Below are positions 1 to 36,371 of a DNA stretch of 36,371 nt, one piece after another. The DNA comes from Bacteroidota bacterium (GTDB lineage Bacteria > Bacteroidota > Bacteroidia > Bacteroidales > JAADGE01): positions 1 to 36,371 of the forward strand of contig JAJRUH010000077.1 in assembly GCA_024277895.1 (NCBI GenBank). The letters are read 5' to 3'. The notes under the pieces were generated by a model. That model did no database searches. It was not told the origin of the DNA and saw nothing but the letters and a program-made list of their open reading frames with translations. The translations under genes and the position numbers were made by a program. Position 1 is the first letter of the stretch, and each line of letters begins with the position of its first letter.

Positions 1-151
1 ATAAAACTACCAAATTTTTGCTGCTCAACTGCACATCTCTTTTGTATTTTGTTCAATTTGAAGTATTTATATACATCTACATCTCACAAAATCCAAAATA
101 GACGCACATCTGAGCTTTTCAGCAAGCCCTAGTTTACTGAAAATAAGAGTA
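1..151. other. Unassigned left edge with a stem-loop
   Basis: No gene can be assigned here. The plus strand has an open frame of about 41 codons running in from the window edge, and the minus strand has a short frame; neither matches a family I recognise. A perfect 7-bp inverted repeat, TTTTCAG at 116-122 and CTGAAAA at 137-143 with a 14-nt loop, lies just downstream of sanA. It has no adjoining T-run, so it is not a convincing intrinsic terminator. It could be the end of a neighbouring gene or element that continues outside the window. Confidence 0.3.
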
Positions 152-796
152 TTAATCTAAGTGTATTTTTTCGCCTAAGAATTTCGGTTTAGTATTTAAA
201 ATATAAATGTCGAGGAGGGCTTTTATCCGAGCAAACAACTCTCTGAATCTTGTTTTCGTGCCGTTCATTCCCTTAACTTCTTTCGCATTATATGCAACAG
301 CATTAATACCGAAATGCTTTGCGATAAATACAGCTCTCAAATTATGAAATCGTTGTGAAATTATTGTAATACTGTTTTGCCCGAACACTTCTTTGCTTCT
401 TACAACCGAATCAAAAGTTCTGAAACCGGCATAATCAGCAAAAATTTTATTTGCCGGAATTCCTTTTTTCATCAAATCGTGTTTCATTATTTTCGGTTCA
501 TTATAGTTTTTTCGTCTGTTATCACCGCTTGCGATAATATATTTTATTTTCCCCGAATAATACAATTTTGCGGCAGCATCAATTCTGTTTTTATAGAATA
601 AATTTTGTTTTCCGCCTTTTAAATATTTTGAAGTTCCGAGAAGCAAACCGACTTTATTATACGGAATCTTTTCTATATCGCTGTAACACAACCTTTTATT
701 TGATTTAAAAATATTTTCGCTGATTATAAATATAAAAAGTACCGACAAAATACTTATTGAAATAATAATTTTGATTTTATGAACAGTTTTTTTCAA
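152..796 (-). CDS. sanA: SanA/YdcF family (DUF218) membrane-anchored protein
   Basis: A 214-residue envelope protein of the DUF218 family, closest in layout to E. coli SanA, which affects exclusion of vancomycin at high temperature; its biochemical activity is unknown. One N-terminal membrane segment (about residues 8-26) is followed by a domain carrying the family motifs VGLLLGTSKY, ASGDNRRKNYNEP, DYAGFRTFDSVVR and ISQRFHNLRA. The start is a TTG: the frame upstream closes with a stop four codons earlier and offers no ATG. It lies about 105 nt downstream of hypB behind a terminator-like hairpin. No TAnnTTTG promoter is visible in the gap, so expression may depend on read-through. The family is clear; the role is inferred from the family. 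Confidence 0.85.
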   Translation of the reverse strand: MKKTVHKIKIIISISILSVLFIFIISENIFKSNKRLCYSDIEKIPYNKVGLLLGTSKYLKGGKQNLFYKNRIDAAAKLYYSGKIKYIIASGDNRRKNYNEPKIMKHDLMKKGIPANKIFADYAGFRTFDSVVRSKEVFGQNSITIISQRFHNLRAVFIAKHFGINAVAYNAKEVKGMNGTKTRFRELFARIKALLDIYILNTKPKFLGEKIHLD

Positions 797-810
797 CTTT
801 CGGATTATTT

Positions 811-846
811 AAAAAATAAAGACGTTCAATGAACGCCTTTTTTATA
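811..846 (-). terminator. Intrinsic terminator after hypB
   Basis: CGTTC (823-827) and GAACG (831-835) form a stem around a 3-nt loop, extended by AAAG/CTTT pairs, with A-rich and T-rich flanks on both sides. It would work for the minus-strand hypA-hypB transcript and is nearly symmetric. Confidence 0.6.
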
Positions 847-901
847 AATATATTTCCTTTAAAACTCTAAAAATAATTTTAAGTTCTCCGGTTTTTTACT
901 T

Positions 902-1693
902 TCAACTTTCAGAATTTTCAGATAAAAAATCATACCATTTTTGCATTCCTTCACCGGTTGTTGCCGAAATTTCAATAAATTTTATGTGATGATTAACTCG
1001 AAGGGCATAGTTTTTTGCTGCTTCAATGTCGTAAGTCAAATACGGCAGCAAATCAATTTTATTAATGATACAAACATCTGCTTTTTCAAACATTGTGGGA
1101 TATTTTATCGGTTTATCTTCGCCTTCGGTAACACTCATCACTACAACACGTTTGGCTTCTCCCAAATCAAATAATGAAGGGCAAACCAAATTTCCTACAT
1201 TCTCAATAAATACCAAAGAATTATCTTTGATATTTAATTTTTTTACGGCTTTATTTATCATATCAGCATCCAAATGACAACCGTTTCCGGTATTTACCTG
1301 AATTACCGGAGCACCTGCATTTCCTATACGTTCGGCATCGTTAAATGTTTGTTGGTCGCCTTCAATAATATACAATTGCATTTTATCTTTAAGGTCTTTA
1401 ATCGTACGTTCGAGTAAAGTTGTTTTTCCTGAACCGGGTGAACTCATCATATTTATTGCAAAAATATTTTTTGCTTCAAAATACCCTCTGTTTCGTTCTG
1501 CCAGAAGATTATTCTGTGAAAGAATATCAATCTCTAAATCAATATGATGCGAATGATTATGAGAATGTTCGTGAGGATGGTTATGGGAATGTTCATGATG
1601 ATGATATTCCGGTTCCGTTGTTTCGGTTTTTTCTCCGAAAACAGTCATTGTTATCTTATTTTCATGGTCTTCGCAACCGCAAGTTGTACACAT
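902..1693 (-). CDS. hypB: HypB, GTPase for nickel insertion into [NiFe] hydrogenase
   Basis: A 263-residue cytoplasmic SIMIBI-class GTPase that delivers nickel to the large subunit of [NiFe] hydrogenases together with HypA. The N-terminus carries the high-affinity nickel motif CxxCGC (Cys2, Cys5, Cys7). A histidine-rich stretch (about residues 31-50) probably stores nickel. The P-loop SSPGSGKT is at 84-91 and the G-domain metal pair Cys139-His140 lies in NTGNGCH. NKIDLL is the guanine-specificity motif. It follows hypA by 30 nt in the same direction. No hydrogenase structural genes or other hyp genes are in the window, so the client enzyme is encoded elsewhere. Having both the CxxCGC motif and the His-rich stretch suggests use under limiting nickel. 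Confidence 0.97.
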   Translation of the reverse strand: MCTTCGCEDHENKITMTVFGEKTETTEPEYHHHEHSHNHPHEHSHNHSHHIDLEIDILSQNNLLAERNRGYFEAKNIFAINMMSSPGSGKTTLLERTIKDLKDKMQLYIIEGDQQTFNDAERIGNAGAPVIQVNTGNGCHLDADMINKAVKKLNIKDNSLVFIENVGNLVCPSLFDLGEAKRVVVMSVTEGEDKPIKYPTMFEKADVCIINKIDLLPYLTYDIEAAKNYALRVNHHIKFIEISATTGEGMQKWYDFLSENSES

Positions 1694-1723
1694 AATTTTA
1701 ATATTTAAAATTTATTAATAAAA

Positions 1724-2065
1724 TTAATCTACTGTAACAGATTTTACTTTCATTTCTTTTCCTTGAATTATGTGAGTTCTGTATGAATTACATTTCGGAC
1801 ATAAGTTATATACATTATCAGTTTTATATTCAAAAGAACAGTCCTCGCATTTTGATTTTGCCTGAATAATATTAATTTTTATTTCGGCATTTTTAAGCAT
1901 AGTTTTATATTTAACACTTTCAAAAGCAAAATTCAAAGCATCTAATTCAATTCCTGAAACAGTTCCTATGTCTAATTCAAGTTCCGATATTCTTTCAGCA
2001 AGTACTTTTTTTGCCTCATCTTCGGCAATTTCAACAATACTTACCACTATTGACATTTCGTGCAT
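1724..2065 (-). CDS. hypA: HypA, nickel metallochaperone
   Basis: A small zinc- and nickel-binding chaperone (113 residues) that works with HypB. The start is placed at the ATG at 2065 because HypA proteins begin MHEMS, with His2 and Glu3 close to the nickel site. An upstream in-frame TTG at 2095 would add ten residues but coincides with the promoter -7 element. The zinc site is two CxxC pairs, CEDC and CPKC, in the second half. It is the first gene of a hypA-hypB pair. Confidence 0.95.
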   Translation of the reverse strand: MHEMSIVVSIVEIAEDEAKKVLAERISELELDIGTVSGIELDALNFAFESVKYKTMLKNAEIKINIIQAKSKCEDCSFEYKTDNVYNLCPKCNSYRTHIIQGKEMKVKSVTVD

Positions 2066-2087
2066 TTCCGATAATTTTTCACAACAA

Positions 2088-2119
2088 AGGTGCAACTGAA
2101 AAAAAATACAAACAATGAT
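2088..2119 (-). promoter_or_regulatory. Probable hypA promoter
   Basis: On the minus strand a -7-like CACCTTTG (one mismatch to TAnnTTTG) lies about 25 nt upstream of the hypA ATG, with a TTG about 20 nt further upstream. This makes the in-frame TTG at 2095 an unlikely start. Confidence 0.5.
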
Positions 2120-2261
2120 ATATGTCAGTATCCGGATATTTCTTACACTTTATTGAAGTTTAATATATAAACATTTAACAACAGCCTGAAACATAAGGTT
2201 GTATAATTTCAATTTCAGTCTGTCAAAAAGTTGTTGCAATAAATGGGAAAGCAAAATAAAA

Positions 2262-2286
2262 AAACCGCCGAAAAATTCGACGGTTT
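2262..2286 (-). terminator. Intrinsic terminator of tRNA-Lys
   Basis: A 10-bp stem with one G-T wobble (2262-2271 with 2277-2286) and a 5-nt loop, directly followed on the minus strand by a T-run. It begins 3 nt after the tRNA 3' end. Confidence 0.85.
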
Positions 2287-2289
2287 CTG

Positions 2290-2362
2290 TGACCCCTCTG
2301 CGGCTCGAACGCAGGACCCACGCCTTAAAAGGGCGTTGCTCTACCAACTGAGCTAAGAGGTC
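2290..2362 (-). tRNA. trnK: tRNA-Lys (anticodon UUU)
   Basis: The minus strand folds into a complete cloverleaf of 73 nt. The acceptor stem is GACCTCT/AGGGGTC, the D arm GCTC...GAGC with AGTTGGTA, and the anticodon stem ACGCC/GGCGT around loop CTTTTAA, giving anticodon TTT. The T arm contains GTTCGAG. The 3' CCA is not encoded. It has its own consensus promoter and terminator, so it is a single-gene transcription unit. Confidence 0.97.
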
Positions 2363-2388
2363 GTTCACTTTTTGTTTAAAAGCGGATG

Positions 2389-2419
2389 CAAAGGTAAAAG
2401 CAAAAAATTAATTTCCAAA
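2389..2419 (-). promoter_or_regulatory. Consensus Bacteroidota promoter of tRNA-Lys
   Basis: On the minus strand TTTG (2416-2419) is separated by exactly 19 nt from TACCTTTG (2389-2396), a perfect match to the Bacteroidota primary sigma-factor consensus. It ends 26 nt before the tRNA. Confidence 0.9.
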
Positions 2420-2446
2420 AAAATATTCATTTTTTTCAAAAATAAT

Positions 2447-3112
2447 TTACCTTTCAAATAATAAATTTTCAATAAAATTTCTGTAATCCTTTACGGAACG
2501 TTTAATTACGTCAAAAGCTTCTTTTTTATTATAAATATGCGTAATTTCACAACGATATCCTTCTATCCCCGGCATATCTTTGTATGTTAAGAAATAATGT
2601 TTTAATCTGTCAATAACAGCATCGGGACAATCCGTAATATCTTTATAATCACCATAAACTGCATCGCCTTTTAAAACGGCAATAATTTTATCATCGGCTT
2701 CGTTACCGTCAATCATTCTGAAACCGCCTATGGGTTTTGCCTGAACCAAAATATCACCGTGAGTTATTTCTTTTTCGGTTAAAATACAAATATCCAACGG
2801 ATCACCGTCACCTATTATCTCCGGTCGATTTAATTTTTTTCTGCTTACATCTGCTAAATTATCGCCGCAATATGTTTGCGGAATAAATCCGTAAAGAGAA
2901 GGTAAAATACTCGAAAATTTTTGAGGTCTGTCAATAGTAACATATCCGCTTGCCTTGTCAACTTCATATTTTACTGTATCGGTAGGAACCATTTCAATAA
3001 AACAAGTTAAAACTTCGGGAGCATCCTCTCCTATTTCAATTCCGTGCCAAGGATGCGATTTATAACGCAATCCCATCAATTTTCCTATCGGATCCAGATT
3101 TTTTTTATTCAT
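2447..3112 (-). CDS. ppa: Inorganic pyrophosphatase (family I)
   Basis: A 221-residue cytoplasmic enzyme that hydrolyses pyrophosphate to two phosphates and so drives biosynthetic reactions. The metal-binding motif DGDPLDICIL sits near residue 100, and the LYGFIPQTY and KGDAVYGDYKD segments match the long Bacteroidota form of soluble PPase, which has an extended N-terminus compared with the ~175-residue E. coli enzyme. It is transcribed as a separate unit between the tRNA and the ABC-F gene, with a -7 element TAACTTTG at 3133-3140, about 21 nt upstream of the ATG. Confidence 0.95.
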   Translation of the reverse strand: MNKKNLDPIGKLMGLRYKSHPWHGIEIGEDAPEVLTCFIEMVPTDTVKYEVDKASGYVTIDRPQKFSSILPSLYGFIPQTYCGDNLADVSRKKLNRPEIIGDGDPLDICILTEKEITHGDILVQAKPIGGFRMIDGNEADDKIIAVLKGDAVYGDYKDITDCPDAVIDRLKHYFLTYKDMPGIEGYRCEITHIYNKKEAFDVIKRSVKDYRNFIENLLFER

Positions 3113-3132
3113 TTACTATACAGGTTATTTTG

Positions 3133-3140
3133 CAAAGTTA
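3133..3140 (-). promoter_or_regulatory. Promoter -7 element of ppa
   Basis: TAACTTTG on the minus strand, 21 nt upstream of the start codon. No good TTTG lies at the expected -33 position. Confidence 0.55.
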
Positions 3141-3166
3141 ATTATATTATTGAAAAAGCTCTAATT

Positions 3167-5029
3167 TTAAATCTTCTCGCTTAATTCAAGCCATCGCATT
3201 TCTTTTTTGTCAATAATTGCAATAAGTTCAGGCAATTTTTGAGATTTTTCGTTTAATTCGTCTGCCGCATAATTTCCCGATTGCAAATATGTTTCAATTT
3301 CCTCTTTTTCAGAATTTAATATTTCCAGTTCTTTCTCCAGTTCTTCAAATTCTTTTTTCTCTTTATAAGTTAATTTCTGAGGATTTTTCTTTTTAACTTT
3401 ATCTTTCTTAATTACAAGAGAAGTTTCAATTTCAGATTTTTTATTTTTTTCTGAAACATAATGAGAATAATCGGAATAATTTCCGGGGAATTTCTTTATT
3501 TTTCCGTTTCCTTCAAAGACAAAAAGCATATCAGCAGCGGCATCAATAAAAAAACGATCGTGCGAAACAAAAAGAACCGTACCCGTAAATTTCAACAAAT
3601 AATCTTCAAGAACAGCTAATGTCATAATATCCAAATCATTAGTAGGTTCATCAAGTATTAAAAAATTCGGATTTCGCATTAAAATACTCAATAAATACAA
3701 GCGTCTTTTTTCACCGCCGCTCAATTGTGATATATAATTATAGTGCATTGAGCGCGGAAACAGGAAATATTCTGCGAATTGAGCTGCCGTCATTTCTCTG
3801 TTTTTTCCTAAAGACACAATTTCAGCGATACTTTTAATGTAATCAATCAGACGAATATCTTCAGTTGTGTCAATTGCCTTTTGCTCAAAATATCCGATTG
3901 AAACTGTTGCCCCTTTCTCAATTTTCCCGCTGTCAACAGGAATTTTATCAGTTATTAAATTTAATAATGTACTTTTTCCTATACCGTTATTACCGAATAT
4001 TGCAATTTTTTCACCTTTTGAAAATTTATAAGAAAAATCATCAATTAATATTAAATCATCAAATTTTTTACTGATATTATAAATGTCTATCAATTTTTTT
4101 CCGAGTCGTTTTCCTTCAATTTCAATATCAAACGACTTATCATCAATTTTTTTTTCGGCTTTTTCTTTCAGTTTATAGAAATTATCAATTCTCGACTTTG
4201 CCTTTGTTGCTCTTGCCTGAGGTTGCCTGTTCATCCATTTTGTTTCGGTTCTTAACCGGCTTTTAGCTTTATCAATTTCAGCGGCTGTATTCTCAATCCG
4301 ATCATTTCTTTTTTTTAAAAAGAATTCATAATTTCCTGAATATTTATAAACATTTCCGTCTTCCAATTCCAAAATAACATTACATACACGGTCTAAAAAA
4401 TACCTGTCGTGGGTTACAAGCAATAAAGTTAAAGACGATTTTGCAATATAATCTTCCAACCACTCAATCATTTCAAAATCAAGATGATTAGTAGGTTCGT
4501 CAAGAATTAAAAAATCAGGTTTGTTAAGAATTGCAACGGCAAGAGCCAAGCGTTTTTTTTGTCCGCCCGAAAGCAATTCAACGGGTTTATCAAATTCGGT
4601 TAATTTAAGTTTTGTTAAAACTATTTTAACTTCACGTTCAAAATCCCAAGCATCTAATCTGTCAATTTCATCGGCAGCCTTTTGTATTAAATCGGCATCA
4701 TTAGTTTTTATTGCATTTTCATAATTTTTAACGGCAACGGCAACTTTATCGGAAGAATTTAAAACTTGTTCAATAACATTTCCTTTTTCTTCAAATTTCG
4801 GTTCTTGTTCTAAAAAACCTATAGTAATATTATTTAACAAACTAAAATTTCCCGCATCGGCAATATCTTTTCCTGTCAGAATATTCAGCAAACTTGTTTT
4901 TCCGGTTCCGTTTTTTGCAATAAGTGCTATTTTTTCTTTTTCATTAATTATAAAAGAAATATCTTCAAATAAAGTTTTATTACCGTATGCTTTTGAGAGT
5001 TTATCAACTTTTAGTATTTCAGGCATCAC
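3167..5029 (-). CDS. ABC-F family ATPase (Uup-like)
   Basis: A 620-residue soluble protein with two ABC ATPase domains and no membrane segments, typical of ABC-F ribosome-associated factors. Domain 1 has Walker A in AKNGTGKTS, signature LSGGQKKRL and Walker B LILDEPTNHLD. The linker contains the arginine- and lysine-rich arm (RQPQARATKAKSR). Domain 2 has Walker A GNNGIGKST, signature LSGGEKRRL and Walker B LILDEPTNDLD. The last ~90 residues are a charged coiled coil, as in Uup. Family knowledge suggests a role in translation or in DNA and ribosome maintenance; acquired-resistance ABC-Fs are an alternative but usually lack this tail. The gene starts ATG-ATG, so either codon may be used. It is divergent from ptb. 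Confidence 0.9.
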   Translation of the reverse strand: MMPEILKVDKLSKAYGNKTLFEDISFIINEKEKIALIAKNGTGKTSLLNILTGKDIADAGNFSLLNNITIGFLEQEPKFEEKGNVIEQVLNSSDKVAVAVKNYENAIKTNDADLIQKAADEIDRLDAWDFEREVKIVLTKLKLTEFDKPVELLSGGQKKRLALAVAILNKPDFLILDEPTNHLDFEMIEWLEDYIAKSSLTLLLVTHDRYFLDRVCNVILELEDGNVYKYSGNYEFFLKKRNDRIENTAAEIDKAKSRLRTETKWMNRQPQARATKAKSRIDNFYKLKEKAEKKIDDKSFDIEIEGKRLGKKLIDIYNISKKFDDLILIDDFSYKFSKGEKIAIFGNNGIGKSTLLNLITDKIPVDSGKIEKGATVSIGYFEQKAIDTTEDIRLIDYIKSIAEIVSLGKNREMTAAQFAEYFLFPRSMHYNYISQLSGGEKRRLYLLSILMRNPNFLILDEPTNDLDIMTLAVLEDYLLKFTGTVLFVSHDRFFIDAAADMLFVFEGNGKIKKFPGNYSDYSHYVSEKNKKSEIETSLVIKKDKVKKKNPQKLTYKEKKEFEELEKELEILNSEKEEIETYLQSGNYAADELNEKSQKLPELIAIIDKKEMRWLELSEKI

Positions 5030-5049
5030 AAATCAAATTAGAATTACCG

Positions 5050-5057
5050 CAAAATTA
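5050..5057 (-). promoter_or_regulatory. Promoter -7 element of the ABC-F gene
   Basis: TAATTTTG on the minus strand, 20 nt upstream of the start codon. The -33 region is weak. Confidence 0.45.
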
Positions 5058-5173
5058 ACATTTCTATTTAACAACATATCATTTATATGAACAAGGAGTG
5101 TAATTTACACAGTAAAATTCATTTTTTTTTTGTAAAATTGTGTTTTATTTTAAAATTTAAAATATCAAGATAT

Positions 5174-5189
5174 TCGGCAGTTTTGCCGA
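5174..5189 (+). promoter_or_regulatory. Perfect inverted repeat in front of ptb
   Basis: TCGGCA, loop GTTT, TGCCGA: a perfect 6-bp dyad 17 nt upstream of the proposed ptb start. It overlaps CAGTTTTG (5178-5185), one mismatch from a -7 element. It could be an operator or an mRNA hairpin. Confidence 0.4.
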
Positions 5190-5206
5190 GTGTAAAACTG
5201 AATAAA

Positions 5207-6100
5207 ATGCTGACAAAGATATCTGATTTATATTCATTAAATAAAAATAAGAAAACTTTAAAACGACTTGTTTTGGCATCTGCCGGTGACGAACATTCGT
5301 TGGAAGCCGTTTTTAATGCTCATAAAAAAAATATTATTAAGCCGATTTTAGTCGGAGATAAAAATAAAATTCTGAAAATTGCCGAAAGAAAAGACTTGGA
5401 TATCAAAAATACCGAAATTATTGATATAAAGGATGATAAAGCAGCCGTTATTGAAAGTGTTAAAATAATAAAAAGCGGGAAAGGCGATATTCTGATGAAA
5501 GGATACACTTCTACCGCAACGCTTTTAAAAGCAATTTTAAACGATGAATACGGTTTGAAAAATTCACCTTTATTGTCGCATTTTGCTTTATTTGAACTTC
5601 CGAATTATCATAAACTTGTCGGAATTACCGATGTTGCAATGAATATTGCACCTTCATTAAAAGAAAAAGCCGGAATTATTTCAAATGCCGTAAAATATAT
5701 GTACAAAATCGGATACACAAAGCCGAAAGTTGCCGTAATTGCTGCCGTAGAATTGGTAAACGAAAAAATGCAGGCAACAATTGATGCTGCAATACTTTCA
5801 AAAATGGAACAAAGAAAACAAATGCCGGATTGTATTATTGACGGACCTTTGGCTTTTGATAATGCAATAAGTAAGGAAAGTGCAGAACATAAAGGAATTG
5901 TTTCGGAAGTTGCCGGAGATACCGATTTATTGTTAATGCCGAATATTGAAGCCGGAAATGTTTTATATAAATCATTGGCTTTCAACGAGGCAAAACTTGC
6001 AGCTGTAATATTGGGAGCTTCTGTTCCGGTTGTGCTGACATCACGTTCCGATACGGAAGAAACAAAATTGAACAGTATCATTTTAGCTGCTGTGTCGTAA
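5207..6100 (+). CDS. ptb: Phosphate butyryltransferase (phosphate acyltransferase family)
   Basis: A cytoplasmic enzyme that exchanges the CoA of butyryl-CoA (or a branched-chain acyl-CoA) for phosphate, the first step of ATP formation via butyrate kinase. From the ATG at 5207 the protein is 297 residues, the usual Ptb length. An in-frame ATG at 5087 would add 40 residues of low-complexity, Phe/Lys-rich sequence that overlaps the regulatory region, so I rejected it. Family features are ASAGDEHSLEAVFNAHK with PILVGD, MKGYTSTATLLKAIL, the GITDVAMNIAP block and DGPLAFDNA. No butyrate kinase follows. Instead a leucine-dehydrogenase-like gene lies 71 nt downstream, recalling the ptb-bcd pairing of Bacillus branched-chain keto-acid operons. 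Confidence 0.88.
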   Translation: MLTKISDLYSLNKNKKTLKRLVLASAGDEHSLEAVFNAHKKNIIKPILVGDKNKILKIAERKDLDIKNTEIIDIKDDKAAVIESVKIIKSGKGDILMKGYTSTATLLKAILNDEYGLKNSPLLSHFALFELPNYHKLVGITDVAMNIAPSLKEKAGIISNAVKYMYKIGYTKPKVAVIAAVELVNEKMQATIDAAILSKMEQRKQMPDCIIDGPLAFDNAISKESAEHKGIVSEVAGDTDLLLMPNIEAGNVLYKSLAFNEAKLAAVILGASVPVVLTSRSDTEETKLNSIILAAVS

Positions 6101-6171
6101 TACTGTTAAAATTAAAAGACCTGTCAAATTACAGTCTTATAAGATTTGAATAAAAACAAAAAATAAAAGTT

Positions 6172-7236
6172 ATGAGCATATTTGAACATATGAGAAAAAA
6201 CAACAGTCGCGAGCTGCTTTTTTTCGAAGAACAATCTTTAAAACTTCAAGCCATAATTGCTGTTGACAGTATTGTTCTGGGACCTGCCAATGCTTCTGCA
6301 AAATTATTTCACTATTCCGATGAAGATGACGCCATAGCAGATGCTTTAGATATTGCTTACTATAATTCAATGCGTGCTGCATTACTTAAAAGGAGTATGG
6401 GCGGAGCTTCTATTATTTTATGCGGTAAGCCGGAAGAAGTAAAATCCGAAATGTATTTCAGAGCTTTGGGAGTTTTCTTAAATCGCTGGAACGGAAACCT
6501 TTTTATGTCTATAAGCAAAGGTGTGTCATATAAAGACTTAAAGCATGTAAGAAAGGAGTCAAAATATATTCTCGGTATGGAAAAAACACACGGCGGTTTA
6601 GGGCAAATATATGAAAACAGAGCCAAAGGAATGATAAAAGGCTTGCAAGCCATTGCAAAATACAAACTGAAATCAGGAAGTTTAAAAGGACTTAAAATTG
6701 TTGTACAAGGCATAGGAGATTTAGGTTCTCAACTTGTAAAACAACTTATTGAAGAAGGTGCAGATATTACAATTACGGATAAAATCTACGACAGAATTAA
6801 AATTGTTCAAGATAAAGTAAGGAATATTAAAATTGAAAAACCGGAAAAAATTTACGACGTTAAATGCGATATTTTTTGTTCGTGTGCTGCAGAAAAAATG
6901 ATTGATAAAAATGATTTGTCAAAAATAAAAGCCGGAATTTTGACCGGCGGAACAAACCAACCGTTAAAAAATCTTAAAGATGTCGAAATATTGAAACAAA
7001 ATAACGTTCTTTACGTTCCGGGATATATAATAAAAGGAGGAGATATTATTCAAATGACAAATGAAATAGAGGGTTATAAAACCGATAAAGTTGAAAATGA
7101 ATTAGAAGATATTTATCATAATACGCTGCAATTATTGGAAGAATCAGAAACAAGCGGAACCTTTTTATGCAAACTGGCCGTTAATAAAGCTGAAGAATAT
7201 GTTACAAATGTTTCGGCAATAAAATTATTAAGATAA
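6172..7236 (+). CDS. Leucine/amino-acid dehydrogenase-like protein lacking catalytic residues
   Basis: A 354-residue member of the Glu/Leu/Phe/Val dehydrogenase family, colinear with leucine dehydrogenase: the N-terminal substrate domain begins SIFEHM and the Rossmann domain keeps the GxGxxG motif in VVQGIGDLGSQL and an acidic residue in ITD. The catalytic residues of Lysinibacillus sphaericus LeuDH are replaced at identical numbering: Lys68 is Arg, Lys80 of GGGK is Ser, Asp115 is Ser. The glycine-rich LGPALGG is LGPANAS. It is unlikely to perform normal oxidative deamination; it may be a regulatory or NAD-binding pseudoenzyme or have a changed reaction. It lies downstream of ptb and 9 nt upstream of the porin. 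The frame is intact, so this is not simple decay. Confidence 0.8.
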   Translation: MSIFEHMRKNNSRELLFFEEQSLKLQAIIAVDSIVLGPANASAKLFHYSDEDDAIADALDIAYYNSMRAALLKRSMGGASIILCGKPEEVKSEMYFRALGVFLNRWNGNLFMSISKGVSYKDLKHVRKESKYILGMEKTHGGLGQIYENRAKGMIKGLQAIAKYKLKSGSLKGLKIVVQGIGDLGSQLVKQLIEEGADITITDKIYDRIKIVQDKVRNIKIEKPEKIYDVKCDIFCSCAAEKMIDKNDLSKIKAGILTGGTNQPLKNLKDVEILKQNNVLYVPGYIIKGGDIIQMTNEIEGYKTDKVENELEDIYHNTLQLLEESETSGTFLCKLAVNKAEEYVTNVSAIKLLR

Positions 7237-7245
7237 AAACTTACA

Positions 7246-9156
7246 GTGAACCTTAAGATACCGAGATTATATAAATTATTTTTACTGATTATTTTTGTCG
7301 TATTCAGCAAATATACTGATGCACAACACGATGCTGACTCACTGACAAATATTTTACTCACTCAAAATCTGAAAGATAATTTTACACCGAAGGAAATACC
7401 GTTTAATGACAGTATTTTAGATTTTTTTCATATCGCCGAACCGCTTTTAAAAAAAGATATTCTAAGTGCCGATTTAGGAAATATCGGTTCTGCAAGTATT
7501 TCTGAAGATTTTTTTAAACGAAATGATTTTTATAAAAGAACTTTTCTGTTTAATTCAAGTTTTAATAACTATATATTAAATTCGGAAAATGTCATCTATT
7601 ATAATACCCGAAGACCCTATACGTCAATAATGCATACTACAAGTACTAAAGTCAGAGATCTTCAAACTATTGATTTTATTCATACTCAAAATGTAAATCC
7701 TAATTTAAACTTCGGTATTCAATACAATTTTATTTCTTCTGCCGGTCAATATTTAGATCAATCAAACGGATTAAATTCCGTAGGAATTACAAGTAATTAT
7801 AAAAAAAATAAATATTCTGTTTTTGCTGCCTTTGTTACCGATAAATTTAAATTGCAAAACAGCGGCGGATATATTGACACTTTAGGTTTTGACCAAACTG
7901 TTCCCGAACATTTTCTGCTTAATTCCGGGACTATACTTTCAAATAAAGAATTATCAATTACACAAAAATACAGTTTAGGAAAATATAAAAACCTTTCATA
8001 TAAAGATACGATTATAAAAGTTCTTGAACCTAGAGTTAGCTTTTCTCATAATATCCAATTATCTGCAAGATATTTTTTATATAAAGATCAGGAAAAATCT
8101 GAAAACACATTTTATATTCAAAATTATTACCTTAATAATTTTAGTTATGATTCTGTTGCTGTTCAATCATTAATAAACAGATTTCGTTTCGGAAGTGAAG
8201 AAGTTTTTGAAAAACAACACAAATTCGGTTTTTCATTTATGCTGAATGATAATTTATATAAAATTTATAATTTTAAAAATTATATAACTCTTCAAAATAC
8301 TGCTGTTTTTTTTGAGAACCAAGTTACAGGCAATTTTTACACTCTGTCAAATAAAGGTTTGAATATAAATATTTCAGGGAATTACTATTTTACGGGGTAT
8401 CGAACAAATGATTATCGAATAAAAACCGCAGTTTTCAAAAATCTTTTTCAAAATAAGTATAAATCAGCAGTTCTGTTAAAATTTACTTATTCAAATATGA
8501 AAGCCGATTACTTCCAAAATACATATTATTCCAACCATTTTATTTGGGACAATAATTTTAATTCTATACAAAGAGCGGATGCAACATTCAAATATACAAT
8601 GAAACATCAAAAATTGAATTTCCGATTTAACTCTGCTTATATAAAAAATTATATATACAACGACATTTCTGCCTCACCGGTTCAGGTCGATTCAGGAATT
8701 AAAGTGTTTTCTGCTTATGTTGAAAAACGTTTTAATTTAAACAGAATTATCTTTGAAAATAAAGTAATATGGCAGCATTCTTCAGATGATAACATAATCA
8801 GTTTACCTCAATTAGCTGCATATCAGTCAACTTATTTTATAATGCATTATAAAAAAGCACTTCTCGTACATGCCGGCTATGAAGTATATTATTCAACAAA
8901 ATACAAATCATACAGTTACAATCCTTCAACAGGACAATTTTATTTTGAAAACAATGATAAAAAATACGCCGGGAACTATCCGTATATAACGGTATTTGCC
9001 AATTTAAAAATTAAACATAATGTCCTTCTGTTTTTTAAGTTGATGAATGTAAGTTCCGCTGTTGTTAAAACCGGCATTCTGCCATATTATGTAAATCATT
9101 ATCCGCTGCAAACATTAATGTTCAAATTCGGAGTAAAATGGACTTTCAGAAATTAA
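7246..9156 (+). CDS. Putative outer-membrane porin (Porin_10-like)
   Basis: A 636-residue secreted protein with an N-terminal signal sequence (hydrophobic about residues 10-22, ending near TDAQ). The rest is rich in alternating aromatic/polar strands (many Tyr, Phe, Asn) typical of a large beta-barrel, and it ends in WTFRN after a final strand. Overall layout and length match the Bacteroidota 'putative porin' family. The start is a GTG, 9 nt after the preceding stop, so it is probably co-transcribed with ptb and the dehydrogenase-like gene. Its stop overlaps that of the convergent nth gene by 4 nt. Substrate unknown; the family call rests on layout, not on a catalytic motif. Confidence 0.7.
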   Translation: MNLKIPRLYKLFLLIIFVVFSKYTDAQHDADSLTNILLTQNLKDNFTPKEIPFNDSILDFFHIAEPLLKKDILSADLGNIGSASISEDFFKRNDFYKRTFLFNSSFNNYILNSENVIYYNTRRPYTSIMHTTSTKVRDLQTIDFIHTQNVNPNLNFGIQYNFISSAGQYLDQSNGLNSVGITSNYKKNKYSVFAAFVTDKFKLQNSGGYIDTLGFDQTVPEHFLLNSGTILSNKELSITQKYSLGKYKNLSYKDTIIKVLEPRVSFSHNIQLSARYFLYKDQEKSENTFYIQNYYLNNFSYDSVAVQSLINRFRFGSEEVFEKQHKFGFSFMLNDNLYKIYNFKNYITLQNTAVFFENQVTGNFYTLSNKGLNINISGNYYFTGYRTNDYRIKTAVFKNLFQNKYKSAVLLKFTYSNMKADYFQNTYYSNHFIWDNNFNSIQRADATFKYTMKHQKLNFRFNSAYIKNYIYNDISASPVQVDSGIKVFSAYVEKRFNLNRIIFENKVIWQHSSDDNIISLPQLAAYQSTYFIMHYKKALLVHAGYEVYYSTKYKSYSYNPSTGQFYFENNDKKYAGNYPYITVFANLKIKHNVLLFFKLMNVSSAVVKTGILPYYVNHYPLQTLMFKFGVKWTFRN

Positions 9157-9797
9157 TTTTTTAAACTTTTTTGATAATATTTGCACCATTCGGTCAGCCC
9201 GCATTTCTCACACTTTGGTTTTCGTGCCGAACACACATATCTGCCGTGAAGAATAAGCCAATGATGAGCCACAGGTAATAATTCTGAATTAATATTTTTC
9301 ACAAGTTGTTGCTCTGCCGCTAATGGAGTTTTGGCATTTACGGTTAATCCCAATCGTTCCGACACTCTGAAAACATGTATATCAACAGCCATAGCAGGCT
9401 TATTATAAATAACCGATACAATAACATTTGCCGTTTTTCTTCCTACACCCGGAAGTTTTTGTAATTCTTTAATGTCAGAAGGCACAATATTTTTAAATTC
9501 TTCCGTAAGCATCTTTGCCATACCGGTAAGATGTTTTGCTTTATTATTAGGATAAGAACAAGATTTTATATAATCAAAAACTTCTGATACTTCAGCTTTT
9601 GCCAAATAATATGCATCCGGAAAACGTTCAAAAAAATCTGCGGTTATTACATTTACTCTTTTATCGGTGCACTGTGCCGAAAGTATTACCGCAACAAGAA
9701 GTTCGTAAGGACTGTTATAATTCAATTCGGTTTCTGCCACAGGCATGTTTTCCTGAAACCAATTTATTATTTCAGTATATCTTTCTTTTTTTGTCAT
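9153..9797 (-). CDS. nth: Endonuclease III
   Basis: A 214-residue bifunctional DNA glycosylase/AP lyase that removes oxidised pyrimidines in base excision repair. The helix-hairpin-helix LPGVGRKTANVIVSV carries the catalytic lysine Lys121, and Asp139 in VDIHVFRV is the catalytic aspartate. The C-terminal [4Fe-4S] site is complete, C-x6-C-x2-C-x5-C (Cys189, 196, 199, 205). The start ATG immediately follows the terminator of the upstream barrel gene. Confidence 0.97.
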   Translation of the reverse strand: MTKKERYTEIINWFQENMPVAETELNYNSPYELLVAVILSAQCTDKRVNVITADFFERFPDAYYLAKAEVSEVFDYIKSCSYPNNKAKHLTGMAKMLTEEFKNIVPSDIKELQKLPGVGRKTANVIVSVIYNKPAMAVDIHVFRVSERLGLTVNAKTPLAAEQQLVKNINSELLPVAHHWLILHGRYVCSARKPKCEKCGLTEWCKYYQKSLKN

Positions 9798-9800
9798 AAT

Positions 9801-9830
9801 AAAAAAACTGTCGAATTTAAATATCCGACA
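9801..9830 (-). terminator. Terminator after the outer-membrane barrel gene
   Basis: On the minus strand TGTCG (from 9830) and CGACA (to 9809) form a stem followed by seven T residues (9807-9801). It separates the barrel gene from nth. Confidence 0.65.
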
Positions 9831-9860
9831 ATATAATTATTTTATCAAAAACACATCCCT

Positions 9861-10568
9861 TTATTTATTGGTAAAATAAAAACCGATTGTTATTGAATGA
9901 TTCATATGTTTCAATTTAGGAGCAGTTTCTCCGGCAGATTCAATATCTGAAACAAGCTCCGAGGGAACCATATTTCTTAAACCTAAACTTAAATTATATG
10001 CAATTTGTATATGACTGTAGCCGAAACCGAGAGAAGCATTTAAACCAAAATCAATTGGTTCAAAATCATCACTTGATAATTTTCCGAATTTTATTTCAGG
10101 CGAGAATGTTATTGTTCCGGTTGTGTCGGCAGCAGCAGCTTCTTCGACAACAATATCTTTCTTTGTCCCTTTATATGATGCTGCAACATAAGATCCTGCC
10201 GAAGCAAATATATAAGCCTCTCCTCTTTTACTGAAAAAGTATTTATACTTTAATTCCAAAGGTATATAGGCGTTATGAATAAAATAACTAACACTGTCAT
10301 TATCAGAAGAATATCCTCTGCTTATTGCCTGAATACCAAATTGAAAATAGAGTTTCTTTTCTATAATTATATTTTCAAAATTAAATCCTCCGTAATATTC
10401 CGGTAAAAATGTTATTTCTTTATTAATTTCTTTATTATAAACTGCATCGTTCGTAATCATTCTCATATCACTAATCCCGCCGCCGACAAAAATACCGATA
10501 TTGTTTTGAGAATTTATAAAACTTACGAAAATAAATATAAGTCCCAAGAGTAAAAAATACTTTTTCAT
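9861..10568 (-). CDS. Outer-membrane beta-barrel protein, unknown function
   Basis: A 235-residue protein with a signal peptide (hydrophobic residues 5-20, cleavage near INSQ). It continues as short alternating strands with glycine/aromatic pairs (IGIFVGGGISD, GFNASLGFGYSHIQI, SITIGFYFTNK), fitting an 8-stranded OmpA/OmpX or PorT-type barrel. No catalytic or binding motif is visible. It lies 70 nt downstream of the CitD-CitE fusion and ends at a terminator. The function cannot be named. Confidence 0.65.
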   Translation of the reverse strand: MKKYFLLLGLIFIFVSFINSQNNIGIFVGGGISDMRMITNDAVYNKEINKEITFLPEYYGGFNFENIIIEKKLYFQFGIQAISRGYSSDNDSVSYFIHNAYIPLELKYKYFFSKRGEAYIFASAGSYVAASYKGTKKDIVVEEAAAADTTGTITFSPEIKFGKLSSDDFEPIDFGLNASLGFGYSHIQIAYNLSLGLRNMVPSELVSDIESAGETAPKLKHMNHSITIGFYFTNK

Positions 10569-10638
10569 TGATTATTTTTAAATTAAACAATTTTTCTTTG
10601 CTTCTGTAAAAATAAGAAAAAGTTATAATCTTTAAGAA

Positions 10639-11862
10639 TCAGTTTTCTTTATTAAGCTGTTTTTTTGACAAAAGACCTAATTCAAGTGCTAAATTAACAA
10701 TTTTCTCTGCTCTTTTAACAATAGGAGGATCAATCATTTTTGTTCCTATTGAAATTACACCTAATCCTTTTTCTTCGGCTTCTTTAAATGCCCTGACAAT
10801 TTTTATCGCTTTTTCAATTTCGGTATTATCAGGTGCAAAACTCTCGTGAACAATAGGAATTTGTCTCGGATGAATACAACCAATCCCTTCAAAACCAAGC
10901 ATTTTACTTTCTTTTAAAGTAGTTTTTAATCCCTCTTCATCACCAACATCAGAAAATACGGAATCAATCGGTTGTATTCTCGCAGCTTTGCATGCATTAA
11001 CCATTCGCATTCGTGCATATAAAGATTCTTTTCCCTCTTTGGTTCTTTTCACACCTAAATCTGCAGTAAAATCCTCTAATCCTATTGCCGTTGCCGCCAC
11101 ATTTTCGGAAGCCTTTGCAATTTCAAAAGCATTTTCAACCCCGAGAGCACTTTCAATAATCGGCATATAATAAATCGGATAATCAAAACCGTATTTTTTT
11201 CGTAATTTTTCCACTTCTGAGTCAACTTGTTTTATTTGTTCGGCGGTTTCGCATTTAGGAATTAAAAGCATATTAACATAATGCGGGGCAACATACTTAA
11301 TATCCTCCAAACCGGCAGGAAGTTGATTAATTCTTACCATTTTTTCGGCACCGTAAAAATCAACATTACGAAGTGCATTTCTTACAATAAACCGTGCTTC
11401 ATGTTTTTTTGACGGAGCAACCGAATCTTCCAAATCCAGAATAATTCCGCTTGGTTTATGAACACCGGCATTAAGCATCATTTTCGGACTGTTTCCGGGC
11501 AAATAAAGTCGTGAAAAACGAAATTGATCTTTTTTGCTTGCATATTTATTCCGGTCAAGAATATCAAATAAAAATTCCTTATCAGTTTTTACAGCTTTTT
11601 TAATTACAGCTTCAATTCTTGCCGCAATCGTAAAATTTAATGCTCCGGTATCAAGAATTTTTAAACAGGCATGCTTAATACCGAAAAAAGTCAATTCTTC
11701 TTTACCGAGATTTTTAACAGATTCTCCGTATAAAGACGCAACTTTACTTTTTAAATCAATAATCAAGCCTCCGGAATTTTTAATTTCTAATGAAACAAAA
11801 CAATCCGAACGAGATTTCGGATTATTATCTCCGGCAGTGAATACTTTATTTTCAACCATCAT
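10639..11862 (-). CDS. CitD-CitE fusion: citrate-lyase-type acyl carrier plus lyase domain
   Basis: A two-domain protein. Residues ~1-95 resemble CitD, the citrate lyase acyl carrier protein: a TAG...SDCFVSLE start, where the phosphoribosyl-dephospho-CoA serine would lie, and a DTGALNFTIAARIEAVI block like the DKGALxxxLRARLEA of CitD. Residues ~105-400 are an HpcH/HpaI-type CitE domain with SRLYLPGNSP, ILDLEDSV, MVRINQL, MPIIESALGV and GCIHPRQI, the Mg- and CoA-ester-binding framework. CitE cleaves citryl-thioester to oxaloacetate and acetyl-thioester. The start is set at the second in-frame ATG (11862), because the first (11877) overlaps the tpiA stop; the downstream ATG at 11859 is equally possible. 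No citF, citX or citG is in the window, so the substrate may differ from citrate. Confidence 0.8.
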   Translation of the reverse strand: MMVENKVFTAGDNNPKSRSDCFVSLEIKNSGGLIIDLKSKVASLYGESVKNLGKEELTFFGIKHACLKILDTGALNFTIAARIEAVIKKAVKTDKEFLFDILDRNKYASKKDQFRFSRLYLPGNSPKMMLNAGVHKPSGIILDLEDSVAPSKKHEARFIVRNALRNVDFYGAEKMVRINQLPAGLEDIKYVAPHYVNMLLIPKCETAEQIKQVDSEVEKLRKKYGFDYPIYYMPIIESALGVENAFEIAKASENVAATAIGLEDFTADLGVKRTKEGKESLYARMRMVNACKAARIQPIDSVFSDVGDEEGLKTTLKESKMLGFEGIGCIHPRQIPIVHESFAPDNTEIEKAIKIVRAFKEAEEKGLGVISIGTKMIDPPIVKRAEKIVNLALELGLLSKKQLNKEN

Positions 11863-11867
11863 AATTT

Positions 11868-12632
11868 TTACTGACAAATTGCTTTAACAATATCTACAAA
11901 ACTTACTTTAAGTGCTGCACCTCCGATTAAACCGCCGTCAACATCGGGCATAGAAAAAATATCTTGTGCATTTGCAGGTTTCACACTTCCTCCGTAGAGT
12001 ATAGTCAAATTATCCGAAATATCTTTTCCGTATTTCCGAAAAACAATATCTCTGATAAAGGCATGCATTTCCTGTGCTTGTTCTTTTGATGCCGTAACTC
12101 CGGTTCCTATTGCCCAAACAGGTTCGTATGCAATTACAATTCTTGTAAAATCATCATCCGAAAGATGAAATAATCCTTCGGAAATTTGATTTTTTACAAT
12201 ATTAAAATGATTTTCGGATTTCCTGTCTTCTAATTTTTCACCGCAACAAAAAATTGGTGTCATATTATTTTTCAAAACTTGTTCTGTTTTTTTAACAAGA
12301 ATATCCGAAGTCTCATTATAATAAGCACGCCTTTCGGAATGACCGACAATAATGTAAGAACAACCTGCCGATTTCAACATTTTTGCAGAAATTTCACCGG
12401 TAAATGCACCCTCACTCTCAGTTGCACAATTTTGTGCTGCAATATTTATTTTATTTCTGTCGGTTACTTGTTCAAAAAATGTAAGATGCGTAAACGGAGG
12501 TGCTATTATAACCTCAACATCCGACGGCAAAGTAACATTTTTCAGTTCTTTATTAATATCTGAAACCAAAGCAACGCCGTCTTTAATCCCTGTATTCATT
12601 TTCCAGTTTCCTGCAACAATTTTTTTTCTCAT
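11868..12632 (-). CDS. tpiA: Triosephosphate isomerase
   Basis: A 254-residue TIM-barrel enzyme that interconverts dihydroxyacetone phosphate and glyceraldehyde 3-phosphate. Lys11 in GNWKMN, His98 in IVGHSERR and Glu170 in AYEPVWAIGTG are the catalytic residues; the C-terminal phosphate loop is GGSVKPAN followed by GGLIGGAAL. It follows the BT_3928-like gene by 4 nt and is followed directly by the CitD-CitE fusion. Confidence 0.98.
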   Translation of the reverse strand: MRKKIVAGNWKMNTGIKDGVALVSDINKELKNVTLPSDVEVIIAPPFTHLTFFEQVTDRNKINIAAQNCATESEGAFTGEISAKMLKSAGCSYIIVGHSERRAYYNETSDILVKKTEQVLKNNMTPIFCCGEKLEDRKSENHFNIVKNQISEGLFHLSDDDFTRIVIAYEPVWAIGTGVTASKEQAQEMHAFIRDIVFRKYGKDISDNLTILYGGSVKPANAQDIFSMPDVDGGLIGGAALKVSFVDIVKAICQ

Positions 12633-12636
12633 AACA

Positions 12637-13773
12637 TTATTGATTAAGTTTTTTTATTTCTTTAATATTCGGAATATTATAATAGTGGAATTTCTTCAGC
12701 ACTTTTGCATCTTTCATAACAACAAAACCGGGATTTGAGCGAATAAATGTTTTAAGCATTTTTTTATCTCCGGTTAAAATTTGAACATATGGCGGTAAAC
12801 TGTTTTTATATTGGTTAATTATTGAAGACTGGGATGAAGTAAAGCAATAAAAATGATAATGATTGCGGATTGTATAAGCAGCTATATCATTTATCCTTTT
12901 TTGAAAATTTTTCAATCTTTTTATTCCTTTTTTGAAATCGGGCATTATCAGAATACAACTTATTCTTTTATCGTTAAGAATACTTTCGGTAATGTCTCTG
13001 CCATGTAAATCGGACAAATAAAAATCGTGAATCAGCGGTTCGTATCCTTTTTTTATAAGTTTTGTTATTGTCGTATCGTATTCCCAGTTTAAAGTATCTT
13101 CATAAGGAATATTGCTAATATCAAATTCTTTGATTTTATTTGTTTTTAAATTTCTGTAATAAAGAGCGGTTTCGTAAATATCTTTTTCCGCATCGGGCGG
13201 AAAACTGACAGATTTTTTGATATTTGTGCCTTCTTTAAAGGGTCTGAAATCAATAATGGGCAGATTATAAAAATTATAAAATTGAAATCCGAAAGCAAAC
13301 AGAATAAAAATTGAGAAAATAATTTTTGTCTTTTTAGTTTTACAATCTGTTCCGAATACTTTTCTGTAAAAGAAAATAATCAGAAGAAAAATCAGAAGAA
13401 TTACATTTTTACCGAAAGTTTGCCAATTAGTTAACTTAACGGCATCCCCGAAGCAGCCACAATCCGTAACGGGATTTGCTGTTGCCAGCCAAAAAGTTAA
13501 AGGTGTAAAAACCAACAAGAAAAATAAGCCAATCCAATTTGCAAATTTTGTAAATACATTAAACAATAACATCAAACCGACGGTTAATTCTGCAGCATTC
13601 AGCAAGAATGAAAAGATTAAAGCGTAGGGCATTAAAAATGCCAATCCCATAGCTTCAAAATAGTCACTGAATTTAATTTGAGTACCTACGGGATCTATTG
13701 CTTTTACAAAGCCTGAAAAAACAAAGACCAAACCGGATAGAATTCTGCTGAAATGATATAGTCCTTTTTTCAT
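12637..13773 (-). CDS. BT_3928-like DoxX/MauE-type membrane protein with thioredoxin-like tail
   Basis: A 378-residue protein. The N-terminal ~150 residues carry about four membrane segments of DoxX/MauE type, starting SRILSGLVFVFSGFVKAIDP and including the cysteine motif TDCGCFGDA. The C-terminal half resembles a thioredoxin fold (CILIMPDF, VMKDAKVLKKF) without a CxxC active site. The arrangement DUF1599 / this gene / tpiA is, from memory, conserved in Bacteroides (BT_3928 beside tpiA). A role in periplasmic redox or electron transfer is possible but unproven. The 4-nt gap to tpiA indicates co-transcription. Confidence 0.75.
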   Translation of the reverse strand: MKKGLYHFSRILSGLVFVFSGFVKAIDPVGTQIKFSDYFEAMGLAFLMPYALIFSFLLNAAELTVGLMLLFNVFTKFANWIGLFFLLVFTPLTFWLATANPVTDCGCFGDAVKLTNWQTFGKNVILLIFLLIIFFYRKVFGTDCKTKKTKIIFSIFILFAFGFQFYNFYNLPIIDFRPFKEGTNIKKSVSFPPDAEKDIYETALYYRNLKTNKIKEFDISNIPYEDTLNWEYDTTITKLIKKGYEPLIHDFYLSDLHGRDITESILNDKRISCILIMPDFKKGIKRLKNFQKRINDIAAYTIRNHYHFYCFTSSQSSIINQYKNSLPPYVQILTGDKKMLKTFIRSNPGFVVMKDAKVLKKFHYYNIPNIKEIKKLNQ

Positions 13774-13881
13774 ATAATTAATTTTAAAAATTTTAATATT
13801 GAATTCGCTCTAAAAAGTTTAAAAACCACAAATACCGAAATATAAATAAACATTAAAATTCTACATATCAACTTATTGCAT

Positions 13882-13936
13882 CTAATTAATTCAATCGGGG
13901 TTTTCAAAAATATTGTTTTCGGAACATATTAATTAG
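13882..13936. repeat. 9-bp inverted repeat flanking a promoter-like element
   Basis: CTAATTAAT (13882-13890) and ATTAATTAG (13928-13936) are perfect inverted copies separated by 37 nt. The spacer contains TATTTTTG on the minus strand (13905-13912), a match to the -7 consensus, about 130 nt upstream of the BT_3928-like gene. Confidence 0.45.
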
Positions 13937-13946
13937 TCCGTGATTA

Positions 13947-14490
13947 TTATTTCTCGATAAGCATTTTTATTAATGCAAAAACTGCATAATTAATCATATC
14001 ATAATAATTTGCATCCACATTTTCAGAAATCAGAGTTTTGCCGTCATTATTCTCAATTTCTTTTGTACGAAAAATTTTCATTAAAATTAAATCGGTAAAA
14101 GAACTGATTCGCATACTTCGCCACGCTTCATCATAATCATGATTTTTATTCATCATCAGTTCTTTTGATTTTCTGAAATATTTTAAATATAGATTTTCGG
14201 CTTTTTCATGTTCTAAATCAACATTTTCAGAAATTCCGAGCTCAAGTTGAATTAATGCAATTAGTGCATAATTTATAATTCCGATAAATTCGGGAACAAT
14301 ACCTTCATCAACTTTCTGTACTTTTTTTGTTTCCAGACTTCTGATACGTTGAGCCTTAATGTATATTTGATCGGTTAATGAAGGTGTTCTTAAAATGCGC
14401 CATGCCGTTCCGTAATCTTTCATCTTTTTTATGAAAATATCTTTACATAAAGCAATTATTTCTTCGTATTCTAAATTTGTATCAGGCATT
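13947..14490 (-). CDS. DUF1599 protein with internal duplication
   Basis: A ~180-residue cytoplasmic protein made of two similar helical repeats. Each has a conserved core: MKDYGTAWRILRTPSLTDQI near residue 30 and KNHDYDEAWRSMRISSFTDL near residue 120. DUF1599 proteins have been linked by context to nucleotide modification, but no activity is established. The start is set at the ATG at 14490; an in-frame TTG at 14501 would add four residues but lies within the putative -7 element TAATTTTG (14499-14506), so the message would be nearly leaderless. It lies between clcA and the BT_3928-like gene. Confidence 0.75.
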
Positions 14491-14545
14491 TTTTTGTTCA
14501 AAATTAAAAAATTTACGGTATATAGAATATATTACCGATATTTTT

Positions 14546-16357
14546 TTAATCATCAGAGAATTTGCGAATAATTCTTCTGTATGAAGAGAAAACATTTGCT
14601 CGCGAAACAAAACCGACATATTTTGTACCGTCAAGAACGACAACATTAAACAAACCGCTGGTTTGAATTTTTTTTGCAACTTCAGCCATTGTATCATGGA
14701 TACTGACAATAACTGTTGGTTTATACATTATCTGACTTGCATAAACGCGTTCATATTTTTCTTTATCAAATATAATATTTTTAAAATTTTGTAAAGTAAT
14801 CAGACCCAAAAAATTATTATCATCATCAACTACCGGAAAAATATTACGTTCGGATTTAATAAAAGCATCTTTTATTTGTTTCAGATTATAGTTTGGTTTT
14901 AATTTTACAAAATTATTTTCAATCAAATTCTTAATCTTCATCATTTTAAGAATATTCTTATCTTTATGATGCGTCATTAATTCTCCTCTTCGAGCAAGTT
15001 GAATGGTGTAAACCGAATTTTTATGAAAAATACGAACCGTAGCAAAAGAAATAGTTGCTACAACCATAAGAGGAACAAATAATCCGTAACCGCCGGTTAA
15101 ATCACCTATAAGGAATATAGCAGTTAAAGGTGCATGCAGCACACCGGCAATCATACCTGCCATTGCTACCAAAGCAAAATCTTCATGAGATAAGGTTCCC
15201 AATCCGAGTGACCCGACGATTAATGTAAAAAATAAACCGATATTTGCACCGGTAAACAGTGTCGGGGCAAAAATTCCTCCGATACCGCCGCTTCCGAATG
15301 TAATGGATGTTGCAACAACTTTTAATAATATTATAACCAAAAACAAAATATAAATTACAATTTGATTAGAGTTAAAACTTTCAAATAGTGTATTTTTAAA
15401 TAAATAATCAAAATTTCCGTGTAAAGCAGAATTTGTTACATCATAACCTTCTCCGTAGAAAAAAGGAAAAAAATAAATTAAAAGCCCCAAACTGAAACCG
15501 CCGATTAATAATTTATACCAAGGGTTCTTTATCTTAGAAAAGAATTTTTCAATAACAACATATACTTTAGTAAAATAGGCAGCCATTAATCCGGTAAGAA
15601 TTCCGAGAATAATGTAATACGGCAAATCACTCATTACAAACGAATCATTCATCTGAAAAGGATAAATTGCACCGAAACCCAACAGAAAATAAGCAGTTAT
15701 AGCTCCCGTAACCGATGCAATTAAAATCGGAACTACCGAATACATCGTTAAATCAATCATAATTACTTCCAGAGCAAATACTACTCCTGCTAAAGGAGCT
15801 TTAAAAATGGCAGACATTGCTCCGGCAGATGCTGCACCGAGTAATAAAATACGATTTTTATAATTCAGGTGAAAAAAACGACCTAAAGTTGAGCCGTATG
15901 CTGCACCTGTGGCAACAGTAGGGCCTTCCAATCCGACAGAACCGCCGAAACCGACCGTAAATGCACTGGTTATTATTGATGAAAATAAATTGTGCATTTT
16001 CATAAATCCGTGAGTTTGCGATATTGAATATAAAACACTCGGAATTCCGTGTTCAACTTTACGTTTAATAATATATTTTATAAATATAAGAGTAAGAAAA
16101 ACCCCTATGGTCGGAAAAACAATGTATAAAATATTGCGTGTATCCTCAAAAAAACCCCCTTTTAAAGTCAGCTCAATAAAGCGAACGGATCTTTTAATAA
16201 TAAATGCTACAATTCCGGCGAGTACACCCACAATCGCAGATAGAATAAACAGAAACTGCATGTCAGACAAATGCCTTAATCTCCATTTAAACAATTTAAA
16301 TGTATATAGGTGCATAAAACGCCTGAATCTCTTCTTATTAGTTAATTTAAATAACAT
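14546..16357 (-). CDS. CLC-family chloride channel/transporter with CBS pair
   Basis: A 603-residue inner-membrane protein: about residues 30-460 form the CLC membrane domain and about 470-600 a pair of CBS domains likely to bind adenine nucleotides. The gating glutamate is present in GSVGLEGPTV (GREGP in E. coli ClcA). GSGGIGGIFAPTLFTGA is the second pore motif, and the central tyrosine is kept in GGYGLFVPLM. Two positions differ from E. coli ClcA: the internal proton glutamate (Glu203, in FIIEEM) aligns with valine in FALEVIM, as in animal CLC channels, and the GSGIP serine aligns with histidine in VEHGIP. A passive or uncoupled anion pathway is therefore possible. Confidence 0.9.
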   Translation of the reverse strand: MLFKLTNKKRFRRFMHLYTFKLFKWRLRHLSDMQFLFILSAIVGVLAGIVAFIIKRSVRFIELTLKGGFFEDTRNILYIVFPTIGVFLTLIFIKYIIKRKVEHGIPSVLYSISQTHGFMKMHNLFSSIITSAFTVGFGGSVGLEGPTVATGAAYGSTLGRFFHLNYKNRILLLGAASAGAMSAIFKAPLAGVVFALEVIMIDLTMYSVVPILIASVTGAITAYFLLGFGAIYPFQMNDSFVMSDLPYYIILGILTGLMAAYFTKVYVVIEKFFSKIKNPWYKLLIGGFSLGLLIYFFPFFYGEGYDVTNSALHGNFDYLFKNTLFESFNSNQIVIYILFLVIILLKVVATSITFGSGGIGGIFAPTLFTGANIGLFFTLIVGSLGLGTLSHEDFALVAMAGMIAGVLHAPLTAIFLIGDLTGGYGLFVPLMVVATISFATVRIFHKNSVYTIQLARRGELMTHHKDKNILKMMKIKNLIENNFVKLKPNYNLKQIKDAFIKSERNIFPVVDDDNNFLGLITLQNFKNIIFDKEKYERVYASQIMYKPTVIVSIHDTMAEVAKKIQTSGLFNVVVLDGTKYVGFVSRANVFSSYRRIIRKFSDD

Positions 16358-16379
16358 AATATCAGAATAAAAATGTTTG

Positions 16380-16410
16380 CAAATGTATTACCATAAACCG
16401 AACTTTCAAA
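16380..16410 (-). promoter_or_regulatory. Consensus promoter of the CLC gene
   Basis: On the minus strand TTTG (16407-16410), exactly 19 nt, then TACATTTG (16380-16387): a perfect Bacteroidota promoter about 23 nt upstream of the start codon. Confidence 0.88.
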
Positions 16411-16456
16411 CAATTTACGGAATTTTATTTGCGACAGTAAAAAAAACGATTTTAAC

Positions 16457-18280
16457 TTATGAAAACAACTTTTTTACTAAATCTTTTCGTTTCATTTTCA
16501 GCAGTTTATCTTTTATTTTTTGTCGGTATTCTTTTTTGTACCAAAAGAAAAACATACGTTGTGCCAGTTTTTGTTCTTTGCTGCGAGGCGTAAAAACTTT
16601 TTCAAGTGTGTACGGATGAAAACCTGAATAATAAATAACCGCAGCAACCGTCATTGGTGTAGGTGTCATATCCTGAACTTGTTCCAATTTAAAATTCAGT
16701 TTTTTTGTTTTGACTGCAAGTTCCGCCATATCCGAATCTTTACTGCCGGGATGACTTGAAATAAAATACGGAATAATTTGTTGATTTAAGCCTTCCTTCT
16801 CATTAAGAATGTCAAAATATTTTTTGAACTTATAAAATAAATCGAAAGACGGTTTACGCATAATTTTCAAAACATTATCTTCGGTATGTTCAGGAGCAAC
16901 TTTCAGCCGCCCGGAAACATGATACCTTATCAGTTCTTTAGCATACGCATCTTTATCGCCGCTTATCTTTCCGTTTTTGTTAAAAAGTAAATCATAACGA
17001 ATACCGCTGCCGATGAAAGCATGTTTCACTTTGGGACGTTTCCGTGTTTTTTTATAAATTTCAGTCAAAGCCGAATGATTGGTATTCAGATTAAAACAAA
17101 TTTCGGGATAAATACACGACGGGCGTTTACATTTTTCACAAATTAACAAATCTTCGCCCTGCATTTTGTACATATTTGCGGAAGGTCCGCCGATATCGGA
17201 TATTGTTCCTCTGAAATCAGGCATATTTGTAACTTCATCAACTTCTTTCAAAATTGATTTTTCGGAACGACTGATAACAAATTTCCCCTGATGTGCCGAA
17301 ATAGTACAAAAACTGCAACCTCCGAAACAACCTCTGTGCATGTTTATCGAAAATTTAATCATTTCATAAGCCGGAATATTGCCTTTATTTTTATATTTCG
17401 GATGCGGTAAACGGGTATAAGGTAAATCGTAAAAACTGTCAATTTCTTTTTCCGTTGTTACGGAATGCGGCGGATTAACAACAATATATTTATTTCCGGT
17501 TTTTTGCACTAAAATATTCGCTTTTTTTAAATTGGACTGAGTTTCAATTTGCTTGAAATTTTGTGCAAATTTCTTTTTATCCGTTAAACATTCTTCGTAA
17601 GAAAACAAAGTAATTATTTCATGTCCTGTTTTTTTGTTAACAGGCATATTATCAGACATATAAACAGTTTGAGGAATGTTCTTCATCGAAGAAACAGGTA
17701 CGCCTTTATCGGCTAAACGAGCTATTTCAACAATTGATTTTTCGCCGCTGCCGTAAACTAATAAGTCAGCTCCGCTTTCAGTCGAAATTCCGGATTTTAA
17801 AGTATCCGACCAATAGTCATAATGGGTAAGGCGTCGTAATGATGCTTCAATACCTCCGAGAATAACCGGAGTGTCAGGAAATAACTTTTTGAGTATTTTA
17901 GTGTAAACCGTTGCGGCATAATCGGGTCTGAAACCCGACTTTCCTCCGGATGTATAGGCATCGTCAGACCGCAATCGCTTATTTACAGTATAATGATTAA
18001 CCATAGAATCCATATTTCCGGCAGTAACACCGAAAAATAAACGCGGTTTTCCTAACTTTTTAAAATCTCGCAAATCATCCTGCCAATTTGGTTGCGGAAC
18101 AATTGCAACTCTCAAGTCGATATTTTCCAATACCCTCCCGATAACAGCTGCCCCGAATGCCGGATGATCGACATAAGCATCGCCTGAAAACAGGATAACA
18201 TCGGGCGTATCCCAATCGAAAATTTTAAGTTCTTTTCGGGTTGTAGGTAACCAGTCGGTTATTTTATAGTCTTGTTTCAA
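16457..18280 (-). CDS. ygiQ: YgiQ family radical SAM protein
   Basis: A 607-residue protein with the YgiQ N-terminal domain (WLPTTRKEL, FSGDAYVDHPAFG, GGIEASLRR) followed by a radical SAM domain with the cluster motif C-x3-C-x2-C in RGCFGGCSFC near residue 320, and the family C-terminal domain (VAPEHTEDNVLKIMRKP, YFISSHPG, QVQDMTPTPMT). The family binds a [4Fe-4S] cluster and S-adenosylmethionine; the reaction is unknown. Length matches the family. A -7 element TATCTTTG (18300-18307) lies 20 nt upstream of the ATG. Confidence 0.95.
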   Translation of the reverse strand: MKQDYKITDWLPTTRKELKIFDWDTPDVILFSGDAYVDHPAFGAAVIGRVLENIDLRVAIVPQPNWQDDLRDFKKLGKPRLFFGVTAGNMDSMVNHYTVNKRLRSDDAYTSGGKSGFRPDYAATVYTKILKKLFPDTPVILGGIEASLRRLTHYDYWSDTLKSGISTESGADLLVYGSGEKSIVEIARLADKGVPVSSMKNIPQTVYMSDNMPVNKKTGHEIITLFSYEECLTDKKKFAQNFKQIETQSNLKKANILVQKTGNKYIVVNPPHSVTTEKEIDSFYDLPYTRLPHPKYKNKGNIPAYEMIKFSINMHRGCFGGCSFCTISAHQGKFVISRSEKSILKEVDEVTNMPDFRGTISDIGGPSANMYKMQGEDLLICEKCKRPSCIYPEICFNLNTNHSALTEIYKKTRKRPKVKHAFIGSGIRYDLLFNKNGKISGDKDAYAKELIRYHVSGRLKVAPEHTEDNVLKIMRKPSFDLFYKFKKYFDILNEKEGLNQQIIPYFISSHPGSKDSDMAELAVKTKKLNFKLEQVQDMTPTPMTVAAVIYYSGFHPYTLEKVFTPRSKEQKLAQRMFFFWYKKEYRQKIKDKLLKMKRKDLVKKLFS

Positions 18281-18299
18281 AGAAGAGATAAATTTCCGA

Positions 18300-18307
18300 C
18301 AAAGATA
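18300..18307 (-). promoter_or_regulatory. Promoter -7 element of ygiQ
   Basis: TATCTTTG on the minus strand, just beyond the stop of the small membrane gene and 20 nt upstream of ygiQ. No clear -33 element. Confidence 0.5.
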
Positions 18308-18310
18308 TTA

Positions 18311-18514
18311 TTATTTACGATTTTTTCCCGTCCATTTTAAACCGCTGTATATTAAAGCAGCCCCGGCAAGAAAAAAGATAAAATTATTGATTACGATATC
18401 GGAAGTAATTTCATCATTTTTAAATATTGCATAAAATCCGGCAAGGAAAATTAAAATTCCCCCGATAAGCATAAATACTCTGTATATCTTTTGTTTTACG
18501 GTTATTTTAGTCAT
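18311..18514 (-). CDS. Small two-helix membrane protein, unknown
   Basis: A 67-residue protein with two hydrophobic segments (about 10-29 and 41-59), a short acidic loop between them (KNDEITSDI) and a basic C-terminus (KWTGKNRK). No family is recognised. It lies 30 nt upstream of ygiQ in the same direction. A possible -7 element TAATTTTG lies at 18554-18561, 40 nt upstream of its ATG. It is plausible as a real gene because of its ATG start and consistent membrane topology. Confidence 0.6.
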   Translation of the reverse strand: MTKITVKQKIYRVFMLIGGILIFLAGFYAIFKNDEITSDIVINNFIFFLAGAALIYSGLKWTGKNRK

Positions 18515-18919
18515 TCCTTATAGTTAAATGTCGAAAGGTGAAAATTTTAAGTGCAAAATTAATAAATATAAAGTTCTTTTTACGATGGCTGTTAATTTTT
18601 TATTTGATAAGCATACAAGTCTCATATCTATAACTTATATGAGTAAAATATGTAGATTATATAAACAGAGAATACACTAAATATATGATTTTTTTAAAAA
18701 TTAGTATAATAAAATAACGGATATAAAAAGTTTCTTTTTGCCGGGACTGTTTCAAAAAATATTTCCGTAACTATTGCAATGTGAAATTTTTTCCATTGTC
18801 CGGACAAAAAATAATTCATTTTTTAAATAATCATTTTAATAATAGTTTGATATAAAATTCTTTTACAAAGATAATCTAAATATCAAATAACATAAATTTT
18901 AGTTAGTTGTTTTTTATTA
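18515..18919. other. Gene-poor gap
   Basis: AT-rich sequence with stops in all frames. I see only a 12-bp perfect palindrome TTGTCCGGACAA (18796-18807) set between T-rich and A-rich runs, and the probable promoter of the small membrane gene at its left end. Confidence 0.6.
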
Positions 18920-19024
18920 TTACTGCCAAGCTATTGAATGTCCGGCATCGGGTATTTCAAAGCACTTTACTTTCAATTTATATTTTTTCAACAACGATAA
19001 GGAGAAATTGCTGCCAACAATAAT
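18920..19024 (-). pseudogene. C-terminal remnant of an alpha/beta hydrolase
   Basis: The minus strand encodes about 34 residues, closed by stops on both sides, with no start codon. The stretch includes VGSNFSLSLLKKYKL and ends EIPDAGHSIAWQ, the usual C-terminal strand-turn with the catalytic histidine (xGHS) of alpha/beta hydrolases. It is far too short for the family (usually ~250 residues), and the rest of the gene is absent because the RND gene ends immediately upstream. I read it as the surviving tail of a hydrolase deleted when the efflux operon arrived or the region rearranged. Confidence 0.6.
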
Positions 19025-19043
19025 TTATAAATAATTCTTACCG

Positions 19044-22000
19044 TCATTTATATTTATTATGAATTAATGTTATAAATGAAGGTAAAACAATCAACAGTAA
19101 AGGCATGGCAACAATAAATCCTCCGATAACGGCTATGGCTAAGGCCTGTTGCATTTCAGCACCAATTCCGATTGCTGCAGCCAGCGGAATAAGAGCTAAT
19201 ATCGCACTCAACGCAGTCATTAAATTAGGACGTAAACGCAAGCCGATTGCTTTTTTTACAGCAGTGTCTTTATCATATTTTGTTAATTCTTTAAAATATT
19301 GATAACCGGTAAATATTGAATTCTCGGCAATGATACCGACAATCATAATCAGCCCGGTATAACTGCTTACATTCAGAGGAATATTAAAAATATAAAGCAT
19401 AATTAAACTTCCGTTTATTCCTAAAAGTGATATAAATAAAATAAGAGTTGCAACAAACCAACGTTTGAAAAGAAACATTAACACTACAAATACCAAAAGT
19501 GTAGCAAGTATTAAAATCATCATTAATTCTTTAAATGATTGTTGTTGTTGTTCATATGCTCCGCCATATTCAATCTGATAAGTTGAAGGTAAATCAATTT
19601 TTTTTGAGAACTCCGATTTTAAATCTTTTACAGCTGTTCCTAAATCTTTGTTTTCTAATCTTGCGGTAAGAATAATTACAGGTTTTAAATTTTCCCTGTT
19701 TTCAATAACATCACCTGAAACAGGATTAATATCACAAAAAAACGACAAAGGGCGAGTTGTTCCGTCAGGTAAAAAGACAGCTTGTTTTTTCAGCACGTCT
19801 AAATCATTATCAGCAAAATCTACGAAGCGTAATATTACTCTTCTCATTTGCTGCCCTTCTTGTATGTCACCTATTTGTAAACCGGAAGTCATTGCTGCCT
19901 GATCGGGATTAGGAACCGGAATATCTGCACTTTTACCAATAGGAATACCTTCTATTATTGTTTTTAATTGTGTGTCAAAATTGTTTAAATCAATGTTGTA
20001 TAATGCTAATTTATCTAATTTAGGCTTAAAAATAAGAGCCGGACCTTCGGGAACTAATCCGTCATCAATATCAACAATTCCCGGAATACTGTCCATTACT
20101 TTATGACACTGATCGGCAATTGCTTGCAGTTTATGATAATCATCGCCAAATATTTTCACTTCAATGGGTTGTGCTTTACCTATTAAGTCGCCGAGCAAGT
20201 CGGCAATACGTTGCCCGAATTCAATATTCAAAACAGGTACTTTTTCCGAAATATCGTGTCGTAATTGGTTAATAACCTGTTCGGTGGTTTTTGTTCTGCT
20301 GTGTTTTAGCTGAATAGAATAATCTCCTTCGTTGGCAGGGTGAGCCCGAAATGACATTCTAATTCCTGTTCTGCGAGAATAACTTTCTACATTCGGATTT
20401 GCAAGAATAAGCTTTTCCATTTCTTTACATAAACGATCGGTTTCGGTAATATCAGTACCGGGCGGTGAGTAATAATCTAATACAATTGAACCTTCATCTA
20501 ATTTCGGCAAGAAGCCTGTTTGTAATTTTGTTGCTGCAAAATACCCGAAAAACAGTAATATTGATACAAAAACGATTGAATAAACGGGTTTGTTAAAGAA
20601 CCATGTTAAAAATGAAATTTTTATTTTTTTCTGTTTCGATTCAGGCTTGTGTTTGTAGCCAATCATTATATGAAATACAGGTAATAACAACCAAGTTACC
20701 AAAAAAGAAACTACCATTGTAATTTGCATTGTATCTGATAAAATTCTAAAAAAGCTGCCTGCTAATCCGCTCATTAATCGAAACGGAAAATATATTACAA
20801 TGGTTGAAAGTGAAGATGCAATCATTGCAGGAGATAAGAATTTTACAGATTTTTTAACTATCTGAAATTTATTTTGCTCAGGATAAGTCTCATGGTCTTT
20901 ATAAATTTGTTCTATAATAACGATAGCATCATCAATAATTAATCCTATAGAAGCAGCAACAGCTCCAAGCGACATAATATTGACAGTAATGCCTGCAAAA
21001 TAAAGTGCAAGAAACGAAAAAGCAACCGTTACCGGAATGGTTAATAAAACAACGAGACTTGAACGCCAAGAACGTAAAAAAAGTATAATAACCAAAAAAG
21101 CCAAAAACAAACCTTCGTAAATAGTTTTCATTGTGCCGTCAACACTTTCGTTTACAAATGCTGACTGATTATAATATGGTTTTATTGTATAACCTTTTGG
21201 CAGTAGTCTTTGTATTTCTTGTGCTTTATATTCTATATTATCGGCAAAATCAGTTAAATTTACACCCGGCTGTTTTATTAAATCAATAATTACGGCATTG
21301 TTGCCATTAGCATTTATCTTTACAAATTCCTGCTGTGCTTCAAGCTTTATAACAGCAATATCTCTAATTTTTACAATTCTGCCGTTAATATTTTTTATAA
21401 TAGTATTGCTGAGTTGATCAATATCTTTCACACGCGTATCTATTAAAGTAAGATACATTCTGTAGTGATCAGGCAAAAGTCCGGCAGATGATACAAAATT
21501 ATTATTATTGAAAGACGTAATAATATCTTGCGGAACAATGCCCAATGCAGTCATTTTTTCGGGAATTGGTGCAATAACATACTCTTTGCTTCTGCCTCCG
21601 CGAATTACAACATTTGAAATACCGGCTACTTGTGAAAATGCAGGACGAATAATTACATTGGCTATATCTTTTAAATCGACATCTGTTTTATCAGGATTTT
21701 CAAGTGTATAACCATAAACAGGAAAAAGAGACTGGTTCATAACTTCTGCCGAAATATTTATATCGGGCGGAAGAAAATTTTTTATTTCATTAATACGACT
21801 TTCAAGTTGTGGTTTAAGTGTATAAATATCTAAACCCCAGTTAAAATATACTTCAACAGTTGCGCTTCCTCTGCTTGTGCTGCTTTTTACCAATCTGACA
21901 CCGGTTACTTTTTTCACGGCACTTTCAATTGGTTGTGTTACGCTGATCATCATTCGGTCGATTGGTAATTGACCTGCATCAATAATAATAGAAATACGAG

Positions 22001-22121
22001 GAAACTGAACTTCGGGGAACAAGTTTGTTTTCATTTGTGTAAACGAAAATACACCTGCCGTAAATATCAATATCCCAACTAACAGAATGGGTTTTTTAAA
22101 TGTTTTATAATAGTTTTTCAT
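19044..22121 (-). CDS. RND efflux transporter (HAE1-like)
   Basis: A 1025-residue inner-membrane proton-driven pump with the RND layout: a first membrane helix (KKPILLVGILIF), a large periplasmic loop, helices 2-6, a second loop and a final helix group. The proton-relay pair is present in helix 4, IGLIIDDAIVIIEQ, matching Asp407-Asp408 of AcrB. The paired aspartates favour the HAE type over the CzcA/CusA metal type, but the substrate cannot be read from the sequence. It is the last gene of the TolC-adaptor-RND set, separated by 1 nt from the adaptor gene. Confidence 0.93.
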   Translation of the reverse strand: MKNYYKTFKKPILLVGILIFTAGVFSFTQMKTNLFPEVQFPRISIIIDAGQLPIDRMMISVTQPIESAVKKVTGVRLVKSSTSRGSATVEVYFNWGLDIYTLKPQLESRINEIKNFLPPDINISAEVMNQSLFPVYGYTLENPDKTDVDLKDIANVIIRPAFSQVAGISNVVIRGGRSKEYVIAPIPEKMTALGIVPQDIITSFNNNNFVSSAGLLPDHYRMYLTLIDTRVKDIDQLSNTIIKNINGRIVKIRDIAVIKLEAQQEFVKINANGNNAVIIDLIKQPGVNLTDFADNIEYKAQEIQRLLPKGYTIKPYYNQSAFVNESVDGTMKTIYEGLFLAFLVIILFLRSWRSSLVVLLTIPVTVAFSFLALYFAGITVNIMSLGAVAASIGLIIDDAIVIIEQIYKDHETYPEQNKFQIVKKSVKFLSPAMIASSLSTIVIYFPFRLMSGLAGSFFRILSDTMQITMVVSFLVTWLLLPVFHIMIGYKHKPESKQKKIKISFLTWFFNKPVYSIVFVSILLFFGYFAATKLQTGFLPKLDEGSIVLDYYSPPGTDITETDRLCKEMEKLILANPNVESYSRRTGIRMSFRAHPANEGDYSIQLKHSRTKTTEQVINQLRHDISEKVPVLNIEFGQRIADLLGDLIGKAQPIEVKIFGDDYHKLQAIADQCHKVMDSIPGIVDIDDGLVPEGPALIFKPKLDKLALYNIDLNNFDTQLKTIIEGIPIGKSADIPVPNPDQAAMTSGLQIGDIQEGQQMRRVILRFVDFADNDLDVLKKQAVFLPDGTTRPLSFFCDINPVSGDVIENRENLKPVIILTARLENKDLGTAVKDLKSEFSKKIDLPSTYQIEYGGAYEQQQQSFKELMMILILATLLVFVVLMFLFKRWFVATLILFISLLGINGSLIMLYIFNIPLNVSSYTGLIMIVGIIAENSIFTGYQYFKELTKYDKDTAVKKAIGLRLRPNLMTALSAILALIPLAAAIGIGAEMQQALAIAVIGGFIVAMPLLLIVLPSFITLIHNKYK

Positions 22122-22122
22122 T

Positions 22123-23031
22123 TTAGTTTTTCTCTATTAAAACAGTATCAGTTAAACCATAAGCACCCTCACTGATAAACTCATCATCAAGAGAAAATTC
22201 AGGTGATAATATCTCAACTTTTTCGTGATTTTGATTACCTGTTTCAACTTCAATTTGCACTGCTGTACTGTCATTTATCAGTTTCATAAGCCAAAACTTC
22301 TTCATTAAAGCATCTGTTTGTAAGCATTTTTTAGTTAGTATTTGGGCTTTATGTTTTGTGCTTTTATCTAATAGAACTTTAACTATCATATTTTCCGGCA
22401 AAAATTGTTTTGTTTTTATATTTGCTAATAATTTTACGGTTTGTGATGCTTCGTCAACCTGTGGTAAATATTTTGAAATATGCCCTGTAATTTCAGTATT
22501 ATCAGGTAAAATTATTTTACATTCGGTTCCTGTTTTAGCCAGGTTATTATATTCAAACGGAATATTAACTTGTAGTTTCAAATCGTTTGACGACATTAAA
22601 ATACACATAAGCGACCCTTTGTCAACAAAAACATTTTTATTGGTAATACTAAGATTCATAATTCTGCCGTTTACCGTTGCATAAATTTTTATTTTCCCGT
22701 AGTCTGTTTTTGGTAAACTATCAGCATTTTGCATTAAATATGCTTCCGGTGTTTTCATTTCGAATAATACTTCTCCTTTTTTCACAATATCACCTTGTTG
22801 TGCATTAACTTTTGTGATATATCCGTTTATCGGTGCTGTTAAATTACTCTTATTCAGATAAACAGTTTTGCCGGTAAGCTGAATATAATCGGGAATATAA
22901 CCATATTCTATTTTACTCACTTTTACTTTTGTTTTTATTGCAGAAACTTGTTGTTCTTCATTTTGCTCTTTACACGAATCAAGTGTAAATATTGTCAGCA
23001 AACTGATAAATATTATAAATAATTTATTCAT
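22123..23031 (-). CDS. RND periplasmic adaptor lipoprotein lacking the alpha-hairpin
   Basis: A 302-residue adaptor (MFP/HlyD type) with a lipoprotein signal ending in TLDSC. The lipoyl half-motif lies at about residues 65-115 (APINGYITKVNAQQGDIVKK), followed by a beta-barrel domain and a membrane-proximal domain. In most adaptors 60-100 residues of helical hairpin separate the two lipoyl halves; here the segment between them is only about 17 residues (EAYLMQ...KTDYGK) before IYATVNGRI. The protein is accordingly short. Borrelia BesA is a known hairpin-less adaptor. It lies between the TolC-like and RND genes with gaps of 9 and 1 nt. Confidence 0.85.
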   Translation of the reverse strand: MNKLFIIFISLLTIFTLDSCKEQNEEQQVSAIKTKVKVSKIEYGYIPDYIQLTGKTVYLNKSNLTAPINGYITKVNAQQGDIVKKGEVLFEMKTPEAYLMQNADSLPKTDYGKIKIYATVNGRIMNLSITNKNVFVDKGSLMCILMSSNDLKLQVNIPFEYNNLAKTGTECKIILPDNTEITGHISKYLPQVDEASQTVKLLANIKTKQFLPENMIVKVLLDKSTKHKAQILTKKCLQTDALMKKFWLMKLINDSTAVQIEVETGNQNHEKVEILSPEFSLDDEFISEGAYGLTDTVLIEKN

Positions 23032-23040
23032 TTTAAAGTA

Positions 23041-24324
23041 TTAGAAATTCCAATAATTATAGGAGTTAATAAATATTTGTTTTTGCATTTGTAAGTGCAA
23101 ATTTTCTTGTTTTTTTTCAGAAATATCACGTATCAGATTTTTAAAATCCATTATTGATATTTGTGCCTGAGATAATTCCATTTGATAAAGTTTAAATAAT
23201 TTTTCATATTCTGTTAATTGATTTTGTACAATATTTATTTGTTTATCAATAGTTTTTATTTGATTTAAAAATTTTGCTTTTCTTGTATTGTATTTATTTA
23301 CAAAATTTTGCTTTTCAAATTCGATAGTTTCAATTTCAATAAACGACTTTTTATGCTGAATTGTCTTTTGATTACCGTCGAAAATATTCCAAGTAAAATT
23401 TATGCCTGTTGCAAATCCTAAGCGATTAACGGCAGGCACATAAACAGCATTAAGTCCGGCATTTGCAAATAAACTTAATTTAGGTTTATAGTTTCTGTCA
23501 AACACTTTTTGTTTAGTAATAATGTTCAAACTGTCCAATTTAAATTTGTTAATAAATTTAGAATAACTTATAGTATCGGCATTAATTTTAAAATTAACTT
23601 CTTCTAAATCAACATTATCGGTGTCATTTATTCCGCAAAGCAAGTTTAAATCAAATAAATTTCGGGAATATTCAGTTAAATATTTCTCATATTCAATATT
23701 AAAATTTTCTGTTTCAATTTTTAACAACATTAAATCGGTTTGTTTATAAATTGCATTATCAACTAATTTCTGTAATATTAGTATTTGATTGTTAAGTTTA
23801 TCTATTAATGATTTACTTATTTCAGCTTGGTTTTTTGCCGTTAAGCATAAAATATATTGATACCCTACCAATTGTTCTAATTTACGCTTGGTTAATTCGA
23901 TATTGTTTATATTTATTTTGTCCTGAATATTTGCTTGTTCATAATACGATTTATAGGTTTTACCCGTGAACAAAGGTTGTTTTACAGATATAAATGCTTG
24001 ATATTGTCCGCCGTCAGAGTATGCTAAATCGTAACCGGTATATGAATTGGCATCATCTGAAATTAATTGAAATTGCTTGGTATTATTGTCGTGCGAAACT
24101 ATAGGAGCAAATAAAACGCTGCCTTGAAGCCTTATTTCAGGTATTGAAAGAACACGTTTTATTTGTTTTAAATCAAGTTCTGTAATCTTAATATCATTTT
24201 TACTTTTATTTATTAACGGACTGTTGAGTTTTGCCTCATTTATATAATACTGTAGAGTATTTTGAGAATATGATTTTTGGCAAAATCCTGCAGCAAATAA
24301 AAGAAGTAGTATTATATTTCTCAT
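23041..24324 (-). CDS. TolC-like outer-membrane efflux protein
   Basis: A 427-residue outer-membrane factor with a signal peptide (cleavage near KSYSQ). Long heptad-like helices form two repeats of the TolC fold: LQYYINEAKLNSPLINKSK and a similar second half, each with barrel strands (YQAFISVKQPLF; GFATGINFTWNIFDG). It forms the exit duct for the RND pump. It follows the PepSY-like gene after a terminator-like hairpin, so its level may be set by read-through. Confidence 0.88.
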   Translation of the reverse strand: MRNIILLLLFAAGFCQKSYSQNTLQYYINEAKLNSPLINKSKNDIKITELDLKQIKRVLSIPEIRLQGSVLFAPIVSHDNNTKQFQLISDDANSYTGYDLAYSDGGQYQAFISVKQPLFTGKTYKSYYEQANIQDKININNIELTKRKLEQLVGYQYILCLTAKNQAEISKSLIDKLNNQILILQKLVDNAIYKQTDLMLLKIETENFNIEYEKYLTEYSRNLFDLNLLCGINDTDNVDLEEVNFKINADTISYSKFINKFKLDSLNIITKQKVFDRNYKPKLSLFANAGLNAVYVPAVNRLGFATGINFTWNIFDGNQKTIQHKKSFIEIETIEFEKQNFVNKYNTRKAKFLNQIKTIDKQINIVQNQLTEYEKLFKLYQMELSQAQISIMDFKNLIRDISEKKQENLHLQMQKQIFINSYNYWNF

Positions 24325-24348
24325 TGTTTATTATAAGTTGAATTATAT

Positions 24349-24381
24349 AAAAAAGTCGGACTTATTAAATCCGGCCTTTTT
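24349..24381 (-). terminator. Terminator between PepSY-like gene and tolC-like gene
   Basis: On the minus strand a stem formed by AAAAAG/CTTTTT and CGGA/TCCG with a small internal mismatch and a 9-nt loop, followed by T residues. It sits inside an apparent operon and would attenuate transcription into the efflux genes. Confidence 0.6.
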
Positions 24382-24397
24382 ATTGAAAATTGTTTGT

Positions 24398-24859
24398 TTA
24401 ATCATTGTCTTCTTCGTCATTTTCTTTTTTCGATTCTTTTTTCACGACTTTACCGGTTGGTGAAACAGCAACTTCCGTTTCGGTTTTTTCTTTTCTCAAC
24501 TCAAATTCATACACTTTACCTTCAACAGTTTCCGAAATTTCTGCTTCTTTAATTTTATATCCTGCAAATTCAGTGTTAATTGTATTTTTTACAATTGCAG
24601 GAATTTCTGATTTTTGAATTTCGTGTTCGGTTTCTTTCCAAGTTCCGTCAACAGCAAAATTTGCCGAATACTCTTTACCGTTCATTTTAAATTCTGCTTC
24701 CCATTCTGATTTTCCTTCTTTATCCCATTTTACTTTCTTCGCATTCGGAAACTTTTGTGAGAATGTAGTTTTTACTTTTACAGGAATATTTTCTTTTTGT
24801 CCGCAAGCCGAAAAACTAAAAACAGCCAAAATCATTGAAATAACAAATAAATTTTTCAT
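24398..24859 (-). CDS. PepSY-like periplasmic lipoprotein
   Basis: A 153-residue protein with a lipoprotein signal (lipobox FSAC near residue 19). It contains two copies of the PepSY-like (DUF2874-type) fold: VKTTFSQKFPNAKKVKW with WEAEF and ANFAVDGTW, then VKNTINTEFAGYKI with YEFEL and VAVSPTGKV. The C-terminus is strongly charged (KKESKKENDEEDND). Such proteins are often found beside two-component systems in Bacteroidota and may sense or buffer envelope stress; this role is inferred. It has its own promoter carrying the same paired boxes as the response-regulator promoter. Confidence 0.8.
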   Translation of the reverse strand: MKNLFVISMILAVFSFSACGQKENIPVKVKTTFSQKFPNAKKVKWDKEGKSEWEAEFKMNGKEYSANFAVDGTWKETEHEIQKSEIPAIVKNTINTEFAGYKIKEAEISETVEGKVYEFELRKEKTETEVAVSPTGKVVKKESKKENDEEDND

Positions 24860-24893
24860 TGTATAAAATTTTAATTGAATATTGATTTTACTG

Positions 24894-24927
24894 CAAAGAA
24901 AACACCCGATTTTGAATTAATTTTGAA
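24894..24927 (-). promoter_or_regulatory. PepSY-like gene promoter with paired TTCAAAA boxes
   Basis: On the minus strand two TTCAAAA boxes (24921-24927 and 24910-24916) start 11 nt apart, then 8 nt, then -7-like TTTCTTTG (24894-24901). The layout is identical to that in front of the response regulator. It lies just after the kinase stop codon. Confidence 0.65.
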
Positions 24928-24930
24928 TTT

Positions 24931-26196
24931 TCAGAATTGTACTGAAAAAAAATGGAGATTCTCAGAAAAAGAATATGAAACACTCCAATTATTGGCGTCA
25001 GCAATTTTTTTCACAATTGCCAAACCTAAACCGGTACCTTGTTCGGAAGAGTCTGATGTTGAGAAGCGATGAAAAATTTTTTCTTCCGACAACTGTTTTG
25101 ATTTTCCGGTATTTGCAACAGTAAGTTTTTTTTCGGAAAGAGAAATGTATAATTCACCGCATTTTATATTATGCCGAACAGCATTTAAAAATATATTATT
25201 AACCAAAATTTCCGTTAACCCGATATCGGCATTTACAGTAATATCATTTTGAAGGTTTATTTTAATCATAATACTCTTTTGCTCAGCTTGTTCTATAAAA
25301 AAATCCAATTGTTTTTCAATAAGTTTCTTTATTGAAAATGATTCAATTTTTTCAAATTGATTATTATCAATTTTGGAGAGTAATAATAAATTTTTATTAA
25401 GCCTTTTTAATTGATTTACAGTATTATTAAGTGAAGCAAAAATGACTGATTGTGCTTCAGTAATATCTGAACCTTGAATAAGTGTGTCGATTTTTGCCTG
25501 AAAAACAGCAATCGGTGTTTGTAATTCATGAGCTGCATTTTCAACAAATTCGCGCTGGTTTTGATAGATTTTAATGTTCTTTTCAATCAGTTTAAAAATA
25601 CTGTTATTCAGTCGGTTAAATTCTTTAATTTTAGTTTCGGATAATTGCGGTAATTCATATTTATCAATTTCAAAATCTTCTATTTGTTGAAGTGTTGTAT
25701 AGAAAGGTTTCCAAAGGCTTAAAGAAAGTTCTTTATTAATAAAAAATAAACCTGAAAGCAGTAAAATGATTATTACAATAAACAGTAAAGCAATACTTAT
25801 CATTAAATCTTCTGATTCTAACATATTAACTCCGACAGAAAAAGTATAAGGTTTCCCTTCAATTATTACAGGTGAATATAATTCTCGATAAGGTTCATTT
25901 TCTTGTTCTGTTATATTATAATGTGAAGTATTAAATATTGAATCATCGGTTAATCCTTTTGTTTTGATAATTTTAATGTCGTTATTGAATTTATTCCAAA
26001 CCGGTATATCTGTTTCTTTTAACTTTAAGATATATTTTTTCAGAAATTCTGTTTTGTAAGTTATTAAAGTTTCATCTGTATCTTTTATGTATAATTTTTC
26101 AGTAATTATATAAAATAAAGGTGCAACAACGATAAATACTGCTATAGAAAAAATAAGGTAAACTCGTTGAGTTTTATATAATAAATTCTTAGTCAT
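24931..26196 (-). CDS. Sensor histidine kinase
   Basis: A 421-residue inner-membrane kinase with two membrane segments (about 11-31 and 132-153) enclosing a ~100-residue periplasmic sensor region. The phosphoacceptor His223 is in ENAAHELQTPIA. The catalytic domain has the N box (LVNNIFLNAVRHN) and the glycine box GTGLGLAIV. It overlaps the response-regulator gene by 8 nt, so the two are translationally coupled. It probably senses the envelope condition relieved by the downstream efflux set; the signal is unknown. Confidence 0.95.
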   Translation of the reverse strand: MTKNLLYKTQRVYLIFSIAVFIVVAPLFYIITEKLYIKDTDETLITYKTEFLKKYILKLKETDIPVWNKFNNDIKIIKTKGLTDDSIFNTSHYNITEQENEPYRELYSPVIIEGKPYTFSVGVNMLESEDLMISIALLFIVIIILLLSGLFFINKELSLSLWKPFYTTLQQIEDFEIDKYELPQLSETKIKEFNRLNNSIFKLIEKNIKIYQNQREFVENAAHELQTPIAVFQAKIDTLIQGSDITEAQSVIFASLNNTVNQLKRLNKNLLLLSKIDNNQFEKIESFSIKKLIEKQLDFFIEQAEQKSIMIKINLQNDITVNADIGLTEILVNNIFLNAVRHNIKCGELYISLSEKKLTVANTGKSKQLSEEKIFHRFSTSDSSEQGTGLGLAIVKKIADANNWSVSYSFSENLHFFSVQF

Positions 26197-26866
26197 CGTC
26201 CCATTTATAACCTAAACCGTAAATTGCTTTAATATATTTTTTGCAACCGGCATTTTTCAATTTTTTTTTCAGATTTTTGATATGTGCATACACAAAATCG
26301 TGATTATCCATCATATCAGCCATATCGCCTGAAAGGTGTTCTGCAATGGCACTTTTTGAAAGTACTCTGCCTTTATTTCCGATAAGATACAACAATAAGT
26401 CAATTTCTTTTTTTGTAATTTCAAGGCTTATATTATTAATCTTTACAACTTTTGACATCAAGTCAATTTCTATTTCATTAAAGACAATTTTGTTGTTTCC
26501 GCTAAATTGTTTTCGTCTGATTAATGCTTGAATTCTGACTAATAATTCAGATAAATGAAATGGTTTTATCAGGTAGTCATCAGCACCCAAATTAAATCCT
26601 TCGATTCGGGTTTCCAGTGTTTCTTTTGCAGAAAGAATAATAACACCTTCTGTTTTATTTTGTCTTTTTAATTCTTCCAATATTGTAAAACCATTTCCGT
26701 CAGGTAACATTAAATCCAGCAGAATAGTGTCATATTCATAGAGTAAAATTTTTTCTGTTGCTGCGGATAAACTGCTTACCCTTTCACACACAAATTCATT
26801 ATTATTCAGATAACTTTGAATGCTTTCGGCTAATTCTTGTTCGTCTTCTATAAGTAATAACTTCAT
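26189..26866 (-). CDS. OmpR-family response regulator
   Basis: A 225-residue regulator. The receiver domain has acidic residues Glu7-Asp8, phosphoacceptor Asp51 (LLDLMLPDGNG), Ser78 and Lys100 (DDYLIKPF). The C-terminal winged helix-turn-helix ends KKYIKAIYGLGYKW. It is paired with the kinase by an 8-nt overlap. A -7 element TATATTTG ends only 4 nt before the ATG, so the message may be leaderless. Two TTCAAAA boxes 8 nt upstream of it are good candidates for autoregulatory binding. Confidence 0.95.
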   Translation of the reverse strand: MKLLLIEDEQELAESIQSYLNNNEFVCERVSSLSAATEKILLYEYDTILLDLMLPDGNGFTILEELKRQNKTEGVIILSAKETLETRIEGFNLGADDYLIKPFHLSELLVRIQALIRRKQFSGNNKIVFNEIEIDLMSKVVKINNISLEITKKEIDLLLYLIGNKGRVLSKSAIAEHLSGDMADMMDNHDFVYAHIKNLKKKLKNAGCKKYIKAIYGLGYKWDDD

Positions 26867-26870
26867 TTTG

Positions 26871-26904
26871 CAAATATACTTTTCAATTTTGAATATATTT
26901 TGAA
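26871..26904 (-). promoter_or_regulatory. Response-regulator promoter with paired TTCAAAA boxes
   Basis: On the minus strand two TTCAAAA boxes (26898-26904 and 26887-26893) start 11 nt apart, then 8 nt, then TATATTTG (26871-26878). No TTTG is present at -33, as expected for an activator-dependent promoter. An 11-nt period matches the tandem binding of OmpR-type regulators. Confidence 0.7.
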
Positions 26905-27189
26905 TATATTGAAATTAGGTATCAGAGAAAGACAGTATTACGATTAATACTCTGTATATTCATTTATTCCGTAATTTTACTTTCCTAAAATAACAGACAC
27001 GTACCAAAGCCGACTAAAAATTCCGATGCTTTATTTTGATACGAAATTTCAATGTGAATTCTTATACTGCAAAACAGCGAGTATGTATATTTTTAGTTTT
27101 CGTACTTTTCTTTTCAATTTATTGCCGTTAAAAATAATACTTTAATCATATATTTAAATTATTTCACACTGAAAGTATTAAAACAAATA
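26905..27189. other. Intergenic region between divergent units
   Basis: No coding frame is supported. It holds a hairpin of AGTATT/AATACT with flanking ACA/TGT pairs (26932-26955) without a T-run. Otherwise it is AT-rich sequence between the response-regulator promoter and the cassette promoter. Confidence 0.5.
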
Positions 27190-27220
27190 TTAGTTAGTCT
27201 TAATTTTTAAAGTACCTTTG
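27190..27220 (+). promoter_or_regulatory. Promoter of the head-group cassette
   Basis: TTAG (27190-27193), 19 nt, then TACCTTTG (27213-27220): the -7 element is perfect and the -33 element has one mismatch. Transcription should begin near 27225, giving a leader of about 205 nt. Confidence 0.75.
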
Positions 27221-27224
27221 CAGC

Positions 27225-27430
27225 GGATTACACATCTTTTGATACCAATTCATTTACTGTCATTTTTATTGATAAGCTTCTGAAGCAGGCAACTGTCTCG
27301 CCGGCAGACTTCATACTTAATAATTGAGTTATCAACCGATCCAAGCATCAAAGTACTAAAAATTAGTACGCATAAGTGCCCCTGAACGAGCGTTTACGTT
27401 ATTTCTTTGATGACACCAATTGAATAAAAT
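27225..27430 (+). ncRNA. Structured 5' leader, candidate riboswitch-like element
   Basis: The leader contains several perfect complementary segments. Stem A: TTGATAA (27269-27275) with TTATCAA (27329-27335), enclosing TGAAG/CTTCA (27281-27285, 27309-27313) and CTGTC/GGCAG (27293-27297, 27303-27307). Stem B: CATCAAAG (27346-27353) with CTTTGATG (27405-27412), enclosing GTACTAA/TTAGTAC (27353-27359, 27363-27369). The sequence TTTGAT at 27238-27243 can also pair with ATCAAA at 27347-27352, so it competes with stem B. Stem B ends 18 nt before the start codon. It has no match to a riboswitch class I know. Pairing was found by eye only. Confidence 0.5.
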
Positions 27431-28237
27431 ATGAATATTAAATCAGATTATTATGATGATGACAATCGTATTACTACTGCATTACTTCTTGCTGCCGGAA
27501 CAGGCAGTCGTCTTTTCCCTTTAACTAAAAACTATCCCAAATGTCTTACCCTTGTAAATAAAAAATCAATTCTTGAAAGATTAGTAACAAATTTGAAAAA
27601 ACAAGGATTTACCCGACTTGTAATAGTTACAGGTTACGAAAAAGAATGTATTATGGATTTTTTGAGCAGTAAATCAGGAAACTTAAAAATAGAGTACATT
27701 TACAGCCCTCTATACAGAACCACAAACAACATTTATTCTCTTTGGATGGCTCGCAATATAATAGACGAACCTTTTGTTCTGTTTGAAAGCGATTTGATTT
27801 TAAACACATCATTGCTTAATGAAATGGTTTTTCCTGATAAAATGGCTGTTGCTCTAATGCAACCGTGGCTTAACGGTACAACTGTGTCAATTAACAAACT
27901 AAATCAGGTTACTCAATTTCAAAAAGGAACAACAGATAAGTATTCTGATATTCGTTATAAAACTGTTAATATTTATAGTTTTTCACTTTCAACTTGGCGG
28001 GCAATTGTTAAAAAGCTCAATCAATATATTTCAGAAGGCAGTGTTAATTGTTATTATGAAGCCGTTTTTTCGGATATGATTGATGATAAAAGTTTGTCGC
28101 TTGAATCAGTTTCGTTTGACCATAAACCATGGTACGAGATTGACACTATTTATGATTTGGCTGAAGCAGAAAAACTTTTCCCTGCAGAAATAAAAAAACG
28201 GATTAGATCAGAAGCAGTAACAATACAGAGAATATAG
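27431..28237 (+). CDS. Sugar-phosphate/phosphocholine-type nucleotidyltransferase
   Basis: A 268-residue NTP transferase of the LicC/phosphocholine cytidylyltransferase type. The nucleotide-binding signature is LAAGTGSRLFPLTKNYPKC at residues ~21-39, the metal-binding region is FVLFESDLILN, and the C-terminus has the family ending WYEIDTIYDLAEAEKLF. It would activate a phosphorylated small alcohol or phosphonate with CTP (or another NTP). It is the first gene of a three-gene unit, 8 nt upstream of the PLP enzyme, behind a ~205-nt structured leader. LicC-type specificity (choline versus ethanolamine or phosphonate) cannot be read from the sequence. Confidence 0.88.
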   Translation: MNIKSDYYDDDNRITTALLLAAGTGSRLFPLTKNYPKCLTLVNKKSILERLVTNLKKQGFTRLVIVTGYEKECIMDFLSSKSGNLKIEYIYSPLYRTTNNIYSLWMARNIIDEPFVLFESDLILNTSLLNEMVFPDKMAVALMQPWLNGTTVSINKLNQVTQFQKGTTDKYSDIRYKTVNIYSFSLSTWRAIVKKLNQYISEGSVNCYYEAVFSDMIDDKSLSLESVSFDHKPWYEIDTIYDLAEAEKLFPAEIKKRIRSEAVTIQRI

Positions 28238-28245
28238 AACAGAGA

Positions 28246-29352
28246 ATGAAATACATACCGGAAAATAAATATACAACACAAGCCGAAAAATACGAATACA
28301 TTTCAAAGCAACACGGCGGTTATTACAGGCATAATTTTACCGACCATGCTTACTTATATAATCTTTATTTTCCGCCCGAAGCAGTATTTGCACATCTGAA
28401 AGATAAAATTCAAGATTTAGTATTAAATTACCCCGTGGCACAAGATGCACTTGCCGAACTTATCGGAAAAATAATCGGGCAACCAACCAAGAGAATAGTA
28501 GTAGGAAACGGTGCTGCCGAAATTATTAAAATTATTTCGGGGCATTTAGCTGAAAAAATAATTGTTCCTGTACCCTCATTTAATGAATATGCAAATGCTG
28601 CACCTGCAGGACATATAATAGAATTTCCGCTCGAATTTCCTTCATTTCAACTTGATACAGACAAATTTGCAGCCGAAGCCATAAAAACGGGAGCCGATAT
28701 AGCTGTTGTTGTAACGCCCAATAATCCTACTTCGATGTTGGTGCCGAAAGCAGAATTAATACGATTGGCAAAAAAACTGGATAAGCACAATTGTATGCTT
28801 ATTATTGATGAATCTTTTCTTGATTTTGCCGAAAATAAAGAACAAATAAGCATGGAAAAGGACATTGATAAGTATCCGAATATTGCTGTTTTAAAAAGTA
28901 TGAGTAAGGCATACGGAATATGCGGACTCAGAATAGGATACATGCTAACGGCTAACTTAGAATTTGCCGCAGCAGTTCGAAACGGTATTCATATTTGGAA
29001 TATTAACGGATTTGCCGAAGAGTTTCTGAGAATATTGCCCAGGTATAAACAAGAATTTGAAGCCGGCTGCGAAAAAGTTAAAAAAGACCGGGATTTATTC
29101 TATAAAAATCTTTGCACTATTGAAGGTATGACTGTTTTTAAACCGGATGCGAACTATATTTTTTGTCGTTTGCCCGATACCGCTTTAAGCGGGCCGGAAA
29201 TTACAAAGCGCCTTTTTATTGAACACAATATTTATATAAAAGACAGTATGGGAAAAACGCAGCCCGATGCAGACAGATATATTCGAATTGCAAGTCGCAC
29301 TAATGAAGAAAACAGTAAACTTATTGAGGCTTTGAAGAACGTAATGTATTAA
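28246..29352 (+). CDS. Class I/II PLP-dependent aminotransferase or decarboxylase (HisC/CobD-like)
   Basis: A 368-residue fold-type I PLP enzyme. Asn160 is in TPNNPTS, Asp188 in IIDES, the Schiff-base lysine is Lys221 in SMSKAYGICGLRIGY, and the carboxylate-binding arginine lies in YIRIASRT near the C-terminus. The pattern fits both histidinol-phosphate aminotransferase and CobD, the threonine-phosphate decarboxylase. No histidine or cobalamin genes are near, so it probably acts on the substrate of its neighbours: by decarboxylation of a phospho-amino acid to an amino-alcohol phosphate, or by transamination to an amino compound. Gaps of 8 and 11 nt to the flanking genes indicate one operon. 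Confidence 0.88.
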   Translation: MKYIPENKYTTQAEKYEYISKQHGGYYRHNFTDHAYLYNLYFPPEAVFAHLKDKIQDLVLNYPVAQDALAELIGKIIGQPTKRIVVGNGAAEIIKIISGHLAEKIIVPVPSFNEYANAAPAGHIIEFPLEFPSFQLDTDKFAAEAIKTGADIAVVVTPNNPTSMLVPKAELIRLAKKLDKHNCMLIIDESFLDFAENKEQISMEKDIDKYPNIAVLKSMSKAYGICGLRIGYMLTANLEFAAAVRNGIHIWNINGFAEEFLRILPRYKQEFEAGCEKVKKDRDLFYKNLCTIEGMTVFKPDANYIFCRLPDTALSGPEITKRLFIEHNIYIKDSMGKTQPDADRYIRIASRTNEENSKLIEALKNVMY

Positions 29353-29363
29353 AAATAAACACG

Positions 29364-30002
29364 ATGAATGATAAAAAACAGCCGGGTATGCTTACTTTTG
29401 CCAAAGATTTACCGAATATTTGTTCTCTGTTGGGATTATTAAGTGCAGTGGCAGGAATATATTTTGCAATAACAGGAAATTTTCCTTTGGCAATAATCGG
29501 TGTGTTGTGGGCAGTATTATTCGACTGGTATGACGGAATTATAGCACGAAAAATGAAAGGCAGGACAAAAGTGCAAGGTGAATTCGGAAAGCAATTAGAT
29601 TCAATGATTGATATTGTGAGCTTTGGTATATTACCTGCAATTCTGCTTTTAAGCTATGGAAATTACAGTGTTTGGTTTATACCGGGAGCATTTGTAATTA
29701 TAGCTGTGGCGGCAATTCGTTTGAGTTATTTTAATGTATATGGTCTTATTGACAGTAAAACCTACAAAGGTCTTGCATTGGATAATAATGTGCTTATTCT
29801 GGCTTTTGTCTTTTTATTTGAAAGTTTCTTTGAACATTTATCTTTTTCAATTATTATTTATATTATATTAATGATTTTAGCAGCCTTTAATTTATCATCT
29901 GTCCCAACTCCGAAATTCGGAGGAAAGTGGATATATGTGCTGGTTATTTACGTTTTGATATTAACATCTGTTTTCGGATGGATTATGTATAACAAAATTT
30001 GA
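29364..30002 (+). CDS. CDP-alcohol phosphatidyltransferase (PssA-like)
   Basis: A 212-residue membrane enzyme with about six hydrophobic segments and the family motif DWYDGIIAR ... GKQLDSMID followed by IVSFGILPA, as in phosphatidylserine synthase. Between AR and the conserved glycine there are 12 residues rather than the canonical eight, so the loop near the active site is extended by four. Reaction: transfer of a phospho-alcohol between a CDP-linked donor and an alcohol acceptor, usually in lipid head-group formation. As third gene after a nucleotidyltransferase and a PLP enzyme, it would use their CDP-activated amino compound as donor. Confidence 0.9.
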   Translation: MNDKKQPGMLTFAKDLPNICSLLGLLSAVAGIYFAITGNFPLAIIGVLWAVLFDWYDGIIARKMKGRTKVQGEFGKQLDSMIDIVSFGILPAILLLSYGNYSVWFIPGAFVIIAVAAIRLSYFNVYGLIDSKTYKGLALDNNVLILAFVFLFESFFEHLSFSIIIYIILMILAAFNLSSVPTPKFGGKWIYVLVIYVLILTSVFGWIMYNKI

Positions 30003-30025
30003 AAATATGAAATAAAAAATTATTT

Positions 30026-30056
30026 TGTCAGAGAGTTTTTTGCATGGAACCTGACA
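30026..30056. repeat. Inverted repeat between convergent units
   Basis: TGTCAG (30026-30031) and CTGACA (30051-30056), 6 bp with a 19-nt loop, in the gap between the convergent cassette and batE. It has no T-run after it, so terminator function is doubtful. Confidence 0.3.
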
Positions 30057-30158
30057 CATATACATTAAGCTCCATAACACACACATTATCAAAACCTTCC
30101 AAATATAAAAATTAAATTTATTACAGACTAAATTATTGGTATTGAGAATTATATTTCT

Positions 30159-30920
30159 TTACAATATCATTAAACCGTTTTTTTTAATCCATGCTTTTCT
30201 GCCGTCAGTTAATGTAATTTCACACCAATCTCCGTTTTTGTTTTTAATTTTCACTTTATATCCTTCATACATTTTAAAAAGATCGGCAGCAGAATTGTCG
30301 GGAGAACTTTTTGCAGTAATTTCTTTATTAATTACAATCCCTGTGTTATGTGCATTTATCTGAAACATCTGATATTGCATAAACACAAATGTTATGAGCG
30401 AAAAGAACAAAAGAAACGATGCAAATAATAAACGCAGCTTTTTTGCTTTGGAGTTTTCGGCAATGAAATATAAATACATAAGACCCAAAAATAAAATAAA
30501 AAACGTCAAACTTAAGAATCCCCAAAAATCGCGGGACTTCATAAAAGTAATTTGTCGAAAAATTCTTACCGGAAATATTTTAGGCACTTCGGGGGGAAGA
30601 TTTTTTACACGTAATTTTGTCAATTCAAGGTTGTAATTTACATCGTCGTCATTCGGATTAAGCATTTTTGCTTTTTCATAATAATAAATTGCCTTGCCGA
30701 TTTTATTCAAACGATAATAGGTATTTGCTGTATTATAAAACAATTCAGGAGAAATAAAACCTTCTGATATGGTTTGTTCGTACAGTTTTGCAGCTTTTTC
30801 AAATTTATTTTGTGAATATAAAGTATTTGCTTGTCTAAATGTTTTATTTGCAGTATTATTTCCGGCAAACAGACTGACACTCAACAAAAGAAATAAACTG
30901 ATATATGTAATTTTTTTCAT
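30159..30920 (-). CDS. batE: BatE: TPR and SH3-like membrane protein
   Basis: A 253-residue protein from the ATG at 30920, which gives a clean signal peptide (MKKITYISLFLLLSVSLFAG); the longer frame from 30980 would overlap batD by about 60 nt. Two TPR units (FRQANTLYSQNKFEKAAKLYE and ELFYNTANTYYRLNKIGKAI) are followed by two membrane segments (about residues 135-185) and a C-terminal SH3-like domain (TGIVINKEITAKSSP to WIKKNGLMIL). BatE is part of the Bacteroides aerotolerance (Bat) complex. The start lies 1 nt after the batD stop. Confidence 0.88.
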   Translation of the reverse strand: MKKITYISLFLLLSVSLFAGNNTANKTFRQANTLYSQNKFEKAAKLYEQTISEGFISPELFYNTANTYYRLNKIGKAIYYYEKAKMLNPNDDDVNYNLELTKLRVKNLPPEVPKIFPVRIFRQITFMKSRDFWGFLSLTFFILFLGLMYLYFIAENSKAKKLRLLFASFLLFFSLITFVFMQYQMFQINAHNTGIVINKEITAKSSPDNSAADLFKMYEGYKVKIKNKNGDWCEITLTDGRKAWIKKNGLMIL

Positions 30921-30921
30921 T

Positions 30922-32769
30922 TTATGAAAGTTTATGTTCAAGTTCGTTAATAATTCGTGCGGCTTCATTATAAATATCATTCATTCCTTTTCCTTCGGAC
31001 GTTGTTGAATATTGTGCATATCCGCATTCGTCAACAAGGGATAATAAGCTGCTTATTAGGTTTTTATCAATGTTTTTTGTATTTAAAATTTGTTCAACGG
31101 TATCTTTTGTTAAAGAGTCTGCGTTAACGGACATTTTGTCTTTCAAATAGCCCCAAATACTGTTTAAAATCTCACGATAAAAATCATTTTCATTTCCTGT
31201 TTCCATAAATTCAGCAGCTCTTTTTAATCTTTTTTGAGAAATTTTTCCTGCTTTTTTCTTTCTTACAGCTGAAACATCTGCATTTATTTTAAGATATTTT
31301 TTTCTGAAATAAATAATAGATGCAAACAGAAGTATTAAAACTAAATATGCGAACCGAAAAAAAACAGAACCGACAAAACCGGAATTGATTTTTCTCAATT
31401 TGCTTTTTTCTTTAATATAACGAATATCTTTGTTCGAAACAATATTTTCGTTACCTGCATCAGAGTTATATGTTTTCCCTTTAGTTACGTGAAAATCAAT
31501 AGGTTCGGTAGTAACCGTTTTAAATTTCCCGTATTTAGAATTAAAATATACAAAATCAACCGAAGGGATTTGATAGTTGCCTTCTTTTTCCGCTGTTATT
31601 ATAAAATTAAAAATTTTATTGCCGTTTTCTCCGTTTTTATCGTATTTATCATTTAATTCTGTTTCAGGTTTGAAATGTTTCAGATGTTCAGGTAAATCAA
31701 GATTTAAGTCTGTAAGCATATACAAATTTCCGGTTCCCGAAACGGTTATTTTCAAATCAGCACTTTCGTCAGTTTTAATATTCCGTGTATCAATTTCTGC
31801 TTTTACGGAAACATTTGTACCCGTAAAACCTGAAAAGTTTTGCGGTACAGGTTCAGGTAAAGGTTTAACTGTAATAATATGTTTTTTCGTCCTTAAACGC
31901 TTATTAATCAGCTTATAATTATCAATAATATTTCCGAAAAAGTCTCTTGATTTTCCGTCTTTTTTCTTTATTTGCAAAGAAATTTCGTACGGATTTATTG
32001 TGTATCTCCCCGGCTTAACAGCAAAAAGCAATGTCTGTTTTAATAAAGCAACACTGTACTTTTTTCCGTTAATCAGTTCGTTATGAAATTTTATTTGTCG
32101 CGGTTCCTGTAATTTTTTAGTCCAAAATCCGGAGTAATCGGGAAATTTGATTTCGGAAATATTTTGAAAATCGGTTCGGGTATAAATTTTTGTTGTTGCA
32201 GTAATAAATTCACCGTTATAGACTGATGTTTTGCTCAAATCGGTTCTTAAAAAAATATCTTCTTTTGTATTTATTTTTTGTTTTCCTGTATTTGAGATTT
32301 TTTTCTTATTTTTATTACTTGCTTTACCTCCTGTTATTTTTATTTGCAGAGAATTTGATTTATAGGTTTCTCCGTCAACGACAACTTCCGCCGGCTTAAT
32401 TGTATGGGTTCCGGGTTTAGAACAAGAAATATTATAAGTGTATGAATTTGTAAAAGTTTTAGAACTTTTTCCGTTTATTATTTGGAATGAAGAAAAAGAA
32501 GAAGTCATTGGTCCGGAAATAACATCAAAATCGCTGAAATTAGGAGGTGTAAAATTTTCAGCTTCCTGATTGACTTCAAATTTTACTTGGAATATTTCTC
32601 CTGCTTCGGCAATTTTTTCTGAACTTGCATTAAAATGTACATCTTTTTTATCCTTGGAAGAAGTTTTAGTTTCTTCATTTTTTTTGCTTTGTTCCGAACT
32701 TTGCTGTTCATTGCTGCATTGAGTAAAAAACATTAATAATACGGAAGAAAATATAAATATATTTTTCAT
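30922..32769 (-). CDS. batD: BatD: large membrane-anchored aerotolerance protein
   Basis: A 615-residue protein with a lipoprotein-like N-terminus (FFTQC), a Lys/Ser-rich linker, a BatD domain built of Ig-like strands (about residues 45-440), one membrane helix near 470-487 and a cytoplasmic helical tail (KRLKRAAEFMETGNENDFY to INELEHKLS). BatD helps resistance to oxygen exposure in Bacteroides, with BatA/BatB VWA proteins; the mechanism is unclear. The downstream batE start is 1 nt away. Two BatD-type domains occur side by side at this locus. Confidence 0.9.
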   Translation of the reverse strand: MKNIFIFSSVLLMFFTQCSNEQQSSEQSKKNEETKTSSKDKKDVHFNASSEKIAEAGEIFQVKFEVNQEAENFTPPNFSDFDVISGPMTSSFSSFQIINGKSSKTFTNSYTYNISCSKPGTHTIKPAEVVVDGETYKSNSLQIKITGGKASNKNKKKISNTGKQKINTKEDIFLRTDLSKTSVYNGEFITATTKIYTRTDFQNISEIKFPDYSGFWTKKLQEPRQIKFHNELINGKKYSVALLKQTLLFAVKPGRYTINPYEISLQIKKKDGKSRDFFGNIIDNYKLINKRLRTKKHIITVKPLPEPVPQNFSGFTGTNVSVKAEIDTRNIKTDESADLKITVSGTGNLYMLTDLNLDLPEHLKHFKPETELNDKYDKNGENGNKIFNFIITAEKEGNYQIPSVDFVYFNSKYGKFKTVTTEPIDFHVTKGKTYNSDAGNENIVSNKDIRYIKEKSKLRKINSGFVGSVFFRFAYLVLILLFASIIYFRKKYLKINADVSAVRKKKAGKISQKRLKRAAEFMETGNENDFYREILNSIWGYLKDKMSVNADSLTKDTVEQILNTKNIDKNLISSLLSLVDECGYAQYSTTSEGKGMNDIYNEAARIINELEHKLS

Positions 32770-32817
32770 ATTTAACTAATAATAAACAGTTTAACTTATT
32801 TGTAATTATAAGTTATT

Positions 32818-33261
32818 TTATAATTTTGATGTTCCTTCAATATCTTTTACCTCGTTTTGATGCGGATCGTGATATTCAGCATCAATAACAATTATGTTTT
32901 TATTATTCGAATAATAATATTTCCCGTGAATTTTAACCTCTGCAACAGGAACGTTTTGTTTTCCTGAAGCTTTTGCTTTAATAAAATAGGTGTATGTAAC
33001 AGAAACTGTTTTTTCTATTTTTCCGTTTGACATATTAATACTTTGCTGCATTGAAGTTGACGGACCGGAAATAATTTCGAAATCTTTTTTATTCGTCAAA
33101 TTGAAATCATCAAAGTTTTTATTTACGGTATATTCAACTTTAAACGGCTCTCCTTTCATAACTGCATCTTTTGAGACTTCTGTTTTAAACTCAACTTGAG
33201 CCTGCAAAGAAAAACCTATACTTAATAATAATAAAATCATTAAATGTTTCATAGTTCTCAT
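32818..33261 (-). CDS. Stand-alone BatD N-terminal domain (mini-BatD)
   Basis: A 147-residue secreted protein (signal peptide ending near LQAQ) homologous to the first Ig-like domain of the neighbouring BatD. Shared landmarks are EVSKDAVMKGEPFKVEYTVN against SEKIAEAGEIFQVKFEVN, DFEIISGPSTS against DFDVISGPMTS, NGKIEKTVSVTYTY against NGKSSKTFTNSYTY, and a PAEV/PVAEVKI strand. No membrane anchor or C-terminal domains. A second ATG three codons in (33252) is an equally good start. It lies between batC and batD with gaps of 56 and 48 nt. Confidence 0.8.
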   Translation of the reverse strand: MRTMKHLMILLLLSIGFSLQAQVEFKTEVSKDAVMKGEPFKVEYTVNKNFDDFNLTNKKDFEIISGPSTSMQQSINMSNGKIEKTVSVTYTYFIKAKASGKQNVPVAEVKIHGKYYYSNNKNIIVIDAEYHDPHQNEVKDIEGTSKL

Positions 33262-33317
33262 TTTAAAAATATTATTATATAACTGAAAAGAATATCAAGT
33301 ATTGCCTTTCAACTTTC

Positions 33318-34298
33318 TTACCAATCTTTATCAACCTTCACTTTTTTTGCTTTTGCTTTTTTAAGATTAACCTTTTTCACAGTCTTTTTCTCTTGTTCTT
33401 TAATATATTGCAACAATCGCAAAGCATCTTTATCTGACATTATTACTGCTTTTGGCATAGCATCCGGGTCAATACTGTCCGGAATTCCGTCGTTATCCGA
33501 ATCGGTATCTCTGTAATCGGGAATTCCGTCTTTATCAGTATCTTTAGGATGTTTCGGGTCTTTACCCGCTTCATAAGCATCCGGAATACCATCGTTATCC
33601 GAATCAGTATCTTTATAATCGGGTTTTCCGTCTTTATCGGTATCCGGATTCTTAGCTTTATTCGGTTGGCTTTGATTCTGCTCAACTTTATCAGGGATAC
33701 CGTCATTATCTGCATCACTGTTTTTACCTTGATTCCTGTCCTCAGACTGTTTTTTTCCTTTATTTTGATTTTGTTTATCTTTGTTATTCTTTTGTTGCTG
33801 ATTATTTTTATTGTTCTGTTGTTGTTTTAATTTCTTCAAAATTTCACTCGCATATGATAAATTATATTTTGCCTCATTATCACGCGGATTTATTTTTAAG
33901 GTATTCTCATAATTATTAATACTTTGTGTGATTTTATTCATGGCATCTTGTGCTTTATGCTGTGAAAGCATTTTTTCAGCTTGCCTTAATTGTGTATTTG
34001 CGAGATTATAATAAACGTCTGCCAAATTTTCCTTATTCGTGCGACTTTTTGACAGTTTAACTAATTTTTTTTCGGCATCATCATATTTTTTTTGCTCATA
34101 ATAAGCATCAGCCAAATTAAAATTTGCTGCAAAAGAAGTTGTATCAATACTTGCAGCTTTTTGGTAATCAACTTCTGAGTTACCGTAGTCTTTTTTAAGG
34201 TAATTTCTGTTTCCGCTGCGTATGTATTTCCGTTCTTTTTGTGAGAATGAAATACTTATCGCAAGTAAAAAGATCGTTATTAATAAAATGCGTTTCAT
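33318..34298 (-). CDS. batC: BatC-like TPR protein with inserted TSP3-type Ca-binding repeats
   Basis: A 326-residue secreted protein (signal peptide ending SISFSQ). Residues ~20-155 are TPR repeats ([55 protein letters not shown]). A Gln/Asn/Lys-rich linker (~157-190) leads to TSP3-type repeats (~195-280), with copies of [11 protein letters not shown] that would bind calcium. The C-terminus keeps the BatC signature ([17 protein letters not shown] ... KDW). At DNA level the repeats show a ~100-nt period. It is first of the batC / mini-BatD / batD / batE group. Confidence 0.85.
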
Positions 34299-34369
34299 TT
34301 ACAATTATGTTTGTTTAAATAATTGAAAAACTCAAAATGTGTTTAAAACATAAACTCAAAAGACAACAA

Positions 34370-35674
34370 TTAATTATCTCTTTTATCAATAAATTTTACC
34401 GGTTTTCTGCTTGTTTCCGGAAACAATTTTCGTGCAATTTCTTTCGGATTTTTAAAAATAATTTTTGGAGCTACGCGTAACTTAGCTCTGAAATGGTCTT
34501 TCAGGATTTTTTCGTGTTTTGGTTTTATTTCATTAACACCGACATATATATTTATCTCGTCTGTTCCGATATCATTAGTATAAACTTCCACAACATAATT
34601 TGTAACCTCTTCTATATCATCTAATATATCATATAAAGAAGTAGGATATAAAGTAGTTCCTTTATATTTTATCATTTGCTTTTTTCTGCCGATGACAGGG
34701 CCGAGACGCACTGTATTTCTTCCGCAGGAACATTTTTCGGTGTAATGTTTCATTACATCACCTGTTTTAAATCGAAGAAGCGGCATTCCTTCAACACCAA
34801 GAGTTGTAACAGTCAATTCTCCGGCTTCATTTTCTTTTACAGGATTGTTGTTTTCATCTAAAAATTCGATAATAATAAGTTCAGGATGATGATGCCCTCC
34901 TCTGCCGGCAGAACATTCGGTAAATGCCGATGCCATTTCAGTTGAAGCATAAGTCGAATATAATTTTAAATCACTCCATTTTTGTTTAATACGTTTTCCG
35001 AGTTTATTTAATTCAAAATTTTCATTTCTGATAGGTTCACCGATACAAACAGCTTTACTTACTCCTGTATTTTTATAATCAATATTATTTTTTTCTGCAT
35101 AATCAATAAGTTTAAGCAAAAAAGACGGAACAGTAATAAAAGTTGTAGGTTTTATCCGTTTTATTGTATCCCACTGAAGTTCAGGTATTCCCCCTCCTAC
35201 TCTTATAATTCCCGCACCCAAACGCCTTGCTCCGAGGTAATATGCCAAACCTGCCATAAATCGTTTATCTATCGTAACCATTTGTTGATAAATGTCTTCC
35301 GAACTCCCGTCAGCACAGGCAAAAGAGATACATTCGTTATAAGCAAGTCTGTCCAAATCTTTATCAGTTAATGCAAAAGTTACGGGGTCACCGAGTGTTC
35401 CCGAAGTTGTAATGTAATCAATAATTTTATTTTTCGGTACACATAAAAAGTCATCATTATATTTTTGAAGGTGAGTTTTTTCCGTTACCGGAATTTTTTG
35501 CAAATCTTCAAGTGTTATTATTGTTTCGAAAGATAAATTATTATTCTTAAACAAATCCTGATAGAATTTTGATTTTTCCGAAAGATATTTCATCAATTCT
35601 TTTAACTTCTCTTCTTGAAAAAGTTTTATTTTTTTTGAGGATTTAAGTTCAATTTCAGGTATCATCATTATCAT
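34370..35674 (-). CDS. Phenylacetate-CoA ligase-like AMP-forming enzyme
   Basis: A 434-residue acyl-adenylate-forming ligase of the PaaK type. Landmarks are TTSGTLGDPVTFAL (phosphate loop), YSTYASTEMASAFTEC (adenine/acid region), a CxC near residue 312 (EKCSCGRNTVRLG) and the C-terminal subdomain with KQMIKYKGTTLYP. It would activate an aryl or short acyl acid to its CoA ester through an adenylate; the acid is unknown. It lies 71 nt upstream of batC in the same direction. Starts with ATG-ATA-ATG-ATG, so the exact start is uncertain by up to three codons. A -7 element TACTTTTG lies at 35688-35695. Confidence 0.88.
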   Translation of the reverse strand: MIMMIPEIELKSSKKIKLFQEEKLKELMKYLSEKSKFYQDLFKNNNLSFETIITLEDLQKIPVTEKTHLQKYNDDFLCVPKNKIIDYITTSGTLGDPVTFALTDKDLDRLAYNECISFACADGSSEDIYQQMVTIDKRFMAGLAYYLGARRLGAGIIRVGGGIPELQWDTIKRIKPTTFITVPSFLLKLIDYAEKNNIDYKNTGVSKAVCIGEPIRNENFELNKLGKRIKQKWSDLKLYSTYASTEMASAFTECSAGRGGHHHPELIIIEFLDENNNPVKENEAGELTVTTLGVEGMPLLRFKTGDVMKHYTEKCSCGRNTVRLGPVIGRKKQMIKYKGTTLYPTSLYDILDDIEEVTNYVVEVYTNDIGTDEINIYVGVNEIKPKHEKILKDHFRAKLRVAPKIIFKNPKEIARKLFPETSRKPVKFIDKRDN

Positions 35675-35687
35675 TTATAAAAACACA

Positions 35688-35695
35688 CAAAAGTA
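35688..35695 (-). promoter_or_regulatory. Promoter -7 element of the CoA-ligase gene
   Basis: TACTTTTG on the minus strand, 13 nt upstream of the first ATG. No clear -33 element. Confidence 0.5.
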
Positions 35696-35800
35696 AAAAA
35701 ATTAATATTCCGTGTGTTTATACTGCTATATATTTTTTAATCAATAATAAAGTATGTTAAAGAATATTTTTAAAAATGCAACTTTTAGTAGGATTTTGTT

Positions 35801-35808
35801 TTACTTTG
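35801..35808 (+). promoter_or_regulatory. Possible -7 element of pckA
   Basis: TTACTTTG on the plus strand, one mismatch to TAnnTTTG, 32 nt upstream of the pckA ATG. Confidence 0.35.
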
Positions 35809-35840
35809 TATTTACATAACAAATCTTAAACATAAAAAAA

Positions 35841-36371
35841 ATGACTAAATTAGATTTAAGTAAATACGGCATTACTGACGTACAAGAAATTTATCATAAT
35901 TTATCTTATGATGAATTTTACAGACATGAAACAAATCCTGAATTAGAAGGATTTGAAAAAGGTTACTTAACAAATCTCGGAGCAGTTTCGGTTGATACCG
36001 GAATTTTTACAGGTCGTTCTCCTAAAGATAAATATATTGTTAAAGAAAAAACTTCCGAAAACAATATTTGGTGGAGAAACGAGCACAGACCTGCTTCTGA
36101 TAATAAGCCGATTAGTGAAGAAGTTTGGAAAGATTTATTAGAAAACAGTGCGAAACAGCTTACCGGTAAGAAGTTATATGTTCAAGACGGGTTTGCCGGT
36201 GCAAATAAAAATACACGTATAGGAATCAGGATTATTACTGAAGTAGCTTGGATGGCACATTTTGTAAAAAATATGTTTGTAAGACCGACGGAAGATGAAT
36301 TAGCAAACTTTGAACCTGATTATGTTATGCTCAATGCAGCAAAAACAAGCAACCCTAAATGGAAAGAACAC
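35841..36371 (+). CDS. pckA: Phosphoenolpyruvate carboxykinase (ATP), 5' part
   Basis: The first 177 residues of the ATP-type PEP carboxykinase, which interconverts oxaloacetate plus ATP with PEP, CO2 and ADP; the rest lies beyond the window. The substrate-binding Arg59 is in GIFTGRSPKDKYIV, equivalent to E. coli Arg65, and the block LYVQDGFAGANKNTRIGIRIITE is typical. In fermenting Bacteroidota it usually runs toward oxaloacetate for succinate/propionate formation (established for the group, not visible here). The start ATG follows an A-rich stretch. Confidence 0.96.
   Translation, partial: MTKLDLSKYGITDVQEIYHNLSYDEFYRHETNPELEGFEKGYLTNLGAVSVDTGIFTGRSPKDKYIVKEKTSENNIWWRNEHRPASDNKPISEEVWKDLLENSAKQLTGKKLYVQDGFAGANKNTRIGIRIITEVAWMAHFVKNMFVRPTEDELANFEPDYVMLNAAKTSNPKWKEH

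Follow-up and report, generated by a model that had tools for sequence, protein, structure and literature searches.

A conserved and structured region of about 205 nt precedes the lipid head-group cassette in the window, by which we mean the whole 36,371-nt stretch of Bacteroidota DNA analysed here. This region is probably a cis-acting mRNA leader that has its own promoter of the Bacteroidota type, is dedicated to the cassette and sets its translation. Judged from the sequences compared here, it would very probably be a new RNA control element, previously undescribed. Conserved RNA structure, namely the helices P1 and P2, was found between the promoter and the start codon of one operon, as is expected of a structured cis-regulatory leader.

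The 5' end of the leader was placed at about position 27225, where the sequence begins with GGATT, and the first gene starts at 27431. The box TACCTTTG, read in the window just ahead of the leader, is of the Bacteroidota type and matches TAnnTTTG, which we take to be the -7 consensus of the phylum. All 30 full-length leaders had a TAnnTT[TC][GA] box 4-5 nt ahead of GGATT, and in all 30 the spacing from GGATT to the ATG was 196-215 nt. The first-pass annotation had proposed a promoter about 205 nt ahead of the first gene and had named a transcription start close to the ATG as the finding that would speak against a leader; the box is present and its distance is kept in 30/30 full-length leaders. 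The segments on which that annotation was built were located correctly, with TTTGAT at 27238-27243, ATCAAA at 27347-27352 and CTTTGATG at 27405-27412, and the 18 nt between the last of these and the ATG (27413-27430) were read directly. Upstream of the promoter the window, G001 and G012 showed no alignment with one another. A scan with a sigma-70 model, which is ill-suited to Bacteroidota, gave 5 matches where 5.0 were expected. The features are collected in Table 1.

Table 1. Leader, cassette genes and unit ends, with positions in the window.
Feature	Position	Strand	Evidence
Leader (5' UTR), conserved and structured	27225-27430	+	homologue alignments, synonymous-site comparison, consensus folds
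Promoter: ATTAGTTAGTC block and -7 box TACCTTTG (27213-27220)	27189-27220	+	30/30 full-length leaders
PA 5' arm GGATT, at the inferred transcript 5' end	27225-27229	+	pairs with 27338-27342
TTTGAT segment	27238-27243	+	conserved alternative partner 27323-27328; small 5' hairpin in many members
PC 5' arm, TTTGTTGATG in most, TTTATTGATA in the window	27265-27274	+	94% of 310 cells paired
PC 3' arm, CATTNGCAAA in most, CGCCGGCAGA in the window	27299-27308	+	alignment pairing
Highly conserved core, family consensus CAGACTTCATACTTATAGTTGAGTTATCAG	27305-27333	+	alignments; recognisable even in L128
PA 3' arm, GATCC in the window, AGTCC in most	27338-27342	+	alignment pairing
P1 5' arm CATCAAA	27346-27352	+	216/217 cells paired; tree-aware null 0/1000
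P2 hairpin GTACTAA-AAA-TTAGTAC	27353-27369	+	97% of cells paired
P3 hairpin, TAAGTGC (27373-27379) and GCGTTTA (27390-27396)	27373-27396	+	model-fitted alignment
P1 3' arm TTTGATG	27406-27412	+	ends ATG/GTG in 31/33 copies, 20-22 nt ahead of the gene start
Gene 1: NTP transferase	27431-28237	+	Pfam PF00483; 1jyk E 3.5e-17
Gene 2: class I/II PLP enzyme	28246-29352	+	6oux E 8.4e-42, 1lc5 E 4.5e-28
Gene 3: CDP-alcohol phosphatidyltransferase, PS-synthase-like	29364-30002	+	PF01066; 7b1k E 3.7e-10
Left end of the homologous unit, TTTAGTTTTCGTAC; elsewhere GTTAGGTTTTCGTGC or near variants	27092-27105	+	homology edges
Right end GCATGGAACCTGA, inverted relative to the left end; GCATGAAACCTAA-like elsewhere	30042-30054	+	homology edges

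In a family search of 21 genomes, the window's own included, the congeners G001 and G012 carried the leader (77% and 75% identical across some 270-280 nt), and the remaining 18 genomes had short weak matches only. Relatives of gene 1 turned up at 20 loci in a scan of genome contigs; 14 were 70-83% identical (one being G012 again) and 6 were distant at 25-32%. Whole-genome protein searches at E<=1e-60 found gene-1 homologues in 4 of 56, 12 of 393 and 11 of 397 genomes, partly overlapping the earlier matches. Viral contigs gave 105 pattern matches and no relative. The loci L085, L087 and L111 were dropped as duplicates of G012, L113 and L084, and L105, L110, L112, L114, L122 and L127 as repeats of other loci. 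Altogether 33 distinct copies, the window included, stand ahead of first-gene homologues in Bacteroidota and one further copy (L149) stands ahead of a deleted cassette remnant, which makes 34 distinct sequences. L089, L093 and L128, in which the 5' part is absent or cannot be aligned, are not included in the counts of full leaders.

A covariance model, R1, was built on the 3' domain of the leader. Over 49 sources it matched 35 places with 33 distinct sequences, and it recovered all included homologues with an identity of 59% or more; the three at 56% and the distant ones were not matched. When 395 genomes drawn from the class were searched with stricter filters, the one match was in the window's own genome. 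In a set of 33 chosen genomes, 26 were matched at 28 places; of the seven without a match, four have distant homologues and three have those of 56% identity. Comparison of the coordinates showed that 27 of the 28 places precede a full-length first-gene match. The 28th, on contig 10 of G505 (L149), lies ahead of only about 30 codons of gene 1, and after a deletion about 80 nt matching the inside of gene 3 follow this remnant. These results show that, across the genomes searched, the leader goes together with this first gene. The covariance search in homologous leaders, which had been put forward as the way to check the stems, thus yielded 33 distinct copies in which P1 and P2 are conserved. The most divergent copy, L128, has a gene 1 that is 59% identical and a gene 3 that is 55% identical, and its locus consists of the leader with genes 1 and 3 and no gene 2 between them. 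The homologues at 56% (L129-L131) were rejected as members, as R1 did not match them even with the filters off. Their leaders resemble one another and are possibly a second leader type.

The conservation of the leader was compared with that of the first gene in 12 units, excluding the duplicate L085, L089 and L093 with an incomplete leader, and L094 and L095 with a truncated gene. Over the 66 pairs the mean identity was 78.6% for the leader, 79.8% for the gene-1 DNA and 56.4% for the four-fold sites of gene 1. In every one of the 66 pairs the leader was more alike than the four-fold synonymous sites, so that its conservation does not merely come from a recent spread of the unit. The leader is conserved beyond synonymous sites, and this could serve the stability of the mRNA or constitutive translation.

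The folding of the leader was analysed with single sequences and with alignments. A stretch of 236 nt of the window folded at -39.4 kcal/mol and its shuffles at -37.5 +/- 4.2 (z -0.45); the z value was -0.23 for the window leader alone and -1.75 for its 3' domain. Single-sequence z averaged -2.16 over the 33 copies of the 3' domain and -1.54 over the 30 leaders; the sequences share ancestry and the values are not independent. The consensus fold of the 30 leaders had an energy of -38.3 against -14.3 +/- 3.0 for column shuffles (z -7.9; 0/200 as low), with z -8.9 for the 3' domain (33 copies) and -3.95 for the 5' domain (30). With the alignment made without structure, z was -6.6 for the full leader and -7.35 for the 3' domain. 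Four coding slices, drawn from 28 of the 30 units as controls, gave z -0.5 to -1.8. On the reverse complement we obtained -2.8 (full), -7.3 (3' domain) and -0.26 (5' domain), and a total energy of -23.7 compared with -38.3 for the mRNA strand. The 3' domain scores on both strands because its stems are near-palindromic, and the evidence for the strand was therefore taken from the 5' domain and the total energy. The window itself is an atypical member, as it is without an AGT, has three PC pairs broken and folds no better than shuffles. RNA folding, also suggested as a check, thus gave nothing above chance with the window alone but a clear result with the family, and the long structured leader that had been claimed is upheld by the consensus fold of the 30 leaders together with the conservation over synonymous sites.

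In the 3' domain, P1 adjoins P2 and encloses P3. The first-pass annotation had described a perfect stem of 8 bp near the start, and CATCAAAG (27346-27353) does form eight perfect pairs with CTTTGATG in the window. Seven of these are conserved as P1, whereas the eighth involves G27353, a base that in the family is part of the adjoining hairpin P2. The pairing was followed on the alignment made without structure (A7), while A6 and A8 were fitted to the structure. On A7 a single one of the 217 P1 cells was broken, and all variation in P1 was one-sided and kept the pair; one pair, for example, is G-U in 15, A-U in 14 and G-C in 2 copies. In P2 one pair is A-U in 17, G-U in 9 and G-C in 5 of 31. 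P1 had 3 non-canonical cells of 231, where the tree-aware null gave 84 +/- 30, and P2 had 10 of 228, where it gave 52 +/- 18; for neither helix were any of 1000 simulations as low. For P1 and P2 together on A7, the covariation score was reached by 0, the number of paired cells by 3 and the number of double-change cells by 14 of 500 shuffles. The pairs with double changes (485/500) and the pair types (385/500) were not above the shuffles. With the first 16 copies the structure was not clearly above shuffles (reached by 27-111 of 500). In the model-fitted alignment of 34 copies, which leans to the structure, all five measures exceeded all 500 shuffles. An all-against-all covariation test with a tree-based null gave no pair at E<0.05 (best E 1.9); this test is dominated by the split between two clades and was not used as support. 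A lack of compensatory changes had been named as counter-evidence to the stems; double changes were found, clearest in P2, and P1 changed on one side only on A7. P1 and P2 are well supported as conserved helices. P3 is probably a helix. In a free search each of the 33 copies had 5-7 of its 7 pairs, in differing registers; in one fixed register 30 of 231 cells were unpaired (tree-aware p=0.116), and in one alignment its arms were placed by rule and by hand. In the consensus folds, the roughly 20 nt just ahead of the ATG take part in no pairing.

For the 5' domain the sequence is conserved and the fold is better than in shuffles, but its individual helices lack compensatory support. The alignments suggest two of them. 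In PA, 148 of 155 cells were paired with one-sided changes only (tree-aware p=0.176); the changes in PC were also one-sided only (tree-aware p=0.064), and the window breaks 3 of its 10 pairs. PA and PC showed no double changes and were above the shuffles on no measure. The small 5' hairpin was read from the alignments, with weak statistics, in the forms AAATC-TTTT-GATTT, ATATC-TTTT-GATAT and ACTAA-TCTT-TTAGT, and its register differs by clade.

The particular competing stem of the first-pass annotation was not supported. It had proposed that ATCAAA pairs either within P1 or with the upstream TTTGAT, so that the two stems would be mutually exclusive. We observed an A.C mismatch at one pair of TTTGAT:ATCAAA in 9 of 31 leaders and 14 of 186 unpaired cells overall. 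The TTTGAT segment was absent or unaligned in L089, L093 and L128, copies that keep the downstream parts, and it has a better conserved partner than ATCAAA at 27323-27328. The shuffle control of this pairing was reached by 17-41 of 500 (tree-aware p=0.023), so that the pairing exceeds chance, but the two halves owe their conservation to other causes. A list of helices with at least 5 pairs, each position pairing in at least 85% of the 30 leaders, contained 25 entries with P1 and P2 as the two longest. Several of them compete with P1, for example TTGAT (27269-27273) with ATCAA (27347-27351). A switch through such pairings is counted as possible only, because they reuse the words ATCA and TGAT and could be coincidence.

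The nearest solved relative of the gene 1 product is the CTP:phosphocholine cytidylyltransferase LicC. Gene 2 is nearest to threonine-phosphate decarboxylase (CobD-like) and matches TIGR01140 with E 4.4e-54, which is under the cut-off of that model. It is plausible that a phospho-amino acid is decarboxylated, activated as a CDP-alcohol and transferred to a lipid. A phosphonate route was considered and rejected. The sole PEP-mutase-family match in the window's genome is at the curated cut-off (31.2 bits; cut-off 31.5), or 32.1 bits with its neighbours, and the family also matches 11 of 14 control genomes.

Together, the leader and the three genes make up a unit of some 3 kb (27092-30054) with sharp homology edges and short inverted ends, and the flanks vary between genomes. 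Nine of the 33 copies have the GTTAGGTTTTCGTGC-type left motif, between -315 and -358 relative to the ATG (L089 had too little upstream DNA), and a GCATGAAACCTAA-like inverted right end was present in 5 of the 9 right ends inspected. On the left the homology extends to between about -340 and -377 relative to the ATG in units that keep the left end, and to the vicinity of the promoter in the others; the right edge lies at about +2,550 to +2,690. The unit of G063 (L090, titled Flavobacteriaceae, from the family covered by the protein search of 397 genomes) is 89% DNA-identical to that of G001, to which the window is 80% identical. This closer relationship points to a transfer between orders or to a binning error and suggests that the leader moves with the unit between orders. 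An integron integrase above the NCBIfam cut-off is encoded on contig 39 of the window's genome G000 (3418-4353, L132). G712 also has one above the cut-off, and the other 14 of 16 genomes have none.

We propose that transcription from its own promoter would yield a leader of about 205 nt ahead of the lipid cassette. The 5' domain, drawn as closed by the transcript start (GGATT with AGTCC) and carrying the most highly conserved sequence, would likely be the sensing or binding part. The 3' domain (P1, P2, P3) would end 18 nt before the AUG, and the forming or opening of P1 beside the ribosome landing site may set the translation of the first gene. Initiation in Bacteroidota rests on an open start region, largely without a Shine-Dalgarno sequence. 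This, the distance of P1 from the AUG and the absence of a terminator-like site from the leader (in a simple scan of 26800-27600 of the window, the only match was inside gene 1) favour translation over termination. That the leader regulates at all, and that the control would be translational and not transcriptional, we infer.

What the 5' domain may bind can be read in different ways. A metabolite riboswitch, with the 5' domain as the binding site for a pathway intermediate or product (CDP-alcohol, phospho-amino-alcohol or phospho-amino acid) and P1 as the expression platform, is possible, though we consider it doubtful. The presumed loops are conserved as well as the stems, the biosynthetic operon is dedicated and the structure adjoins the start; the L128 locus, which suggests a link of the leader with the CDP-alcohol/lipid side of the pathway, would point to a ligand from there. 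However, the switch pair of the first-pass annotation fails, no Rfam relative was found and a single operon type is attached, whereas widespread riboswitches usually attach to more than one. In its most specific form this idea would make the leader a riboswitch of a new class: it would sense an intermediate, either a CDP-alcohol or a phospho-amino-alcohol, and would travel together with its promoter on a mobile phospholipid head-group unit of three genes. We regard this form as rather doubtful. The same conservation would also be seen if a host or cassette protein, such as an autoregulating enzyme, bound the 5' domain, and autogenous leaders are typically dedicated to one operon as this one is. 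Such a protein-bound leader appears unlikely, as the homologous unit of the window has no regulator gene inside it and the leader occurs in hosts placed in different orders. The leader might also be constitutive and sense nothing: as a stable 5' UTR it would shield the mRNA and leave the start region accessible, so that a mobile unit is expressed in any host. The unpaired 20 or so nucleotides before the ATG and a unit that brings its own promoter and seems to move would agree with this, but the conservation of the presumed loops exceeds what stability needs and the 5' core is recognisable at 59% protein identity, so that we hold this reading only tentatively.

Control by a leader peptide, through attenuation or coupling, is very unlikely. 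A five-codon frame (ATG ACA CCA ATT GAA TAA, 27410-27427) opens within P1 and stops shortly ahead of the gene, and an ATG or GTG closes the P1 3' arm in 31 of 33 copies. In 16 of 33 a frame of five codons has its stop beginning 6 nt ahead of the gene, and in 5 more the stop overlaps the start. But the peptide sequence is not conserved, 8 of 33 frames run straight into the gene, 4 others stop at -15 to -7, two without a start codon, and the ATG is accounted for by its pairing with CATC. A 38-codon frame in G001 and G012 was rejected, since indels break it in the window and the changes fall mostly at coding positions. We judge it most improbable that an integron attC/attI-like recombination site, or other mobility DNA, was mistaken for an RNA. 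The sharp edges and inverted ends of the unit and the integrase on another contig of the window's genome would fit, but the leader, instead of standing at the left edge, is set in from it by some 110-150 bp, begins at the promoter and has a consensus energy that favours the mRNA strand. A search of 11 loci for attC (RYYYAAC ... GTTRRRY) found 6 candidate R''/R' pairs, located in 3 of the loci, and all of them failed the folding cut-off that we had set.

The leader was compared with known RNAs. At the gathering score, the only Rfam 15 match in the window was a tRNA elsewhere, so that the first-pass statement that no known riboswitch consensus is visible agrees with Rfam. At E<=10 the leader region had nine matches with E 1.9-9.4, all far under the gathering scores and mostly eukaryotic snoRNAs with one Listeria sRNA; four homologous loci had no match at E<=0.5. 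In the literature titles and abstracts searched, with subscription journals mostly outside the search, we found no description of the present leader. We take it to be a new RNA family whose kind is known, a structured leader and possibly a riboswitch. To our knowledge, phospholipid head-group synthesis has few known cis-regulatory RNAs. Translational riboswitches share with it a structured 5' UTR, a stem near the start codon and a dedicated biosynthetic operon; they differ in that the proposed competing stem is not conserved here and that the phylum does not rely on Shine-Dalgarno sequences. Bacteroid-trp is a leader. It and Bacteroidales-1 (RF01692 and RF01693) are listed as candidate cis-regulatory motifs of Bacteroidota (PMC2864571), and the present leader is like them a conserved structured RNA of this phylum but has no Rfam 15 match and precedes different genes. 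The aminoglycoside riboswitch reported for integron cassettes was later refuted and its sequence was an integration site (PMC9410878). It was likewise a conserved sequence ahead of a gene in a mobile unit, whereas the leader described here lies inside the unit, begins at a promoter and shows RNA-type conservation. The Lic and Pnt operons for head-group activation (LicC, PntC) also have a LicC-type cytidylyltransferase beside a PLP enzyme (PMC6697681). Here, the PLP enzyme is a CobD-like one of class I/II and is joined by a CDP-alcohol phosphatidyltransferase, and the available part of that paper mentions no RNA leader.

Since Bacteroidota are mostly without Shine-Dalgarno sequences, the working of translational leaders in this phylum is of interest. 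The 34 natural sequences, the covariance model and the defined operon are a basis for ligand, structure and expression tests. The leader may exemplify how a regulatory RNA passes from one order to another along with the pathway it serves. If the riboswitch reading were true, recipients in a different order would gain a lipid modification that is already wired to a feedback sensor.

Further observations were made on individual loci. G488 has two first-gene copies on different contigs (L104 and L108) with the leader before each. In G505, the leader before the cassette remnant (L149, 6109-6544, minus strand) is a second copy, and on the same strand a 404-aa open reading frame without an NCBIfam match starts at 5987, about 290 nt past the ATG of the leader. 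The window itself also encodes, on the minus strand at 34370-35674, the flexirubin biosynthesis acyl-CoA ligase FlxY, which scored above the NCBIfam cut-off.
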